A DNA stretch of 64,000 nucleotides from Terriglobales bacterium (GTDB lineage: Bacteria > Acidobacteriota > Terriglobia > Terriglobales > Acidobacteriaceae), in the NCBI GenBank assembly GCA_025462725.1, contig JAOAPE010000005.1, forward strand, positions 248,001 through 312,000, read 5' to 3'. The notes below the pieces were generated by a model, which worked only from the letters and a program-made list of their open reading frames with translations, had not been told where the DNA came from and made no database searches. Below, in pieces: positions 1 through 64,000 of this stretch (the stretch's first letter is position 1; the number at the start of each line of letters is the position of its first letter). Both the position numbers and the translations under genes were made by a program.

Positions 1-1
1 G

Positions 2-535
2 GCCTCCATCTTCTATGTGAGGCTGGATGATCCGGCCAATGCGGCAGCGTTCGCGGATGAAGTGAAACACGTTCCCGGGATGCAGACGTACAGCGCGCAG
101 TCAGTAAAAGAATGGCTGTCACTGATGACTCCGGACAACGTTCCGGGATTCTCGGCGTTCATCGATGTTGTGATTGGAGTCTCGGTCTGCATCGGATTCA
201 TCGTGATATTCCAATCGATGTACACAGCAGTGATGGAACGCACGCGAGAGATCGGCATATTGAAATCGATGGGCGCGTCTAAATGGTATGTAGTGAAACT
301 CATTCTGCGGGAGACGATGGCGTTGGCAATAGCGGGCATCCTCGTAGGCATTGGCATCAGCTATCTAGCGAGTTACGGAATCGTGCATAAATTTCCGACA
401 GTGCGAGTGGTTGTGCAACCTGATTGGGTGTTGAAGGCTGCGCTGATTGCGGCAGTGGGATCGCTGATGGGCGCGGTGTATCCGGCATTCAGGGCGGCGC
501 AGAAGGATCCGATTGATGCGCTGGCGTATGAATAG
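2..535 (+). CDS. ABC transporter permease, FtsX/MacB type (3' part)
   Basis: The reading frame is open from the window edge, so the N-terminus lies outside. The visible 177 codons hold the end of a periplasmic domain followed by three hydrophobic segments in the FtsX order: one after 'FSAFIDVV', then a cytoplasmic loop 'MERTREIGILKSMGAS', then two more. That loop (RTREIGILKSxGA) is the hallmark of MacB/LolC-type permeases, and the C-terminus 'YPAFRAAQKDPIDALAYE' is the usual family ending. The protein would sit in the inner membrane and work with an ATPase partner, probably encoded upstream. The TAG stop codon is the first unit of a heptamer repeat array. Confidence 0.85.
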   Translation, partial: ASIFYVRLDDPANAAAFADEVKHVPGMQTYSAQSVKEWLSLMTPDNVPGFSAFIDVVIGVSVCIGFIVIFQSMYTAVMERTREIGILKSMGASKWYVVKLILRETMALAIAGILVGIGISYLASYGIVHKFPTVRVVVQPDWVLKAALIAAVGSLMGAVYPAFRAAQKDPIDALAYE

Positions 536-566
536 CAGTAGGCAGTAGCAAGTAGTCGGTAGTCAG
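533..566. repeat. Heptamer repeat array (TAGNNNG)
   Basis: Five consecutive units begin with TAG: one of 6 bases, then TAGGCAG, TAGCAAG, TAGTCGG and TAGTCAG at exact 7-base spacing. The first TAG is the stop codon of the ABC permease. The same unit type recurs at 13126, 24472, 25050, 29736 and 30484. Confidence 0.8.
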
Positions 567-877
567 GAAGAGCAAGTGCAGTGCAGCGGCTATCAGAGTC
601 AAGGTCAACCCAAATTCAGGCAATGGCAAGTCAAGGGCAACGGCAAGTCAAAGGCAAGAGCAACCGCGGATTTCTGCAGGCGAACGCGGATGAATCTCAG
701 GAACGGAAAAGCCCACCGAGTTGGTGGGCTTTTTGCTGCAGTAGCAGCAGATTAAGGAATGTAACCCAAACCTAATGTAGTCAATCCAATGGATTGTAGG
801 CGTGCAAGGACGGAATCCGGGGTCGGATTCGTGCACTGTTCCTGCATCTTAGAATTAGGCTATATACTTTAGGGCGA
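567..877. other. Gene-free stretch with low-complexity GGCAA-rich DNA
   Basis: About 310 bases without a convincing gene. Positions 600-660 are a purine-rich low-complexity run built on GGCAA/GTCAA, followed by CCGCGGATTTCTGC and ACGCGGATGAATC, a pattern that looks like a worn intergenic repeat. A terminator lies at 707-733. A TATACT box at 863-868 could be the -10 of the next gene, but no good -35 is visible. Short open frames here have no ribosome binding site. Confidence 0.5.
707..733 (+). terminator. Rho-independent terminator
   Basis: An 11-base stem AAAAGCCCACC / GGTGGGCTTTT with a 5-base loop, ending in a T run. It most likely ends the ABC permease transcript; the A/T symmetry means it could work in both directions. 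Confidence 0.8.
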
Positions 878-1291
878 ATGCGTCGCTGGTTATCAATCGC
901 GTTGGTGGGCTGTGTTATTCACCTGACACTCGCGCCGGCGTTCGCCATGTCGATGAGCTTGCAGGCGTGTTGTCGGCGAGCCACTCAGCCGATCCGGGAT
1001 TCAGCCAATGAGATGAGCACTGAGCATTGTCATGGGGCGATGAACTCGAATGCCGTTGCTTCCAAGGCCAGCGTACCTGTTGAGACGACGCTGCATGCCG
1101 GTGCGGGCAAGTGTCCGATGACTTGCTGCGACCAATCGCAGTCGGTTTCCAAGTTTGCCGTTGCATTGGGCGCTTCGGCCTCAAGCATCTCTACTGAGGC
1201 TTTTGGCGCGGTGCAATCCATCAGCGTTTTTGTTGCGAACGGATTTTCCTCTCACACTGATCGCGGCCCTCCTTCCCTTCTGCTTTCCTAA
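878..1291 (+). CDS. Small exported Cys/His-rich protein, possibly metal related
   Basis: 137 residues with an N-terminal signal peptide (hydrophobic core after MRRW, cleavage near AFA-MS). The mature part has clustered metal-ligand residues: a CC pair, 'HCHGAM', 'CPMTCC', a second hydrophobic stretch and the C-terminal 'HTDRGPPSLL'. AGGG precedes the ATG by a few bases. I do not recognise it firmly; the composition and small size recall DUF2946-like proteins found next to TonB receptors and copper genes. It lies 120 bases upstream of a large TonB-dependent receptor on the same strand, so a shared role in metal handling at the envelope is possible but inferred. Confidence 0.6.
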   Translation: MRRWLSIALVGCVIHLTLAPAFAMSMSLQACCRRATQPIRDSANEMSTEHCHGAMNSNAVASKASVPVETTLHAGAGKCPMTCCDQSQSVSKFAVALGASASSISTEAFGAVQSISVFVANGFSSHTDRGPPSLLLS

Positions 1292-1411
1292 TCACTGAAT
1301 AAATTGCGAACGCGGCTCCTGACTGCATCAGGTTCTTCGTTTGTTGTTCGTTGTTTTGCTGCGTTCGCAGCAGACGACATGTGCCTGAGTTAGGCCAAAG
1401 GAAAGTTGAAG

Positions 1412-4213
1412 ATGATCTCATATTCAAGCATTGTGTGCGGGTTGGTGATCGCGCTCGTGATTCTTATGTCTGCGCCATTAAGCTTCGCGCAGCAAGTCAT
1501 CACTGGAGCAACGGTGAGTGGACGAGCGGTGGACCCTTCGGGAGCGGTCGTGCCGAATGCGGTCGTGTTTGTGCGGAACACCGACACGAACCAGCGTTGG
1601 GAGGTGAAGAGTGGCAGCGACGGCGGTTTCCGTTTCCGATATTTGCCGGTGGGTAATTATGAGTTGAGAATTACTGCGCCGGATTTTGCGGAATATCGGC
1701 AAGCATTAGCGATTTCCGCCGGGCAAGCATTTGAATTGGCGGCGCAACTGAGGTTGCCAAATAGTACGACCACGATCGAGATCACAGAGTCAGCACCATT
1801 GATTGAAACCAGAAGAACACAGGCGGCTGCGCTCGTTCCGCAGGCAGAGATCGAGTCACTGCCGCTCAACGGGCGTAACTATCTCGACCTCACATTATTA
1901 GTGCCGGGGGTTTCGCGAACGAACACAGGTGCGCCCCAGCGATTCGTAGAGACTTCGGCAGTGCCGGGGACGGGAGTTTCGATCTCAGGTCAGCGGAATC
2001 TGAACAACAGTTTCATTGTGGATGGGCTTTCCGCGAATGACGATGCGGCGGAACTTGCGGGAACATTTTTCAGCCAGGAAGTTATCCGCGAATTCCAAGT
2101 GGTGACGTCGGGCGGAGTAGCCGAGTTTGGAAGGGCGTCGAGCGGCATCATCAATATCACGACGAATGCAGGCACGAATTCCTTCCACGGAAATGCTTAC
2201 GGATTTTTGCGGAATCAAAGGCTGGACGCACAAAATGCACTATCGGGAACGAAGTTGCCACTGACACAAGGACAGTACGGTGCGACTTTGGGCGGGCCGG
2301 TAGTAAAGGACAAGACATTCTTTTTCGGCAACTTCGAACAGACGCGGCAAAACAGCGCGGGCGTGATCACGATCGCCCCGGGTAATGTGGCGGGGATAAA
2401 CAGTCGTTTGTCGGCGGTGGGATATCAGGGGCCGCTGATCTCAACCGGCGAATTCCCGACGACGTTGCACACCACGAACTTCTTTCTGCGTGGGGATCAA
2501 TACATTGGAAACTCCGAGCACCTCACAGCGCGATACAGTCTGTACGACGTGAACAGCGCGAACGCTCGTAACGTAGGTGGCTTGAGCGCGATCAGTCGCG
2601 GCGCCGATCTCCAGAACCGTGACAACACCATCGCACTGAACAATATCTGGACAATCTCTCCCACATGGTTAAACGAAACACGCGTGCAATATACGCACAG
2701 TAGCCTGTCTGCACCCGTGAGCGACTTGCAAGGGCCAGCGGTAAACATTTCCGGTGTTGCAAGTTTTGGCACAGCAACGTTTTCTCCGACGGCCCGCGAT
2801 ATCAACCTTTTTGAAGTGGAGAGCAGTTTGAGCTTTGCACATTCAAAGCACACCTTCAAAGGTGGCGGAGACTTCCTCCGAAATGGAGTGCGCATCGATT
2901 TTCCGGGCGCGCTGCAAGGGGTTTACACGTTCTCCACCTTGGCGAATTTCCTCACCGGAAATTACGTGAACTTCCAGCAGGCGTTCGGTGGGCCGACCAC
3001 GCAACAGGGCAATCCGAATGTGGGGATGTTTCTGCAAGACGAATGGCGGGTACGGCACAATGTGACATTGAACCTGGGCATGCGATATGACTTGCAGTTT
3101 CTGCCGTCGCTGGTGAATACGGACACGAATAATGTTTCGCCACGCGTGGGTTTTGCGTGGGACCCGATGTCCGATGAGAAGACTGTTATCCGCGGGAGCT
3201 ATGGTGTTTATTACGACCCGATTCCGTTGCGGGCTGTTTCCAATGCATTGCAACGCGACGGAGTAAATTACAAAGTGGCGGTGGTAACAGCGGCAGCAGC
3301 GGGCGCTCCGGTGTTTCCGAATGTGATGCCGGCTTTTCCTGCGGGAATCCTCACGAACATCACGACGATGGATGCGAATATCGGGCAGAGCTCGTCGCAG
3401 CAGGCGAATCTGCAGATCGAGCGGCAAGTGGCGAACGGATTCTCGGCGGCCATCGGGTACACGCATTTGCGCGGCGAAGGGCTGATCATGTCGCGCAACT
3501 TGAATGTGCCTACTACGACGAACGCAGCCGTGTTCAACCTGGGCAGGCCGAATCCGAGTTTTGCAAACAACGGGCAGTTTCAATCAGTCGGCGATTCCTG
3601 GTATGACGGAATGACGGTGTCGCTGAACAAGCGGCCGGGAAGATTCGGCAGCATGCGTTTGTCGTACACGCTGTCAAAGGCGCTGGATACATCAGGGAAT
3701 TTTTTCTTCAGCACACCGCAGGACAATAATGATATCGCCGCGGAGAAGGGGCGCTCCGATAACGACCAGCGGCATACGCTGGTGTTCAGTGGGACGCTGA
3801 ACTCGCCGAAGTCGAAGGGCGACGGAGTGATGCAACGGCTCGGCAGTGATTGGTTGTTCAGCTACTTGTATGCGTATTCGTCGGCGCTGCCGTTCAACAT
3901 TCTCACCGGGACGGATCGCAACGGTGACACGAATGTGAATGACCGTCCGGTGGGCGTGGGCAGAAACACAGGCGAGGGATTCGGAGCACAGTCACTCGAT
4001 CTGCGTGTGGGACGCACGTTCAAACTGGCAGAGCGATGCAGAATGGAAACATTGGTCGACGCGTTCAACGTTCTGAACCATCGCAATAATCAACTTCCGA
4101 ACAATGTATTCGGGACGGGCGCGTTCCCTATTGCGCCGCGTCCTACGTTCGGGCAAGCGACAGCAGTGGGCGATCCGCGCCAGGTGCAGTTGGGTTTGCG
4201 ACTTCTTTTTTGA
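1412..4213 (+). CDS. TonB-dependent receptor, Oar-like, with carboxypeptidase-regulatory-like domain
   Basis: 933 residues. After a signal peptide (cleavage near SFAQQ) comes a CarboxypepD_reg-like beta-sandwich (about residues 35-110, 'GRAVDPSGAVVPNA'), then a plug domain with 'PLNGRNYLDLTLLVPG' (near 150), then a long beta-barrel ending in 'QLGLRLLF' with the terminal Phe expected for an outer membrane protein. This architecture is abundant in Acidobacteriota. It would import or bind a ligand at the outer membrane with TonB/ExbBD energy; the ligand is not readable. GGAAAG at 1400-1405 is well spaced for the ATG at 1412, which I prefer to the in-frame TTG at 1406. Confidence 0.9.
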   Translation: MISYSSIVCGLVIALVILMSAPLSFAQQVITGATVSGRAVDPSGAVVPNAVVFVRNTDTNQRWEVKSGSDGGFRFRYLPVGNYELRITAPDFAEYRQALAISAGQAFELAAQLRLPNSTTTIEITESAPLIETRRTQAAALVPQAEIESLPLNGRNYLDLTLLVPGVSRTNTGAPQRFVETSAVPGTGVSISGQRNLNNSFIVDGLSANDDAAELAGTFFSQEVIREFQVVTSGGVAEFGRASSGIINITTNAGTNSFHGNAYGFLRNQRLDAQNALSGTKLPLTQGQYGATLGGPVVKDKTFFFGNFEQTRQNSAGVITIAPGNVAGINSRLSAVGYQGPLISTGEFPTTLHTTNFFLRGDQYIGNSEHLTARYSLYDVNSANARNVGGLSAISRGADLQNRDNTIALNNIWTISPTWLNETRVQYTHSSLSAPVSDLQGPAVNISGVASFGTATFSPTARDINLFEVESSLSFAHSKHTFKGGGDFLRNGVRIDFPGALQGVYTFSTLANFLTGNYVNFQQAFGGPTTQQGNPNVGMFLQDEWRVRHNVTLNLGMRYDLQFLPSLVNTDTNNVSPRVGFAWDPMSDEKTVIRGSYGVYYDPIPLRAVSNALQRDGVNYKVAVVTAAAAGAPVFPNVMPAFPAGILTNITTMDANIGQSSSQQANLQIERQVANGFSAAIGYTHLRGEGLIMSRNLNVPTTTNAAVFNLGRPNPSFANNGQFQSVGDSWYDGMTVSLNKRPGRFGSMRLSYTLSKALDTSGNFFFSTPQDNNDIAAEKGRSDNDQRHTLVFSGTLNSPKSKGDGVMQRLGSDWLFSYLYAYSSALPFNILTGTDRNGDTNVNDRPVGVGRNTGEGFGAQSLDLRVGRTFKLAERCRMETLVDAFNVLNHRNNQLPNNVFGTGAFPIAPRPTFGQATAVGDPRQVQLGLRLLF

Positions 4214-4217
4214 TTCG

Positions 4218-5372
4218 TTAGGCGGCGGGGCCTTTGCGGGCCTCGTTTCCGTAAATCTTTTCCCATTGTTTGCGGTCGCGTTCAACCTGCGCGGGATCGG
4301 GAATTTCCATCTCAGGATCTTTGTGCAGGATGGACGGGCCGGGGTCTTCGGAATATCTGCTCCTCCAGCGCGAGGAATACGTGTTGTTCGCCGCGCCTCT
4401 TGCGAGATACCACGCGACTGCGGGAACAGCGAGAGCGCCGAAAAACAGTGCGGCATTTGACATCTTACGCACCCGCTCGCGGCGCTGCCATCCGCCATCG
4501 ATGCGGGATTCAGACTCGGCTGGCTCGAAGAGGATGCCGGGATTGTCAGCGGCAGGCTTATTTTCGAAATGGTCTTTGGAGATCTTCTTTGCCGCCATCT
4601 TTTCGTAAACACCGGGCATAACTGTGTGCGCAAAGTTCATCCGGCGAGCGGAACTGCCGACAAATACTTCGCGCTTGGGACTGCGCGCGAGATCGATGAT
4701 CGTGTCCACGACTTCGCTCACGTCATAGACTGGCGGGATCGCTTTGGTGGGGCGTCCGGCGTAGGTTCCGGAGTGCTGAAAAAAGGGCGTATCGATGGTG
4801 GCGGGCATCACTGTCGAAACATAGATGTTGGTGCCAATGAGTTCCTGCCGTAAACATTCGCCGAGAGAGCGTATCCCAAATTTTGAAACGGAATAAGGAC
4901 TGAAATAAGGTGCGCCCATCTTGCCGAGCTGCGATGAGATGTTGATCAGGAGTCCGCGGCCTTGCTCGCGGAAGTAAGGCAACACGGCACGGGAGCCGTT
5001 CACGGTTCCGAAGAGATTGACGTCAATGATGCGGCGGAAAACATCCGACGGAAGTTTCTCGAATTCGCCAGCTGCGCTGACTCCGGCGTTGTTGATCCAG
5101 ATATCGATGCGGCCGAAGCGGCGTATCGCCTGCTTAGCAAGATTTTTTACGGCATTCTCGTCGCTGACATCGGTGGGAACGGCAATGGCATGTCCGCCCA
5201 GATTCTCACACTCGACGACGAGTTCCTCAAGCGGAGTGCGGCGACGGGCAGCAGCTACGACTGAGGCGCCATTCCTCGCGAATTCCAGTGCTGTGGCTTT
5301 GCCGATGCCGCTGGAAGCACCGGTGATGACGACAACTGCATTTTGAAGAAATCCGTCTCTCTCGTTTTTCAT
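4218..5372 (-). CDS. Short-chain dehydrogenase/reductase with C-terminal membrane tail
   Basis: 384 residues from the ATG at 5372; the longer frame upstream has no SDR homology and would run into the next promoter. Classical SDR motifs are present: TGASSGIG at 17-24 for the nucleotide, NNAG, and the catalytic Ser...YSVSK set. After the roughly 270-residue SDR core comes an unusual extension with a hydrophobic segment ('ALFFGALAVPAVAWYLA') and a charged tail, which suggests membrane anchoring. It is transcribed convergently to the TonB receptor, 4 bases apart, and divergently from the next gene. The substrate is unknown. Confidence 0.85.
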   Translation of the reverse strand: MKNERDGFLQNAVVVITGASSGIGKATALEFARNGASVVAAARRRTPLEELVVECENLGGHAIAVPTDVSDENAVKNLAKQAIRRFGRIDIWINNAGVSAAGEFEKLPSDVFRRIIDVNLFGTVNGSRAVLPYFREQGRGLLINISSQLGKMGAPYFSPYSVSKFGIRSLGECLRQELIGTNIYVSTVMPATIDTPFFQHSGTYAGRPTKAIPPVYDVSEVVDTIIDLARSPKREVFVGSSARRMNFAHTVMPGVYEKMAAKKISKDHFENKPAADNPGILFEPAESESRIDGGWQRRERVRKMSNAALFFGALAVPAVAWYLARGAANNTYSSRWRSRYSEDPGPSILHKDPEMEIPDPAQVERDRKQWEKIYGNEARKGPAA

Positions 5373-5514
5373 ATTGGCTGCGCTCCGTGGAAGGGTTGAT
5401 TTCAGTTTCGATGCTTCACGGGAAAGAGCGTTGTACGAGCAGAGCTGAGCAGAATTCAATGTGATGAACAAAGTTGCGCGGCTATACTGCTCAGCACTCA
5501 CCCGGAGGAATTTC

Positions 5515-6285
5515 ATGCGAATCACGTCCAGGAACATTGTTGCTACGGTTGCCTTTGTAACCGCTTTGGTTTTGAACAGCTTTGCTGCCGGCCCATCTGT
5601 AGATGCATTGAAGCAAGCTCTTACGGCACGATTGCTGCAACTAAAGCCGACGGGAATGTCAGAGCGGCAGATACTGTTTCAGGAAGTCCGCGCGGGCAGC
5701 TCTGGAAATTTCCGAGTGACTGCATTGGTACGTGACTACGGTGCGGGATATCCGAAGAATCGTTACTATGGCGAAACTTGCGTCGGGCGTTTTGACAATC
5801 AGGATTTCACGATGGCACCGGACGGCTTTGGTGGATGGCAAGTGCAAGGCGCGATGACGCCTTCCATGGACGAATCACAATGCAAGAAAAATCCAGCAGC
5901 GGGAGTTTCGAGCATTCCGCTGGCGAGTTTAGCTGGCGCGGCTGCACCGACTGGCGGAGTTACGACAGCAACGACCAAGCCCGCTGCCGGAGGCGGTGGC
6001 GGAAAAGTTGCGCTGGGTAAATATGAGTGCTGGGCCTATGGGCAATCGCGCATGGGATTGAATTTTACGATCAAGTCGGCGAGCCAGTATGTGGGATCGG
6101 ACGGGAAATCCGGAAGTTACTCACTCGATGGAAATACGGGTCGGATGACGTTCACAGGCGGCTCTCTCGATGGAGTGCTGCCGAAAGGTTTCTTCGAACT
6201 CTACTACGAGCCGAGGGGCATACCCACCGTGAGTTTCCGCAACAGTGGCGGGTCGGAAGTATCTTTCTGCGAAAAGGCGCGATAG
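5515..6285 (+). CDS. Exported protein of unknown function
   Basis: 256 residues. The ATG at 5515 follows a strong GGAGGAA (5504-5510), so this start beats the ones further upstream. Signal peptide with cleavage near SFAAG. The mature protein has an N-terminal half with two Cys (around 'GETCVGRFDNQDF' and 'DESQCKKNPA'), a Thr/Ala/Gly-rich linker, then a beta-rich half starting 'GKYECWAYGQ' and ending 'EVSFCEKAR'. No family recognised. TATACT at 5483-5488 may be its -10. It precedes the rhodanese gene by 67 bases, both with GGAGGAA sites, so the two may be cotranscribed. Confidence 0.75.
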   Translation: MRITSRNIVATVAFVTALVLNSFAAGPSVDALKQALTARLLQLKPTGMSERQILFQEVRAGSSGNFRVTALVRDYGAGYPKNRYYGETCVGRFDNQDFTMAPDGFGGWQVQGAMTPSMDESQCKKNPAAGVSSIPLASLAGAAAPTGGVTTATTKPAAGGGGGKVALGKYECWAYGQSRMGLNFTIKSASQYVGSDGKSGSYSLDGNTGRMTFTGGSLDGVLPKGFFELYYEPRGIPTVSFRNSGGSEVSFCEKAR

Positions 6286-6352
6286 CGAAATGTTGAAAAG
6301 CTTCGCTCACGTATTCGCAGAAGCAGAGTCTGCAACCTTCGGAGGAATCGCT

Positions 6353-7258
6353 ATGCATTTACGTCATAAGAGCATCTTGTCATTGTTCATCGTGCTCGTG
6401 CTGTTTGTTGCTGGAGTGGGTCAGCAGAAGCCTGCTACGAATGAAGGTGTGCGGTCAGAGATGTTGGTCAGTACGAAATGGCTTGCCGACCATTTGAAAG
6501 ACCCCAATGTGGTGGTTCTGCACATCGCGGACAGCGTTGGAGATTACAAGCGCGGGCACATTCCCGGGGCGCGATATCTGGCGATGAAGGATTTCTCCTA
6601 TAGCGAGGGACCGATCAATACTGAATTGCCGAGCGTGGAACAGTTGACGAAGAAATTCGGCGAGTTGGGGATCACGGACAAGACACGCGTGGTGCTTTAT
6701 GCGACCAACTGGTTTCCCAATGCGGCACGGGCATATTTCACTCTCGACTATCTGGGCCATGCCAATACGGCGCTGCTTGATGGCGGAGTAGAACAGTGGG
6801 TCTCCGAGAACAGGCCTGTTTCGGGAGAGACTCCGAAATTCGCAGCGGCAACGTTCACGCCGCATGTCCGCGAGAATGCGCGCGCGCTGATGGACGAAGT
6901 AAAAGCTGTGGTGGAAAGCAAGCCGGGCGAAGAGACGGAGCAGATCATTGATGCTCGTCCCGCACGCAGATATACAGCGGGACATCTAGCCGGTGCGAGC
7001 AATATTTATTGGCAGGACACGCTGGTGAGCGAAGACAATCCTGTATTCCAATCACCGGAAAAATTGCGAGCACTGTATGCGTCACGTGGGATTGTTCCCG
7101 GGAAGAAGATCGTGACCTACTGCGAAGTGGGATTGCAGGCTTCACATGGATATTTCCTGGCGAAGTATCTGGGATACGACGCGGCGATGTATGACGGGTC
7201 GTACTCAGAATGGACTTCTAAGAATATGCCGGTGATTAAAGGTGAAGCGAAGAGATAG
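6353..7258 (+). CDS. Exported thiosulfate sulfurtransferase (two-domain rhodanese)
   Basis: 301 residues with a signal peptide (cleavage near VAGVG-QQ), so it acts outside the cytoplasm. Two rhodanese domains follow (about 40-160 and 180-300). The N-terminal domain has no active-site Cys; the C-terminal domain carries the loop CEVGLQA with Cys257, the expected persulfide carrier, and the typical ending 'MYDGSYSEW'. Such enzymes transfer sulfane sulfur from thiosulfate or 3-mercaptopyruvate to a thiol or cyanide acceptor. Start chosen at the ATG with GGAGGAA at 6341-6347. A terminator follows at 7279. Confidence 0.9.
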   Translation: MHLRHKSILSLFIVLVLFVAGVGQQKPATNEGVRSEMLVSTKWLADHLKDPNVVVLHIADSVGDYKRGHIPGARYLAMKDFSYSEGPINTELPSVEQLTKKFGELGITDKTRVVLYATNWFPNAARAYFTLDYLGHANTALLDGGVEQWVSENRPVSGETPKFAAATFTPHVRENARALMDEVKAVVESKPGEETEQIIDARPARRYTAGHLAGASNIYWQDTLVSEDNPVFQSPEKLRALYASRGIVPGKKIVTYCEVGLQASHGYFLAKYLGYDAAMYDGSYSEWTSKNMPVIKGEAKR

Positions 7259-7278
7259 CGCCATTGTCTGGTGAGCTG

Positions 7279-7306
7279 AAAGCCCGGCGTGATGCCGGGC
7301 TTTTTT
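7279..7306 (+). terminator. Rho-independent terminator
   Basis: AAAGCCCGGC / GCCGGGCTTT stem with a GTGAT-like loop and a run of T, directly after the rhodanese gene. Confidence 0.9.
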
Positions 7307-7496
7307 ATTGGGCATAGCCATCGGAATCAGTCTCTTACGTATGCAGCATCAGATCTGGTGCATGTTGCATTGAGCAAAATATCGTACTTCGAAAGCAACC
7401 TTCCTCGTGGGTGAACTATCTAGGTAGTAGTGCCACTCCGATTCAAAGTAGCAGGCCCTAGTTCCCCCAAAACTTAGCTTTCTGGAGATACGAAAA

Positions 7497-9239
7497 ATGC
7501 GATCTGCTCGTTTCCTCGCGTATTTGATTCTTTTGGTCACGACTAATTTCCTTTATGCGTCCACCCCCGCCGCGGGAGTTCTAAATGCTCCGACAGCCGG
7601 ACAAAGCAGTTCAACCAGTTGGAGCGGCGGTCCTTATACCGGCGCTACGGCTGATCCTTCGGCCTGCACAACAGTGACTTGCGACAGCTACACACTGCAA
7701 CTGAACGTACCAGCAGCTTTCTATGCGGCAAATCCGAATTACATTGTGCAAGTAGGAATCACGTGGGCAACGAACACCAATGATTTTGACCTTTATGTAA
7801 AGGACGGAGCCGGAAACACGGTCTGCTCTTCCGGCCAAAGTACGACAACTTTCGAGAAGGCCGATTGTGGCCAGCTTCCTGCGGGAACTTACACTGTTCA
7901 GGTAGTCGCATTCGCAACGGTCAACTCGACTTACTCGGGAACAGCGAATCTTGGCCCTGCGCCGACGACTGCTGTTGGTACCGCGCGATACAAGTCCGGC
8001 AAGTTCTTGTTTGCAACTCCTTACACAATGCCTGGACCGCCGGACGCGGCGCTTAATGTTCAAGGTATTGAGCCAAGAGTGAAGACCGATGCGTTGGGCA
8101 ACATCTATGCAGCGGCAATTCAGGGAATTCCGGCGGGAACAGACGCCTGGAAATCTACAGATGGCGGAAAGTCCTTTACATATCTAGGTCAGCCTGATGG
8201 AGCGCAAGCCTTGGCGGCGATGGGCGCGCGCGGATTCGGATTGGGCGGCGGCGACGAAGACCTCGCGCTGGGGACTTCCGGCAACGTGTACGTGAACTCG
8301 CTTTGGTTGGGATCAGGCACACAAAGCACTTCTCTCACGGGCGGCACAACGTGGCTGGTGAATCCGTTCTCATCTGATGTTCCCGAAGAGGACCGCCAAT
8401 GGATCGCCTCAAACGGAAACAACGAGCTTTACCTCACCTACAAGCAGACTGGAGCGTTGCTGGTGGGGACGCAATCTATCCTGGCATTGAAGTCATTCGA
8501 TGGCGGAATCACATGGCCGCAGATCGCCGCTGTAACCACTCCTGAGTTGGGCGTGCAGCCGGGCGACCAAGGCAACATCGAAGTGGACCCGAATAATGGG
8601 AACGTTTACACGGTCTACTTCGGCGCAGATGGCAAGTCGCTTTACATCTCGCGTTCAACCGATGGCGGCAAAACGTGGATCATGAAACAGGTTTACTCGG
8701 TTCCATCCGGGTCGCTGGTAAATGTGTTCCCATCGCTAGCAATCGACAACGCAAGCAATCTGTACATCGTGTTCTCTGACAGCCACAACGTATTCCTGAC
8801 GTCGTCGCGAGATCAGGCTGCGACGTGGACTGTTCCTGTCCGCGTGAGCAACGGAACGGGGACGAAGAGCGCAATCGGACCGTGGGTCACCGCTGGCGAT
8901 GCGGGCAAAGTGAACATCACATGGTGGGGCACGACGGCAGCAAGTAACAATGACACCACCGCGCAATGGAAGGTCTTGTTCAGCCAGTCACTGAATGCGC
9001 TGGATCGGATTCCGACGTTTGCGCAAGTCACGGCAACCGACGTGATGCACCAGGGCGCGATCTGCACCAACGGTACGGGATGCGCAACCGGCACACGAAA
9101 TCTGGCGGAATACTTTGCTCCGGGACTGTATCTGGATGGATCGGAATTGATCGTGTATTCCGATGACTTCCATAATGCGAGTCCGGTAGCGACGTTCACG
9201 CGGCAGACGAGCGGAACCACGGTCATGTCACATAGATAG
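7497..9239 (+). CDS. Exported BNR/Asp-box repeat protein (sialidase-like propeller)
   Basis: 580 residues with a signal peptide (MRSARFLAYLILLV...). Residues about 25-150 form a PPC-like beta-sandwich ('DFDLYVKDGAGN', 'LPAGTYTVQV'). The rest contains Asp-box repeats of the SxDGGxTW type: 'STDGGKSF', 'SFDGGITW' and 'STDGGKTW', plus a degenerate one 'SRDQAATW', as in sialidase/glycosidase-like beta-propellers. No sialidase catalytic Arg triad could be confirmed by eye, so it may be a binding or structural protein at the cell surface. GGAGATA sits 7-8 bases before the ATG. Confidence 0.85.
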   Translation: MRSARFLAYLILLVTTNFLYASTPAAGVLNAPTAGQSSSTSWSGGPYTGATADPSACTTVTCDSYTLQLNVPAAFYAANPNYIVQVGITWATNTNDFDLYVKDGAGNTVCSSGQSTTTFEKADCGQLPAGTYTVQVVAFATVNSTYSGTANLGPAPTTAVGTARYKSGKFLFATPYTMPGPPDAALNVQGIEPRVKTDALGNIYAAAIQGIPAGTDAWKSTDGGKSFTYLGQPDGAQALAAMGARGFGLGGGDEDLALGTSGNVYVNSLWLGSGTQSTSLTGGTTWLVNPFSSDVPEEDRQWIASNGNNELYLTYKQTGALLVGTQSILALKSFDGGITWPQIAAVTTPELGVQPGDQGNIEVDPNNGNVYTVYFGADGKSLYISRSTDGGKTWIMKQVYSVPSGSLVNVFPSLAIDNASNLYIVFSDSHNVFLTSSRDQAATWTVPVRVSNGTGTKSAIGPWVTAGDAGKVNITWWGTTAASNNDTTAQWKVLFSQSLNALDRIPTFAQVTATDVMHQGAICTNGTGCATGTRNLAEYFAPGLYLDGSELIVYSDDFHNASPVATFTRQTSGTTVMSHR

Positions 9240-9261
9240 AAGTCTGGAAGTGCTGTAAAAG

Positions 9262-9286
9262 AAGCCCGCCCAGCGCGGGCTTTTTT
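9262..9286 (+). terminator. Rho-independent terminator
   Basis: AAGCCCGC / GCGGGCTT stem with loop CCAGC and six T, directly after the BNR gene. Confidence 0.85.
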
Positions 9287-9408
9287 CATGGCTATGATGC
9301 GCGGCACATGAAGAACCTCGCGCGAACTTCGGGCACCCCACCAACTCATTCCTTCAAGGAAGAGCCTTTGGTGCCCTACCTCGTTAATCTGCTGTCCCCT
9401 ATTCCTTC

Positions 9409-11052
9409 TTATTTTTGCACTGCCGCTTGGCGTTGCGTATTTGTTTCAGCGAGTGCTTCGGCGAGTTCCGGACGCGACGGCTTGTCTGCCCGCTCGCAGG
9501 TGTTCAATAATTGCGCGAAATATTTGCGGCTGGTCTCAGCATCGCCGGCGAGCTTTGCCGCGTGACCTGCGCCATACAGTGCGCGGAATCTTCCTGGCTC
9601 TTTCTTCAACGTAAGTTCAAACTGCTCCAGCGCGAGTTTCGGTTTGCCGAGTCGTAAGAGCATTTCGCCCAGCAACTCGCGAGCGGGTACCAGCGGACCG
9701 GGGGTGATCGCGCTCTTGTCAGTGTTGTCCTCCAGAGCCACAGCATCTTTCATAGTCTTCAGAGCAGCATCCGAATTGTCCGTGGCAAGGTGAATCCATG
9801 CTCCCACTTCCAAGCGCTGGATTTCTACCTGTCCTGCCCAGTAGTCTTCATGCGCGTCCTGCATTTTCTTGCCCAGCATTTGCAGCGCAGCATAAGTTTC
9901 GCGTGCTCTGGGCAATTGCTTCAACCGTGCGGCTGCGAGGCCGCGAGCGAACCAAGTGATTGCGTCAGCGTAAGGTACCGTCGTGGTTGCAGATTGAAGC
10001 GAAGCTGCAAGCTGCCAATCATTGCGCTCGAGCGCGTATCGCGCAGGAATGGCGGCGAGGGCGAAGTATCCCGCTGCGGGCGGCGCAGCACCGCCTGAGA
10101 CCTGATTCGACTTCATTTGATCAACGATCGCCGGAACAGATTGCAAGAGCTTGCGGGCAGCTTCGTCCTGCGCTGTCTGCAAGTACGCATACATCTGATA
10201 GTCGATTGCATGGAGCTGCTCAGCATATTGGTGCTCGCGTTGGGCGGCTGTCTCCGCGGCAATATTGGATTCGATCGATTCCTGCCAGAGTCCCACGCGA
10301 GTGAAAGTATGCGATGGCATGTGCAGCGCGTGGGGCGCGTCCGGCGCGATCTTGGAATATCGGCGCGCTGCGTCAAGGGCTTTGCCGGCGAGGTCGGGCA
10401 CGTCATACGCGTGAATGATGTAGTGCGCCAGTCCGGGATGGGATGGTTCCTGCACATAGAGCTTTTCCAAAATCGCTCCTGCTTTGAGGCGCTGTGCGTG
10501 TGTCTTGTCGCCGAGCGGTTCAGCTTCAGCCAACGAAAGCGCATAGAAGATGGCGGCTTCGTGATCTTCAGGATGCTTGGCGGAAACATCAGCCATGGCA
10601 TCACGATAGGCTTCGACGCGAGCCTGCTGCGACTTCGCATCCGCGTCGGCGTACAACCTCGCCACCGCAGCAATGTAACTGCATTCGCGTTTTGTCTTCG
10701 GAATCAGTTCCATGCCGGACTGCGCGGCTTGGCGTCCGGCATTGAGTTGCGATTCGCTGCGCATACCCGGAGCGAACGGGTTTGACCATTCGACAAGGCC
10801 GAGACCCCAGTAAACGATGGCGCACTTTGGATCGTCTTTCAGCACGGATTGAAAAGCGGCGCGAGCGCGTCCAAATTGAAACGAATGCAGCAGCGCAACA
10901 GCACGATCGAATCCTTCCTGGGCTTGTGGTGCGCAGGACGTTTCGAAGTGCACTTTGCCGAGTTCCGCCGCTTCCATTCTTGTGTGGTCATGTTGTTGCG
11001 CGACCGCAGCGATGGACAATGCGCAATAAATAAGGATCGGAATGATCCGCAT
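9409..11052 (-). CDS. Exported tetratricopeptide repeat protein
   Basis: 547 residues with a signal peptide (cleavage near AAVAQQ). The first mature region has 'GFDRAVALLHSFQFGRARAAFQ', a TPR start typical of a large Acidobacteriota family, and there are further TPR helices throughout ('EAIFYALSLAEAEP', 'LALEQFELTLKKEPGRF'). TPRs mediate protein contacts, so this is probably a periplasmic scaffold; no catalytic motif is visible. GGAG lies 9 bases before the ATG. The only strong promoter upstream is in the 220-bp repeat at 11172-11397, which points towards this gene with a leader of about 300 bases. Confidence 0.8.
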   Translation of the reverse strand: MRIIPILIYCALSIAAVAQQHDHTRMEAAELGKVHFETSCAPQAQEGFDRAVALLHSFQFGRARAAFQSVLKDDPKCAIVYWGLGLVEWSNPFAPGMRSESQLNAGRQAAQSGMELIPKTKRECSYIAAVARLYADADAKSQQARVEAYRDAMADVSAKHPEDHEAAIFYALSLAEAEPLGDKTHAQRLKAGAILEKLYVQEPSHPGLAHYIIHAYDVPDLAGKALDAARRYSKIAPDAPHALHMPSHTFTRVGLWQESIESNIAAETAAQREHQYAEQLHAIDYQMYAYLQTAQDEAARKLLQSVPAIVDQMKSNQVSGGAAPPAAGYFALAAIPARYALERNDWQLAASLQSATTTVPYADAITWFARGLAAARLKQLPRARETYAALQMLGKKMQDAHEDYWAGQVEIQRLEVGAWIHLATDNSDAALKTMKDAVALEDNTDKSAITPGPLVPARELLGEMLLRLGKPKLALEQFELTLKKEPGRFRALYGAGHAAKLAGDAETSRKYFAQLLNTCERADKPSRPELAEALAETNTQRQAAVQK

Positions 11053-11339
11053 GTGCTCTTTCTCCAGTGGAAGTATAGCGTCCGGCAGGGAGTAAGATCG
11101 CGCGCTCTAGCTTCTCCAGTAAGAATCCCCTTCGCGATAATCAGCAAAAGATAGAGGGGGTCTTCCCTATTGGTTTTCCTACCCCCCCCCCCCCCCAATT
11201 TTCTAAAATATTGAAAACATTGGAGTTACTGGACCCGCTATCGGACATTGTTGCAAAATATCGGAGACAAAGGGAGTTACGTATCAAAATATAGAAAAGC
11301 AAGGGCTTAGGTGGCCGAGTTAGGATGTAAAGGAATCTG

Positions 11340-11356
11340 ATTAACTATTAGTTAAT
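11340..11356. promoter_or_regulatory. 17-bp perfect palindrome in element copy 1
   Basis: ATTAACTA-T-TAGTTAAT, with perfect 8-base arms. It lies about 12 bases downstream of the -10 of the minus-strand promoter, that is, around the predicted start of transcription, where an operator for a dimeric repressor would sit. Copy 2 has the same site with a compensated pair. Confidence 0.6.
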
Positions 11357-11368
11357 TACAGTAAAGAA

Positions 11369-11397
11369 AGTATATCTTATACTGGAGTGAGTGTCAA
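11369..11397 (-). promoter_or_regulatory. Sigma70-type promoter in element copy 1
   Basis: On the minus strand: TTGACA (11392-11397), 17-base spacer, TATACT (11369-11374). Both boxes and the spacing are near consensus, and they are kept in copy 2. It fires towards the TPR gene at 11052. Confidence 0.75.
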
Positions 11398-11404
11398 CGG
11401 GGAA

Positions 11405-11613
11405 GGTTGGAGATAAGCGCGAGTTGTGCGTGGCCGCCGGCAGGGTGGAAGTGATGCGTTTGATTTGCTTCCCAGCGATGAAGCTAATTTCATTCAGTCC
11501 CTACGCGACTTGCTCGGTGGGTGAGCGGCCGCGACTAGAGCCCAGTTGTGGAAACCACAGCTGGGGCATTCGGTCGTGTCGCAATCCCCACGTTAGCTTC
11601 CGCAAACATGGGG
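11405..11613. repeat. REP-like intergenic repeats
   Basis: Directly follows element copy 1 with a block GTGATGCGTTTGATTTG...CCCAGCG...GTCCCTACGCGACTTG that recurs after copy 2 and at 20225-20330. It ends with a hairpin CCCCACGTT...AACATGGGG (11586-11613, one mismatch) of the same family as 11640-11682 and 19141-19168. Confidence 0.65.
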
Positions 11614-11639
11614 AACCCGGCCATAATCAAAACATTTAT

Positions 11640-11682
11640 GCAGAAATTCCCACCTTAGCTTCGCAAAGGTGGGAATTTCTGC
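11640..11682 (-). terminator. Strong hairpin after the metallothionein gene
   Basis: A perfect 17-base stem GCAGAAATTCCCACCTT / AAGGTGGGAATTTCTGC with a 9-base loop AGCTTCGCA. On the minus strand it starts at the base following the metallothionein stop codon, so it probably ends or protects that short mRNA. There is no T run. The core CCCACNTTAGCTTCGC is a REP-type sequence found elsewhere in the window. Confidence 0.65.
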
Positions 11683-11826
11683 TTATTTTCTGCTGCATGT
11701 GCAACTGCTTGAGCAGGCGCAAGGATTGCAAGTGCAATTTGGTCCGCATTCGCATTTGTTGTCCTTGGCAGCAGCGACAGTGGAGCAGGAACATCCGTAG
11801 GTTTTGGTGCTTTTCTTCGTGGTCAT
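11683..11826 (-). CDS. Metallothionein-like Cys-rich small protein (47 aa)
   Basis: 47 residues with ten Cys arranged as five CxC pairs: C12-S-C14, C25-E-C27, C31-T-C33, C36-A-C38 and C42-T-C44. There is no signal peptide, so it is cytosolic. This density and pairing is that of metallothioneins, which bind Cu, Zn or Cd as thiolate clusters; it does not match the His-containing BmtA/SmtA pattern closely, so it may be a distinct family. GAGGAGA precedes the ATG with good spacing. An ECF-type promoter lies 35-70 bases upstream (11869-11894), and a strong hairpin follows the stop. It is divergent from the Cys-tailed sigma factor gene, which is the likely regulator. Confidence 0.8.
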   Translation of the reverse strand: MTTKKSTKTYGCSCSTVAAAKDNKCECGPNCTCNPCACSSSCTCSRK

Positions 11827-11868
11827 TTGAATCTCCTCTTAAAGGCTGATTGCCTTGTTATGCTCTAA

Positions 11869-11894
11869 GACGGGGAGTCCAGAAAAACCTTACA
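11869..11894 (-). promoter_or_regulatory. ECF-type promoter for the metallothionein gene
   Basis: On the minus strand: TGTAAGG (11888-11894), a 15-base spacer, then CGTC (11869-11872). The shape, an AAC/AAG-type -35 and a CGTC-type -10, is that of group 4 (ECF) sigma promoters rather than sigma70. It lies between the divergent sigma factor and metallothionein genes. Confidence 0.55.
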
Positions 11895-11908
11895 GTTGAT
11901 TTTTGAAT

Positions 11909-12472
11909 ATGCCAAAACCAAACCCAAAGACCATTCCTGCCGATGCTATGGAGCGGCTGATCGCCAGCCGGGAACAGTTTCTCGCGTACATCCAGCGTCG
12001 GGTAGGAAGTCGCGTTGTGGCAGAGGACATTCTGCAATCAGCATTTGTGCGCGGCGTGCAGCGCGGAGGCGAGATACGCGATTCGGAATCCGTTGTGGCT
12101 TGGTTTTACCGGGTTCTGGGGAATGCGGTAATCGATCATCACCGACACAACGCCGTTGAGAGCCGCGGGCTTGAAGAGTGGGCGAAGGAACTAGAAGTGC
12201 AAGTGGAGCCGAGTCCAGACAGCAAGCATGAGATTTGTGGATGCGTGAACAAGCTGCTTTCAGAGTTGAAACCGGAGTATCAGTCGGCGTTGAAGAGTGT
12301 GGAGATGGACGAGGCGTCGCTGAAGGAATATGCGGAGAGCTCGGGGATCACGGCGGAGAATGCGGCGGTGAGAGTGCATCGGGCGCGGCAGGCGCTTTTG
12401 AAACAGGTGCGCAATACGTGCGGCGCGTGCGCGGAACATATGTGCGTCGATTGCAATTGTCGGCACGACTAA
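11909..12472 (+). CDS. ECF sigma factor with Cys motifs, CorE-like
   Basis: 187 residues from the ATG at 11909 (an in-frame TTG lies 6 bases upstream; no clear Shine-Dalgarno for either). Sigma2 spans about 18-82 ('VAEDILQSAFVRGV', 'AWFYRVLGNAVIDHHR') and sigma4 about 113-166 ('SGITAENAAVRVHRARQALL'). Two Cys sets are extra: C110-G-C112 in the linker and C171-x2-C174-x4-C179-x2-C182-x-C184 in the tail. CorE of Myxococcus xanthus and relatives carry a linker CxC and a Cys-rich tail and sense metal directly, with no anti-sigma; none is encoded here either. It is followed by the TPMT gene after 19 bases. Confidence 0.88.
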   Translation: MPKPNPKTIPADAMERLIASREQFLAYIQRRVGSRVVAEDILQSAFVRGVQRGGEIRDSESVVAWFYRVLGNAVIDHHRHNAVESRGLEEWAKELEVQVEPSPDSKHEICGCVNKLLSELKPEYQSALKSVEMDEASLKEYAESSGITAENAAVRVHRARQALLKQVRNTCGACAEHMCVDCNCRHD

Positions 12473-12491
12473 TCTGGAAGGTTCCTTCATC

Positions 12492-13142
12492 ATGGAAACA
12501 AGTTTTTGGTTGCAGAAGTGGGAGAAGAACGAGATCGCTTTTCACCAGAAGGAAGCGAATCCGCTTCTGGTGAAATATTTCGCCGATCTTTCACTCGCGA
12601 AAGGCAGTCGGGTGTTTGTGCCGTTCTGCGGAAAGAGTCTTGATGTCGGCTGGTTGCTCTCGCAAGGCCATCGCGTAGCTGGAGCGGAGTTGAGCAAGCT
12701 GGCCGTTGAGCAATTGTTCGCTGGGCTTGGATGCGAGCCGGAAATCGTTCGCGCAGGTGAATTCGAACGGTACAGCGCAGCAGATATCGACATCTTTGTC
12801 GGCGACCTTTTCAATGTGTCCGGCGAGTTGCTCGGCGGAGTCGATGCGATTTATGACCGGGCAGCGTTAGTAGCGCTGCCGAATGGGATGCGAAATCAGT
12901 ACTCAAAGCATTTGACGGAGATCACGGGCAAAGCACCGCAGTTACTGATCACCTATGAGTACGACCAGAGCGTTATGGCGGGGCCTCCGTTTTCGGTCTG
13001 CAATGAGGAAGTGAAGAGGCTGTACCGAGACAGTTATGACTTGAGACTGGTTGCGAGTGAGGATGTCGCCGGGGGACTAAAGGGGCGATGCGCAGCGACA
13101 GAGCATGTCTGGATGCTAAGAACAGTAGTCGGTAGTCAGTAG
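12492..13142 (+). CDS. tpm: Thiopurine S-methyltransferase family protein (TPMT)
   Basis: 216 residues, the usual bacterial TPMT length. It has the family N-terminus 'FWLQKWEKNEIAFHQ', the SAM-binding stretch 'VPFCGKSLDVGWL' with 'GHRVAGAELS', and 'YDRAALVALP'. In bacteria such enzymes methylate reduced selenium and tellurium species and give tellurite resistance, which fits its place after a metal-type sigma factor. GGAAGG precedes the ATG. The last residues (VVGSQ) and the TAG stop are encoded by a heptamer repeat array, so the natural C-terminus seems to have been rewritten by the repeat. Confidence 0.9.
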   Translation: METSFWLQKWEKNEIAFHQKEANPLLVKYFADLSLAKGSRVFVPFCGKSLDVGWLLSQGHRVAGAELSKLAVEQLFAGLGCEPEIVRAGEFERYSAADIDIFVGDLFNVSGELLGGVDAIYDRAALVALPNGMRNQYSKHLTEITGKAPQLLITYEYDQSVMAGPPFSVCNEEVKRLYRDSYDLRLVASEDVAGGLKGRCAATEHVWMLRTVVGSQ

Positions 13143-13153
13143 TCGGTAGTCAG
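13126..13153. repeat. Heptamer repeat array (TAGTCGG/TAGTCAG)
   Basis: Four exact heptamers alternate: TAGTCGG, TAGTCAG, TAGTCGG, TAGTCAG. The array overlaps the 3' end of the TPMT gene and supplies its stop codon. Confidence 0.85.
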
Positions 13154-13170
13154 CGCGAGTTAGAGGTCTT

Positions 13171-13265
13171 GATTGGCCGCACGTTGCGTGAAGGCTCTGA
13201 CGCGGTGGTGACCCAGTTTGTGGGAGCGACGCTCCCCATTCGCGGCGCGAATGAAGGGGCCCCGC
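13171..13265. repeat. REP-like intergenic repeat
   Basis: Contains GGTGGTGACCCAG and the hairpin GGGAGCGACGCTCCC, with ATTCGCGGCGCGAATGAA and GGCCCCGCC. Related blocks occur at 18945, 20130 and 23079. It runs up to the ribosome binding site of the next gene. Confidence 0.55.
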
Positions 13266-13286
13266 CAGGCCAAACAAGGAAACGGC

Positions 13287-13886
13287 ATGATGAGCAAAGG
13301 ACGCATGGAGGCTTTCAGTGACGGGGTATTCGCCGTCATCATCACAATCATGGTGCTGGAAATGAAGTCCCCGCATGGAGCGGAGCTTGCGGCTCTACAG
13401 CCATTGGTTCCTGTATTTTCCAGTTATCTTCTAAGCTTCGTTTACTTGGGCATCTACTGGAACAACCATCATCACCTTCTGCAAGCTGCGCAACATGTCA
13501 CAGGCGGTGTCCTGTGGGCGAATCTACATCTGTTGTTTTGGCTGTCGCTCATCCCGTTTGCCACTGCTTGGATGGGGGAAAACCATTTTGCGCCATGGCC
13601 AGTGGCATTGTACGGAGCGGTGTTACTTCTGGCAGCTATCGATTACTACATTTTGACCAAGGTGCTGATCCAATGTCACGGAGCCGGCTCGACGCTTGCG
13701 GCATCGATCGGAAACGACAGGAAGGGCAGAATATCGATAGTGGTTTATGCAGCTGCGATCCCCTTGTCGCTGGGGCATCCATGGATCGCTTGCGGCGGTT
13801 ACGTGTTAGTCGCCATCATGTGGCTGCTTCCGGATCCCCGTATCGAGAAGACCTTAAAGCAAGGTCCTCAAGCGATAGCGCATTAA
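13287..13886 (+). CDS. TMEM175/DUF1211 family potassium channel-like membrane protein
   Basis: 199 residues from the ATG at 13287 (AAGGA 6 bases upstream). The first helix carries the family signature RMEAFSDGVFAVIITIM with the FSD motif at residues 10-12. About six transmembrane segments follow, matching the six-helix bacterial TMEM175 unit that assembles as a tetramer and conducts K+. Further family features are 'YWNNHHHLL' and 'WLLPDPRIE' near the end. It lies downstream of the TPMT gene on the same strand but is separated by 144 bases of repeats, so cotranscription is uncertain. Confidence 0.9.
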   Translation: MMSKGRMEAFSDGVFAVIITIMVLEMKSPHGAELAALQPLVPVFSSYLLSFVYLGIYWNNHHHLLQAAQHVTGGVLWANLHLLFWLSLIPFATAWMGENHFAPWPVALYGAVLLLAAIDYYILTKVLIQCHGAGSTLAASIGNDRKGRISIVVYAAAIPLSLGHPWIACGGYVLVAIMWLLPDPRIEKTLKQGPQAIAH

Positions 13887-13894
13887 AGCGGCTG

Positions 13895-14120
13895 GACGTT
13901 TTGCCCACGAGGCACGATTCGCCATCAAGGCAGGACGGGCTTCGCGCATTTGGATTGGCGCGCATTGCGCGGAGGTCTCCGCAAGGCCTAAGCGATTTAC
14001 CGCTCATCTGACGTGCTGAAGCCCTTCGACTTCGCTCAGGGCAGGCTTAAAGCTCTTACAAGAGTAACTGGCGGTCTGGCTAAATAATTCCGTCCCGGGC
14101 GGGACTGGCTCGGTAGTGAT
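13895..14120. repeat. REP-like intergenic repeats
   Basis: Contains TTTGGATTGGCGCGCATTGCGCGGAGG and GCCATCAAGGCAGG, shared with 18610-18690 and 20140-20240, and CCGTCCCGGGCGGGACTGG followed by CTCGGTAGTGATG, shared with 20290-20320. Several short inverted repeats are visible. There is no gene. Confidence 0.6.
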
Positions 14121-14128
14121 GTCCCGTG

Positions 14129-14983
14129 TTATGCAGCCGCACAGGCATGAGCTTTTTCAGCCCAGAGCAGATTGTTCAGCTTGGGTGAAGCGGCGAGACT
14201 TTTTCCACACTTGCCACAGATGCTGAGTGTGAATCTCTCATTCATGCTGCTGGGTGCGTGCAGGAACTTTGTAGAGAGCGTGCTATGGACCCGAATGGCT
14301 CCGTCGTACTGGATGAATCCCTGTTTGCGAAAGCGATTCATGAAAAAACTAACTCGAGATCGAGTGGTTCCCACCATTTCCGCCAGCGACTCCTGGCTGA
14401 TTTTGGGAATAACAACCTCGGCATGTCCGTCTTTTCCAAAGCGCGCGAGCTGCAGAAGGATTCTGGCGAGACGCCTTTCACTGGAGTTGAATAGCTGATC
14501 GATCAAGTCTTCTTGACTGCGTGCATTGCGCGCAAGAAGGAACGTGACGAAGGTCTCAGTAAAAAGAGTGTTTTGAATGAGCTCGCGGAGGACTTGTTTC
14601 TTGTCAATCCTGGACAGCTCGCATTCTCCCATTGTGGTTGCAGTCACTAGACGTAGCGGGTGGGTGATGGCTAAGCAATCCTCTCCAACGAACTCGCCAG
14701 CGTACAGAACCGCGATGGTCGCCTCTTTGCCTTCGCCGGAGACGACGGAAAGCTTTACCTGGCCCCTCAGAATGAAGAAGACCTCATTGGCTAAGTCGCC
14801 CTGACTAAAAAGGGTTTCGTCTTTTTCGTACAGTCGAGTGCTTTGCGCACCCTTAAGGTTCGAATGGGGTGGCGCAGGGCGAAATGCTCCGACTTGCGGA
14901 GATTCCCGCTTCTCGGTCTTGGCGTCTGCAATGCTGGCGTCTGCAGAAGGACGTTCTTTCGCGGTCTTGACCCCAGGCCCCAT
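14129..14983 (-). CDS. Crp/Fnr family transcriptional regulator
   Basis: 284 residues. The ATG at 14983 is preceded by AGGGGGGGG; an in-frame GTG lies 21 bases further upstream. After a 50-residue polar N-terminus comes a cyclic-nucleotide-binding fold ('LFSQGDLANEVFFILRGQVKL', 'YAGEFVGEDCLAI') and a Crp-type HTH with 'ISQESLAEMVGTTRSRVS' as the recognition helix. The Arg/Ser pair for cAMP is not obvious, so the ligand is unknown. The C-terminus adds an uncommon tail with CGKCG and one more Cys, possibly a metal or redox site. Confidence 0.88.
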   Translation of the reverse strand: MGPGVKTAKERPSADASIADAKTEKRESPQVGAFRPAPPHSNLKGAQSTRLYEKDETLFSQGDLANEVFFILRGQVKLSVVSGEGKEATIAVLYAGEFVGEDCLAITHPLRLVTATTMGECELSRIDKKQVLRELIQNTLFTETFVTFLLARNARSQEDLIDQLFNSSERRLARILLQLARFGKDGHAEVVIPKISQESLAEMVGTTRSRVSFFMNRFRKQGFIQYDGAIRVHSTLSTKFLHAPSSMNERFTLSICGKCGKSLAASPKLNNLLWAEKAHACAAA

Positions 14984-15299
14984 TAATACCCCCCCCTTAA
15001 TCACGGCGAAGTATGGCAGTGCGCAGGGGTATCGTCAATAAGCGAAAACTGCATATTTCAGAGGCCAATAGCACGTGGTTCCGATTCGAAGTGCGCCGTT
15101 TTCGCCTTTTGAACGGCAATTCTCTGGAATCTTGGCAGATTGGAGCAGGTGCTGACGGAATTGAGCTGTTCAAAAGAGAACAATTGGGCGAATAGGAGCA
15201 AACAGGCAAGGCAGCGGCCAAAGGATAGATGTAGACTGCAATGGTGACATAGGAACATTTGACACTCTACTGTCGGCAAATTCCTAAGAATATCCCCAT

Positions 15300-15698
15300 A
15301 TGAAGATTCTGAATGTGGACGACAATCCGACTCAACGCGGTATGCTGGTCACGCTTTTGGAGCGCGCTGGAGTTGAGGTATCTATTGCTAAATCCGGCAG
15401 CGAAGCAATAAGTAAAGCGCTCACGGAGTCGCCGGACGCAATACTGCTGGACATCAATCTGCCGGACATAAATGGATTCGATGTCTGCTCCCGCATAAAG
15501 GCTGACAGCAGGACGGCTGCGGTCCCGGTAATTTTCTACACGGGAGAGCGCGATGGCTCTGCGAAGAACCATGCAGAACAAGTGGGAGCGGCTGCGTTCC
15601 TAACATATCCGATTGAAATCGGGCACCTCGTGATGATCATAAATTCAGTGGTCGCAGAACGAGGGGCAACTCAGAAAACCTTCACGACTTATCCTTGA
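15300..15698 (+). CDS. Stand-alone response regulator receiver domain
   Basis: 132 residues, a single CheY-like domain with no output domain. Acidic pocket D7-D8, phospho-acceptor D51 ('LLDINLPDINGFD') and T81 are present. The conserved Lys of the FLTKP motif is replaced: the sequence reads FLTYP with Tyr103. That Lys normally contacts the phosphoryl group, so signalling may be altered. It lies about 350 bases upstream of the hybrid histidine kinase and could be part of its phosphorelay. Confidence 0.88.
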   Translation: MKILNVDDNPTQRGMLVTLLERAGVEVSIAKSGSEAISKALTESPDAILLDINLPDINGFDVCSRIKADSRTAAVPVIFYTGERDGSAKNHAEQVGAAAFLTYPIEIGHLVMIINSVVAERGATQKTFTTYP

Positions 15699-15827
15699 CC
15701 TCAACTCAGGCACCCACAGTCCGGCGTGCCGGTGGTCACAATTGAACAGCTTGTTCTGGAGCAACAGGGGATGATGTGGTGTATTCATCCGTCAATCGGT
15801 TTGTGCCCTGTCTGAATAGGAGAGCTC

Positions 15828-16004
15828 GTGACTCACAAAGAAGTGGTCAAGAAGGTGCGATGTTCCACTTGCGGAGCGGCACCGGGAATATCCTGCGAGT
15901 CTGGAGCGGGTCGCCTGCGTACAGAGCCTCATTTCGAAAGAATCCAAACGGCCGGCAGCACGTTTTTGAAGAGCATGTTCGTAAGGCTCGGATTCTCTAA
16001 GTAA
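15828..16004 (+). CDS. Small zinc-finger protein (58 aa), phage-zinc-finger-like
   Basis: Starts at a GTG preceded by AGGAG (15818-15822) with 5-base spacing and ends at TAA (16002-16004). Residues 12-35 hold CSTCGAAPGISC followed by a basic stretch and PHFER: C12, C15, C23 and H35 form a CxxC-x7-C-x11-H finger. The same pattern (CPTCGAxPGxxC...PHxxR) is common in short actinobacterial and phage zinc-finger proteins thought to bind nucleic acid. It ends 47 bases before the hybrid histidine kinase, on the same strand, so it may belong to that signalling operon. Confidence 0.7.
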   Translation: MTHKEVVKKVRCSTCGAAPGISCESGAGRLRTEPHFERIQTAGSTFLKSMFVRLGFSK

Positions 16005-16051
16005 CTTCAGAAGCCAACTCCGCGACCACAACAGTTTTATAGAAGGAAGCG

Positions 16052-18586
16052 ATGTCCCCACAAAAACCAGCTGCAATGAGTCCTAAAGGCACTGCAGCAG
16101 TGCTTGATGTAGTCACAGAAAATCGTCGCAAGGAAGCGCTGCTTAAAACGGGCGCCCTGCAGAATGCAATCCTTAATAGCGCCAACTTCTCGAGTATTGC
16201 GACGGACGAGAAAGGCGTAATCCAGTTGTTCAACGTGGGCGCAGAGCGCATGTTGGGCTACGAAGCGGCTGAAGTAGTAAATAAGATCACTCCCGCAGAT
16301 ATATCCGACCCGCAAGAGGTGATAGCCCGAGCCAAGACATTGAGCTTGGAATTGGCCACGCCCATCACGCCGGGGTTTGAAGCGCTGGTTTTCAAGGCCT
16401 CGCGCGGTATCGAAGACATTTACGAACTCACTTACATTCGCAAAGACCGCAGTCGATTCCCTGCCGTGGTCTCCGTCACCGCATTGAGAGACGATCGAGG
16501 TGGGATCATCGGGTATCTCTTGATCGGCACGGACAACACAGCGCGAAAGAGAGCGGAAGAGGCACTGCTCGAAGCCGAAGCACTGCAGAAGGCGATCTTC
16601 AATAGCGCGAACTTCTCGAGCATCGCTACGGATGAGAAAGGCGTGATCCAGCTATTCAACGTCGGTGCGGAGCGCATGCTGGGCTATGCCGCGGCTGAAG
16701 TGCTGAATCAGATCACTCCGGCAGACATTTCAGACCCACAGGAAGTGATTGCCCGCGCGCAGACGCTGAGCGTGGAGTTGGCCACTCCGATCAATCCTGG
16801 ATTCGAGGCGTTGGTTTTCAAGGCCTCCCGCGGCATAGAAGATATTTACGAACTTACCTACATCCGCAAGGATGGCAGCCGATTTCCTGCAGTCGTTTCA
16901 GTGACCGCATTGCGCAACGATCATGACACGATCATTGGATACCTCTTGATCGGCACCGACAACACTGCACGCAAGCAGGTTGAAGCGGAACAGCAGAAGC
17001 TGGACCAACGCTTGCGTGACCAGCAGTTCTACACGCGATCACTTATTGAGTCGAGCATTGATGCGCTGATGACCACCAATCCGTCCGGGATAATCACTGA
17101 TATCAACCGGCAGATGGAAGCGCTGACAGGGTGTACGCGAGATGAGTTGATCGGCGCACCGTTCAAGAACTTCTTCACCGATCCAGAGCGCGCCGAGGCG
17201 GGAATCAAACAGGTTTTACGCGAGAAAAAGGTTTCCAATTACGAGCTCACGGCCCGCGCGAGAGACGGCAAGACCACGGTCGTCTCTTACAATGCGACCA
17301 CATTTTATGACCGTGACAGGGAGCTTCAAGGCGTGTTTGCGGCAGCACGCGATGTGACTGAACTGAAACGTTTCGAGCGCACACTACAGAGCAACAACCT
17401 TGAGTTGGAGATCGCGAAGTCGGCAGCCGAACAAGCTAACCTGGCCAAATCCGATTTCCTTTCCAGCATGAGCCATGAGCTTCGGACTCCACTGAGTGCG
17501 ATTCTGGGATTTGCGCAGATCATGGAATCCAATACTCCTCCGCCATCGGCTGCGCAGATGGAAAGCATCACGCAAATCCTGCGCGCGGGATGGCACTTAT
17601 TGAAACTGATCAATGAGATCCTCGATCTCGCGGTCATTGAGTCCGGGAAAATGTCGGTATCGAATGAACCGGTGCTGCTGGCGGAAGTCCTGCGCGAGTG
17701 CCAGGCGATGATTGAACCGCAAGCCTTGCAACGTGGTGTCCAAGTGACGTTTCCTCGGCAGGACATCCTCGGTTATGTCAATGCGGATCGGACTCGCCTG
17801 AAACAAGTTCTCATCAACCTGCTTTCCAATGCCATAAAGTACAACCGCGAAGGCGGTTCCGTGGTTGTGGACTATGCTTCCAGCGGGCCAGGACAAATTA
17901 TTTTAAGTGTCAAAGATACTGGTGAAGGGTTAGGGGAGAAGAAGCTGGCCCAGCTCTTCCAACCTTTCAACCGTTTGGGACAAGAGGGTGGAACTGAACA
18001 AGGTACGGGAATCGGTTTGGTGGTGACCAAGCGATTGGTGGAACTGATGCGCGGCACTATCGGAGTTAACAGCAAAGTGGGAGAGGGCAGCACATTCTGG
18101 GTGGAGTTGGAATCTACGGCTGCCCCGGAACCTGTGGCTGAAGAAACCGAACCCGCAGCGACTTTGAAGAGCGAACTCCAGAGCACGTCATTGCGCACAA
18201 TCTTATATGTGGAGGACAATCCGGCTAATTTGAAGTTGGTAGAGCAACTGATATTACGCCGTCCTGATCTGCGCCTTCTGACTGCCGTGAATGGAACCCT
18301 CGGCGTAGAGGTGGCGCGTGCAAGCCAGCCTGATGCGATCCTGATGGACATCAACCTTCCCGGGATCAGCGGAGTTGAGGCACTGAAAATTTTACGCGAA
18401 GATCCCTTGACGGCACACATCCCGGTGATTGCGCTCACCGCAAATGCAATGGAGCGCGACATTCAAAAAGGGTTGAAAGCTGGATTCTTGTTGTATCTGA
18501 CCAAACCGATCATGGTTAACGCCTTCATGGAAGCGTTGGACCTGGCGCTGAACGTTTCGCTGCTCGCTCACCAGCGAGATAAATAG
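16052..18586 (+). CDS. Hybrid sensor histidine kinase with duplicated PAS domains
   Basis: 844 residues, no transmembrane segment, so probably cytosolic. Order: PAS (36-166), PAS (178-308), a third, different PAS (about 325-445), HisKA with phospho-acceptor H475 (SMSHELRTPL), HATPase with N, G1 and G2 boxes, and a C-terminal receiver with D766 and K818. PAS1 and PAS2 differ at 13 of 131 residues by my count, while third codon positions differ often. The internal receiver suggests a phosphorelay; candidate partners are the lone receiver at 15300 or an unlinked HPt. AAGGAAG precedes the ATG. Confidence 0.92.
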   Translation: MSPQKPAAMSPKGTAAVLDVVTENRRKEALLKTGALQNAILNSANFSSIATDEKGVIQLFNVGAERMLGYEAAEVVNKITPADISDPQEVIARAKTLSLELATPITPGFEALVFKASRGIEDIYELTYIRKDRSRFPAVVSVTALRDDRGGIIGYLLIGTDNTARKRAEEALLEAEALQKAIFNSANFSSIATDEKGVIQLFNVGAERMLGYAAAEVLNQITPADISDPQEVIARAQTLSVELATPINPGFEALVFKASRGIEDIYELTYIRKDGSRFPAVVSVTALRNDHDTIIGYLLIGTDNTARKQVEAEQQKLDQRLRDQQFYTRSLIESSIDALMTTNPSGIITDINRQMEALTGCTRDELIGAPFKNFFTDPERAEAGIKQVLREKKVSNYELTARARDGKTTVVSYNATTFYDRDRELQGVFAAARDVTELKRFERTLQSNNLELEIAKSAAEQANLAKSDFLSSMSHELRTPLSAILGFAQIMESNTPPPSAAQMESITQILRAGWHLLKLINEILDLAVIESGKMSVSNEPVLLAEVLRECQAMIEPQALQRGVQVTFPRQDILGYVNADRTRLKQVLINLLSNAIKYNREGGSVVVDYASSGPGQIILSVKDTGEGLGEKKLAQLFQPFNRLGQEGGTEQGTGIGLVVTKRLVELMRGTIGVNSKVGEGSTFWVELESTAAPEPVAEETEPAATLKSELQSTSLRTILYVEDNPANLKLVEQLILRRPDLRLLTAVNGTLGVEVARASQPDAILMDINLPGISGVEALKILREDPLTAHIPVIALTANAMERDIQKGLKAGFLLYLTKPIMVNAFMEALDLALNVSLLAHQRDK

Positions 18587-18599
18587 AGGATGATGGAGC

Positions 18600-18719
18600 A
18601 GACAAGGGCGCTTCGCGCTTTTGGATTGGCGCGCGATGCACGCACGCCTCCGGCAGGTGGACGATTTGCCATCGAGTCGAGGCGGGCGTTGCGCCCGTCG
18701 GTGCCATCCTCCATAAATG
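18600..18719. repeat. REP-like intergenic repeat
   Basis: Contains CTTTTGGATTGGCGCGCG, ACGCCTCCGGCAGGTGGACG and ATTTGCCATCGAGTCGAGG, all found again at 20130-20240. It lies between the kinase gene and element copy 2. Confidence 0.6.
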
Positions 18720-18878
18720 GGTTTTCTACCCCCCCCCATTTTCTAAAATATTGAAAACATTGGAGTTGCTGGAGCCGTTATCGGACATTGCTGCAAAATA
18801 TCGGAAGCAAAGGAGTTACATATCAAAGTATAGAAACAGCAGGGCTTAGATGGCCGAGTCAGGATGTCAAGGAGCGTG

Positions 18879-18895
18879 ATTAACTTTAAGTTAAT
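18879..18895. promoter_or_regulatory. 17-bp perfect palindrome in element copy 2
   Basis: ATTAACTT-T-AAGTTAAT, with perfect 8-base arms. Compared with copy 1 the innermost pair is changed on both sides (A/T to T/A), so the symmetry is preserved. Confidence 0.6.
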
Positions 18896-18907
18896 CGTAT
18901 TGATATA

Positions 18908-18936
18908 AATATATCTATTTGCGGAGTGAGTGTCAA
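18908..18936 (-). promoter_or_regulatory. Sigma70-type promoter in element copy 2
   Basis: On the minus strand: TTGACA (18931-18936), 17-base spacer, TATATT (18908-18913). The first eight bases after TTGACA are the same as in copy 1 (CTCACTCC); the rest of the spacer has diverged while its length is kept. Confidence 0.7.
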
Positions 18937-18944
18937 GAGGATAA

Positions 18945-19168
18945 ATCGTTTGGCGCGCGTTGCGCAGGCCTGCGGCAGCAAGGAAGTGATGCGTTTCGAT
19001 TTGGTTCCCAGCGCTGAAGCGCTGGGCTAATTTCATTCTGTCCCTAAAGGGACTGGCTGGTGGTGATCAGGTGAGTTGGTGGGGAGGGGCGCCCGCACAC
19101 TCATTCGCTGCGCGAAGGAATGGGCGCACCCGGCGGAAGTGGCCCACGTTAGCTTCGCGAACGTGGCC
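18945..19168. repeat. REP-like intergenic repeats
   Basis: Contains GGCGCGCGTTGCGCAGGCC, GTGATGCGTTTCGATTTGG, the hairpin CCCAGCGCTGAAGCGCTGGG, GTCCCTAAAGGGAC, and at 19141-19168 the hairpin GGCCCACGTT/AACGTGGCC with loop AGCTTCGCG. Together with the preceding repeats it fills the 625-base gap before the TonB-like gene. Confidence 0.65.
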
Positions 19169-19211
19169 ACAACGTGAGGCACCCGGCAATATCCCGGCGA
19201 TAGGTTTTCGC

Positions 19212-20099
19212 CTATCCGTGCAAGGTGAAGTTGACAGTGATTTGAGTTTCGACCTCGATGGGTTCACCGTTTAACAAATAGGGCTTGTACTTCCACTTGG
19301 AAACAGCGTCTGCGGCGGCTTCGTCGAGACCTAGTCCAGCAGGTTTGACGACTTGAAGGTTGGTGATCATGCCGGTCTTATCTATTGTGGCCTGTATTAC
19401 GACCGATCCGGATTGCTGGTATCTTTTGGCGGTTTCGGGATATATAGGTTTCGGTTGCGACGTGATCATGCCCTGCATGACACCTTGCGAAACCCTCACC
19501 TTGGTCGGCTTACCATGATTGATCGTCGCGGGAGCAGGCCTGGGCTGCGCGAGTTGGGCTTTGGCTCTTTCCTCGTCTTCTTTTGTCGGCGCACCGCTCT
19601 CAGCGGGGTCGCCCGCAACCTGATGCAATTCCGGTTCGAAGTAGAGTCTCCAGTAGTCGGGGACAATGTCTGCCATGTGCTCGCCATCGCGAAGGAGAAC
19701 GTGGTCTAGAGCAGCCTTGATGTTTTCGGTCGTGACGGCGCCCGTGAATTTGATCTCGATGGTTACGTCTTCGCGAGTGCTGTAGAGCTGCAGCTTGCGC
19801 GTGTCTTTATCAGTGCCGACGAAGACGCGATTGCCGTTGAGGACGATCTTGTGTCCATCGATGGAAAACTTGTCGACCTTGAGTTTGCTCCACAGCGTCC
19901 ATGGGCCGGGAGTTGAGTTGCGTTGGACGTTTCCAGCCTCGTCGTACTTCTGAAAATTCTCAGGATAGAAGCTACGGATAGTAACGACCTTTCCGACGAA
20001 CAACAGCCGGTAAGTATTTTGAATGGTGGAGGCGTCCTGCGCGGAGGCTGGGGCAATGAAGAGAAGGATTGCGGCGAGTAGAAAGAGAGTTTTTGTCAT
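19212..20099 (-). CDS. Exported TonB C-terminal domain protein
   Basis: 295 residues from the ATG at 20099, with a cleavable signal peptide (cleavage near ASAQD) instead of the usual TonB anchor helix. The first 190 residues are of unknown fold; the last 90 are a TonB_C domain ('YPETAKRYQQSGSVVIQATI', 'AAADAVSKWKYKPYLLNGE', ending 'VETQITVNFTL'). Being secreted, it may be a periplasmic relative of TonB rather than a true energy transducer. The final 20 residues closely resemble those of the TonB protein at 39628-40335. Confidence 0.8.
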   Translation of the reverse strand: MTKTLFLLAAILLFIAPASAQDASTIQNTYRLLFVGKVVTIRSFYPENFQKYDEAGNVQRNSTPGPWTLWSKLKVDKFSIDGHKIVLNGNRVFVGTDKDTRKLQLYSTREDVTIEIKFTGAVTTENIKAALDHVLLRDGEHMADIVPDYWRLYFEPELHQVAGDPAESGAPTKEDEERAKAQLAQPRPAPATINHGKPTKVRVSQGVMQGMITSQPKPIYPETAKRYQQSGSVVIQATIDKTGMITNLQVVKPAGLGLDEAAADAVSKWKYKPYLLNGEPIEVETQITVNFTLHG

Positions 20100-20129
20100 G
20101 GGCCGGAGGGAAGGATTATACCTTTCCAC

Positions 20130-20425
20130 TTGGGATTGGCGCGCGTTGCGCGCGCCACCGGCAGGGTGGACGATTTGCCATCGAGGCAGGCGCGCTTTGG
20201 ATTGGCGCGCTTTGCGCGCAGGCCTCCGGCAGGGCGGAAGGGATGCGTTTGATTTGTTCCCAGCACTTACGTGCGGGGCTAAATAGTTCCGTCGCTGAAG
20301 GGACTCGCTCGGTGGTGATGCGGAAGGTTGGATCGGCAGCGGCGCTCGCCCACCCTAGCAAGCTAGGATGGGGCACCCGGCTTACCCACTCATTCGCTGC
20401 ACGAATGAACGGCGCACCCCGGCGG
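20130..20425. repeat. REP-like intergenic repeats
   Basis: Two tandem copies of GATTGGCGCGC(G/T)TTGCGCGC followed by a CCGGCAGG motif, then GGATGCGTTTGATTTGTTCCC, CAGCACTTACGTGCGGGG, GGGACTCGCTCGGTGGTGATG and the hairpin-like CCCACCCTAGC/GCTAGGATGGGG. This is the most complete copy of the intergenic repeat mosaic in the window. No gene. Confidence 0.65.
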
Positions 20426-20426
20426 T

Positions 20427-20864
20427 CTAATCCGTTTGGCGGCGGTGGTAGGTTCCGACCAGCAAGATGAAGGACGCTAGTATCCAGTGAAAGAAAATTG
20501 GGATAATGCCCCCGAACCAGCGTTGATCGGGATACCACGCCATTCTGATAATGTATCTCGCAATCATCCCTCCTAAGTAGATTCCGCCGAAAATGAGCAA
20601 GCCGCGGCCTAAGCGCGCACTCGGCAGAACGAAATAGCCGCTCTGATGCGTAAAATCTAGCGCTATTTTGCAATACAAAGCAATGATCAGGAATTGGCAA
20701 ATCAAGAGGACCGGATAAGGGAGAAGTCCTGACTGCCACTCCTTCATCGGTGGTAGAAACTGGACGCTCCAGAAGGCCACCATCATCTGTCCAATCACTC
20801 TCAGACAAAAAAGGCCGAGCAAGAGCCAGAGCCAAGTCGCATATTTTCGTGCAGACTGTCTCAT
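20427..20864 (-). CDS. Hypothetical four-helix membrane protein
   Basis: 145 residues with four hydrophobic segments (about 9-35, 48-68, 85-103 and 118-137) and a basic C-terminus. No family recognised. It starts 14 bases after the FAD oxidase gene ends on the same strand, so it is the third gene of a probable operon with that oxidase and the 7-helix protein at 22331. A small hydrophobic subunit for the oxidase is possible but only inferred from position. Confidence 0.65.
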   Translation of the reverse strand: MRQSARKYATWLWLLLGLFCLRVIGQMMVAFWSVQFLPPMKEWQSGLLPYPVLLICQFLIIALYCKIALDFTHQSGYFVLPSARLGRGLLIFGGIYLGGMIARYIIRMAWYPDQRWFGGIIPIFFHWILASFILLVGTYHRRQTD

Positions 20865-20877
20865 TCTTTAATGAACG

Positions 20878-22347
20878 TCACGCGAACATCTTTCGGTAGT
20901 GTCTGTACCAATCGCTCTGGAAGATCTCTTTTGGATCGTATTTGCGCTTGAGCTGCAAGAGTTCAGCAAAATTCGGATAGCAAGCTTCCACCTGATTCCT
21001 GGTGGCGTATTTGTGGTAAGTGAGATAGTACGTACCGCCACGCCTTATCGCCATGTCGATGAGCCTGCGAAATGCCTGTGCTGAGTGCTCGATACCTTCT
21101 TTCGAGTGAACCGTGTGCAGGTTGAAAATGGTGCATGCGTAGGATTGTTTGGCCCACGGCAAGAAGCTTGCATCATCTTTTTCGATCAGCCTCACGGTGC
21201 CGTAAATCAACTGGACTTTGTTCTTGCGGAAATCATCGCGAACTTCATCCAGGAACCCCTTCAACATCTCTCGTGGCACGTTGATCTCGGTGATGATCTC
21301 CGTAGCGGGCTGGGCGCTGTGCAATTTCTTATCGATTTCCCGGTGGTAGTTGTCTGGATAAATGCTGAGCTGGTGCGTGTCAGACCAATACAATTGCCCG
21401 TTTGTGGAGAGATAGTAATTGGCATAAGTATCGAAAGCTTTGCCCTTGTCCGTATGAGCAAGGTAAAGGAGAGTCCGCCAGCTTTCATCGGATAGCTCTT
21501 TGTGGTTTTCCGGCATGGGCGTATCCCGTGGCATTTCGCGATAACAGGAGAAGACTCCCTTCCGCAAAAAATCTTCCGAGTTCTGGTCCACGGAAAACTG
21601 GAAATCCCCATAGCTGAACCCGGCCGCGATCCGATCGCGAAACGCCGAGAGCAGGCCGTCAGTACTCCGAATTTCAACGACGCGCTGTACCTTGCGACGC
21701 GAAACAAGCCGCAGAGTCACTGAAGAGACGAGGCCGAAAAGACCATAGCCGCCAACGACAAGCTTGAACAGATCGGGGTTCTCGGTTCGGCTACAGCGTC
21801 TGGAGTTCCCTTCGGCGTCGATTAATGTGAGTGATTCCACATCTGAGATAAACGGTCTTCGCGTAAGACCTCTACCATGCGCGTTGCAAGCGACCGTGCC
21901 GCCAATGCTGATGCGGTCGGCGCCTGTTTGCTTTTGTGCAATGCCCCACTGCTGTCCCGTTTCCGGCTGCATCCGCAGGTAGGTGTTGATTAGCTCCGGC
22001 CATTGGATACCGGCCTCGACTTCGATGGTCCCGCGATCGCGGTCGAAGTTGATGACCCGGTTCAGATTGGCTGTGTCCACCAGAATAGTGTCGGTACCAA
22101 ATTGCTGGCCACCCATGGCATGTCGTCCGCCGGCCACTGAGATTGCCTTGCCTTCAGCGCGGGCTGATCGAACCGCTTGCTGAAGTTCTTTCACCGAAGA
22201 CGGCTTAAGGACTTGATCTACCCGCGTGCGATTGAGCTGCGAATGAATATCATTCACGAAAACTGGCCCTGATTTGGATCGTCCCCAAGCAGGAGGAGCG
22301 ATAGCCAGAGCCACCGACGCCGCCAGAAATTCACGCCTTGTAGGCAT
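20878..22347 (-). CDS. Exported FAD-linked oxidase (VAO/GLDO-like), Tat substrate
   Basis: 489 residues from the ATG at 22347, with GGGGGAA 6 bases upstream. The N-terminus MPTRREFLAASVALA is a twin-arginine signal, so the protein is folded with cofactor and exported. FAD-binding type-4 domain: 'KAISVAGGRHAMGGQ' for the pyrophosphate/covalent site, 'GIQWPELINTYL' and 'ISIGGTVACNAHGRG'. The C-terminal half resembles sugar-lactone or alditol oxidases; the substrate is not known. Its 5' end overlaps the upstream 7-helix gene by 17 bases, and a small membrane gene follows after 13 bases. Confidence 0.87.
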   Translation of the reverse strand: MPTRREFLAASVALAIAPPAWGRSKSGPVFVNDIHSQLNRTRVDQVLKPSSVKELQQAVRSARAEGKAISVAGGRHAMGGQQFGTDTILVDTANLNRVINFDRDRGTIEVEAGIQWPELINTYLRMQPETGQQWGIAQKQTGADRISIGGTVACNAHGRGLTRRPFISDVESLTLIDAEGNSRRCSRTENPDLFKLVVGGYGLFGLVSSVTLRLVSRRKVQRVVEIRSTDGLLSAFRDRIAAGFSYGDFQFSVDQNSEDFLRKGVFSCYREMPRDTPMPENHKELSDESWRTLLYLAHTDKGKAFDTYANYYLSTNGQLYWSDTHQLSIYPDNYHREIDKKLHSAQPATEIITEINVPREMLKGFLDEVRDDFRKNKVQLIYGTVRLIEKDDASFLPWAKQSYACTIFNLHTVHSKEGIEHSAQAFRRLIDMAIRRGGTYYLTYHKYATRNQVEACYPNFAELLQLKRKYDPKEIFQSDWYRHYRKMFA

Positions 22348-23014
22348 ATTGTTCCCCCGTTTCTCCAAGAGGTGCTGTCGTGGGATTGCGAACCAAGTAG
22401 CGTGCCGACATAAAAATAAGCAACAGCGCTATCCCTTGAAGTAGGTGATAGAAAGCATTGTGGTTGAAATACCGTGGGTGCAAAGAGATCTTGAAGTGCT
22501 GCACCGCCGATGCCACGAAGGTCAGGAACAATCCAGCAATTCCGGCCAAAGTCGACGAGTTTGGTCGTCGAAGAAACCGAAATCCAAAACTTAGCGTGAG
22601 GAAGAGAACCGCCGGTAGGTAATTTGCAATGGCGATTATGAAATCTCGGCGAACATACAAAACGAATAGTGAGTAGAGAACGAATTCAATCAGAGCTACC
22701 CTCGTCACCCACGCGACCACAACTGGACGAAATACCAGCAGAGCGCCGAGTCGCCAAACAATAACGGAGGTAATGCCGAGAATAATCAATGTGACAGGCC
22801 AGAGTAGCTTTGAGCCTCTGGATAAATCGTCAGGGAAAAAACCGTGCACAGTGCCGCCCACCAATGTGGCCGCGCCAATGGAAGAGAAAAACAAGACAAA
22901 AGCGCTTTGCAGCGGAGGCCATGCTTCCTTAGCGCGATACAAAGAGTAGGCGAGAATAGTAGCCTCAACGGCCAATGCATAATCCGTTAACGTCACGTCT
23001 AATTCGGCGATCAT
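22331..23014 (-). CDS. Hypothetical seven-helix membrane protein
   Basis: 227 residues from the ATG at 23014 (AGG 8-10 bases upstream). About seven hydrophobic segments. Polar residues inside the membrane include 'GGTVHGFFPDD' after helix 2 and 'NHNAFYHLLQGIALL' in the last helix; His residues at these places recall the CREST hydrolase fold of ceramidase-like proteins (DUF6962-type), but the match is weak. First gene of the operon with the Tat-exported FAD oxidase, whose start codon lies inside its 3' end, so the two are probably translationally coupled. Confidence 0.7.
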   Translation of the reverse strand: MIAELDVTLTDYALAVEATILAYSLYRAKEAWPPLQSAFVLFFSSIGAATLVGGTVHGFFPDDLSRGSKLLWPVTLIILGITSVIVWRLGALLVFRPVVVAWVTRVALIEFVLYSLFVLYVRRDFIIAIANYLPAVLFLTLSFGFRFLRRPNSSTLAGIAGLFLTFVASAVQHFKISLHPRYFNHNAFYHLLQGIALLLIFMSARYLVRNPTTAPLGETGEQYAYKA

Positions 23015-23078
23015 TGATAAGCCTGCAGCAAGGGTGCAATATACCGACCGGAGCGTGTTGTGGCAATTGCGAGGTGAA

Positions 23079-23190
23079 CCCAGCACTTACGGAAGGCGTC
23101 CGTGAAGGGACTCCGTTGGTGGTGAACCAAAAAGTTGCGCGGCCGGCGGCGTTCGCCCACCCTGTCCTGCGGATAAGGGTGGGGCACCAA
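23079..23190. repeat. REP-like intergenic repeat
   Basis: Contains CCCAGCACTTACG, GTGAAGGGACTCCG, TTGGTGGTGAACC and the hairpin CCCACCCT...AGGGTGGGG, a shorter copy of the block at 20265-20380. Confidence 0.6.
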
Positions 23191-23233
23191 GCCACAACGC
23201 GGTTTTCTAAGTGGTATCTGGTATGTTCATGCG

Positions 23234-23725
23234 GTGAACGAAGAACGCAAAGCTGCTTTGGTCAAGGTTCTGCCGCCGATCTGCCTTGTCATGGCGGTCG
23301 TTTCCGTTTTCATTGGATTGTGGTGCGTGCGCGAGTTCGAACAAAATCGTTGGGTTGTAGGATATGGCGATGCCGATGCCCACAGCTATTTCGCGCTCCT
23401 GTGGTGGACCATTAATGTCCTGATATTTGCGATTGTCGGTTGCTGCGCAGCGGCTTCCATTTTTTCAAGGCGCGCCTTGATCTCGATAGTGGGCGGTGTC
23501 GCGCTCACGGTGGGTCCAATTTTGTTGGCTAATTGGGTGCCCACGGGCATATTGTTACGAAAGGCAGTCTATTTTTTCGAGTTCCCTGCAGTCTTCGCGG
23601 TACTTTCAATGGTTGGGGTTCATGGGGGAGGAGACTGGAGAGCCAATGTCTTTGGTGTTTGCGTAAGCGCGACTTTTTACAGTGTGGTCACCTATGTGCT
23701 TGTTGCCCGCCGCATGGCCAAGTAA
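23234..23725 (+). CDS. Hypothetical four-helix membrane protein
   Basis: 163 residues from a GTG at 23234, with no clear Shine-Dalgarno. Four hydrophobic segments (about 12-29, 52-73, 79-98 and 112-155 broken by a loop). No family recognised. Its TAA stop directly touches the TTGACA of the promoter for the ribosomal protein genes downstream. Confidence 0.6.
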   Translation: MNEERKAALVKVLPPICLVMAVVSVFIGLWCVREFEQNRWVVGYGDADAHSYFALLWWTINVLIFAIVGCCAAASIFSRRALISIVGGVALTVGPILLANWVPTGILLRKAVYFFEFPAVFAVLSMVGVHGGGDWRANVFGVCVSATFYSVVTYVLVARRMAK

Positions 23726-23755
23726 TTGACATTCTTGGTAGCTGAAGGGTAAACT
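23726..23755 (+). promoter_or_regulatory. Promoter and long leader of rplM-rpsI
   Basis: TTGACA (23726-23731), 18-base spacer, TAAACT (23750-23755). The transcript would carry a leader of about 265 bases before rplM with no other gene in it. The leader has a hairpin GTTGG-TGAA-CCAAC near 23803-23816 and a T/A-rich stretch near 23850-23885. Leaders of this operon are autoregulated in several bacteria; whether this one is cannot be told by eye. Confidence 0.6.
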
Positions 23756-24028
23756 TTAATCTTTCGTTGTCCTGCAAGTGCCCGTCTGGGGTATCCCTCC
23801 GTTGGTGAACCAACACCCGAGTGGAAACGCTTCTGCGGTACTCATTGCGGTTCTTTAATAGATAAACAGCATTTTTTGCTTTTTGTCAGTAAGTGAGCGC
23901 GGGAAGAGTCGCGCCGAATCAGGTCCTTTTCTCATGCAAGCAAGGAACGCGGGCATCCGCCTGTTCACTTGCGGATTTTGCGTGTGCGGGGCCGAAAAAA
24001 TCTTGAAAGAGTTCTGGAGTTTTACGTC

Positions 24029-24460
24029 ATGGCATCAACACATTTCCCCAAAGACGGGGACATAACGCGGAAGTGGCACATCGTGGACGCCTCGGGACAG
24101 ACCCTGGGCCGACTGGCCAGCCGTGTGGCGCGCATCCTTGCAGGCAAAGAGAGCGTGCAGTACACACCTTTTATTGATACCGGCGACCACGTGATCGTGA
24201 TCAACGCGGCGCAGATCAAAGTGACCGGCGAAAAGGCCGACAAGAAGATCTACTACCACGTGACCGGGTATCCCGGTGGTATCCGCGCGGAAGAGTACAA
24301 GAAGCGTTTGGCGCGCAAGCCGGTAGCGATCGTGGAAGACGCGATCGTAGGCATGCTGCCGCACACTAAGCTGGGTCGCGCAATGGCGAAGAAGCTGAAG
24401 GTGTATCGCGATGACAAGCACCAGCACCAGGCACAGAAGCCGGAAAAGCTCGCGCTGTAG
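24029..24460 (+). CDS. rplM: 50S ribosomal protein L13
   Basis: 143 residues from the ATG at 24029 (GGAG 10-13 bases upstream; the longer frame is not homologous). L13 hallmarks are all present: 'WHIVDASGQTLGRLASRVA', 'YTPFIDTGDHVIVINA', 'YYHVTGYPGG' and 'GMLPHTKLGRAM'. It binds 23S rRNA early in 50S assembly. The usual partner rpsI follows, but the gap of 181 bases between them is unusually long and filled with heptamer arrays. Confidence 0.98.
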   Translation: MASTHFPKDGDITRKWHIVDASGQTLGRLASRVARILAGKESVQYTPFIDTGDHVIVINAAQIKVTGEKADKKIYYHVTGYPGGIRAEEYKKRLARKPVAIVEDAIVGMLPHTKLGRAMAKKLKVYRDDKHQHQAQKPEKLAL

Positions 24461-24471
24461 CGCGGAGCTTT

Positions 24472-24547
24472 TAGCTCTTAGCTCTTAGCTTTTAGCTTTT
24501 AGCGAGAGGCAAGAGCAAGTGCAGATTAGTGGCTAGTGATTAGTGGC
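24472..24547. repeat. Heptamer repeat arrays between rplM and rpsI
   Basis: 24472-24503: TAGCTCT twice, TAGCTTT twice, then TAGCG. 24527-24547: TAGTGGC, TAGTGAT, TAGTGGC. Both have exact 7-base period. The first array is the near reverse complement of the array at 24605-24639. Confidence 0.85.
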
Positions 24548-24604
24548 TACCAGAAGCAAATCGGAATTCAAGGCATTGAAGAATGCCGAATCTTGGAAGG
24601 GTTC

Positions 24605-24639
24605 AAGCTGAAAGCTAAGAGCTGACAGCTAAAAGCTAA
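24605..24639. repeat. Heptamer repeat array (AAGCTAA) abutting rpsI start
   Basis: Five exact heptamers: AAGCTGA, AAGCTAA, GAGCTGA, CAGCTAA, AAGCTAA. It ends 2 bases before the rpsI ATG and leaves no room for a normal Shine-Dalgarno. It can pair with 24472-24503 to form a stem of about 33 bases around a 100-base loop. Confidence 0.85.
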
Positions 24640-24641
24640 AC

Positions 24642-25037
24642 ATGGCAGATATGGTTCAGTATTACGGTACGGGACGCCGCAAGTCGAGCGTAGCCCGAGT
24701 GTTTTTGCGTCCCGGCAGCGGCAAGTTCACAGTGAACTCGAAGCCGTTCGAAGAGTATTTCGTGACGGAAGCGCAACGAGTGGCGGCAAAGCAATCACTG
24801 GTGTCATCCGACACGTCGGCGACATTCGATGTGCTGGTGACGGCTTCTGGTGGCGGCATCAATGGACAAGCTGGTGCTGTCCGGTTGGGCATTGCCCGCG
24901 CGCTGCTTGAGTTCAATGCGGAATTCCGCAAGAAGTTGAAGAGCGAAGGACTATTGGAACGCGATTCGCGTGGTAAAGAGCGCAAGAAGTACGGACAAAA
25001 GGGCGCTCGCGCACGGTTCCAGTTCTCGAAGAGATAA
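24642..25037 (+). CDS. rpsI: 30S ribosomal protein S9
   Basis: 131 residues. '[20 protein letters not shown]', '[19 protein letters not shown]' and the invariant C-terminal SKR (which reaches the P-site tRNA) identify S9. The start is either the ATG at 24642 or the one at 24651; both follow a heptamer array with no Shine-Dalgarno, so translation may depend on coupling or on opening of the upstream hairpin. Confidence 0.98.
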
Positions 25038-25049
25038 GAAGCAAGGGGC

Positions 25050-25136
25050 TAGTGGTCAGTGGTTGGTGGCCAATAGCCGAAGATGCAGATTACTTGTCGA
25101 AAGCTAGTAGTTAGTAGCAAGTAGTCGGTAGTCAGG
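25050..25136. repeat. Heptamer repeat arrays after rpsI
   Basis: 25050-25077: TAGTGGT, CAGTGGT, TGGTGGC, CAATAGC. 25105-25136: TAGTAGT, TAGTAGC, AAGTAGT, CGGTAGT. The array starts 13 bases after the rpsI stop. Confidence 0.8.
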
Positions 25137-25387
25137 AAAGCAGATTCCTTGTCGCTAGGCTCCTCGGAATGACAACCGAAAGGAGCTAGAGACACAAGAT
25201 TCAGGCCCGTAACACAATGGGAGCGGAAGCTCCTGTCCCACGACCCCTTTGGCTCCAGGGCTTGGGACAAACGCAGGAGCCAAAATCAAATTTTCCCGCA
25301 CAGCGGGCACGGGGAATGAATCCCGAAGCGGAGCACCAAAGATCAGAAATGATCGCCGCAACGGATGCAATCCACTCAGGAGGTATC
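25137..25387 (+). other. rpsB leader region
   Basis: Gene-free. It holds a hairpin GGGAGCGGAAGCTCC (25219-25233), GCTCCAGGGCTTGGGAC and CAGGAGCC, that is, inverted-repeat DNA that could structure the rpsB mRNA, and ends in AGGAGG. No clear promoter or T-run terminator is visible. An open frame runs through it into rpsB but has no coding character. Confidence 0.45.
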
Positions 25388-26269
25388 TTGGCAAACATAA
25401 CTATGAAGGAACTGCTCGAAGCGGGCGTTCACTTCGGACACCAAACCAAACGTTGGAATCCCAAGATGAAGGAATATATCTTCGGGGAACGCAACGGGAT
25501 CTACATCATCGACCTGCAGAAGACGCTCAAGATGTTCAAGGACGCGAGCAAATATGTGCAGGAAATGGCCACACAGGGCAAGATCGTCCTGTTCGTTGGC
25601 ACCAAACGGCAGGCGCAAGACGCCATTGCCGAAGAAGCCACCCGCTGTGGAATGTTCTACATCAACCAGCGCTGGCTCGGTGGACTCCTTACTAACTGGG
25701 TCACCGTACAAAAATCAGTCAAGCGGCTCAAAGAACTTGACGACATGGCTACTGACGGCCGTTATGAGCTGCTCCCCAAGAAAGAAGTCATCAAACTGGA
25801 GCGCGAGCGTAAGCACCTCCAAGCCAACCTGGCCGGCATCAAGAACCTGAACCGTCTGCCGGACGTCATCTTCGTCATCGATTCCAACAAAGAAGCGATT
25901 GCCGTCAAGGAAGCCCGCAAGTTGGGTATCCCGGTAGTTGCGGTTGTGGATACGAATTGCGATCCGACAGAAGTGGATTACGTTATTCCGGGCAATGACG
26001 ACGCGCTGCGCGCCATCCGTTTGTTCGCTGCGAAGATATCGGACTCGGTAGTCGAAGGCGTGACCGCTTCGACCGACAAGCAAGCTGCGGAAATGGCCGG
26101 CGTTGCTGCTGCCGCTGATGCTGCTGCGGCCGACGCTGAGGCTTCCGCACCTGAAGCTGCCGCTGAGCCGGAAATCGTGAGCATGGACGAAGTAGTGGAA
26201 GGCGTCCGCAAGGTGCCTGTCGCCGCGCACAAGGAAGAAGTAGAAGCCGAAGCTGCGAAAGCGGAATAA
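25388..26269 (+). CDS. rpsB: 30S ribosomal protein S2
   Basis: 293 residues. I take the TTG at 25388 as start: AGGAGG (25378-25383) sits 4 bases before it, and the resulting [18 protein letters not shown] matches the normal S2 N-terminus, while the ATG at 25403 is too far from the site. '[12 protein letters not shown]', '[10 protein letters not shown]' and '[19 protein letters not shown]' confirm S2. The C-terminus is extended by about 60 residues, Ala/Glu rich, as in other Acidobacteriota. tsf follows. Confidence 0.98.
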
Positions 26270-26292
26270 GCGGGAAATCGAATCTGATATCC

Positions 26293-26325
26293 GACCCGCG
26301 CGCTTCACTGACGCGGGTCGTTTTG
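26293..26325 (+). terminator. Hairpin between rpsB and tsf
   Basis: GACCCGCG / CGCGGGTC stem with an 11-base loop, followed by GTTTTGTG. The T run is short, so it may be a partial terminator or attenuator that lowers tsf expression relative to rpsB. Confidence 0.55.
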
Positions 26326-26418
26326 TGTAACCGCTTCTGCTGCGACGAGTCGGTTGAGACACTCACAACATCTATATACGAGGCTTATGCCTCCGAACAA
26401 CTGAAAGGTTTAGCAGTA

Positions 26419-27084
26419 ATGAGCACATCCATGGCAAATATCTCAGCGACACAAGTGAAAGAACTCCGGGAAAAGACCGGTGCACCGATGATGGACTGCA
26501 AGAACGCCCTCACGGAAGCGAAGGGCGACATTGAAGGCGCGATCGTGGTGCTGCGCAAAAAGGGCATTGCCACCGCGGCCAAGAAGGCGACGCGCGTGAC
26601 CAGCGAAGGCTCCGTGATCAGCTACATCCACGCAGGTGGGAAGATCGGCGTGCTGGTGGAGATCAACTGCGAAAGCGATTTCGTCGCGCGCACCGATGAC
26701 TTCAAAGAAATGGCCCACGATATCGCTATGCACATTGCTGCGAGTGATCCGAAGTTTATTCGTCGCGAAGACGTGACGGCTGCGGATTTCGACCGCGAAA
26801 AGGATATCTATCGTTCACAGGCTGCTGCTACGGGGAAACCCGCGCCGGTTGTCGAGAAAATCGTTGAAGGCAAGATGGCGAAGTTCTACGAAGAAGTTTG
26901 CCTGCTGGATCAGCCCTTCATCAAAGACCAAACGATCTCTGTGCAGCAGCTTATCGCGGTGAAGATCGGCAAGCTGGGCGAGAATATTTCTGTGCGTCGC
27001 TTTGCCCGGTTCAAGGTGGGCGAAGGCAGCGAGACGATCGCTATCACCAAACCGTCGGCGGAAGCCGAAGGCGGACAAGCCTAG
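26419..27084 (+). CDS. tsf: Elongation factor Ts
   Basis: 221 residues from the ATG at 26419 (AAAGG upstream); MANISATQ at 26431 is an alternative. UBA-like N-terminus '[19 protein letters not shown]' and the TDFVAR-type motif ([12 protein letters not shown]), both needed for GDP release from EF-Tu. Shorter than E. coli EF-Ts (283), like other short Ts forms with a reduced core. A strong terminator follows, so pyrH needs its own promoter or readthrough. Confidence 0.97.
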
Positions 27085-27090
27085 AATTGA

Positions 27091-27122
27091 TGCCGGAGCC
27101 AAGCGCTCCGGCATTTTTTTTT
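27091..27122 (+). terminator. Rho-independent terminator after tsf
   Basis: TGCCGGAGC / GCTCCGGCA stem, 5-base loop, nine T. Confidence 0.92.
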
Positions 27123-27155
27123 GCGTTATCAGGTTCCGAACAACAAGAAAGAACA

Positions 27156-27872
27156 ATGGCCAACTTAAAGTACAAACGCGTTCTTCTGAAACTCTCCGGC
27201 GAAGCGCTGGCCGCGGGACAAGGCTTTGGTGTGGATCCGGTGCGCGTACACGAGATCGCGGCTGAGATCAAAGATGTCCACGCGCTGGGCGCGGAGATCG
27301 CGATCGTAGTTGGCGGAGGAAATTTTTTCCGTGGAGTGGCCATTCAAGCGCGCGACATGGACCGTGTGTCCGCAGATCACATGGGGATGCTTGCGACCGT
27401 GGTCAATGCGCTTGCGCTGCAAGATGCGCTCGAAAAGCAGGGCGTTCACACGAGGGTGATGTCGGCGATTGAGATGAACCAGGTGGCGGAGCCGTTCATC
27501 CGGCGAAGAGCGTTGAGGCACTTGGAAAAAGGGCGCATTGTAATTTTCGCGGGCGGGACAGGCAATCCGTATTTTTCGACCGATACCGCCGCTTCATTGC
27601 GCGCCATGGAGATCAAAGCGGACGCAATCCTTAAGGCGACAAAAGTGGATGGCATCTACGATGCGGATCCGATGATCGTGAAGGAAGCGGTAAAATTCGA
27701 CCGTATCAGCTACTTTGACGTGATCCAAAAAGGGCTCAAGGTGATGGACACGACGTCCATTTCGCTGTCGAAAGATAACAAGCTGCCTATTATCGTGTTC
27801 AAGCTCAACGAGCACGGGAATATCGGGCGAGTAGTCAAAGGCGAAAGCATAGGCACGCTGGTAACGGCGTAG
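27156..27872 (+). CDS. pyrH: UMP kinase
   Basis: 238 residues from the ATG at 27156 (weak AAGAAAG upstream). '[12 protein letters not shown]', '[10 protein letters not shown]', '[13 protein letters not shown]', '[14 protein letters not shown]' and 'DGIYDADP' identify bacterial UMP kinase, which makes UDP from UMP for pyrimidine nucleotide synthesis. It normally sits directly before frr; here two unrelated genes intervene. Confidence 0.98.
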
Positions 27873-27932
27873 CACCACCACAGAGTTCGCTTCCGCATCT
27901 AACAGCAGAGATCCATTCCCGGAGTTGCTGCT

Positions 27933-28628
27933 ATGGCGCGCGCTGTTCATCCTGCAAAATCGAAGACCCCTGAAGGTATTGAAGGCGAGATGCGGAGCTT
28001 CGGCCGCGAGCAAGCTATCCATGAAGTGCATCGTCCACCGTTTGAAGAGGAAGGCGTGTATGAGCCGGGCGCGAATGTCCGCGAGGTAGCGAAGGGAGCT
28101 GTCGCGGGAGCAATTGCAGGATTGGCTGCAGGCTGGGTGATGGTTGAATTCCAGAAAATATGGTCGAAGGTGGAAAAGGCGGCTGGGCAGCGGGATTCGG
28201 AATCGAAAAATCTGGAAGAGCATGGAGTGCCGGAGCATCGGGCGAAGAATCTGGACGAGCAACATGACCAGCCGGATGATGCGACGATCAAGACGGCGGA
28301 AGCGATCACGGGATTGTTCGGGCATCGGCTGACGCGCGAAGAGAAAAAGATTGCCGGGCCGGCGGTGCATTATGCGTTCGCGGTGGGCTCGGGCGTGATG
28401 TATGGAGCGGCGGCGGAGCTGGCTCCGCAAGCGAGCAGCGGATTCGGCAGCGCGTTTGGAGCGGCGTTGTTCCTAGTTGCCGATGAGATCGCAGTGCCTG
28501 CGTTTGGGCTCTCACCAAACGTGCAGGGTGTTCCGCTGTCAAAGCACGTATATGGTTTCGCTTCGCATTTAGTTTACGGAGTGGCCACCGAAGCATTGCG
28601 GCGACCGATCAGGAAGGCGCTAGGCTGA
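27933..28628 (+). CDS. Membrane protein, DUF1440-like
   Basis: 231 residues. A polar N-terminal 48 residues, then hydrophobic segments 'GAVAGAIAGLAAGWVMVEF' (about 52-72), a charged central part rich in Glu/His, and further segments around 145-200. The spacing and 'GPAVHYAFAVGSGVMYGA' resemble DUF1440/YagU-type inner membrane proteins. GGAG lies about 10 bases before the ATG. It follows pyrH on the same strand after 60 bases and overlaps the convergent ATPase gene by 9 bases. Confidence 0.65.
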   Translation: MARAVHPAKSKTPEGIEGEMRSFGREQAIHEVHRPPFEEEGVYEPGANVREVAKGAVAGAIAGLAAGWVMVEFQKIWSKVEKAAGQRDSESKNLEEHGVPEHRAKNLDEQHDQPDDATIKTAEAITGLFGHRLTREEKKIAGPAVHYAFAVGSGVMYGAAAELAPQASSGFGSAFGAALFLVADEIAVPAFGLSPNVQGVPLSKHVYGFASHLVYGVATEALRRPIRKALG

Positions 28629-29729
28629 TTCATCCACCTTAGCTATTTTCGTTTCGCCGTTCACCATCTCAAGCCGCACCCGCGGCATTCCCGAATGTTG
28701 TTCTATCCGCTCGGCAAGTTTTTGCGAGTGAGTGGTTATCCAGAGCTGCGTGTTCTTCGACGCGCAGACGATCAGGCGTGCGAGGACATCCACAAGGTCA
28801 GGATGGAGACTTGTCTCCGGCTCGTTCAACGCCAGCACAGATGGCGGGCGCGGACTGAGTAGTGCTGCGCAGAGGCATAGGAATCGCAGCTGTCCGTCAG
28901 AGAATTCCCGCGCCTGCAAGGGACGGAGCAGGCCAGGGATGCGCAGCTTGATGTCGAAGAGCGTGTCATTGGCTTCGATCTGGAGTGTGGCGCCGCCGAA
29001 GGCTTCGGCTACCAAGTCGCGCAATGCGGCATCTTCCCCGATCTCCAAAATAGTTTGTAACGCGGCGGCGAGGTCAGAGCCGTCATGGCTGAGGACCGTC
29101 GTCTGGACGCCGATCTGCGGCAGACGGAGAGGGGATTCCAAGTCCGTGCGGAAGTGATGATAGAAACGCCAGCTCAGAATCTGATTGCGAAGCGCGGAGA
29201 TCTCGGGATAGAGATGCGGATCGATGATCTGCGACAGGACGGATTCATATTTCAAGATTGAAAACGGATACGTGACCATGTTGCCGTCATTGTTCCGCAG
29301 CCATGCGGAAGGCTCATCGCGCTTCATCATGAGCACGCGCCGCTTCCCCGCCGGCCAGATGTACTCTTCTTTGACGCGCGGATCGAGCGTGAACATGGTT
29401 CCTAGTGCGTGTTCGTTGGGGGAAGGCAGGCCGATTTGTAGTTCGTATCCGTAATCTTCGCCTTCGAATCCGAGGACGATCCGCTTGGGCGGTTTCTTTT
29501 TTGAATACCGGATGCGTTCGCCGCCGGCCCAGAAGACGCTGGGTGTTCCGCCTTCTTCGGCGATGGCGCGGGCGAGTTGTCCTTGAGCAGCGCGGCCGAG
29601 CAGCACGAGCGAGTTATATAGATTCGATTTGCCGCAGCCGTTTGGACCCGTCAGAACATTGATGGGCTGTAGGTCAAGCGATGTCTCGCGAACAGAACGG
29701 TATCCGGAGACGTGAATCTGCTTGAGCAT
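28620..29729 (-). CDS. AAA family ATPase, RecF/ABC-type head domain
   Basis: 369 residues. Walker A GPNGCGKS at 28-35, an ABC-type signature region 'FSDGQLRFLCL' (about 275-285), Walker B 'SVLALNEPE' (Asn in place of the usual Asp) and a switch His in 'WITTHSQKLAE'. There is no coiled-coil arm and no TOPRIM domain, so it is a compact AAA_21-type head. Such proteins act in DNA repair or in anti-phage systems with a nuclease partner, but no partner gene lies here. It reads against the ribosomal cluster, and its start is abutted by a heptamer array with no Shine-Dalgarno. Confidence 0.85.
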   Translation of the reverse strand: MLKQIHVSGYRSVRETSLDLQPINVLTGPNGCGKSNLYNSLVLLGRAAQGQLARAIAEEGGTPSVFWAGGERIRYSKKKPPKRIVLGFEGEDYGYELQIGLPSPNEHALGTMFTLDPRVKEEYIWPAGKRRVLMMKRDEPSAWLRNNDGNMVTYPFSILKYESVLSQIIDPHLYPEISALRNQILSWRFYHHFRTDLESPLRLPQIGVQTTVLSHDGSDLAAALQTILEIGEDAALRDLVAEAFGGATLQIEANDTLFDIKLRIPGLLRPLQAREFSDGQLRFLCLCAALLSPRPPSVLALNEPETSLHPDLVDVLARLIVCASKNTQLWITTHSQKLAERIEQHSGMPRVRLEMVNGETKIAKVDESA

Positions 29730-29735
29730 TGAGAA

Positions 29736-29763
29736 CCAGTGGTTAGTGGCTAGTGGTTAGTAT
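29736..29763. repeat. Heptamer repeat array upstream of the AAA ATPase
   Basis: CCAGTGG, TTAGTGG, CTAGTGG, TTAGTAT at exact 7-base spacing, ending 6 bases from the ATPase start codon. Confidence 0.8.
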
Positions 29764-29849
29764 ATCGAGGGCGGGGGTATTTTCCCGTTCAGTGATAAGT
29801 GTCCGAGAATCGTGGTTGGCGATGGAGGACTCCGTGTGCAGAATTTGTT

Positions 29850-29855
29850 TATAAT
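29850..29855 (+). promoter_or_regulatory. Possible -10 box for frr
   Basis: A perfect TATAAT 32 bases before the frr ATG. No good -35 is visible, so confidence is limited; the location is right for frr having its own promoter after the insertion of two genes. Confidence 0.35.
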
Positions 29856-29887
29856 CACGGGTTCATACATCATCAGACGGGAAAACT

Positions 29888-30475
29888 ATGGCACCCTCAT
29901 TCATCGCGGGCATACCCGCACTCAAAGAAACTTATTCGCAACTGAAGACGCGCATGGACAAAGCGGTTGAAGACTTTCGCACGAGCATGTCAGCGACGCG
30001 CACTGGGCGAGCGTCCGTGCACATGCTGGACACGGTGAAGGTCCCGTATTACGGATCGGAGATGCCGCTGAACCAAATCGCGCAGATACACGCGCCGGAG
30101 GCGCAGATGATCACCGTGCAACCGTTCGACACCAGCGCACTGGCGGACATCGAAAAGGTATTGCGCAGTCCGGAGTTTGGGTTCAATCCGCAGAATGATG
30201 GCAAGCTGATTCGCGTGCCGATCCCGCCGCTGACTGAAGAGCGCCGCAAGGACATGGTCAAGCACTTGCACAAACTGCTCGAAGACCACAGGACTGCGGT
30301 GCGGAATATTCGTCGCGATGGGAATGAGTCGATCAAGAAGGCGATGAAAGACAAGAAGATCTCGGAAGATGACGAGAAGCGGTCGCTCGAAGAGATCCAG
30401 AAGCTGACGGATGAAGAGATCCGCAAGATGGAAGAGATGTGCAAGAACAAAGAGAAGGAAGTAATGACGGTTTAG
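29888..30475 (+). CDS. frr: Ribosome recycling factor
   Basis: 195 residues, about 10 longer at the N-terminus than the E. coli protein. 'TGRASVHMLDTVKVPYYG', 'DIEKVLRSPEFGFNPQNDG', 'IRVPIPPLTEERRKDMVK' and 'VRNIRRDGN' are RRF hallmarks. With EF-G it splits post-termination ribosomes. Separated from pyrH by two genes. Confidence 0.98.
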   Translation: MAPSFIAGIPALKETYSQLKTRMDKAVEDFRTSMSATRTGRASVHMLDTVKVPYYGSEMPLNQIAQIHAPEAQMITVQPFDTSALADIEKVLRSPEFGFNPQNDGKLIRVPIPPLTEERRKDMVKHLHKLLEDHRTAVRNIRRDGNESIKKAMKDKKISEDDEKRSLEEIQKLTDEEIRKMEEMCKNKEKEVMTV

Positions 30476-30483
30476 CGGCCGGA

Positions 30484-30520
30484 GGCTGCTGGCTGTCAGC
30501 TGTCGGCTATCAGCTTTTAG
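30484..30520. repeat. Heptamer repeat array after frr
   Basis: GGCTGCT, GGCTGTC, AGCTGTC, GGCTATC, AGCTTTT with exact 7-base spacing, starting 8 bases after the frr stop codon. Confidence 0.75.
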
Positions 30521-30596
30521 TTCAAAACAACAGCTTTCTGCAATCAGCTTCAGCTTCTTGCTGTTGGTCGAAAGGAATCGCAAACGTAACGGCGAT

Positions 30597-30640
30597 ACCC
30601 ACCCTATCGCTTCGCGATACGGGCGGGGCAGCCCCACACC
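30597..30640. repeat. REP-like hairpin
   Basis: CCCACCCTATCGC-TTC-GCGATACGGGCGGGG, an imperfect stem of the same CCCACCCT/GGGG family as at 20340 and 23155. Confidence 0.55.
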
Positions 30641-30709
30641 GTCTTGCATTGGCCAACCGCACATGTCCATTTCGGCCGGGCGGTACAATCCAAGGAATAT
30701 AATCGACGA

Positions 30710-32842
30710 ATGAAATCGGTCGTCCATGCCGCGTGTCCGCATGATTGTCCTGATGCTTGTGGTGTGTTGATCACCATTGATGACGGGCAGGCGGTGAAGA
30801 TTCAGGGCGACCCTGTCCATCCTATGACGCGCGGATTTCTCTGCGCCAAAGTCACCAAATATCTTGATCGCGTCTATTCGCCGGAGCGGTTGCTGTATCC
30901 GATGCGAAGGCGCTTGCCTAAAGGCAAGGAAAACTCGGGGCCTGCGGCGTTCGAGCGGATCACGTGGGACGAAGCGCTGAATGAGATTGCGTCGAAGCTG
31001 AAGGCGGTCTCGGATGAGTTTGGGCCGGAAGCGATTCTTCCCTACTCCTACGGCGGAACACTGGGGCAGTTGAACAACGCTTCGATGGACCAGCGGTTTT
31101 TTCATCGGCTGGGCGCGTCGCAGTTGAATCGGACGATCTGCGCTACCGCGGGCGGCGATGCGCTGCTGACGGTGCTTGGCAAGAAGATGGGCACGGAGCC
31201 GGAGCAGTTCGCAAAATCGAAATACATCATTGCGTGGGGCGCGAACATTCACGGGAACAATGTCCACCTGTGGCCGTTCATTGAGGAAGCGCGGCGGAAC
31301 GGCGCGAAGCTGGTGGTGATCGATCCGTATCGCACGCGTACGGCGAAGTGCGCGGACTGGCACATTGCAATCAATCCCGGGACGGATGTGGCGCTGGCAC
31401 TTTGCATGATGCGCGTGATCATCCACGAGAACTTGCACGACGCGGACTACGTTTCCAAATACACGCTGGGATTCGATGAGCTGCGCGCTCGTGTGATGGA
31501 AGACGCCTACGCGCCGGAACGCGTGTCGCAGATCACTGGAATCCCGGTTGAAGATATCTACAAACTTGCGCGCGAATATGCGACGGCGAGGCCGGCGGTC
31601 ATCCGAGTGAATTATGGCGTGCAGCGGTCAGAGAATGGCGGGATGAACGTCCGCGCGATCACAATGCTGCCGTGCATCACGGGATCGTGGAAGGAAGTTG
31701 GCGGCGGATTGCAGCTATCGACCAGCGGCGCGTTTCCGTTCAATAAGGAATCAATGCAGCGCCCGGATTTGATGATGAAGAGCCCCTTGCGGCGTGCCGC
31801 GCGGGTGATCAACATGTCCGAGCTGGGTAAGGCGCTCCTCACTGAAAGCAATTCTGCAGTGAAGGCGGTGTTCGTTTACAACTCGAATCCTGCGGCGGTG
31901 GCGCCGAACCACAACGATGTAGTGCGCGGATTGATGCGGCCTGATCTGTTCACGGTGGTGCACGAGCAATTTTTTACGGATACGACGGATTACGCGGACA
32001 TCATCCTGCCTGCGACGACCTTCTTCGAGCACAAGGAACTGCAAGGCTCCTACGGACATTACTATTTACAGGTTTCGAACCAGGCGATTGCTCCGTTGGG
32101 CGAGTGCAAGTCGAACGTGGATTTGTTCCGCGACTTGGCGCTGCGAATGAGATTCGATGAAGGCAAGGACAGCGACGCGTGCTTCCGTGAAACCGTGGAC
32201 GAGATGATCGATGGCGCGCTGAATTCCGGACACGAATGGATGAAAGGAATCACGCGCCAGCGATTGGAAGCGGAACCGCAGATTCGGCTGAATTTCACAG
32301 GCAACGAAGATGCGGATGCCAAATCAGAGCCGTATCTGCCGTTTGCTTCCGGCAAGTTCATGACTGCGAGCGGGAAAGCGGAACTTCATAGCGCGCAACT
32401 TGCAGCGCAAGGGCTTGATCCGGTGGCGAGTTTCATTGCTCCTAAGGAATCGCGGCACAGCGAGCGGGCGCGGGAGTTTCCGCTGGAACTGCTGGGGCGC
32501 AAGGCTGACAATCACCTGAACACTACTTTCTGCAATCTTCCCAGCCATCAGAAGATGGAAGAGCCGCATTTGCTGGAGATGAGTCCGGTGGACGCGAATG
32601 CTCGCGGCATCCGGGATGGAGATGCTGTGCGGGTCTTCAATTCGCGCGGAGAGTTGACGCTCAAAGCCAGAGTGGATGGAGCTGTCCGCGCGGGAGTGGT
32701 GGCGGCGAAGCTCGACTGGGCACGGCTGAATCCAGAGGGCAAGAACATCAACGTGCTTACGTCAGAGACACTGACGGAAATCGGCGCCGGGGCTACGTTT
32801 TATTCGTGCCTGGTGCAGGTGAGTAAAACCAGCAACGCCTAA
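30710..32842 (+). CDS. Molybdopterin oxidoreductase (DMSO reductase family)
   Basis: 710 residues from the ATG at 30710. An N-terminal 4Fe-4S site is formed by C9, C13, C17 and C45 (Cx3Cx3Cx27C). Molybdopterin domains follow: 'DQRFFHRLGASQLNRTICAT', 'IIAWGANIHGNNVHLWPF', 'VIDPYRTRTAKCADWHIAI', 'PGTDVALALCMM', and a C-terminal dinucleotide-binding domain ('LGRKADNHLNTTF', 'GDAVRVFNSRGEL'). No Tat signal, so it is cytoplasmic. The Mo ligand and the substrate cannot be named from sequence; formate-dehydrogenase-like or an orphan oxidoreductase. No partner Fe-S or membrane subunit lies next to it. Confidence 0.9.
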   Translation: MKSVVHAACPHDCPDACGVLITIDDGQAVKIQGDPVHPMTRGFLCAKVTKYLDRVYSPERLLYPMRRRLPKGKENSGPAAFERITWDEALNEIASKLKAVSDEFGPEAILPYSYGGTLGQLNNASMDQRFFHRLGASQLNRTICATAGGDALLTVLGKKMGTEPEQFAKSKYIIAWGANIHGNNVHLWPFIEEARRNGAKLVVIDPYRTRTAKCADWHIAINPGTDVALALCMMRVIIHENLHDADYVSKYTLGFDELRARVMEDAYAPERVSQITGIPVEDIYKLAREYATARPAVIRVNYGVQRSENGGMNVRAITMLPCITGSWKEVGGGLQLSTSGAFPFNKESMQRPDLMMKSPLRRAARVINMSELGKALLTESNSAVKAVFVYNSNPAAVAPNHNDVVRGLMRPDLFTVVHEQFFTDTTDYADIILPATTFFEHKELQGSYGHYYLQVSNQAIAPLGECKSNVDLFRDLALRMRFDEGKDSDACFRETVDEMIDGALNSGHEWMKGITRQRLEAEPQIRLNFTGNEDADAKSEPYLPFASGKFMTASGKAELHSAQLAAQGLDPVASFIAPKESRHSERAREFPLELLGRKADNHLNTTFCNLPSHQKMEEPHLLEMSPVDANARGIRDGDAVRVFNSRGELTLKARVDGAVRAGVVAAKLDWARLNPEGKNINVLTSETLTEIGAGATFYSCLVQVSKTSNA

Positions 32843-33027
32843 ATTTTCACGTGGGCTTCGCGAACGTAGGGCACCTTCCATTTAGCGGCCACTTAGTTCC
32901 AGCTGCTAGGTTTATTTCTGTTCCTTCCCGTATAATCGGTGTTTTCCCGCGACTCCCGTTCGTTATTGGGTTTGTAGTAGTCAGTGGAAGTGCTGTGCCA
33001 GCAAGATCACTTAAACCAGGATTCCTA

Positions 33028-35898
33028 GTGCCCTCATTCGTAAAGCAAAATCCAAAGTTAAACGCCTTCGTTTGCATGGCTTTACTCGTGGTCATGCTGG
33101 CGTTTTTCGCTCCCCGCGCCAGAGCTGCCCAGCAGGAATTAGTGCATGAGGTCATTCCCCACGGAAACCGCCGCATTCCCGCGGAAACCATTAAGGCCAA
33201 GATGTTCACGCGACCCGGCGATGTGTATGACGAAGCGGGAATCCAGCGTGATTTCTCGTCCCTGTGGAACACGGGTTATTTCGAAGATGTCCGTATTGAG
33301 AGACAGGACAGCGCCAAGGGTGTAGACATCCATGTTTATGTGAAAGAGAAACCGACAATCCGCAGCATCGATTACAACGGATTGAACTCGGTTACCAAGA
33401 GCGATGTGCTCGAGCGATTTAAGAAGGACAAGGTGGGGCTGTCAGTTGAGAACCAGTACGACCCGACCAAAATCAAGAAAGCCGAAGTCGTACTAAAGGA
33501 ATTGTTGGCTGAACACGGACGTCAGTTTGCGACCATCCGTACGGAAATCCACCCCATTCCGCCTGCGGCAGTGGGCGTGGCGTTCAACATCAAAGAAGGC
33601 GCGAAGGTAAAAGTCGGCAGGATCAAATTCAAAGGCAATGAAAAAGTAAAGTCGCGCACCCTACGTGCGGCAATGAAGAACACTAAGCCAATCGGAGTGC
33701 CCCACTCGATCTTTCTGGAAAACGTGTTCTCCCGTACCTACGACTCGACAAAACTGCAGGAAGACGCCGAGCGTGTCCGCGAGGCGTACCAAGAACGCGG
33801 CTATTTCAAAGCGCTGATCGGCGACCCTGAAACGAAGATGCGCGATACGGGCGGCCTGCGGTTGAATCCGTTCGGAGGCAAGAAATCTGGCAAAGCTGTG
33901 GACATCACGGTCCCCATATCAGAGGGTGATCGCTACAAGTTGGGCTCGATCACATTCAAGAATGGCAAGGCCGTATCGAACATGAAAGCACTGCGCAGCC
34001 TCTTTCCCATGAAAGACGGCGAGATCATCAACGTCTCGAATCTGCGTAAGGGCATCGATAACTTAAGAAAAGCCTACGGCCAGCTGGGCTACATCAACTT
34101 CACCGGCGTGCCGGACATGAAGATCAATGAAGAGAAAAAGATCATTGATGTTGAAGTGGACCTGGATGAAGGCAAGTCGTATTCCGTCCGCCGGATCGAG
34201 TTCACGGGCAACACCACCACCCGCGATAAGGTCATCCGTCGTGAGTTGGCGCTCGAAGAAGGCAACGTTTACAACAGTCAATTGTGGGAGTTCAGTCTGC
34301 TCCGATTGAACCAGTTGCAGTACTTCGAACCGCTTAAGCCGGAGCAGGATTCAGAGACCAAGCGGAACGACGCCGAGGGAACGGTCGATCTCACTTTGAA
34401 GGTGAAGGAGAAAGGCAAGAACAGCATTGGACTCACGGGCGGAGTGAGCGGGCTTGCGGGTTCATTCATCGGACTCAACTACCAGACAAACAACTTCCTG
34501 GGATTGGGAGAGACGTTAACCGTTGAAGCAAACGTGGGAAGCCGCGAGCGCAACCTGATGTTCGGATTCACCGAGCCTTACTTGTTCGACCGTCCTCTGC
34601 AGTTCGGATTCACGGTGTTCACCCGCAAGTACGATTACAACCAAGCGAAAGAGACGCAGATACAACTGAACCAGCAGTTGAACCTGCCGCAAAGCGTGCT
34701 GGACACCTTACAGAACTTCAGCCAATCCAGCACAGGATTCACGACGTCGCTGAGTTATCCGCTGCGCAGATCTTTGAAGCGTGTTGGACTCACCTATTCG
34801 CTTGATACAACCACAGTCACAACATTCAGCACAGCTTCGCAAGACCTCTTCTCCCAGATCGCATTCCGCAACGTCTCCGGCCCGGATGCGCTAAAAGGCG
34901 TGATCACGAGCAAGTTGATCCCGTCATTCAGTTTCAGTTCGATTGATAATCCGCAGCGTCCGCACTATGGCAAGAGCCTGTTTATCGGCGGCGAGGTTTC
35001 AGGCATTGGCGGAAACGTGGCGGCGTTCCGTCCTATTGTGGAATGGAAGCATTTCATTCCGATGCATAACTTCCGCCCGAAAGACAAGGAATCTGGCAAT
35101 CACACATTCGGATATCGCATACAAGGGTCGTTCATCACGGGATACCGCGGGCTGGTGGCGCCTCCGCAAGAGCGCTTCTACTCGGGCGGGGATTCAGACC
35201 TGCGTGGATTTGATATTCGAACCATTTCACCTTACATCTTCCTCTCAGACCGAGCAGACATCACGCTCACCAATCCGGATGGAACGCCAGTGCCGATCGA
35301 TCCGGCAAATCCGCTGAAGGGCAATGTGACTATTCCCATACCGATCCAGAGGATCACTGTACCGGGCGGTGACACCAACATCGTTGGCAACGTGGAATAT
35401 CGAGTCCCGATCGTAGGGCCGGTAACTATCGCAATGTTTGCCGATGGCGGATTGAACTTTATTGCGCGGACGTCGCAACTTAAGTTGACGGATACTCAGA
35501 TCAACAACCTGAATACGACGTCGTTCGGTTGCCCCACGTTGAGTGCTGGATCAGGATGTTCTGGCGGACTACTTCCCGGGACCGCGGGCGGCATACCCTT
35601 GTTCTCGCAGGACTTGAAGCCGGTGAACGGAACGAACTTTGTTCCTCGCGTTTCGACGGGACTGGAGTTGCAGGTCATAGTGCCGATCGTCAACGCACCG
35701 TTCCGGATCTATTACGCTTACAATCCGCTGATCCTGGACACCACGACTAACTCATTGAACCAGATCACGCGATCATTGTTCCCGGTGGGCGCGGCGGGCG
35801 ATTTCACTTACCATCAAGCACTACAAGCGTTCGCGCCGGACTTCCGTTTGAAGGAACCGCGCAAGACATTCCGATTCACCGTAGCTACTACTTTCTAG
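33028..35898 (+). CDS. bamA: Outer membrane protein assembly factor BamA
   Basis: 956 residues from the GTG at 33028 (AGGA 6 bases upstream); the frame stays open upstream but without homology. Signal peptide with cleavage near ARA-AQQ. POTRA repeats follow ('VIPHGNRRIPAETIKAKM', 'SIDYNGLNSVTKSDVLERF', 'RIKFKGNEKVKSRTLRAAM', 'SITFKNGKAVSN', 'RIEFTGNTTTRDKVIRREL'), then the 16-strand barrel with 'GGDSDLRGFDIRTISPY', the RGF loop motif, and a C-terminal Phe (TVATTF). It inserts beta-barrel proteins such as the TonB receptor encoded nearby. skp follows with its own promoter. Confidence 0.96.
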   Translation: MPSFVKQNPKLNAFVCMALLVVMLAFFAPRARAAQQELVHEVIPHGNRRIPAETIKAKMFTRPGDVYDEAGIQRDFSSLWNTGYFEDVRIERQDSAKGVDIHVYVKEKPTIRSIDYNGLNSVTKSDVLERFKKDKVGLSVENQYDPTKIKKAEVVLKELLAEHGRQFATIRTEIHPIPPAAVGVAFNIKEGAKVKVGRIKFKGNEKVKSRTLRAAMKNTKPIGVPHSIFLENVFSRTYDSTKLQEDAERVREAYQERGYFKALIGDPETKMRDTGGLRLNPFGGKKSGKAVDITVPISEGDRYKLGSITFKNGKAVSNMKALRSLFPMKDGEIINVSNLRKGIDNLRKAYGQLGYINFTGVPDMKINEEKKIIDVEVDLDEGKSYSVRRIEFTGNTTTRDKVIRRELALEEGNVYNSQLWEFSLLRLNQLQYFEPLKPEQDSETKRNDAEGTVDLTLKVKEKGKNSIGLTGGVSGLAGSFIGLNYQTNNFLGLGETLTVEANVGSRERNLMFGFTEPYLFDRPLQFGFTVFTRKYDYNQAKETQIQLNQQLNLPQSVLDTLQNFSQSSTGFTTSLSYPLRRSLKRVGLTYSLDTTTVTTFSTASQDLFSQIAFRNVSGPDALKGVITSKLIPSFSFSSIDNPQRPHYGKSLFIGGEVSGIGGNVAAFRPIVEWKHFIPMHNFRPKDKESGNHTFGYRIQGSFITGYRGLVAPPQERFYSGGDSDLRGFDIRTISPYIFLSDRADITLTNPDGTPVPIDPANPLKGNVTIPIPIQRITVPGGDTNIVGNVEYRVPIVGPVTIAMFADGGLNFIARTSQLKLTDTQINNLNTTSFGCPTLSAGSGCSGGLLPGTAGGIPLFSQDLKPVNGTNFVPRVSTGLELQVIVPIVNAPFRIYYAYNPLILDTTTNSLNQITRSLFPVGAAGDFTYHQALQAFAPDFRLKEPRKTFRFTVATTF

Positions 35899-35912
35899 CG
35901 GGAAGGCGCGGT

Positions 35913-35941
35913 TTGACGGGGTTCTTGGGTGCTCCTATAAT
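35913..35941 (+). promoter_or_regulatory. Sigma70-type promoter of skp
   Basis: TTGACG (35913-35918), 17-base spacer, TATAAT (35936-35941), 15 bases after the bamA stop. The leader to skp is about 185 bases. Confidence 0.8.
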
Positions 35942-36133
35942 GAGCCATACTCGTTTAAGCAGCTCAGGATGCTATCAGGCGCCGGGTTGTAAATGCCCCT
36001 TGGCGGGCATCCCGCAAAGTTAGTGACGAGAAATTAGCGGGACATTAGGAGAGGCTGCCTTGAATAAGCGTCTTCCTCCTAGGAAAATCTCAAAATCTTG
36101 ACAATCGATCCTAAGGAGTTCGAAGAACGTCCA

Positions 36134-36811
36134 ATGATTACCACAAACATCCGCAAATCCATTTCTGTGCTGGCACTGTCGCTGGCATTCAGCGCCGCCG
36201 CATTCGCGCAGGCCGGCACTTCAGCAGTAGTTCCCTCGACGGGACCGAGCCCCACAAAGGTCGGAGTCATAAATATTCAAGCCGTGATGTTCAACTCGAA
36301 CGAGGGACGTCGCGATATGGAAGCGCTCCAGAAGCGATTCGAGCCAAAACAGTCTGAACTTAAGAGCTTGAATGACGAAGTTGAAAATCTTAAGAAGCAG
36401 TTGGCCGCGCAGCAAGACAAGTTGAACGATGACGAACGCAACAACCGCGTTCGCGCCATCGAGCAAAAGCAGAAGAGCTTGCAACGTTCACTCGACGACG
36501 CCAAGGCAGAATTCGACGCCGCGCAGGGCGACCTTTTTAATCGTTTATTCGCCAAAATGGCGGACGTGATGGACAAATACGCTAAGGCGAACGGGTTGGC
36601 TGTGATCATCGACGTCTCAAGCCAGCAGACGCCAGTCCTGTGGGCCGCTGAACAGGTGAATATCAGCCCTCAAGTACTCGAAGCGTACAACGCCGCGTCT
36701 GGCGTGGCCGCTCCGGCAGTATCCGCGCCATCGGCAACTCGTCCCGCAACACCGCGTCCGGCGACTCCGGCAGCCAAAAAGCCAACGACGCCTGGAACCA
36801 CACCTAAATAG
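36134..36811 (+). CDS. skp: Periplasmic chaperone OmpH/Skp family
   Basis: 225 residues from the ATG at 36134, with a signal peptide (cleavage near AFAQA). The middle is a long coiled coil (about 50-140, 'LKSLNDEVENLKKQLAAQQDKL') framed by beta segments 'VGVINIQAVMF' and 'GLAVIIDVS', the Skp jellyfish layout. A Pro/Ala/Thr/Lys-rich tail of 40 residues is extra. It holds unfolded outer membrane proteins for BamA, which is encoded directly upstream. AAGGAG lies 15 bases before this ATG, rather far. Confidence 0.9.
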   Translation: MITTNIRKSISVLALSLAFSAAAFAQAGTSAVVPSTGPSPTKVGVINIQAVMFNSNEGRRDMEALQKRFEPKQSELKSLNDEVENLKKQLAAQQDKLNDDERNNRVRAIEQKQKSLQRSLDDAKAEFDAAQGDLFNRLFAKMADVMDKYAKANGLAVIIDVSSQQTPVLWAAEQVNISPQVLEAYNAASGVAAPAVSAPSATRPATPRPATPAAKKPTTPGTTPK

Positions 36812-36829
36812 CTCGCAGTTCTTCGAACG

Positions 36830-36857
36830 AAAAGCCGCCCGAATGGGCGGCTTTTTT
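36830..36857 (+). terminator. Rho-independent terminator after skp
   Basis: AAAAGCCGCCC / GGGCGGCTTTT stem, 4-base loop GAAT, run of T. Confidence 0.92.
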
Positions 36858-36950
36858 ACTTGGAGCGATGGTTACTTGCTGCGGATTTTTATCTCGACTC
36901 CTCTGTCCGAGTGTTCCGTTATGGCAGATTACCGAACCGAACATACGATG

Positions 36951-39377
36951 TTATTCGTCGCGCAAAGCGATACTGGGCTCAATGCGCATGGCACGCAGCG
37001 TAGGTACGTAGTTTGCAATGAAGGTAGCGGCTGCGAGAACGGCGACCACTCCGACCAGGGTTACTGGGTCTGCTGGTCCGATGCCGAACAGCAGGCTGCG
37101 CAAGACAATGGCGATTGCGAAGACGCCGGCGATGCCGATTCCCAACCCAATCGCGACCGGAGCCATTCCGCTGCCAAGGACGAGTTTCAAGATGTCTTTG
37201 CGGTCTGCGCCTAATGCCATGCGGATACCGATCTCCTGTGTGCGCTGGGTCACGAGATACGAGGTGACGCCATAAACTCCGAAGATTGCGAGAATGAACG
37301 CCAATCCGGCAAAGCCCGCTAGCAGCAGCGAACTGAAGCGACGACGCGCGAGCGATCCATCGAGGACCTTTTGCATTGTCTTCACTTCATAGAGAGGTTG
37401 ATTGGCATCAACGTCGTTTATCGCGTTGCGGACTTGTCCGAAAATCGACATGGGATCACCCTGGGTCTTGAGCGCAAGGAACATGGACTCATTCGGCCGC
37501 TGGGCCAATGGATAATAAATCTGTCCGCGCCCGGCGCTTTCGAGGTCCTTGTTCTTGACGTGGTTCACTACACCAACGATGGTGCGCATGTTGGCAGAGC
37601 CAGCCGTTATGCGCTTACCGACGGGATCTTCGTCCGGCCAAAAGTGCTTTACCAAGACGTCATCCACGATGACCACAAGCGGAGACTTTTCAGAATCCTG
37701 CGCGTTGAATGTTCGTCCTTTTTGCAAACTTATCTGCATGGTCTGGAGATATCCGGGAGTGATGGAGCGGCGGTCAGCTTCATAACTTCCCTGTCCTGGA
37801 GGATTGGGCTTGTCTTCTGCTTGCGTGCCGCCGGATCCGCCGGAATTGCTCAGCGGCAGCCCGGAGACGAATCCAACGGAGGAGACGCCGGAGATGGTGG
37901 ACAGACGTTCTTCAAGCCGCTGGAAGAATGCGGTCTGCTGCGCGGGATCTTGCTGGTAACGATTTTCCATGAGTGAGACGCGCATGGTGAGTACGCGGTC
38001 AGGATTGAATCCGGGCGCGACTTTTTGCAGTTCCATGAAGCTGCGCAACAGTAATCCTGCACCGAAGAGCAGCGTGAGTGTGAGTCCGACCTCGGCCACG
38101 ACGAGCGCTTTGCGCAACTTGTTCGAGCCACCTCCGATGCCGCCTTTGGAACCACCGAACTTCAGCGCGTCGAGTAGCGAGATCTCGGAGGTCTGTATCG
38201 CTGGAACGAGCCCGAAGAGAATTCCTGTGAGGACTGTGACGCCGACGGTAAAGATCAGAACGGAAGTGTCCATTGTGACTTCACTCATACGCGGGAATCC
38301 GGGTAACTCTGCCGAACGAAAAAGACGTAACGCTCCGTAAGCCAAGGCAAGCCCCACAGCGCCGCCGACCATGGCCAGCATCAGCGATTCCGTCAGCAAT
38401 TGCCGGATGATGCGCCATTGCGAAGCGCCCACGGCGGAGCGGATGGCGATCTCTTTTTTACGTCCAGCGGCGCGCGACAACAGCAGGTTCGCTACGTTGA
38501 CGCTGGCGATGAGCAGGACCAATCCGACTGCTCCCATCAAAACCAGGAGCGCGGGGCGAGTGTCACCGGTGATCTCTGTGATCAACGGGAATGCGGTCAG
38601 CGACCATCCGACATTGGGCGGATAATTATTTTGATACTGCTGCTGCAGACTGCGAGCGAGAGATTCCAGATCTGACTGTGCCTGCTGGATAGTGACACCG
38701 GGCTTGAGCCGCGCGATGACTTCGTTGCCGTGATTGCCGCGCGCGTCTGGAATGAGTTCTTCTTTCGTGAATGTGTGCGGAGCCCAGAGGTCTGTCCCCT
38801 CAGGATAATCAACTCCCGCGGACATCACTCCGATCACCTGATAAGCCATGCCGTTGAGCTGAATGCTCTTGCCGACGATGTTTTCGTCGCCCCCAAAGCG
38901 CCGCTTCCAAAGCGGATAACTCAAAATCACCATGTGGTCGGCGCCGACCGCACCTTCTTCAGGATTGAAATCGCGCCCCAGCAGCTTCTTCGCTTCCAGG
39001 ACTGAGAAGAATTTGGGCGTGACCAGCGTGCCGGACAAACGCTCGGGGTCTCCAGTGCCGGAGAAGTTGAAGCTGTTGCCATCAGTGAATGCGGCGATGT
39101 TGGCGAAGCTCTTTGTCCCCTGCGTGAGGTCTATGAATTCAGGCGCGGAGATCCAATTCTTGGGAATCCCGATGTTGGCGAGAGCTCCCCATATCTTCAC
39201 GATGCGGTCCGACTCAGGAAACGGCAGCGGCTTCAGCAGCACAGAATTCACCACGCTGAAAACAGCGCTGTTCGCTCCTATGCCGAGAGCGAGGGCGAGA
39301 ATCGCGGTGATGGCGAATGACGGACTCTTCCAGAGTGTTCGCCATCCATAGCGGAAATCGCTTGTGAGTTGTGACAT
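36951..39377 (-). CDS. Acidobacterial duplicated orphan permease (ADOP), MacB-like
   Basis: 808 residues. It begins with the short ADOP leader 'DFRYGWRTLWKSPSFAITAI', then helix 1, a large periplasmic MacB_PCD domain, three helices with 'RAAGRKKEIAIRSAVGAS', then a second copy: periplasmic domain ('NPDRVLTMRVSLMENRYQQ') and three helices with 'TQRTQEIGIRMALGADRKDI'. ADOPs are fused double FtsX permeases without a linked ATPase, expanded in Acidobacteriota and usually next to PadR regulators; none is present here. Function unknown, probably mechanotransmission or export. Confidence 0.93.
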   Translation of the reverse strand: MSQLTSDFRYGWRTLWKSPSFAITAILALALGIGANSAVFSVVNSVLLKPLPFPESDRIVKIWGALANIGIPKNWISAPEFIDLTQGTKSFANIAAFTDGNSFNFSGTGDPERLSGTLVTPKFFSVLEAKKLLGRDFNPEEGAVGADHMVILSYPLWKRRFGGDENIVGKSIQLNGMAYQVIGVMSAGVDYPEGTDLWAPHTFTKEELIPDARGNHGNEVIARLKPGVTIQQAQSDLESLARSLQQQYQNNYPPNVGWSLTAFPLITEITGDTRPALLVLMGAVGLVLLIASVNVANLLLSRAAGRKKEIAIRSAVGASQWRIIRQLLTESLMLAMVGGAVGLALAYGALRLFRSAELPGFPRMSEVTMDTSVLIFTVGVTVLTGILFGLVPAIQTSEISLLDALKFGGSKGGIGGGSNKLRKALVVAEVGLTLTLLFGAGLLLRSFMELQKVAPGFNPDRVLTMRVSLMENRYQQDPAQQTAFFQRLEERLSTISGVSSVGFVSGLPLSNSGGSGGTQAEDKPNPPGQGSYEADRRSITPGYLQTMQISLQKGRTFNAQDSEKSPLVVIVDDVLVKHFWPDEDPVGKRITAGSANMRTIVGVVNHVKNKDLESAGRGQIYYPLAQRPNESMFLALKTQGDPMSIFGQVRNAINDVDANQPLYEVKTMQKVLDGSLARRRFSSLLLAGFAGLAFILAIFGVYGVTSYLVTQRTQEIGIRMALGADRKDILKLVLGSGMAPVAIGLGIGIAGVFAIAIVLRSLLFGIGPADPVTLVGVVAVLAAATFIANYVPTLRAMRIEPSIALRDE

Positions 39378-39627
39378 TTAGTAAGGCCTCGTGAGGAGCA
39401 TTGCGCGAGTTGCCGCGTCCTGCGTACCCGTTAGACTTTGGAACGCAGAAAAAGTTTGTTTTGTTCCCCTCCATGATTACTTGAGCGAGCGGCACCGGTT
39501 ACAGCGACACCGGATGCTTCTGCATTGTTCCGCTCAGAGAAGAAATATACCCGGCGCAAATCCGAGACACGCTGGTGTCTATTTGCAAGAAGCGAAGACG
39601 CTTGCGTTCTTCGATCAGGAGGCGGAC

Positions 39628-40335
39628 ATGTTTGCTGAAAATCTGTTGGAATCCGGAGTTATCCATCACGACAGCCGCAGGCGCTGGGCGACGCTGGTGT
39701 CAGTGTCAGTACAACTAAGCGCAGTGGCCGTGCTGGCGCTATTGCCGTCGCTGTATCCCGAGATCATGGCAATAGGACGCCCGAAGGCGCAGTCTGTGCC
39801 GATCTTCTCGCAGGCGCCGCCGGTGCAGCAACCTATCAACAGTGATGTTCGCGCGAGTGGGTCGCAGTTCTCGCGACCGATCGAAGTAGCGAATCCAAGC
39901 CTTACGTTGGGTTCCGCGCGACATGACGTGGATCCGGGACCTGTGATGCCGCCGAATGTGAGGCTTGGACCGGCAGGTACGAATTTCATCAGCAGTCTAA
40001 TTGTGGGAAGTGTACCGCCGGTCTTGAAACCCACTCCGCCCCCCAATAGGCCCTTGATCGTTTCGCACATGGACGAAGGACAGCTGCTGCTGCGCGTGCA
40101 ACCAAACTATCCGATACCGGCGAAAGCCGCAGGCATCGAAGGCCAGGTCACGCTGGCAGCGATCATCGGCAAGGCAGGAGATATCGAATCACTGCGGGTG
40201 ATCAGTGGACATCCGCTGCTCGCTGGCGCAGCGCGGGATGCAGTGAGCCAATGGCGATATCGTCCTTACATTCTCAATGGCGAACCGATCGAAGTGGAAA
40301 CGCAGATCACCGTGAATTTCAAATTGCGAAACTGA
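39628..40335 (+). CDS. TonB family energy transducer
   Basis: 235 residues from the ATG at 39628, with AGGAGG 5 bases upstream. One N-terminal anchor helix (about 22-43), a Pro-rich periplasmic spacer, and a TonB_C domain (about 145-235, 'LRVQPNYPIPAKAAGIEGQV', 'AARDAVSQWRYRPYILNGE'). It is followed after 12 bases by exbD, so the pair should energise TonB-dependent receptors such as that at 1412-4213. No exbB is seen here. Confidence 0.9.
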   Translation: MFAENLLESGVIHHDSRRRWATLVSVSVQLSAVAVLALLPSLYPEIMAIGRPKAQSVPIFSQAPPVQQPINSDVRASGSQFSRPIEVANPSLTLGSARHDVDPGPVMPPNVRLGPAGTNFISSLIVGSVPPVLKPTPPPNRPLIVSHMDEGQLLLRVQPNYPIPAKAAGIEGQVTLAAIIGKAGDIESLRVISGHPLLAGAARDAVSQWRYRPYILNGEPIEVETQITVNFKLRN

Positions 40336-40347
40336 ACGGAGGACGAT

Positions 40348-40782
40348 ATGGCAATGGGAATGACAAGCACCGGCGGGCTCAAGCCGTTGATCAACGTGAC
40401 GCCGCTTATTGATGTGTTGCTGGTTCTGCTGATCATCTTCCTGATGATCCAGCCGCAACACAAACATGGACTGGAGGCGCAGGTTCCGCAACAGCCGAAG
40501 TCCAACACAGCGCCGCCTCCGGAGAGGACCATCGTTCTCGAGTTGCAGTATCAGCAGGATAATGCGCCGCTGATCCGAATCAATCAGGATCCGACGACGT
40601 GGCAAGACCTTGAAGCCAGGCTGCGCGACATTTTTAAATCGCGCGCAGAGAAGATCATGTTCTTGAAGGGCGATGATAAGCTCAGCTTCTCGCAAGTGGC
40701 GCTGGCGATTGACACCGCACGCTCAGCGGACCCGGACATCAGAATCGGGCTGATCACGCGCGATCTGCAGAATGCTGATTAA
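40348..40782 (+). CDS. exbD: Biopolymer transport protein ExbD
   Basis: 144 residues with one N-terminal helix holding the conserved Asp22 in 'INVTPLIDVLLVLLIIFLM', the proton-path residue of ExbD/TolR, and a periplasmic domain ending 'DPDIRIGLITRDLQ'. GGAGG precedes the ATG. It is translated right after tonB. The ExbB channel partner must be encoded elsewhere. Confidence 0.95.
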   Translation: MAMGMTSTGGLKPLINVTPLIDVLLVLLIIFLMIQPQHKHGLEAQVPQQPKSNTAPPPERTIVLELQYQQDNAPLIRINQDPTTWQDLEARLRDIFKSRAEKIMFLKGDDKLSFSQVALAIDTARSADPDIRIGLITRDLQNAD

Positions 40783-40802
40783 TCCAAGAGGCAAAGATTG
40801 CT

Positions 40803-40860
40803 TGTGTAAATGCTGTGCATAACGACTTTTCCTAAGGTTTGTGGAAAAGCCTGTGGAAAG
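40803..40860 (-). other. Cluster of DnaA-box-like sequences in a 340-base gene-free stretch
   Basis: On the minus strand: TTATGCACA (40814-40822) and TTTTCCACA (40840-40848) both fit TTWTNCACA; CTTTCCACA (40852-40860) and ATTTACACA (40803-40811) are near matches. All four have the same orientation. The stretch 40783-41123 has no gene and is AT-rich around 40865-40900. It could be a DnaA-binding regulatory site or a replication origin part; chance is not excluded. Confidence 0.4.
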
Positions 40861-41123
40861 GCAGACGGTAAAAATTACTAGTCGCTTTATTTCAGCACCT
40901 TACACTGTTTGCATCTCCAGCGGAGCACATGCAAAGTGCCTGCAATCAGCACAATTCAGAAAAGGAATCAATCTCTTTGGTGACAAGCAACCATTCGATT
41001 TTTGCGCAAAAGCGCACGCGATTTGCACACTATGGAAAACAAAAGTCCCATTTTCAGGGGCTTAGATGATGCTAAAGATTTAAGCTGGGGTTCGGCAGAA
41101 GATCGGGAGTGTATCCCTTGCAA

Positions 41124-42923
41124 CTATTCGCCCACTTTCAATACGGCTAAAAACGCTTCCTGCGGTATGTCTACCTTACCGATACGCTTCATTCGCTTCT
41201 TGCCTTCTTTTTGCTTCTCCAACAATTTTCGTTTTCGGGAAATGTCACCGCCATAACATTTTGCAATGACGTTCTTGCGGATTGCGGCGACTGTTTCGCG
41301 AGCGATTACTTTCGCCCCAATCGCGGCCTGAATCGCGACTTCGAACATCTGGCGCGGGATCAATTCCTTCATCTTGGCGACGAGCGCGCGGCCGCGGTCG
41401 TAGGCGAAATCCTGATGCACCACTATGGAGAGCGCATCGACGGGTTCGCCGGAGACGAGGATGTCGAGCTTGACCATCGGCGAAGTCCACATACCAGAGA
41501 GGTGATAGTCGAGAGATGCGTATCCGCGGGAGATAGATTTCAATTTGTCATAGAAATCGAGCACTATCTCATTCAGCGGAAGCTCATAAGTAAGCTTGAC
41601 CCGGTTAGAAGTCACATATTCAAAATTCTTCTGTTTGCCGCGCTTATCTTCCACCAGCTTCAGTATCCCGCCAACGTATTCTTCATTCGTCAATATCATG
41701 GCGGTGATCACTGGCTCTTCGATCTTTTCCGTTTCAGTCGTTGGAACCCAACGCGAGGGATTGTCCACTTCAACAACCGTGCCGTCAGTCTTGGTGATTC
41801 GGTAACGCACGCCCGGCGCGGTGATGATGAGGTCGAGATCGTATTCTCGCTCGAGGCGCTCCTGGATGATCTCCATGTGCAAGAGGCCGAGAAAACCGCA
41901 GCGGAATCCGAAGCCCAGGGCAACAGAGCTCTCCGGCTCGAAGAAGAATGACGAATCATTAAGGCGAAGTTTTTCGAGGGCATCGCGGAGTAGCGTGTGC
42001 TCGTGCGTGTCAACGGTATAGATGCCGGCGAAGACCATTGGCTTGAGTTCTTCAAATCCTGCGAGCGGTTCCAGCGCGGGACGGCCTTCTTCGGTAATAG
42101 TGTCCCCGATCTTGGAGTCAGCGACGTTCTTCATGTTGCAGATCAGGAATCCGACTTCGCCGGCTTCGAGTTGCTCGATCTCGATTGGCTTCGGAGTGAG
42201 TACGCCCAATGATTCGATGTCGAACGTCTTGTTGTTCCACCACAAACGAATCTTCATCCCCTTGCGGAGGACGCCATTCATGATCCTGGTTAGAACGATG
42301 ACGCCGCGATACGGGTCAAACCAGGAATCAAATACGAGGCCTTGCAGTGGAGCTTCTGGAGTTCCGGTCGGCGGAGGCAATCGTTTAACAATCGCTTCGA
42401 GCACATCTTCTACACCGAGCCCGGTCTTCGCGCTGACGAGCAGCGCGTCAGAACAATCGATGCCGACTGCTTGCTCGACCATCTCTTTCACGCGGGGAAT
42501 GTCAGCGCTGGGAAGGTCAATCTTGTTGATGACGGGGATGATCTCCAGTCCGTTGTTGATGGCGAGGTAAGCATTAGCAAGCGTCTGCGCTTCTACGCCT
42601 TGCGACGCGTCCACTACAAGAAGCGCGCCTTCGCAGGACGCGAGTGAGCGGGAGACTTCGTAAGAAAAATCTACGTGTCCCGGGGTATCAATGAGATTGA
42701 GTTGGTAAAGCTGTCCGTCTTTGGCGGTGTAATTCATGCGCACCGCATGCGCCTTGATGGTGATGCCGCGCTCGCGCTCGAGGTCCATCGCATCAAGCAC
42801 CTGGGCTTGCATCTCGCGCGCCGTCAGCGATCCAGTGAGCTCCAACAGACGGTCTGAGAGCGTGGATTTCCCATGGTCGATATGGGCGATGATGGCAAAA
42901 TTTCGAATGTGTGCGCGATCCAC
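41124..42923 (-). CDS. lepA: Elongation factor 4 (LepA)
   Basis: 599 residues, full length. G1 motif AHIDHGKST at 13-21, G3 'DTPGHVDF', G4 'NKIDLP', and the LepA-specific C-terminal domain ('[37 protein letters not shown]' region, about 535-570). A ribosome-bound translational GTPase that back-translocates or remodels stalled ribosomes. It starts with GTG at 42923 and has no strong Shine-Dalgarno. Confidence 0.98.
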
Positions 42924-43065
42924 GGCTGTCCGTTCGGGGCTAAAATCCTACTGCCCCAGCGCTTCTACATGAACTTCTGGGGTGGGCGTAAACCTTTATT
43001 GTAGCATCGGATTCGCAGTGGTTTGGGCTGCTACGGACGGTCCTCGCTGCATCGGGAGACGTGGA

Positions 43066-43482
43066 TCAAGCAAGAAACCGGGAGCGCAGGTCGCTGGGAA
43101 CGATTGGGCACACGTCACTTTTGCGTCCGAAGATGTGGTAACGGACCCGTGCGATGAAGTCGTACAGCGCATCGCGCATTGCGCGGGGGAGAAATTTAGT
43201 TAGCGCAACCAAGAGTGACGCTGAGCGAATTCTCTCCGCCACATAGATTGCAGCGTCGGAGCGAACCAGCAATCGGCCATTGGACGTCTGCACCACCACG
43301 CTATCTGGCAATTCCCTGCGCATGCCATCTGGAACTGTGTTGCGGAACGTCTCACCTTGCAGTGGTGCGAAACGAAAGATGGCGTCACGATCGCGCGCGA
43401 GCGTCCAAAGGACGAAGCCATGACAAAGACCGCAGGTGCCGTCGTAGAAGATAATGTCGCGAGCTGGGGACTCAGGCTGCAT
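43066..43482 (-). CDS. DUF393 thiol-disulfide oxidoreductase-like protein (YuxK family)
   Basis: 138 residues from the ATG at 43482; the frame is open much further upstream but there it only shadows the cstA gene. The N-terminus 'DIIFYDGTCGLCHGFVLW' carries the DUF393 CxxC (C17, C20) and DG motif, followed by 'FRFAPLQGE' and a C-terminal 'FIARVRYHIFGRK'. Small thioredoxin-like cytosolic protein of unknown partner. It is divergent from cstA with only 45 bases between starts. Confidence 0.85.
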   Translation of the reverse strand: MQPESPARDIIFYDGTCGLCHGFVLWTLARDRDAIFRFAPLQGETFRNTVPDGMRRELPDSVVVQTSNGRLLVRSDAAIYVAERIRSASLLVALTKFLPRAMRDALYDFIARVRYHIFGRKSDVCPIVPSDLRSRFLA

Positions 43483-43527
43483 AATTGTTGGCGCTACGGT
43501 TTTCCATTCTATTCCGCAGGTCATTGA

Positions 43528-45588
43528 GTGTCGTCGAACTGGGTCATGAAAATCGTTTGGGCGCTGGTGGCAGTAGCCGCAGCAGTGGCGCTTGGCGTGA
43601 TTGCGCTGACGCGCGGCGAATCCATCAACGCAATCTGGTTGGTGGTGGCTGCGGCTTGTTGCTACGCGCTGGGATACCGCTTCTACAGCAGCTTTATCGC
43701 TGCCAAAGTGCTTACGTTGGACGCGATGCGCGCCACTCCTGCCGAGCGGTTTGAGAACGGGCGCGATTTCGTCCGCACGAACAAGTGGGTGGTCTTCGGA
43801 CACCACTTCGCTGCCATCGCGGGTCCCGGGCCGCTCATTGGACCAGTGCTCGCTGCACAATTCGGATACTTGCCGGGCGTGCTGTGGATCGTGGTAGGCG
43901 CAGTCTTCGGCGGATGCGTTCAGGATTTCGTAATACTGGTCTTCTCTGTCCGGCGCGATGGAAAGTCGCTGGGGCAGATGGCGCGGGACGAGATCGGACG
44001 CCTCGGCGGCGTGGTCGCATTCGCAGCGGTCTTCGGCATCAACGTTGTTCTGCTCGGCGTGATCGCCCTGATCGTGGTGAATGCGCTGCGGAGTAGTCCG
44101 TGGGGGACGTTCACAATCGCGATGACCATACCCATTGCGATGTTGATGGGCATTTATTTGCGATACCTCCGCCCTAAGAAGGTGCTTGAGACTTCTATTC
44201 TCGGATTCATCCTGGTGATGGCCGCGATCTTCGGCGGCCAGTGGGTCTCGCAAAGTTCAACATGGGGACCGCTGTTCACCTTCGGCGCACCTGCGCTGGC
44301 GATCATGATCATCATTTATGGATTCGCAGCGTCGGCGTTGCCGGTCTGGCTGTTGCTCGCTCCGCGCGATTACCTGAGCACTTTCGTGAAGTTGGGGACG
44401 ATCGCAATCCTCGCGCTAGGGATCGTCGCGGTGCGACCTACGTTGCACATGCCGCCGCTGACGCGATTTACTGACGGCACTGGCCCCGCATTCGCCGGCA
44501 GCCTCTTCCCTTTCGCGTTCATCACCATTGCCTGCGGAGCGATCAGCGGATTTCATTCCTTGATATCGAGCGGCACCACGCCGAAACTTATCGCGCGTGA
44601 GACACAGACGCGCTTCATCGGATACGGCGCCATGATGGCAGAATCATTCGTAGGAGTGATGGCGATCATCGCGGCATGCGTGTTACAGCCGGGCACATAC
44701 TTCGCGATCAACAGTCCCGCAGCAATAGTTGGAGCCGCGCCGGCGGCAGCGGCGCAGACGATTTCGGGTTGGGGATATCCCATCACCGCCTCAGAGATGG
44801 CGATGCTCGCCAAGGCTGTGGGCGAGACGACATTATTCAACCGGATCGGCGGCGCACCTGCATTCGCGGTGGGCATGGCGCACATTTTCTCGCAGACACT
44901 CGGCGGAGAAAGATTGATGGCCGTCTGGTATCACTTCGCCATCATGTTCGAGGCACTGTTCATCCTGACGGTGCTAGATGCGGGAACTCGCGTTGCACGA
45001 TTCATGTTGCAGGAGGGACTCGGCGCGATGTGGGCACCGATGGGACGCACCAGTTGGTATCCAAGCATAATTTCGACCAGTGCAATCGTAGTGGGCGCAT
45101 GGGGCTATTTCCTGTGGCAAGGAGTGAAGGACCCGCTCGGCGGAATCAATTCGCTGTGGCCGTTGTTCGGAATCGCGAACCAGTTGCTGGCGACGGTCGC
45201 GCTGTGCGTGGCGACGACCATCATCATCAAGGCGGGCAAGGCGCGGTTCTCATTCGTTACGTTGGTTCCGTTGGTCGCGCTAGTCATAATCACTTTCACC
45301 GCGTCGTATGAAAAGGTGTTCAATGCGAATCCGCGAATCGGATTCCTGTCGCATGCGCAACAACTTTTAGGCGAACCGGCATCCACAGCAGCACGCGCGA
45401 AAGAGATCAGCAGATTGGTTTTTGATGACCGACTAGATGCAATCGTCACAGGCTTTCTCATCGCGCTGGTCGTGCTGATCTTGGGCGAATCAATGCTGGT
45501 GTGGTTCAGAGTCTTGTCAGGACGACGCCCGATATCCATCCTCGAATCACCGGCCGTTGAGACGAGGTTTGCGTCCGAAGAAGCCTGA
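43528..45588 (+). CDS. cstA: Carbon starvation protein CstA (pyruvate/peptide transporter)
   Basis: 686 residues from a GTG at 43528 (ATG at 43546 is an alternative). About 16 transmembrane segments. CstA hallmarks: 'FGHHFAAIAGPGPLIGPVLA', 'GGCVQDFVILVFSVRRDGKS', 'SGFHSLISSGTTPKL' and 'GINSLWPLFGIANQLLA'. Members import peptides or pyruvate in starvation. The small YbdD-type partner gene often found downstream is absent; a MarR regulator follows instead. Confidence 0.95.
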   Translation: MSSNWVMKIVWALVAVAAAVALGVIALTRGESINAIWLVVAAACCYALGYRFYSSFIAAKVLTLDAMRATPAERFENGRDFVRTNKWVVFGHHFAAIAGPGPLIGPVLAAQFGYLPGVLWIVVGAVFGGCVQDFVILVFSVRRDGKSLGQMARDEIGRLGGVVAFAAVFGINVVLLGVIALIVVNALRSSPWGTFTIAMTIPIAMLMGIYLRYLRPKKVLETSILGFILVMAAIFGGQWVSQSSTWGPLFTFGAPALAIMIIIYGFAASALPVWLLLAPRDYLSTFVKLGTIAILALGIVAVRPTLHMPPLTRFTDGTGPAFAGSLFPFAFITIACGAISGFHSLISSGTTPKLIARETQTRFIGYGAMMAESFVGVMAIIAACVLQPGTYFAINSPAAIVGAAPAAAAQTISGWGYPITASEMAMLAKAVGETTLFNRIGGAPAFAVGMAHIFSQTLGGERLMAVWYHFAIMFEALFILTVLDAGTRVARFMLQEGLGAMWAPMGRTSWYPSIISTSAIVVGAWGYFLWQGVKDPLGGINSLWPLFGIANQLLATVALCVATTIIIKAGKARFSFVTLVPLVALVIITFTASYEKVFNANPRIGFLSHAQQLLGEPASTAARAKEISRLVFDDRLDAIVTGFLIALVVLILGESMLVWFRVLSGRRPISILESPAVETRFASEEA

Positions 45589-45604
45589 GCAACATCTCAT
45601 CGCT

Positions 45605-46066
45605 ATGGGCACCCACTACAAAGGAACAAAACGTGAAGTGCAGGCTCTGGATACGTTCATCAAGCTGATGCGCGGAACCGGCTCGCTGAGTTCTCGCTTG
45701 CGTTCGCAACTGGACAACAGCAGCCTAACGGAAAGTCAATTCTCCGTGCTAGAGGCATTGCTGCACCTTGGCCCGCTCTGCCCTAGTTCGCTTGCGCAGA
45801 AGCTGCTGCAAACCGCCGGCAATCTGACGCTTGTAATTCGCAACCTTGAGAAGCAAGGATTAGTCCGACGAAAGCAGGAAGGTTCCGATCGCCGATACTT
45901 CACAATTAGCCTAACTCCGGCTGGGGAAAAGCTCATCCGCAAGGTCTTCGCCAAGCATGTGCTAGCTATCACCTTGGAAATGCAGGCGCTTAGCCCTGAG
46001 GAACAGGCGGAATTGGGACGTCTTTGCAAGAAACTCGGCCTGTCGCGAGCCACCCTGGAAGGCTAG
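45605..46066 (+). CDS. MarR family transcriptional regulator
   Basis: 153 residues from the ATG at 45605, 16 bases after cstA. Winged helix: 'LTESQFSVLEALLHLGPLCPS', 'LAQKLLQTAGNLTLVIRNLEKQGLVRR' region (about 60-90) and the wing 'EGSDRRYFTISLTPAG' with the conserved DRR. It precedes a same-strand set of redox-stress genes (DoxX, pirin, NmrA-like, FMN reductase, DinB), which is the typical target set of MarR/OhrR-like sensors of phenolics, quinones or oxidants. A Cys for redox sensing is not obvious near the N-terminus. Confidence 0.9.
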   Translation: MGTHYKGTKREVQALDTFIKLMRGTGSLSSRLRSQLDNSSLTESQFSVLEALLHLGPLCPSSLAQKLLQTAGNLTLVIRNLEKQGLVRRKQEGSDRRYFTISLTPAGEKLIRKVFAKHVLAITLEMQALSPEEQAELGRLCKKLGLSRATLEG

Positions 46067-46088
46067 TCCCTAATTTTTTTGCAACCAC

Positions 46089-46100
46089 TTTAATGTTAAA
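46089..46100. promoter_or_regulatory. Palindrome, possible MarR operator
   Basis: TTTAATGTTAAA, a perfect 5-base inverted repeat with a 2-base centre, 72 bases before the DoxX start and just after the marR stop. Suggestive only. Confidence 0.35.
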
Positions 46101-46171
46101 TCATCTACTGCTGCGAGCGTCAAAGTGGGGCTTAGAGCTTCCCAACTGACGCCATTCGCGGAGGCGACAAA

Positions 46172-46576
46172 ATGGCAAATGAAAACAGCAACAACGGTCT
46201 AATACTCACAGGACGCATCCTGTTGAGCCTCATCTTTTTGCTGAGCGCGGCAGGCAAAGCATTCGGATTCAGCGCGACCGCGGGAATGATGTCGCAAAAG
46301 GGATTCCCCGCGGCCAGTCTGTTCTTAGTCGGCGCTATCACGCTGGAGCTACTAGGTGGACTCTCTGTGCTGACCGGATACAAGGCACGAATCGGCGCGG
46401 CAGCTCTGATCTTCTTCCTGGTTCCGGCCACGTTGATATTCCACAATTTCTGGGCGTTTCAGGGCATGGAGCAACAGATGCAGATGACTAACTTTCTCAA
46501 GAACGTAGCCATTGCGGGCGGATTGTTCCTGGTGATTGCATTCGGTCCGGGACGCTTGAGCATCGACAAGAACTAA
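46172..46576 (+). CDS. DoxX family membrane protein
   Basis: 134 residues, four transmembrane segments. 'RILLSLIFLLSAAGKAFGF' and 'ITLELLGGLSVLTGYKARIGA' fit the DoxX/DUF417 family, linked to redox and sulfur stress. GGAGG precedes the ATG. First gene of the set after the MarR regulator; the pirin gene follows after 28 bases. Confidence 0.9.
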   Translation: MANENSNNGLILTGRILLSLIFLLSAAGKAFGFSATAGMMSQKGFPAASLFLVGAITLELLGGLSVLTGYKARIGAAALIFFLVPATLIFHNFWAFQGMEQQMQMTNFLKNVAIAGGLFLVIAFGPGRLSIDKN

Positions 46577-46604
46577 CTTCCACCAAAGAACACGAGAGAA
46601 ACTT

Positions 46605-47318
46605 ATGATCACTATAAGAAAGAGCAAACAACGCGGCCACGCAAACCATGGCTGGCTTGACACATACCACACGTTTTCGTTCGCGGATTACTTCGATCCC
46701 AAATACATGGGCTTCCGCAGCCTGCGCGTGATCAATGAAGACCGAGTGGCCCCGGCGAATGGATTCGGCACGCACGGGCACAATGACATGGAGATCATCA
46801 CCTATGTCATGGAAGGCGCGCTGGAACACAAGGACAGCATGGGGAATATCGGCGTTATACGTCCGGGCGACGTGCAGCGCATGAGCGCAGGAACCGGTGT
46901 GCGGCATAGCGAGTACAACCACTCGAAAACGGATCCAGTTCATTTGTTGCAGATCTGGATCATGCCTGCGAGCCGAGGGATATCGCCCAGCTACGAGCAG
47001 ATCGCGTTCAGCGCGGAGGAGCGCAGCGGGAAACTGAAGCAGATCGCCGTTTCCGACGCCGCGAAGAATGGGAACGGCGGTGCGGTGAAAATCCATCAGG
47101 ACGCGTCTATCTTCGCTTCGATCCTGAAGCCAGGAGAGACAACGCAACACGAGCTAGCGGCCGGTCGCTACGGCTGGTTGCAGGTTGCGAAGGGCTCCGT
47201 TGAATTGAACGGGCAAAAGCTCGAAGCCGGGGACGGTGCTGCGATTGAGAACGAGACTAAGCTCAGCATCACCGGCAAAGACAGCACTTCTGAAGTCCTG
47301 CTTTTCGACCTAGCGTAA
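46605..47318 (+). CDS. Pirin family protein (quercetinase-like)
   Basis: 237 residues, a bicupin. Metal ligands H57, H59, H101 and E103 are all present ('FGTHGHNDMEI', 'GVRHSEYN') and fall at the same positions as in E. coli YhhW, which has quercetin 2,3-dioxygenase activity. N-terminal 'HGWLDTYHTFSFADYFDP' is the family signature. It probably acts on flavonoid or phenolic compounds in the cytosol. Same operon as DoxX and the next NAD(P)-binding protein. Confidence 0.95.
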   Translation: MITIRKSKQRGHANHGWLDTYHTFSFADYFDPKYMGFRSLRVINEDRVAPANGFGTHGHNDMEIITYVMEGALEHKDSMGNIGVIRPGDVQRMSAGTGVRHSEYNHSKTDPVHLLQIWIMPASRGISPSYEQIAFSAEERSGKLKQIAVSDAAKNGNGGAVKIHQDASIFASILKPGETTQHELAAGRYGWLQVAKGSVELNGQKLEAGDGAAIENETKLSITGKDSTSEVLLFDLA

Positions 47319-47372
47319 TTGCAGAGGCCAAGTTTGACGTGGCCTTCTCTTATTTTCCAGAGGAGAAATGTT

Positions 47373-48002
47373 ATGAATGTCGTTTTATATGGAGCAACGG
47401 GTAAATCGGGTAGCCGGATCATGAAGGAATTGCTTTCGCGCGGGCACAAAGTCACGGCTGCCGTGCGCGACACAAGTAAGCTGAACGGCACCGATGGCAT
47501 AACGGTGAAGCAGGACGACTTGTCTGACGTGTCGAAGACAGCAGATGCGATCAAAGGCGCTGATGCCGTGGTCAGCGCATACGCGCCGCCGCAGGACAAC
47601 ACTAACGCTTTGGTGTGTGTAACAAAAGTACAAGTTGCAGCGGTGAAAAAGGCGGGAGTTCCTCGCCTGCTCGTAGTCGGAGGCGCAGGTGGCCTGGAGA
47701 TTGCGCCAGGGGTTTCGCTGATAAATTCCGGGCACTTGCCGGAACCGTATTTGCCGATCGCGAAATCACACGTGAATGCCCTCGAAGTGTTACAACACTC
47801 AGACATCGACTGGACGTACTTCGCGCCGGCCGGCTTTTTCGAACCGGGTGAACGCACGGGGAAATTCCGGCTGGGGACAAACGAGTTGATATCGAACGAA
47901 AAGGGCGAGAGCCGTATCTCGATGGAAGACTACGCTATCGCCTTGGTGGATGAGCTCGAAAAGCCCGCTCACCGCAAGCAGCGGTTTTCCATCGGATACT
48001 GA
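47373..48002 (+). CDS. NAD(P)H-binding protein, NmrA/atypical SDR family
   Basis: 209 residues from the ATG at 47373 (GAGGAGA upstream). 'VVLYGATGKSGSRIMKELLSR' is the GxxGxxG Rossmann motif of atypical SDRs. The family includes NAD(P)-binding reductases and redox sensors (YwnB, YhfK). 54 bases after the pirin gene, 35 before the FMN reductase. Confidence 0.9.
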   Translation: MNVVLYGATGKSGSRIMKELLSRGHKVTAAVRDTSKLNGTDGITVKQDDLSDVSKTADAIKGADAVVSAYAPPQDNTNALVCVTKVQVAAVKKAGVPRLLVVGGAGGLEIAPGVSLINSGHLPEPYLPIAKSHVNALEVLQHSDIDWTYFAPAGFFEPGERTGKFRLGTNELISNEKGESRISMEDYAIALVDELEKPAHRKQRFSIGY

Positions 48003-48037
48003 AGTTAGCAGCGCGCATTGAACTGGAAGGGATGTTG

Positions 48038-48646
48038 ATGGCATACACACCAAAAATTTTGGCATTCGCGGGAAGCACGCGGGCAGAATCGTTCAACAAG
48101 AAGCTAATAAGAGTCGCGGTCAAGGGAGCCGAAGCTGCGGGAGCGCAAGTCACAATCCTCGACTTGCGCGATCTTGCGTTGCCGCTGTTCGATGGTGACG
48201 ATGAAAGTGCTCAAGGCTTGCACCCAGGCGCGCGGAAATTCAAAGACCTGCTCATCGTGCATGACGGCATCATGATCTCGTCGCCGGAGTACAACAGTTC
48301 GATCTCCGGCGTGCTGAAGAATGCGCTTGACTGGGCATCGCGTCCCTCAAAAACCGAGAAGCCGTTGGCGGGCTTTACCGGGAAACCGGCGGTGCTGATG
48401 AGCGCGTCTCCGGGCGCATTGGGTGGATTGCGCGGATTGGCGACGGTTCGATCGATTATCGGCAATATGGGAATGCTGGTATTGCCGGAGCAGGTAGCTG
48501 TTTCGATGGCGCACGAGGCTTTCAATCCTGATGGAAGCCTGAAGGATGAGAAGAAGCAAGCTTCCGTTGAGGACCTGGGGAACAAGCTTGCGGCAATCAT
48601 CGTGAAACTCAAAGCCGATACACAAAGTGCAGCAATGAGTTCATGA
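48038..48646 (+). CDS. NADPH-dependent FMN reductase (quinone/azo-reductase type)
   Basis: 202 residues. GGAAGG (48025-48030) fits the ATG at 48038 better than the one at 48032. Flavodoxin-like fold: 'FAGSTRAESFNKKL' (phosphate loop), 'ISSPEYNSSISGVLKNALDW' and 'SASPGALGGLRG'. Such enzymes reduce FMN, quinones or metals such as chromate. Its stop overlaps the start of the DinB gene (ATGATG), showing cotranslation. Confidence 0.93.
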   Translation: MAYTPKILAFAGSTRAESFNKKLIRVAVKGAEAAGAQVTILDLRDLALPLFDGDDESAQGLHPGARKFKDLLIVHDGIMISSPEYNSSISGVLKNALDWASRPSKTEKPLAGFTGKPAVLMSASPGALGGLRGLATVRSIIGNMGMLVLPEQVAVSMAHEAFNPDGSLKDEKKQASVEDLGNKLAAIIVKLKADTQSAAMSS

Positions 48647-49122
48647 TGGGCGAATTGGATCGCATCACTGATCAACTTCGTCGCGCTTGGAAGGGTGAAG
48701 CGTGGCACGGCCCCTCGTTGAGCGAAGTCTTAGAGGGAGTGACATCAACACAAGCCCAACAGAAGCCCGTTTCGGGAGCGCACTCTATTTGGGAATTGGT
48801 TCTCCACCTCACAACTTGGACGAATGTCGCGCGGCGGCGGTTCGAGGGAGAACTGTTCGAAGTGAGCGAGTCCGAGGACTGGCCGCCCATGAGTCGGACG
48901 AATCCTGAAGATTGGGCGGCGGCGCTGGGACAGTTGAATCGAGCGAACGAAAGCTTGCTCTCTGTTATGGAAACTGCGGCGCAGAGTGATTCCGCCGATT
49001 CCAAACTGAATCAGATCACGCCCGGAAAAGACCATTCCATCTACATCCTTCTGCATGGGACGGTACAGCACCACCTCTATCATGCAGGCCAAATCGCCAT
49101 CCTCAAGAAGGCGCTGATCTGA
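48643..49122 (+). CDS. DinB family protein
   Basis: 159 residues, a four-helix bundle with the DinB metal triad: His in 'SIWELVLHLTTW' (H55) and two in 'VQHHLYHAGQIAILKKAL' near the C-terminus. DinB-like proteins include thiol-dependent transferases (bacillithiol, mycothiol) for detoxification. The start overlaps the FMN reductase gene by 4 bases. Last gene of the MarR-led cluster. Confidence 0.92.
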   Translation: MMGELDRITDQLRRAWKGEAWHGPSLSEVLEGVTSTQAQQKPVSGAHSIWELVLHLTTWTNVARRRFEGELFEVSESEDWPPMSRTNPEDWAAALGQLNRANESLLSVMETAAQSDSADSKLNQITPGKDHSIYILLHGTVQHHLYHAGQIAILKKALI

Positions 49123-49434
49123 CTTCTGGTTACCTCTCGGATGTACCTCGGGGTACATGCTTTGTTACTGTCTATTGCCGCAGGTTTAGGGCAGAATATA
49201 CATTCAAAGTGTGGGAAAAGGCTTTGTTGGCATAAACTTCTGCCGGGCCTATCCCGATTACTTCGTGCCTTTATTCGCAGTCTGGTACAAGCGGAAGCGA
49301 CATGGCGGCTCAGTACCACTGTGTTAACTTAGTGCACCACAACATTCCAAACCGCAGCGGCTTGCGGACGGCCAAATAACCGGGGTCCCCAAAAGCAACG
49401 CGTTTGGGGTGTGAAGGGCAACGGGGTAAACCGA
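49123..49434 (+). other. Gene-free stretch with hairpins
   Basis: About 310 bases. 49141-49158 is a perfect hairpin ATGTACC-TCGG-GGTACAT with a UNCG-type loop, 19 bases after the DinB stop and without a T run. 49387-49409 is CCCCAAA...TTTGGGG, placed 25 bases before the next start codon. No gene or clear promoter seen. Confidence 0.5.
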
Positions 49435-50253
49435 ATGCTGGTGAAATTCTGGGGCGTCAGAGGATCTACTCCCACTCCCCAGTTGGAGAATCTGCGATAC
49501 GGAGGCAATACCTCCTGCGTTGAAGTCCGTATCAACGGGCAGATTTACATTTTTGACTGTGGCACCGGGTTCAGAAACCTGGGAAAACAACTGGTCAAAG
49601 AACATCAGAACAGGCCCATTCACGCACATATCTTTCTTTCGCATTTTCATTGGGACCACATTCAAGGAATTCCGTTCTTCACTCCGCTGTACACCAGTCC
49701 TGATAATTACTTCTTCTTCCACTCATCGAGCCGCAGCCGCGGACTACAGCGCGCGATCGAGGAGCAAATGTCGGACCCATACTTCCCTGTCGATATGACT
49801 GAGATGGCAGCGCATCGCAATTTTTATGACATTGAAGAAGACCGCATCGCGTTCGATGATTGCGTGATCCAGTCGATGTGGTTGAACCATCCGCAAGGAT
49901 GTTTGGGATTCCGCATTGAAACTGATAACAAAGTGATCGTCTACGCCACTGACAATGAGCCTGGACATCCGGTGTTCGACAAAAATGTTCGCAAGCTCGC
50001 GGAAGGCGCGGACGTTTTGATCTATGACGCGCAGTATCTACCGGAAGAGTATGCCGCCGGCAAACGCGGCTGGGGGCACAGCCACTGGCGCGAAGCTGTG
50101 AACATCGTCATGGAAAGCGGCACGAAAGAACTCGTGCTTTTCCACCACGACCCCGAGCACAGCGATAGCTGCATTGATTCCATCGTGACCAAGGCCAAGG
50201 AGTATTATCCGAAGGTCAGGGCGGCTTCTGAGGGAATGGAAATACAGCTTTAG
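49435..50253 (+). CDS. Metallo-beta-lactamase fold hydrolase
   Basis: 272 residues from the ATG at 49435; an in-frame GTG lies 24 bases upstream. N-terminus 'MLVKFWGVRGSTPTP' and 'GGNTSCVEVRI' are typical of the phosphodiesterase-like branch (near PhnP/RNase Z). Zinc motif HFHWDH with H70, H72, D74 and H75, then 'NHPQGCLGFRIE', 'YATDNEPG' and 'LFHHDPEHSD'. Probably a cyclic-nucleotide or nucleic-acid phosphodiesterase; the substrate is unknown. Confidence 0.9.
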   Translation: MLVKFWGVRGSTPTPQLENLRYGGNTSCVEVRINGQIYIFDCGTGFRNLGKQLVKEHQNRPIHAHIFLSHFHWDHIQGIPFFTPLYTSPDNYFFFHSSSRSRGLQRAIEEQMSDPYFPVDMTEMAAHRNFYDIEEDRIAFDDCVIQSMWLNHPQGCLGFRIETDNKVIVYATDNEPGHPVFDKNVRKLAEGADVLIYDAQYLPEEYAAGKRGWGHSHWREAVNIVMESGTKELVLFHHDPEHSDSCIDSIVTKAKEYYPKVRAASEGMEIQL

Positions 50254-50295
50254 GCTGTACATTCTGTCGGCTGGTTACTATCTATACACCGTTGC

Positions 50296-50324
50296 TTGCT
50301 TACTTTTAGACCCGCCAATATACT
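50296..50324 (+). promoter_or_regulatory. Possible promoter of glutamate dehydrogenase
   Basis: TTGCTT (50296-50301), 17-base spacer, TATACT (50319-50324). Good -10, weak -35. The rest of 50254-50531 holds no gene. Confidence 0.45.
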
Positions 50325-50531
50325 TTTCTCTCAGCCTTGTAGATGGTTTAGCTCTACCTTGCCCTCCTCGTAACTGATTCATACGCGTTTCCGCGCGATG
50401 AAAGCAGAGCAGAGTTGCCGATGGCTGAAAAAATCTGCTGAAGCCGCCCTTCCCAAACGACTGACGGCCCCGGCTGCGCTCCCTGTCTAAATTGAATTTT
50501 CGAAATCATTATTCGGAGAAATGGAAAATAC

Positions 50532-51794
50532 ATGAGTATCACGATGGACAAAGAACTAAATCCCTGGGAAGCACAGGCCGCACGATTCGATTTTGCCGCC
50601 CAGAAACTCAAGTTGGATGACGGCTTATGGAAGATCCTTCGTTACCCCACCCGCGAGATCATCGTGCATCTGCCGGTCGCGATGGATGACGGCAGCCTAG
50701 AAGTCTTCACCGGCTTCCGCGTGCAGCACTCGATCGCACGGGGACCTGGAAAAGGCGGGGTACGCTATGCCCCAGATGTAAATCTTGATGAAGTTCGTGC
50801 ACTGGCCAGTTGGATGACTTGGAAGTGCGCCGTAGTGAATATCCCCTTCGGCGGAGCCAAGGGCGGAGTTATTTGCGATCCGAAAAAACTTTCGCAGACA
50901 GAATTGGAAAAGATCACGCGCCGCTATACGGCCGAACTGATCGAATTCATCGGCCCGGAGAAGGATGTTCCCGCTCCTGACATGGGTACCAACGAGCAGA
51001 CAATGGCTTGGATGATGGACACCTTTTCTATGCACATGCGTCAGACCGTTACCGCAGTGGTGACCGGCAAGCCGCTGAACATCGGCGGATCACGCGGTCG
51101 TCGTGAAGCCACAGGACGCGGCGTGCTGATCGTCTGCGATGAAGCTCTCAAGAAGCTTGGCATGCAGCGCGAAGGCACTCGGGTGATCGTGCAAGGATTC
51201 GGCAACGTGGGATCCAATGCCGCGCAATTAATGCACAGCGCCGGATACAAGGTCATTGGCATTGCGGAATATGACGGTGGCTTGTTCAACAAGAACGGCA
51301 TCGATGTGAACGCACTGGTGGAATACAGACAGCGCAACGGCACCGTGGTTGGATTTCCCGGCGCAGAAGCGCATGACCCCAAGGAACTGCTGGTGACGGA
51401 TTGCGAGATCCTTGCGCCGTGCGCGACAGAGAACGTCATCACCAGCAAGAACGCTGACAAGATCAAGGCTAAGATCATCGCGGAGGGTGCGAATGGCCCG
51501 ACGACGTCAGTGGCCGATCAAATCCTGCAGGACAAGAAAGTCTTCATCATTCCCGACATTCTTGCCAATGCCGGCGGCGTGACTGCTTCGTACTTCGAAT
51601 GGGTGCAGGACCGCCAGGGATACTTCTGGAAAGAATCCGTCGTGAACGAGCAGCTTGAGAACATCCTCGTCGATTCGTTTGACGCGGTGGTCCAGTACGC
51701 TGAGACACACGGCGTTAACAACAGGATCGCTGCTTACATGCTGGCGATCGATCGCGTTGCATTCACCATCAAACAACGTGGTGTTTACGCATAG
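50532..51794 (+). CDS. Glutamate dehydrogenase
   Basis: 420 residues, the hexameric (class I) size. Catalytic motif '[14 protein letters not shown]' with K110, K98 in 'WMTWKCA', the glutamate-binding stretch '[11 protein letters not shown]', and the Rossmann motif '[14 protein letters not shown]'. Interconverts glutamate with 2-oxoglutarate and ammonium; the acidic or basic residue deciding NAD or NADP was not resolved. A strong terminator follows. Confidence 0.96.
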
Positions 51795-51814
51795 TTCCTC
51801 GTAACTTTTCTCGA

Positions 51815-51846
51815 AAGGGCGGTTTTCGGACCGCCCTTCTTTCTTT
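51815..51846 (+). terminator. Rho-independent terminator
   Basis: AAGGGCGGT / ACCGCCCTT stem, 6-base loop, then CTTCTTTCTTT. Confidence 0.88.
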
Positions 51847-51900
51847 GCATTTGCAATCGGAATTGCCATCCCTAAGGGCGTAGCAGATAATCGAACCCAA

Positions 51901-52566
51901 GTGAACCTGCCGAACTATCTAACGCTGAGCCGGATCGCATCAGTCCCACTGTTCATCTGGTTTCTATCCCCGAAGTGCACTTGGTTCACTGTACCCGGAG
52001 ACCGCGAGCTGGCAGCGGCTACCATTTTCATCCTTGCTTCTATAACTGACGGCGTAGATGGATACCTCGCGCGCAAGCGCGGCCAAGTCACCACATTGGG
52101 CATGTTGCTTGATCCGCTCGCGGACAAGCTGATGGTTGCCGCCGCATTCATCGCGCTGGTGCAATTTAATCCGGCGATCGTCCCTGCGTGGGTAGCAGTG
52201 ATCGTCATTGGACGCGAATTTCTCGTCAGCGGATTGCGCTCCATTGCGGCATCCGAAGGCTTCACTATCGAAGCCAGCGATCTGGGGAAGTTCAAGATGG
52301 TCGTGCAGATTGTTGCCATTGTTGCGGCGATAGTCCACCACAATTGGTTGGAGTTGAACCTGCGCCTCTTCACTCTGCCCGTGGAGATCATCGCGCGCAC
52401 CGCCATGTGGTTCATGGTGGCACTTTCTCTCATCTCCGCTTTCGACTACTTCTTCGCATTCTGGAGAAAGATCGATCGCAGCGTACAGAAGACTCGGCGA
52501 CGAAGGCCGTTTGTGCTCAGTCGCCGGAAGAAGCAACAACAGGCAGACGCAGAAGCGAACCAATAG
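51901..52566 (+). CDS. pgsA: CDP-diacylglycerol-glycerol-3-phosphate 3-phosphatidyltransferase
   Basis: 221 residues from a GTG at 51901. The CDP-alcohol phosphotransferase motif is complete: D50-x2-D53-G54-x2-A57-R58-x8-G67-x3-D71-x3-D75. Several transmembrane helices; first step of phosphatidylglycerol synthesis in the inner membrane. The last 35 residues form an extra basic tail (RRRRP, RRKKQQQ). Confidence 0.95.
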   Translation: MNLPNYLTLSRIASVPLFIWFLSPKCTWFTVPGDRELAAATIFILASITDGVDGYLARKRGQVTTLGMLLDPLADKLMVAAAFIALVQFNPAIVPAWVAVIVIGREFLVSGLRSIAASEGFTIEASDLGKFKMVVQIVAIVAAIVHHNWLELNLRLFTLPVEIIARTAMWFMVALSLISAFDYFFAFWRKIDRSVQKTRRRRPFVLSRRKKQQQADAEANQ

Positions 52567-52585
52567 GAATTTTTTTCGAACGAAA

Positions 52586-52609
52586 AAAGGCTCCCTCGCG
52601 GGAGCCTTT
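52586..52609. terminator. Bidirectional terminator between pgsA and the OmpA-like gene
   Basis: AAAGGCTCCC / GGGAGCCTTT with a 4-base loop TCGC. The plus strand ends in TTT; on the minus strand it continues to TTTTTT. It serves both convergent genes. Confidence 0.85.
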
Positions 52610-52626
52610 GTACTTTCAGCTAACGA

Positions 52627-54267
52627 CTATTTTTTCGGAGCTGGTGCTTTAGCAGCAGGCTTTGTCGCAGCAGCAGCCGCAGGCTTCTTCGTGGCTGCGG
52701 GCTTCGCCGCTGGTGCCGGGGCAGTGATCGGTTTCACATCGGGCACAGCCGCTCCCGCAGGGATGAACCATATCTCTACCCTTCTGCCACCCTTGCCGCC
52801 GTCGCGAACCTGTATGCGCGAACCATCAATGCCTTTGTCCTTGGTCATATAGGTCTTGGCATTTGTGGCGCGTGCCATGCCCAAACGGGCTGCTTCGGCG
52901 AGCGCACTGTATCCCACGAACATGACGCTGCTATTAGCCTCGCGTTGCATCCGGAGGGCGACGCCATCCAGAGCTGCTTTGGCAGTGTTGTCCACGTAAG
53001 CGCTATTGGGTTTGAACAGGAACTCGCCCAAACGGCTGGCTTGCGCTGCCGCCTGCGGAGCTTCCACGGTGACGCGAGTCGTAGTGGAAGCGGAGAGATT
53101 CCTATCGTCTGTCGCCGTCGTCATTACCGAGATCACACCTGCGGGCGCTGACTTGGTGTCCAAGGTCGCGACGTTCTCCCGAGGATTCAGTGCTCCTGCA
53201 TCGGAGACAAATGTGTAAGTCAACGGACGATTGTCCGCGCTGGCTCCGTTACAACGAATAGTTGAGCTTTCGCCGGCGTGAACTGAAGCTGGTTCAGCTG
53301 TGCAAGTCACTGTCGGCGGATTCATTGCCGGTGGCGCTGGTGGAGGTGGCGGCGGTGGCGGTTCTTCCATCTGTTCCACAGCATCGCCCACTTGCAGCAT
53401 CTCAAGGCTGGACGTGATCATTCCCGTGGCACTCACAGGGGTCGTAGTCAAAATGATCATTTCGCCTAGCGAACGACGCGGCATCCCAGATTTGATCTGC
53501 GCAACCGTCAATAGCGGCGGATTCTTCTGGTTCGGATCAGTCTGTCGTTGTGCTCTCATCAACTCGCTGTCGGCTTGGTCGTTGAGCGCGGCTTCATAGT
53601 TGCGGGTCACCCGGAAGTAGTCTCCGACCTTGACTCCCTTGTTCGACCCCACATCCAAATAGACTTTGTGCTTGGTGGCAATGATGTTGTCAAAATCTTT
53701 GGCCATCACGATGTGGCCGGTCAGCTTGCCATTTGGCGGAGCAAAGCGATTGAACGGATGTTGTGGCCAGAATCTTGGAGTCTGCTTTTCGACCCACGGA
53801 ACGGCCAGGTCGCCCGCTTGGAATCCATCGCAGCTGAATTCAATGGCAGCGATTCCGACGTTTTTCTGCACGTCAATGATCTTCACGCGGCCGAGTTCCG
53901 CATAGGGAATGCCGGTGGCAGCAACTATCTTGTTCTGGTTCTTGGCGTACTGGAATTCATCATCGTCGCGCACTGCGCGAATGATCTGATACTCGGACCC
54001 GGTCTGGTAGCTTCCGCCAGTCAGATAAATGATATCTCTATCGCCATAAAGAGATTGGTTCGGCGTGTCCCATCCGGCGCCGATGAACGAATTCTTCGCA
54101 ATGGCCTTGTCTGCGATGAACCCGGAGCAATACATGTCCGACTGGGTCGGCATGCTGGCCAGATCCATTGCGCGCGATGACGGGGCCTTGCCGGCATTGG
54201 GCTGCTGCGCAAACGCGCTCGTTGCCCAAATCGACAACAGAATCACTAATACGCCGGTCTTCTTCAT
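52627..54267 (-). CDS. OmpA-like outer membrane/peptidoglycan-associated protein
   Basis: 546 residues with a signal peptide (cleavage near AFAQQ) and GGAGGG before the ATG. The N-terminal 280 residues are of unknown fold and carry 'DVGSNKGVKVGDYFRVTR'. A Pro8 run (about 300) leads to an Ig-like segment and an OmpA-like domain (about 410-510, 'FKPNSAYVDNTAKAALDGVA', 'GGRRVEIWFIP'). The last 35 residues are a histone-H1-like Lys/Ala/Pro tail. Probably links the outer membrane to peptidoglycan. The usual OmpA Asp/Arg pair that contacts diaminopimelate is only partly recognisable. Confidence 0.8.
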   Translation of the reverse strand: MKKTGVLVILLSIWATSAFAQQPNAGKAPSSRAMDLASMPTQSDMYCSGFIADKAIAKNSFIGAGWDTPNQSLYGDRDIIYLTGGSYQTGSEYQIIRAVRDDDEFQYAKNQNKIVAATGIPYAELGRVKIIDVQKNVGIAAIEFSCDGFQAGDLAVPWVEKQTPRFWPQHPFNRFAPPNGKLTGHIVMAKDFDNIIATKHKVYLDVGSNKGVKVGDYFRVTRNYEAALNDQADSELMRAQRQTDPNQKNPPLLTVAQIKSGMPRRSLGEMIILTTTPVSATGMITSSLEMLQVGDAVEQMEEPPPPPPPPAPPAMNPPTVTCTAEPASVHAGESSTIRCNGASADNRPLTYTFVSDAGALNPRENVATLDTKSAPAGVISVMTTATDDRNLSASTTTRVTVEAPQAAAQASRLGEFLFKPNSAYVDNTAKAALDGVALRMQREANSSVMFVGYSALAEAARLGMARATNAKTYMTKDKGIDGSRIQVRDGGKGGRRVEIWFIPAGAAVPDVKPITAPAPAAKPAATKKPAAAAATKPAAKAPAPKK

Positions 54268-54516
54268 TGTCCCTCCGATTTTCTGCAGCCTCTACTGAGG
54301 CAACAGGACACAGCCGCCCCGAAAGCAGGGCGGAAACTAACGCACCGCAAAACCGGGCACACACTTCCGCTTGGAACGTAACAAAGCAGCCTAAGTGGGT
54401 CAAGACATAGCGTGTTAACCATCGCGATACCTGCGAAACGAGAGGGCATGTCCCATTGCACAATCCCAGTTGCATCCGGCATCGTTGGCCTGTATGATTC
54501 GCGCCTGATTGCCCCA

Positions 54517-56073
54517 ATGAACTCACTCACTCCAGTTCAGTCGCCGAGGCTTCTTCGGCACCGGTTACCACGCGTTTGCGTGGCCATCACGGGTAAAAAC
54601 CCGGCTGAAATGGTGGAGAAGGCCGAGCAGGTGGCCAGAGATAACTCCTTTATTGAGTTCAGGTTAGACTACCTATCGAAACCCGCCCTGTTTTTCCCCA
54701 AGCTGAAAAGCTTCATTGAGTACCATCCGCATGTCACATTGATCGCAACTTGCCGGCGCGCGAAAAACGGCGGGAAGTTTAACGGCTCGGTGGCATCGCA
54801 AGTTGATGTGCTGGCCAAAGCAGCCGCCTTAGGCTGCCATTTGGTGGACATCGAACTCGAAAGCGCTCTCCAATTAAAAACTGCCGATTGGAACAAATTA
54901 AAAAAGACGGCGGCGGTCATTCTGTCCTTTCACGACTTCCGCGGCACGAAGAAACTGGAAGAGACTTTCGCCAAGATGGAACCTTTTCCAGCCGATTTCA
55001 TAAAGATTGTCAGCACCGCAAACTCCCTTTACGACAACGTGGTGATGATGAAGTTTCTGGAAAAAAAGAGCGACCAACGGGCGATGGTCGGCTTGTGCAT
55101 GGGCGAGCAAGGCATCATCAGCCGACTCCTGGCAGTACGAGCCGGTAGCATCTTTACTTTTGGTGCGGCGAATCCCGGAGAAGAAACTGCTCCCGGTCAG
55201 ATTGCAGCGCGAACACTGCGCGACACCTATCGCGTTGAACAAGTAGATACAGCCACTCGAGTGTACGGCGTTGCCGGCGATCCGGTAGTACATTCGCTCT
55301 CTCCGGCGATCATGAACACGGCGTTCCGCCGCGAGAACCTCAATGCTGTTTATCTCGCGCTACATGCCAAGACGATGTCAGACCTGATGGCCTGTGTACG
55401 TGACATCCCAATCCATGGCCTCAGCGTGACCATGCCCTATAAGACTGACATCATGAAGTATTTGGACAAGACCGATGCAGTCACGGCGAAGATCGGGGCA
55501 TGCAATACCGTCATCCGCGCGCAAGATGGAAAACTCTACGGATTCAATACTGACGTTGCAGGAGTGATTCGGCCTCTGGAACAACGCATGTCCATTGCAG
55601 GATCGAAGTTCCTCGTCATTGGCGCCGGCGGTGCAGCCCGGGCCGCAGTCTTCGGACTAAAGGAACGTGGCGGCGAGGTATGGGTCATTAATCGCACAGC
55701 GTCTGCCGCGCAGAAGCTTGCAAAGCAAGCCCGCGCGAAATTCATTCAAAAACCGCAACTGGCGAAATTATCTTTTGATGCCATCATCAATGCCACTCCG
55801 GTGGGAATGGGTGGCGATCAAGACAAGCCACTGCTTACGGAAAAAGAACTGAACACGCGATACGTCTTCGAGATGGTGTACTCGCCCGCGGAGACAAAGT
55901 TCACGCGCATGGCACGCGCGAAGGGAATACACGTGATTCCCGGCGTCGAGATGTTTGTCCATCAGGGCGCACGTCAGTTTGAGATATGGACCGGCAAACC
56001 GGCGCCGGTGGACGAAATGCTTCGCGTTGCACTACACACCCTGGAAATGCGCGCCGCCACGGCCAAGCGCTAG
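54517..56073 (+). CDS. aroDE: Bifunctional 3-dehydroquinate dehydratase / shikimate dehydrogenase
   Basis: 518 residues; the start at ATG 54517 is favoured by homology, ATG 54448 is possible. Residues about 19-240 are type I dehydroquinase with 'EFRLDYL', H139 (SFHDF) and Schiff-base K163 (KIVSTA). Residues about 248-510 are AroE with 'GDPVVHSLSPAIMN', K309 (TMPYK), 'GFNTD' and the NADP loop GAGGAARA. The fusion carries out two successive shikimate-pathway steps in one chain, a layout known in plants and some bacteria. Confidence 0.95.
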   Translation: MNSLTPVQSPRLLRHRLPRVCVAITGKNPAEMVEKAEQVARDNSFIEFRLDYLSKPALFFPKLKSFIEYHPHVTLIATCRRAKNGGKFNGSVASQVDVLAKAAALGCHLVDIELESALQLKTADWNKLKKTAAVILSFHDFRGTKKLEETFAKMEPFPADFIKIVSTANSLYDNVVMMKFLEKKSDQRAMVGLCMGEQGIISRLLAVRAGSIFTFGAANPGEETAPGQIAARTLRDTYRVEQVDTATRVYGVAGDPVVHSLSPAIMNTAFRRENLNAVYLALHAKTMSDLMACVRDIPIHGLSVTMPYKTDIMKYLDKTDAVTAKIGACNTVIRAQDGKLYGFNTDVAGVIRPLEQRMSIAGSKFLVIGAGGAARAAVFGLKERGGEVWVINRTASAAQKLAKQARAKFIQKPQLAKLSFDAIINATPVGMGGDQDKPLLTEKELNTRYVFEMVYSPAETKFTRMARAKGIHVIPGVEMFVHQGARQFEIWTGKPAPVDEMLRVALHTLEMRAATAKR

Positions 56074-56076
56074 TCG

Positions 56077-58722
56077 CTATTCTTCAGCGCCGGTGATCCC
56101 GTGATTGTTCTGCGTCGTCTTCTTGATTTCGGTTGCAGGCGCGGACTGCTGCTGTAGATCTTCCGCCTGTTGCGCAGGCAATTGACGCTCGATGACCGGA
56201 GCATGTGGAACCACTAACCGGAAAGAAATCTCTGGAGAAGTCTCCCCCGGCTTCACCATAACGGTTATCACCTTCGGAGTGGCAACAAACCCGGCTGGCA
56301 CTGTGGATAAATCCACTTGAACCTGATACGAGCCCGGTGCAAGATCACCGATAAAGAAGCTGCCGTTCACCTCCGTGATCGCATCATGCTCGTCTCGCGC
56401 AAAGATGCGAATCTCAGGCGCAGCCTGTTCTTCCGTCGCACCCTCCGCTGGCGGGAGACTCACTCGGCCTTTTATCCGGCCCGCTTTCAGCAGTCGAAAG
56501 TTGGTGATGTTTTCGCGTCGCGGAATCACCGCAACTGTGCGCTCGTCCCCTTCAACAAGGACCATGTCAGCGGGAATGCGGCTCAAGTCCGCACGGACCT
56601 TGTGTGAACCGGGCGTGAGTTGGGCGAAGCGATATGCACCGTTTGCATTTGTGGTGGTGACTGTTCCGTCATCCAAGACTACGGAAAGTCCGGAGACAGC
56701 GATATCGGTTCCGGGATCGTACGAACCGTTTTGGTTCACATCCTCGTAAACAGTTCCATAGATGTGCGAAGGAATCACAACAGCCGGAGCTTCATATCTT
56801 GCGTTCCGGACCAGCTCTCTACGCGCAATCAGCGGACCTCCGATGGAGAACTGGATCAACTTGCTGCCACGATCGTCTGCATATCGAAATTCAAAGCTCT
56901 GGTGAAACGGAAGATCGATGTGTCCGCCGGCATATGGTGAATACGTAGTCTGCGTTGCTGTTGCGGTGCTGCGGTCGAGTCCGAGTTGCAGCCCGCTTTT
57001 CAGGTTCCGCAGTTCGTGTTGCCAACTTGCGCCCGACACAGAATTGCTGCCGAACTGGCGCTGATGATGAAAGCCGAATTGCCCGAAGCGCCCGTAATCA
57101 GCTAAGAGTGAAGCGCTGAACGTCTCTGACAGAACGCCACCAACGCTCGTGCGGTAGTACCAAGTGAATGCGGAATAGCGCTTCCATCGCGGCAGTGAAA
57201 ATGAGTATTGCGAGAGATCAAGCGTGGGCAGACTAGAGTTCGGATTCTGCTGTATCGACCTGAAATATCCGAAATTCAGCGGCAAACGCGTGGGTGTAGA
57301 AAAATTGCCGCCGAAGGAGAAGCTTCGCGACGGGGTGCTATCCCCGACGAGATAAGAGCGGTTGTTCACGCTGGCATTCACTTCAAGATGCTTATTGAAG
57401 CGGTATGTAGTGGAGAGCGCGAAGTTCTTTTGTCCGCTGAAGCGGGAGTCGTCGCGCGCAGTGAGAAAACTTTCGGAATAGCGTTCAATCTGTCCGGAAA
57501 TACTCAGCCGCTGGATCGGAGTAAACACGTCAGATATCGAGAAGCCCGTTCCGAAGCCACTCACGTGAAGGCCTGACAATTGCGGCTGAACCAGAACCAC
57601 CCCTGCGAGTCCAATCCCATTTTGAGGAAGGACGACGGTCCTCGAACTGAATCCAGAGAAGTTTCCGATCACGCCTTGCACGTTGAACCTGTTCTTGGTA
57701 GAGAGCTTCGTGTATCCAACGCCCAGCGCCGAACCCGAGCGTTGTGCGCCGTTGAACCAATTGGCTCCGAAATTGAATTCCTCATTCGCAAATTTTCGAC
57801 GCAGGTTGAATCCTAGGTAATTGGTATCAAACTTGGGCTGACTCAGTCCCACCACCGCGATCAACGAGCCCACCGCGCGGCCCCCGTAGACTTGCATCTC
57901 GTACTCGGCAACATGCGTTTCGTAACCAACTCCTCGGACTACCTGCGAGAAGGCGTCGATTCCGGTATAGCCGGTTTGATCGCCGATGGTTACGGCTTTG
58001 CCGGAGACGAACCCAGCGCGAAGCGTGCCCTGCGTGAGTTCAAAGAAACCGTGTCCCGCATATTTGTTTAGTAACAGGTTTCCGGTGAGGTGAGTGGTCC
58101 CGCTGACCGCCTCTCCACGAAGCATTGTGAATTGCGAGGAGTCAATCACGTTGGTCGTGTACCCGTAGTTATATTCCAGATTGGCGAGATCGAATGTGGC
58201 ACCCTGTCCAACCGCTACATTGAAATTGTCCGCCGAGGTGTCAATACGAAGAGTGTTGAGCTCGCGGTCCTCGCGCACCTCTGCACCGAACAATGCGACG
58301 ATTCCTTGCAAAGGAAAAAACAATTCGTCTACGCTCGCGGTGATCAGCACCTTTTGGTAGGGCGAAACACGTCCAACGATGATCGCGCCTTGACGCAGTT
58401 CCCCGGTACGCGCTTCATAGACAACCTCGACACCGTCGTTCTTTTGGACGCGGAAGCTGTCCAACTGCGGAGGGATCTTTAGTTGAGCATTCATAGCGCG
58501 CGCAACAGCGGCCAGCGGAACAAACCATTCACCATCAATCTTTGCGACTGGCCGTTGTGAAAACACCGGTTTGCCATTCACGGTGATGGTGGGTTCGATG
58601 GATTGCGCGAGGCTGAATCCGCGCAGCAAAAAAACGGAAACAAAAACGAGAGACACCATCGTGCGCATCCGATGGCGAGACACTCGAGGTTTTTTCAGCA
58701 TCCACAAAGCGGTTCTGTTCAC
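56077..58722 (-). CDS. Usher-like outer membrane protein with Cna-B/SdrD-like tail
   Basis: 881 residues, GTG start at 58722, 2 bases after the upstream gene. Signal peptide (cleavage near SLAQS), then a copper-amine-oxidase-N-like domain ('AKIDGEWFVPLAAVARAMNA'), a long beta-barrel region rich in alternating aromatic/Gly strands (about 160-640), an SdrD-like domain (about 650-720, 'GTVYEDVNQNGSYDPGTD') and a second Cna-B-like domain (about 745-830). Size and place after a chaperone-like gene and two subunit genes suggest a fimbrial usher, but canonical PapC motifs were not seen. Confidence 0.6.
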   Translation of the reverse strand: MNRTALWMLKKPRVSRHRMRTMVSLVFVSVFLLRGFSLAQSIEPTITVNGKPVFSQRPVAKIDGEWFVPLAAVARAMNAQLKIPPQLDSFRVQKNDGVEVVYEARTGELRQGAIIVGRVSPYQKVLITASVDELFFPLQGIVALFGAEVREDRELNTLRIDTSADNFNVAVGQGATFDLANLEYNYGYTTNVIDSSQFTMLRGEAVSGTTHLTGNLLLNKYAGHGFFELTQGTLRAGFVSGKAVTIGDQTGYTGIDAFSQVVRGVGYETHVAEYEMQVYGGRAVGSLIAVVGLSQPKFDTNYLGFNLRRKFANEEFNFGANWFNGAQRSGSALGVGYTKLSTKNRFNVQGVIGNFSGFSSRTVVLPQNGIGLAGVVLVQPQLSGLHVSGFGTGFSISDVFTPIQRLSISGQIERYSESFLTARDDSRFSGQKNFALSTTYRFNKHLEVNASVNNRSYLVGDSTPSRSFSFGGNFSTPTRLPLNFGYFRSIQQNPNSSLPTLDLSQYSFSLPRWKRYSAFTWYYRTSVGGVLSETFSASLLADYGRFGQFGFHHQRQFGSNSVSGASWQHELRNLKSGLQLGLDRSTATATQTTYSPYAGGHIDLPFHQSFEFRYADDRGSKLIQFSIGGPLIARRELVRNARYEAPAVVIPSHIYGTVYEDVNQNGSYDPGTDIAVSGLSVVLDDGTVTTTNANGAYRFAQLTPGSHKVRADLSRIPADMVLVEGDERTVAVIPRRENITNFRLLKAGRIKGRVSLPPAEGATEEQAAPEIRIFARDEHDAITEVNGSFFIGDLAPGSYQVQVDLSTVPAGFVATPKVITVMVKPGETSPEISFRLVVPHAPVIERQLPAQQAEDLQQQSAPATEIKKTTQNNHGITGAEE

Positions 58723-58724
58723 AC

Positions 58725-59588
58725 TTACTTCTTGTCTTTTGTGGCTATAGGCGCGGTGCTGGTAGCAGCGACGGCTGGGACCTCAAACGCGCGCTTGATC
58801 GTCTGTAACGGATTTCCATCTTGAAAATCGGTAGTCACGCGAAGTTCGTATTTTCCTGGCGCCAGCGCTTCAGCCAATTCGAATTGTTGTTTCAGCGTGG
58901 CGAATGGCAGCACCACCAACGATTCCTTGCTGCGCAGGCTTCTTACTTCGGAATCATTGGAATCGAAGATCGACCAATTGAGATACGGACGAATGTGGCG
59001 CGAGCCGCTGTTTTTCATCTCGCAGACTAACCGCATGCCAGACTTGCCGGTGGTGATCTTTGCATCCACCAGATCCCCGCGCATGGTGACCGGTGGAACG
59101 AGCACATAGATGATGTACGCGTAGCGAAAACGGAAGAAGACATTGTGATCACCGGGCTTGACCAGTGGAGCGGGCGGTCTCTCCTGCACAAATATTGCAG
59201 TGCGATAAGTGCCAGGTTTCGTCTCGGCGGGAACGCGGATGGTCACGCGAACTAGTTGCCGTTGTCCGGAGGAGATGTTGAAAGCTGTGGGGCTGAAGAT
59301 CAGCCATTTGGCGGCGGAGTCAGGACGCGACGCGGGATCTTGATACGTTAGGTTTCCGTCTTCATTGATGTCCCAGTCAGTGAGGCTTAGCAGCAAGCGT
59401 CCACGGATTGCTACTTCGCTGGGTGGAGATTCCACCGCGAAGCTGACGGTCTTTTCCGTTCCAGGAAGGACCTCGACTTCAGTCTTTCCAGGATTCAGGC
59501 CAAGCCCGAAATTCTGGGCTCGGCACAATCCGGAAATGAACAACAGCAGAAATGCCAGTACACATGCGAGTTGAACTTTGCGGCGCAC
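58725..59588 (-). CDS. Periplasmic chaperone-like protein of the fibre operon
   Basis: 287 residues from a GTG at 59588, 1 base after the subunit gene stop. Signal peptide (cleavage near LCRAQ). Two Ig-like halves: 'LGLNPGKTEVEVLPGTEKTV' with 'FSPTAFNISSGQRQLVRVTI' in the first, and 'FEVPAVAATS' at the end of the second. The 'P...ISSGQRQLVRV' stretch recalls the G1/F1 strands of PapD-type chaperones, though the protein is longer than usual and the fold assignment is inferred. It would fold and deliver the subunits encoded upstream. Confidence 0.6.
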   Translation of the reverse strand: MRRKVQLACVLAFLLLFISGLCRAQNFGLGLNPGKTEVEVLPGTEKTVSFAVESPPSEVAIRGRLLLSLTDWDINEDGNLTYQDPASRPDSAAKWLIFSPTAFNISSGQRQLVRVTIRVPAETKPGTYRTAIFVQERPPAPLVKPGDHNVFFRFRYAYIIYVLVPPVTMRGDLVDAKITTGKSGMRLVCEMKNSGSRHIRPYLNWSIFDSNDSEVRSLRSKESLVVLPFATLKQQFELAEALAPGKYELRVTTDFQDGNPLQTIKRAFEVPAVAATSTAPIATKDKK

Positions 59589-59589
59589 G

Positions 59590-60228
59590 CTACGGCGTTG
59601 TCATCGTCAAAGTGATTACACTTTGAAAGCTGGCGTTCTGCGTAAAGTATTGCGGCAACACTGCAACGCCGAACGTCACCTGGGCGAAGTTGTCGTTTGT
59701 GCCGTCATTGCCTCGCGCGCTGATGCGAGGGCCGCTCAACACTGACGTGTTCGCCGCTATGTCGGCCAGCGTCGCTTTCGTGGCAGTCACGAAAGGTGAC
59801 AAGCCATTCGCCGCTGCGGGGAAGCCGCCGGTGTAATCCCACTTGGCAACGATGGCATCTGTACGGACGGGCACGGTGATGACATCTGCTCCGGCAGCGG
59901 AGAAGGCAGTGATGCCGAAACCGATATCAGTCGTTTGAATATCATTCGCGGTGGCCCCGATGCCCGTGTTCACGGCCTGCGCACTCAAGTGATAACTCAC
60001 GTTGCTGCGCAAACGTGCGACCACGGTTCCAGTTGTTAGCGTGTTCGTATTTCCTGGCGTGAGTGTGCCGAGAGCGACCGTCGCACTGAGCGCTGCGTTG
60101 GTGTTGCTGGTGATTGAGAATGCGCTGGGAACAGCGCCTGTGATGGTTATGGTTCCCGTCTGCGCTAATGCGGCTGGAACCGCGAGCAGCATGAGCACAG
60201 TGAATAATATTTTTTTGGAGTTGTTCAT
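59590..60228 (-). CDS. Fimbrial-subunit-like exported protein 1
   Basis: 212 residues. AGGAAAG before the ATG; signal peptide (cleavage near ALAQT). The mature part is Thr/Ala/Gly-rich beta structure with 'GTLTPGNTNTL', 'LRSNVSYHLSAQA', 'SGPRISARGNDGTNDN' and a C-terminal strand 'QSVITLTMTTP', the layout of a small secreted Ig-like subunit. It shares several motifs with the next upstream gene (60292-60957). Confidence 0.65.
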   Translation of the reverse strand: MNNSKKILFTVLMLLAVPAALAQTGTITITGAVPSAFSITSNTNAALSATVALGTLTPGNTNTLTTGTVVARLRSNVSYHLSAQAVNTGIGATANDIQTTDIGFGITAFSAAGADVITVPVRTDAIVAKWDYTGGFPAAANGLSPFVTATKATLADIAANTSVLSGPRISARGNDGTNDNFAQVTFGVAVLPQYFTQNASFQSVITLTMTTP

Positions 60229-60291
60229 TTCTCTACTTTCCTGATCGTTAGATTTTTTAGATCTTGTGAAGCCCCAGACCCGGCCTTCCTA

Positions 60292-60957
60292 CTATGGAGA
60301 AACTATCTGTAACGTGATCACGGCGTTCACAGTGCCCGGAGTCCAATATTGCGGTAGCGCGGCAAAAGTGATCGTTACACCTACAAAATTTTTGTCGACG
60401 TGACCGGGATTCGTCAGCTCATTCGTCGCGATCTGTGGCCCGCCTAGAATGTTGACGTTTCCAACAGCGATACTGGCTAACGTCGCCTGGACGGCGCCCA
60501 CGCCTCCAAACGGAGTCAGACCATTGGTTACCGGAGCCGTCGCCGGGTTGTAGTTGAATCCCGCAGCAACGGTGTCCGTTCTTGGTGTTATGACTTCTGA
60601 ACCAGAAATGTTTAACGTCGCGGCGACTATTCCCATTCCAATGTCCGAACTCTGGATGTCGGCAGCCCCCGCTGACGCTCCGGCCGGAGTAAACGTGAAT
60701 GAATTAAGTGTGGCCCTGAGGTGATATCCCGCAGCGCAATTACAGCGAATGCGGAAACTGGCTTGACGAGTCAGCAATGTGCTTGCAGATCCCGGCGTCA
60801 ATGTCGGAAAAGTCAGCGGGATGGTGAACGTCGGATTGTTTAGGTTGTCAGTCATACTCTGCGCCGAGCTCGAAACGGCAGTGAGTAGTAAGCCGATCGA
60901 GAAAACCAATTTCCAGAGAGTCTTCTGAGTGCAATCTCTTGGGAGACTTCGAATCAT
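60292..60957 (-). CDS. Fimbrial-subunit-like exported protein 2
   Basis: 221 residues from the ATG at 60957; a start at 61026 would add 23 residues before the signal peptide. Cleavage near SSSAQ. Paralogue of the 59590 product: 'TFPTLTPGSASTLLTRQASF', 'AAGYHLRATL', 'DIQSSDIGMGI' (versus 'DIQTTDIGFGI'), 'NILGGPQIA' and the C-terminal 'VNAVITLQIVSP'. It has a Cys pair 'RCNCAAG'. First gene of the operon, which continues downstream with spacings of 63, 1 and 2 bases. Confidence 0.65.
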   Translation of the reverse strand: MIRSLPRDCTQKTLWKLVFSIGLLLTAVSSSAQSMTDNLNNPTFTIPLTFPTLTPGSASTLLTRQASFRIRCNCAAGYHLRATLNSFTFTPAGASAGAADIQSSDIGMGIVAATLNISGSEVITPRTDTVAAGFNYNPATAPVTNGLTPFGGVGAVQATLASIAVGNVNILGGPQIATNELTNPGHVDKNFVGVTITFAALPQYWTPGTVNAVITLQIVSP

Positions 60958-61188
60958 CTGCTGTGCCAATTTCTTTCCAGGGGTGCTGAAATTTTGCGGG
61001 TCGATGAGCGAAGTTATCCCGAGCATCCGGAGATAACAACGGTACTTTGGTCAGATGTTGTTGTTTTCTGCGGCACATTTCCCATATCGGGAATTTAGGC
61101 AGCTTTGAAATTTCCCGTCCGCTCGGGCGCGGATATCCAAATTCGGCATCGAATCAAGTCTGTTCGCGAAACTGCCGATACAATTCCC

Positions 61189-61773
61189 ATGAAGAAATCA
61201 GCTGGAATTCGCTTACGCAATATATCTTTCGCGGTGCTGGCATTTGCCGCACTGCTTCCCTCTTCACTGCAGTGCCAAACTTCCGGAGCGGCAGTTGTGA
61301 CCGGACGCATCCCGGAGCAATTCCAGATTCAACTCGCCGAGCCTGTTTCAGTTGATCCGAGAATTAGTGTCGAGGTCACACCAGTCGGAACGAATGCGGT
61401 GCTTGTGAGGATGAAGGTTCCCAAGTCAGTTCGTCAGTCGAAAATGATCCTGCCACTCGCCATGCGGACTAATTCGGCGACGTTTGCTTTGCGCGCTCGC
61501 TCAAAAGATGCTTCAGCACACACATTGATCGCCGCGGGTAGGGCACGAGCCATGGGCGATGGCGCCTTGTTGATTTCGGGAGCTGCTGAAGCGTTTACGC
61601 CACAGACGGGTCAGATGGAAGCGGCATCCGTGATTGCAAGTGGGACGCGCATTTCGCGCCGTGGGAACGGCCTGACACCTAACAATGGGCTAATTGCTGA
61701 TCTCCAGGTTTCTATCGACGCAAATGACGGCAACGGAGAGTTCTCGTTCGTCGTCAGCATGGAACGACTCTGA
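61189..61773 (+). CDS. Exported protein related to the fibre subunits
   Basis: 194 residues from the ATG at 61189. Signal peptide (cleavage near SLQCQ; the Cys could suggest a lipobox but the context is poor). The C-terminal part has 'ASGTRISRRGNGLTPNNGLI' and ends 'GEFSFVVSMERL', matching the 'SGPRISARGND' motif of the subunit at 59590. It is divergent from the subunit operon with about 230 bases between starts and may be a tip or minor subunit. It converges on the glycosyltransferase gene with a 9-base gap. Confidence 0.6.
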   Translation: MKKSAGIRLRNISFAVLAFAALLPSSLQCQTSGAAVVTGRIPEQFQIQLAEPVSVDPRISVEVTPVGTNAVLVRMKVPKSVRQSKMILPLAMRTNSATFALRARSKDASAHTLIAAGRARAMGDGALLISGAAEAFTPQTGQMEAASVIASGTRISRRGNGLTPNNGLIADLQVSIDANDGNGEFSFVVSMERL

Positions 61774-61782
61774 TTATTGGCC

Positions 61783-63069
61783 TCAGATTCCTGCTTGCAT
61801 GGGGATCAAAGAGCCGGAAGCATTTTGCGAGCGCTTGCCCTTATTAGCCTTCGCAACAGCATGACGATAAACGTCGTCATACAGCTTCCCGAGTCGTTGC
61901 GGATTGCGCGTGTGCTGTAGATGCTGCTTTCCAGCTTCGCCGAGCGCGCGACGGAAATCCGCGTTGCGCGTCATGAATGAAAGCCGATGCACCATCTCGC
62001 GCCTCACATTTTCTTTGTCCGCAGAGTACCAGAGCAGCCCGCGACCTTCGGGACTCGTTTCCCGATTCATGGCATTATCAGCGGCCAAGACTGCCTTGCC
62101 ATGTGACATCGCCAGTACAGCCAGCGATTCCATGCGATGGTGCGATTCTCCTGCATTCATGGCGACCGGATCAGCGATGACTGTCTGTGCGGCTTCTACC
62201 GCTTTCAGGCAATCCTCTTCAGGGACCACAGTAACTTTCTCGCGAATTCCCAAGTCTCTCGCCCGCTTGCTCGTCTCCAGTAGCAACTCACTCGGAGTGA
62301 TCACCAATAGCCGGGCAGTCTCGGCCTCAAGTAAGAGTTGGGAGAAAACTGTAAAGAGGATATCCACTGAAAGCGCCGCTGCGGTCTGTCCTGGGGCGTC
62401 GGATTCAGCAGCAGCTGGCCCCTGTGCGATCTTGACCGCAATGGGAACTGTGCGGTTGAGACCAGAATCTTCACTCTTATAGGGATTATTTTCGTCCTGG
62501 TCTGAATGAGCTGTCGAAATCGGATCAGGCACAACAAACACATCTTGAGAAGCAATGCCGCGCGTGATGCAATCCTTCCTCATTCCTTCTGAGTGGACCA
62601 CTACTGCGGCTGACCTCGCGAGAGCAAACTGTTCTGCTGTCTTGAACGATCTTGCCAGCCAAGACCCATTGGCGGAGGATTGCTCTTCAATCCACTGGTC
62701 TAAGTCGTAAACAACCACGTCATCGCCGCGTACCGCCGCCATTCCTGCGGCGAATGAGTGTGCGTGGAGCAGTTGAGCATTGATGTTGGTTCCATTCTCG
62801 TCGAACTGCTTTCGCCATTGCCGCACATCCTGCCAACCTTGAAGGAGTGATGCTGGAGTCTGGGTGTTGGATTTTTCCAATAAGAAATGCGGCGCGGGTT
62901 CCTGACGCGAGTTGAGGGTCAGCAGGTACGGACGCATCCCTACTTGCAACTGGACATCGACAACGTTCGCCACTTCCCGTGCCAAGTTGCATGCGTGCAC
63001 TACCGTCCAAGCGCGCACGTTGTTATCCCTGGTCGAGATCTCTTGATACTTCTGCAGCAATGCGGGCAT
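61783..63069 (-). CDS. Glycosyltransferase, GT4-like
   Basis: 428 residues. N-terminal half 'LLHAHSFAAGMAAV' and 'DQWIEEQ', middle 'SAAVVVHSEGMRKDCI' and 'VFVVPDPIS', C-terminal half with 'EKVTVVPEEDCLKAVEAAQTV', 'LAVLAMSHGKAVLAADN' and 'GLLWYSADKENVRREMVHRL', the two-domain GT-B plan of family 4. The usual EX7E is degenerate ('AGESHHRMESLAVLAM'). A donor-binding insert rich in acidic residues sits at about 195-235. It starts 1 base after the diguanylate cyclase gene ends, so both are one transcription unit. Confidence 0.8.
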   Translation of the reverse strand: MPALLQKYQEISTRDNNVRAWTVVHACNLAREVANVVDVQLQVGMRPYLLTLNSRQEPAPHFLLEKSNTQTPASLLQGWQDVRQWRKQFDENGTNINAQLLHAHSFAAGMAAVRGDDVVVYDLDQWIEEQSSANGSWLARSFKTAEQFALARSAAVVVHSEGMRKDCITRGIASQDVFVVPDPISTAHSDQDENNPYKSEDSGLNRTVPIAVKIAQGPAAAESDAPGQTAAALSVDILFTVFSQLLLEAETARLLVITPSELLLETSKRARDLGIREKVTVVPEEDCLKAVEAAQTVIADPVAMNAGESHHRMESLAVLAMSHGKAVLAADNAMNRETSPEGRGLLWYSADKENVRREMVHRLSFMTRNADFRRALGEAGKQHLQHTRNPQRLGKLYDDVYRHAVAKANKGKRSQNASGSLIPMQAGI

Positions 63070-63070
63070 T

Positions 63071-64000
63071 TTAGGAGACCTCTTGTGCGCGTTTCTTCGC
63101 GATGTCTGAGTGCTTCACGACTGTGTTACGCCCCTGGTTTTTAGCAGCATAGAGTGCGGCATCCGCTGACTCCACTAGTTCACGCCGGTTCTTGATGTTT
63201 GAACCGAAAACAGAAAGTCCGATACTGATTGAAAGATTTTCTTTTTGTGGCGATCCGGATTTGTTGGCCGCTGCCGGGATCGTGAATCCGCTATTCTCCA
63301 TGGCCTTACGGATGCGTTGGGCCACCGCGAATCCTTCTTCCTCGGTAGTCTCCGGCAATATGATGACAAATTCCTCGCCGCCATAGCGGGCTACTGTGTC
63401 CACTTCGCGCATGTCCTCCATTAAGACACGAGCGACTTGCCGCAACACCTGGTCACCAATATGGTGGCCGTAGGTATCATTCAGGCACTTGAAGTGGTCG
63501 ATATCCAACATTAAGAGGACGAACTCCTGCTGCTTGCGTTCGGAACGCTTCACTTCGAGTTCAAGTTGCTGTTCGAAGTATCCGCGAGAACGTAGTCCGG
63601 TAAGATGATCTGTGAAAGCGAAAAGGATCAATCCTTCATTCGCGCGCTCACGCGCGAGGACGTTTTCTGCTACTCGCGCCAGCGCCCACAGTAGCTGGGC
63701 GTCTTCTTTGTCGAATGCATTGTGCCGCTTCGAAAAATATTGCATAGAGCCCATCACCCGGTTGTTCACGAGAACGGGTATCACCGCTGCCGAGGAAGCT
63801 CCCACAGCGTTCAAAAGTTTGTCCGCTTCAGGATCCTTGCCTTCCTGTACCAGCATCGGCTTGCCAAACTTCATGCACCAGTAATCAAGTATGTTTCCTG
63901 ATGCGATCGTACCCAAGATCTCAGGATCGATCCCGGGCGATATCCGCAACTGTGATTGTTCGTCGGCCTCGTTCCAGAAATAGACGAGTGCCTTGTCAGA
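63071..64000 (-). CDS. GAF-GGDEF diguanylate cyclase (5' part missing)
   Basis: The frame is open to the window edge, so the N-terminus lies outside. Visible: a GAF-like sensor domain ('GNILDYWCMKFGKPMLVQEG', 'SAAVIPVLVNNRVMGSMQYF') and a GGDEF domain with 'LLMLDIDHFKCLNDTYGH', active site RYGGEEF and an intact inhibitory RxxD (REVD) 5 residues before it. It should make c-di-GMP. The downstream glycosyltransferase in the same operon fits c-di-GMP control of surface polysaccharide. Confidence 0.93.
   Translation of the reverse strand, partial: SDKALVYFWNEADEQSQLRISPGIDPEILGTIASGNILDYWCMKFGKPMLVQEGKDPEADKLLNAVGASSAAVIPVLVNNRVMGSMQYFSKRHNAFDKEDAQLLWALARVAENVLARERANEGLILFAFTDHLTGLRSRGYFEQQLELEVKRSERKQQEFVLLMLDIDHFKCLNDTYGHHIGDQVLRQVARVLMEDMREVDTVARYGGEEFVIILPETTEEEGFAVAQRIRKAMENSGFTIPAAANKSGSPQKENLSISIGLSVFGSNIKNRRELVESADAALYAAKNQGRNTVVKHSDIAKKRAQEVS

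Follow-up and report, generated by a model that had tools for sequence, protein, structure and literature searches.

The window, a stretch of 64,000 nucleotides from a Terriglobales bacterium, appears to contain a two-gene copper-response module in which a CorE-like ECF sigma factor switches on a Cu(I)-binding metallothionein, a reading that we would put at about three chances in four. The pair formed by the sigma factor and the metallothionein-like gene is conserved and looks regulatory. In the mechanism that we envisage, the sigma factor would carry its own metal sensor, composed of a CxC pair in the sigma2-sigma4 linker and a five-Cys tail. A rise in intracellular copper would lead to metal binding at this sensor, and the sigma factor would then be able to use the promoter TGTAAGGTTT-N12-CGTC, the strict form of which would serve a single gene in this genome, the divergent metallothionein-like gene that it faces. 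Once induced, that gene would supply a 47-aa, ten-Cys product that is expected to bind metal, probably Cu(I), and sequestration would lower the amount of free metal and so may reset the sigma factor by feedback.

A CorE-like sigma factor beside a small Cys-rich gene

The sigma factor (187 aa; 11909..12472 on the plus strand, with an ATG start and an in-frame TTG at 11903) scores above the cut-off for both Pfam Sigma70_r2 and Sigma70_r4_2. The original prediction had described a divergent ECF factor with a linker CxC, a five-Cys tail, and no anti-sigma factor, and each of these features was confirmed. The linker pair (CGC, Cys110 and Cys112) is located at 12236..12244 and the tail, C-x2-C-x4-C-x2-C-x-C with Cys 171, 174, 179, 182, and 184, at 12419..12460, both on the plus strand, and an anti-sigma domain is absent from the four adjoining genes scanned, which encode a TPR protein, a TPMT, a TMEM175 protein, and a CRP-type regulator. 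All seven cysteines are invariant in 30 sigma factors of the family, that of the window included, and across 94 aligned sigma factors Cys110 and Cys112 of the linker, together with Cys171 and Cys174 of the tail, are invariant and the other three tail cysteines are at least 90% conserved.

Alignment with CorE of Myxococcus xanthus, taken from an M. xanthus strain (L140), is gap-free over 178 aa at 48% identity. The L140 cysteines are at positions 120, 122, 181, 184, 189, 192, 194, and 206, the last six of which are the CorE positions published in PMC3107203, and the window's factor keeps every one of them except C206, so that five of the six tail cysteines are present with identical spacing. 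That paper recognizes CorE-like tails by four invariant cysteines (181, 184, 192, and 194), with which Cys171, 174, 182, and 184 of the window's factor align without a gap. The remaining tail residue, Cys179, is the equivalent of Cys189, which defines the copper-activation subtype: Cys189 is the main copper-activation residue of CorE, a C189A substitution nearly abolishes copper induction, and the residue occurs in 11 of 21 CorE-like factors, several of them in copper-gene neighbourhoods, with four Acidobacteria factors that have this tail already among those reported (PMC3107203). Cys206 has no equivalent in the window's factor, and we did not treat it as defining the CorE-like type because C206A behaves much like wild type in CorE (PMC3107203). 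Overall identity, the linker CxC, and the match of the tail cysteines thus support the CorE-type assignment that had been proposed, and direct sensing of metal by the window's sigma factor would follow by analogy. In an AlphaFold model built from the 94 sequences (mean pLDDT 70.6, pTM 0.45), the linker and tail are of low confidence, and for this reason no metal-site geometry was drawn from it.

The divergent small gene (11683..11826, minus strand) encodes, as predicted, a 47-residue protein with ten cysteines in five CxC pairs (CSC, CEC, CTC, CAC, CTC), and a ribosome binding site, AGAGGAG, is found six nt 5' of its ATG (11833..11839, minus strand). Directly 3' of the stop codon is a strong hairpin (11640..11682, minus strand; -31.7 kcal/mol, z -6.87), a putative transcript end or stabiliser without a classical T run. 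The protein is nearly invisible to curated models, reaching 15.3 bits against Pfam Metallothio_2, below the cut-off of 23, with no match in NCBIfam. Comparison of 33 such small proteins with Pfam gave three with one weak match each (E 0.0029, 0.019, and 0.041), two of these below cut-off and the third to Metallothio_PEC, and no NCBIfam model matched any of the 33 at E <= 0.1. Judged by a curated Pfam or NCBIfam model match, then, the small proteins fall outside the known metallothionein families.

Conservation of the pair and a common promoter motif

A single-sequence search of 200 family genomes with the 47-aa protein recovered only the query, and conservation of the small ORF was therefore read from the neighbourhoods of the ECF gene. 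In the same 200 genomes, searched for the sigma factor at E <= 1e-20 and with flanks of approximately 8 kb per side (shorter at contig ends), the sigma factor was detected in 29, the window's included, at 32 places. A small Cys-rich ORF adjoins the sigma gene at 19 of these loci and lies 1.4 kb away at one more (L049), 9 loci have a P-type ATPase right after the sigma gene, 3 have neither (the nearest relative in the family sample, L038, has neither nearby), and none has both. The ATPases of the nine loci cluster by BLAST, and one of them was scanned with Pfam. Seventeen of the 19 adjacent ORFs share the strand of the sigma gene and lie 5' of it; those of the window and of L043 are divergent.

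A second set comprised the best 80 of at least 369 confirmed genome-contig loci, with flanks of up to 5 kb (shorter at contig ends), and represents the nearest relatives rather than a census. The small ORF adjoins the sigma gene in 35 of these 80 loci (L132 was read by eye), divergently in 24 and on the same strand in 11. Divergent ORFs are found in Bryobacterales and other Acidobacteriota, in Nitrospira including Candidatus Nitrospira defluvii, and at two Myxococcota loci (L123 and L135). An adjacent small gene also occurs in the culturable Terriglobus albidus (L148), Edaphobacter lichenicola (L134 and L143), and Terracidiphilus gabretensis (L129). Together, the family loci and the best 80 of at least 369 yield 107 non-redundant loci, once L089, L118, L129, and L148 (duplicates of family loci) and L058 (the L057 peptide in another genome) are dropped. 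The small ORF is adjacent in 49 of the 107 and within 1.5 kb in 4, a P-type ATPase is present instead in 27, neither is present in 27, and both are present in none, an exclusion with a Fisher p of 1.9e-10 when kinship is ignored. Here, the class with neither gene includes L140 and L144, in which a P-type ATPase motif lies at about -4975, beyond the -4600 limit, as well as L078 and L093, with Cys-rich ORFs at +5.4 and +3.3 kb, respectively; L064 was scored as ATPase type from Pfam, and L090 was scored with the small ORF though its sigma-gene match contains a stop codon. "P-type ATPase" in the 80-locus set (18 loci) denotes the DKTGT motif alone and is no proof of copper specificity.

The presence of a small ORF beside the sigma gene is more than chance. 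With a filter of at least 14% Cys, at least two CxC, a maximum of 75 aa, an ATG, and an RBS-like sequence, 48 ORFs were retained in the intervals that start 400 bp before the sigma gene and stop where that gene ends (103 kb in total), against 6 in the other 1,143 kb of these loci. These 48 adjacent proteins are 21-53 aa long, with a mean of 39 aa and 25% Cys, and are of metallothionein-type composition (small, Cys in CxC pairs, few aromatics); 16 have 27 residues or fewer, and any F, W, or Y is found in 8.

A putative CorE-type ECF promoter, recognized as a motif match to TGTAAGGTTT-N12-CGTC (11869..11894, minus strand), faces the small gene. A dyad search recovered TGTAA-N17-CGTC upstream of small genes in 37 of 47 sequences, a set that spans three phyla but whose members are related, so that the count overstates independence; no dyad occurred more than 3 times in any of 20 mononucleotide shuffles. 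A relaxed form of the motif is located 5' of all 48 adjacent ORFs and of 5 of the 6 distant ones. Within the 4.33-Mb genome, TGTAAKG-N15-CGTC has a single match, at 11869-11894, versus nine for the reversed control, and a looser motif has 8 matches versus 54 for its control. When up to three mismatches are allowed, the window holds three matches, where chance alone would give 6.8, and the match at the small gene is the only perfect one. A sigma-70 promoter scan of 11300-13400 returned two sites, neither at the small gene. We infer from these sequence patterns that the motif is used by the window's sigma factor, and the conserved pairing and common motif together support the original prediction that this factor controls the metallothionein-like gene. 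The -35 element is situated some 15 bp 5' of the start codon of the sigma gene, and at this distance active transcription toward the small gene could reduce that of the sigma gene. In nine of nine family loci of the ATPase type, the motif is found near the 3' end of the sigma gene and 5' of the ATPase. Given its presence both before thionein genes and before ATPases, the target of these sigma factors appears to be a pump in some members of the family and a thionein in others. None of the 8 looser matches falls at the Cu-ATPase of the window's genome (contig C42), and the sigma factor and the Cu pump are therefore not linked in this genome.

Conservation extends to the small frame and its Cys pattern, as the original prediction required. 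In four groups of relatives, none of which contains the window's own small ORF, pN/pS is 0.20-0.27 and the Cys columns are all invariant, with both Cys codons used in 8/12, 2/7, 3/7, and 3/7 of these columns. Removal of the Cys columns raises the ratio to 0.40, 0.44, and 0.49 in three groups and to 1.03 in the fourth, which consists of two sequences that differ by few changes, and low pN/pS was accordingly dropped as a sign of constraint across the whole peptide. Constraint falls mostly on Cys, and other residues are only moderately constrained.

Such a pattern is also what would be expected of a Cys attenuator, and leader peptides can take the form of short Cys-rich ORFs 5' of a gene. A role of the small ORF as a Cys-codon leader or attenuator, without a functional protein product, finds further support in the 17 of 19 family ORFs that precede the sigma gene on its own strand. 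However, the ORF runs divergently from the sigma gene in the window, as it does in 24 of the 35 adjacent cases among the best 80 of at least 369 loci, and because of this orientation it cannot lead the sigma gene there. In addition, non-Cys residues are constrained in three of the four groups, and the ORF has its own promoter motif and ribosome binding site and, in the window, a 3' hairpin. We consider a leader peptide scarcely credible and reject it mainly on the divergent arrangement, in favour of a metallothionein-like protein.

A methyltransferase gene downstream of the sigma gene

A gene for a TPMT-family methyltransferase (12492..13142, plus strand) begins 19 nt after the ECF stop codon, as predicted, and its product scores 209.5 bits against Pfam TPMT and 262.8 bits against TIGR03840 (TMPT_Se_Te), above the cut-off of 223.2. 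A three-gene metalloid unit had been proposed, in which the sigma factor and metallothionein act together with a TPMT that volatilises Se/Te compounds. The spacing, the common strand, the TMPT_Se_Te score, and a co-transcription with the sigma gene that seems likely are all consistent with such a unit, but the wider comparison argues against it. No TPMT was detected by tblastn at E <= 1 in 111 other ECF loci (four of which repeat a place, and which include the best 80 of at least 369). The promoter motif in the window faces away from the gene, and no comparable motif points into the sigma-TPMT pair. Among the 200 family genomes, TIGR03840 is above cut-off in 5 and matched more weakly in 6 more, a TPMT gene is found beside the ECF gene in the window's genome only, and in two genomes (G140 and G148) that encode both proteins, the TPMT and sigma genes are on separate contigs. 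Genome G023, of the same genus, is without the sigma factor at E <= 1e-20, and its TPMT gene is located elsewhere, flanked by sequences that resemble window 22.1-23.1 kb on one side and 23.7-24.1 kb on the other. A three-gene Se/Te unit is thus very improbable, and the other loci, the family genomes, and the separate location in G023 lead us to reject the TPMT gene as a conserved member. Of the three-gene synteny originally envisaged, the sigma factor and small gene hold together in relatives; the TPMT gene is a neighbour and not a member of the conserved unit, although perhaps co-transcribed with the sigma gene.

Several other elements were noted in the surrounding DNA. Two tandem copies of CAGTAGTCGGTAGT (13123-13150) overlap the TPMT stop codon, and a TMEM175-type potassium channel gene (13290-13886) is located downstream of TPMT. 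Window stretches 11180-11356, 18729-18948, and 20282-20354 are matched by sequence on either side of the TPMT gene at the same-genus locus L150 and are perhaps a dispersed intergenic repeat, the first of them starting in a long C run. An Acido-Lenti-1 RNA (RF01687) scores above gathering at 19007-19054.

Probable copper sensing, possible horizontal transfer, and known systems

The original prediction had the sigma factor sensing a thiophilic metal or metalloid. The tail and the neighbours of relatives point more narrowly to copper, and the Se/Te part was not supported. Copper is suggested by the Cys189 subtype, by the relatives' neighbours, and by the ATPase of a plasmid relative. The one family ATPase scanned (L064) has Pfam HMBD, YHS, and E1-E2 domains, and other family loci have a multicopper oxidase upstream (L060), a cytochrome c (L067), or an AcrB-type pump (L061). 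ECF relatives were found in 23 of 72,556 plasmid records at E <= 1e-20 (32-37% identity among the matches listed), and on a Candidatus Manganitrophus plasmid an annotated copper-translocating P-type ATPase lies approximately 2.7 kb downstream of the relative. No copper gene is present beside the window's own sigma/small-gene pair. Loci L052 and L063 have in common a protein of 460-491 aa after the sigma gene, without a Pfam match.

Or, perhaps the same module responds to Zn or Cd. Both metals are bound by many metallothioneins, and the weak PDB profile matches of the small protein include wheat Ec and a Cd7 metallothionein. On the other hand, known bacterial Zn metallothioneins often use His, and any His is found in only 8 of the 48 small proteins. 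Metal specificity varies among CorE-like factors, CorE2 of M. xanthus being one that responds to Cd and to Zn (PMC8999054), but the window's tail has the equivalent of the main copper-activation residue of CorE (PMC3107203), and family relatives with the same tail adjoin P-type ATPases, one of them with HMBD and YHS, and in one case a multicopper oxidase. We regard Zn or Cd as unlikely and favour copper.

A quick ML tree of the 94 sigma factors implies at least five switches between metallothionein and ATPase neighbours. The window's factor is placed in a 35-member set (SH-aLRT 88, branch not starred), apart from most of its own family and together with Bryobacterales and Nitrospira that have small genes, eight ATPase-type Acidobacteriota, and L008 from the window's family. 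Starred branches place the Nitrospira clade inside Acidobacteriota, and the sigma factor was not found at E <= 1e-20 in four other genomes of the same genus (completeness 71-84%). Tree placement, the nesting of Nitrospira, and the same-genus absence together suggest horizontal transfer.

On balance, and with less assurance than for the module itself, we lean toward a broader picture in which these genes represent a family of tiny copper thioneins, as yet without a name (21-53 aa in our sample), that is barely visible to curated models and coupled to sensor sigma factors of the CorE-like type in Acidobacteriota, Nitrospirota, and Myxococcota. In the window's genome this would amount, in effect, to a one-promoter regulon, a minimal sensor-buffer loop that replaces the sigma-controlled pump of relatives and that has moved between phyla. 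If so, the CorE-like group would have targets of a second kind, a sequence for its promoter, and a minimal test system of two genes, and a set of tiny, presumed metal-binding proteins would come into view for which the curated models used here give weak matches or none. Small genes of this kind are present in Nitrospira, Ca. N. defluvii among them, and the way in which these bacteria handle copper may matter for nitrification.

According to PMC8103513, experimental study of CorE-like sigma factors has been confined to CorE and CorE2 of M. xanthus, and both are reviewed as studied members in PMC8999054. Among the open-access literature matches listed, we found no description of a CorE-metallothionein unit, and the CorE2 paper, the 2021 ECF re-classification, or the synteny figure of PMC3107203 may hold one.

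The small protein has a stretch similar to CxCGxxCxCNPCAC of wheat Ec (PDB 2kak), a plant Zn protein, with a weak score (E 0.21 for the single sequence and 0.0098 for the profile), and this likeness is probably convergent. The shortest relatives of the small protein resemble, by description, the Neurospora Cu-metallothionein, a fungal protein of approximately 25 aa with 7 Cys, in size and Cys content. MymT, the copper metallothionein of Mycobacterium, is by description also a very small Cys-rich protein, like that of the window, for which Cu(I) binding is proposed. It differs in being under the repressor RicR and not a sigma factor (PMC10141476). The closest parallel is CorE itself (CorE-like group, former ECF44), with which the window's factor has in common 48% identity, the linker CxC, the spacing of the tail cysteines, and the lack of a linked anti-sigma gene. 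The two differ in the C206 equivalent, which is missing here, and in their targets: CorE acts on cuoB, copA, copB, and a heavy-metal-domain gene (PMC3107203), whereas the only strict-motif target in the window's genome is the metallothionein-like gene.
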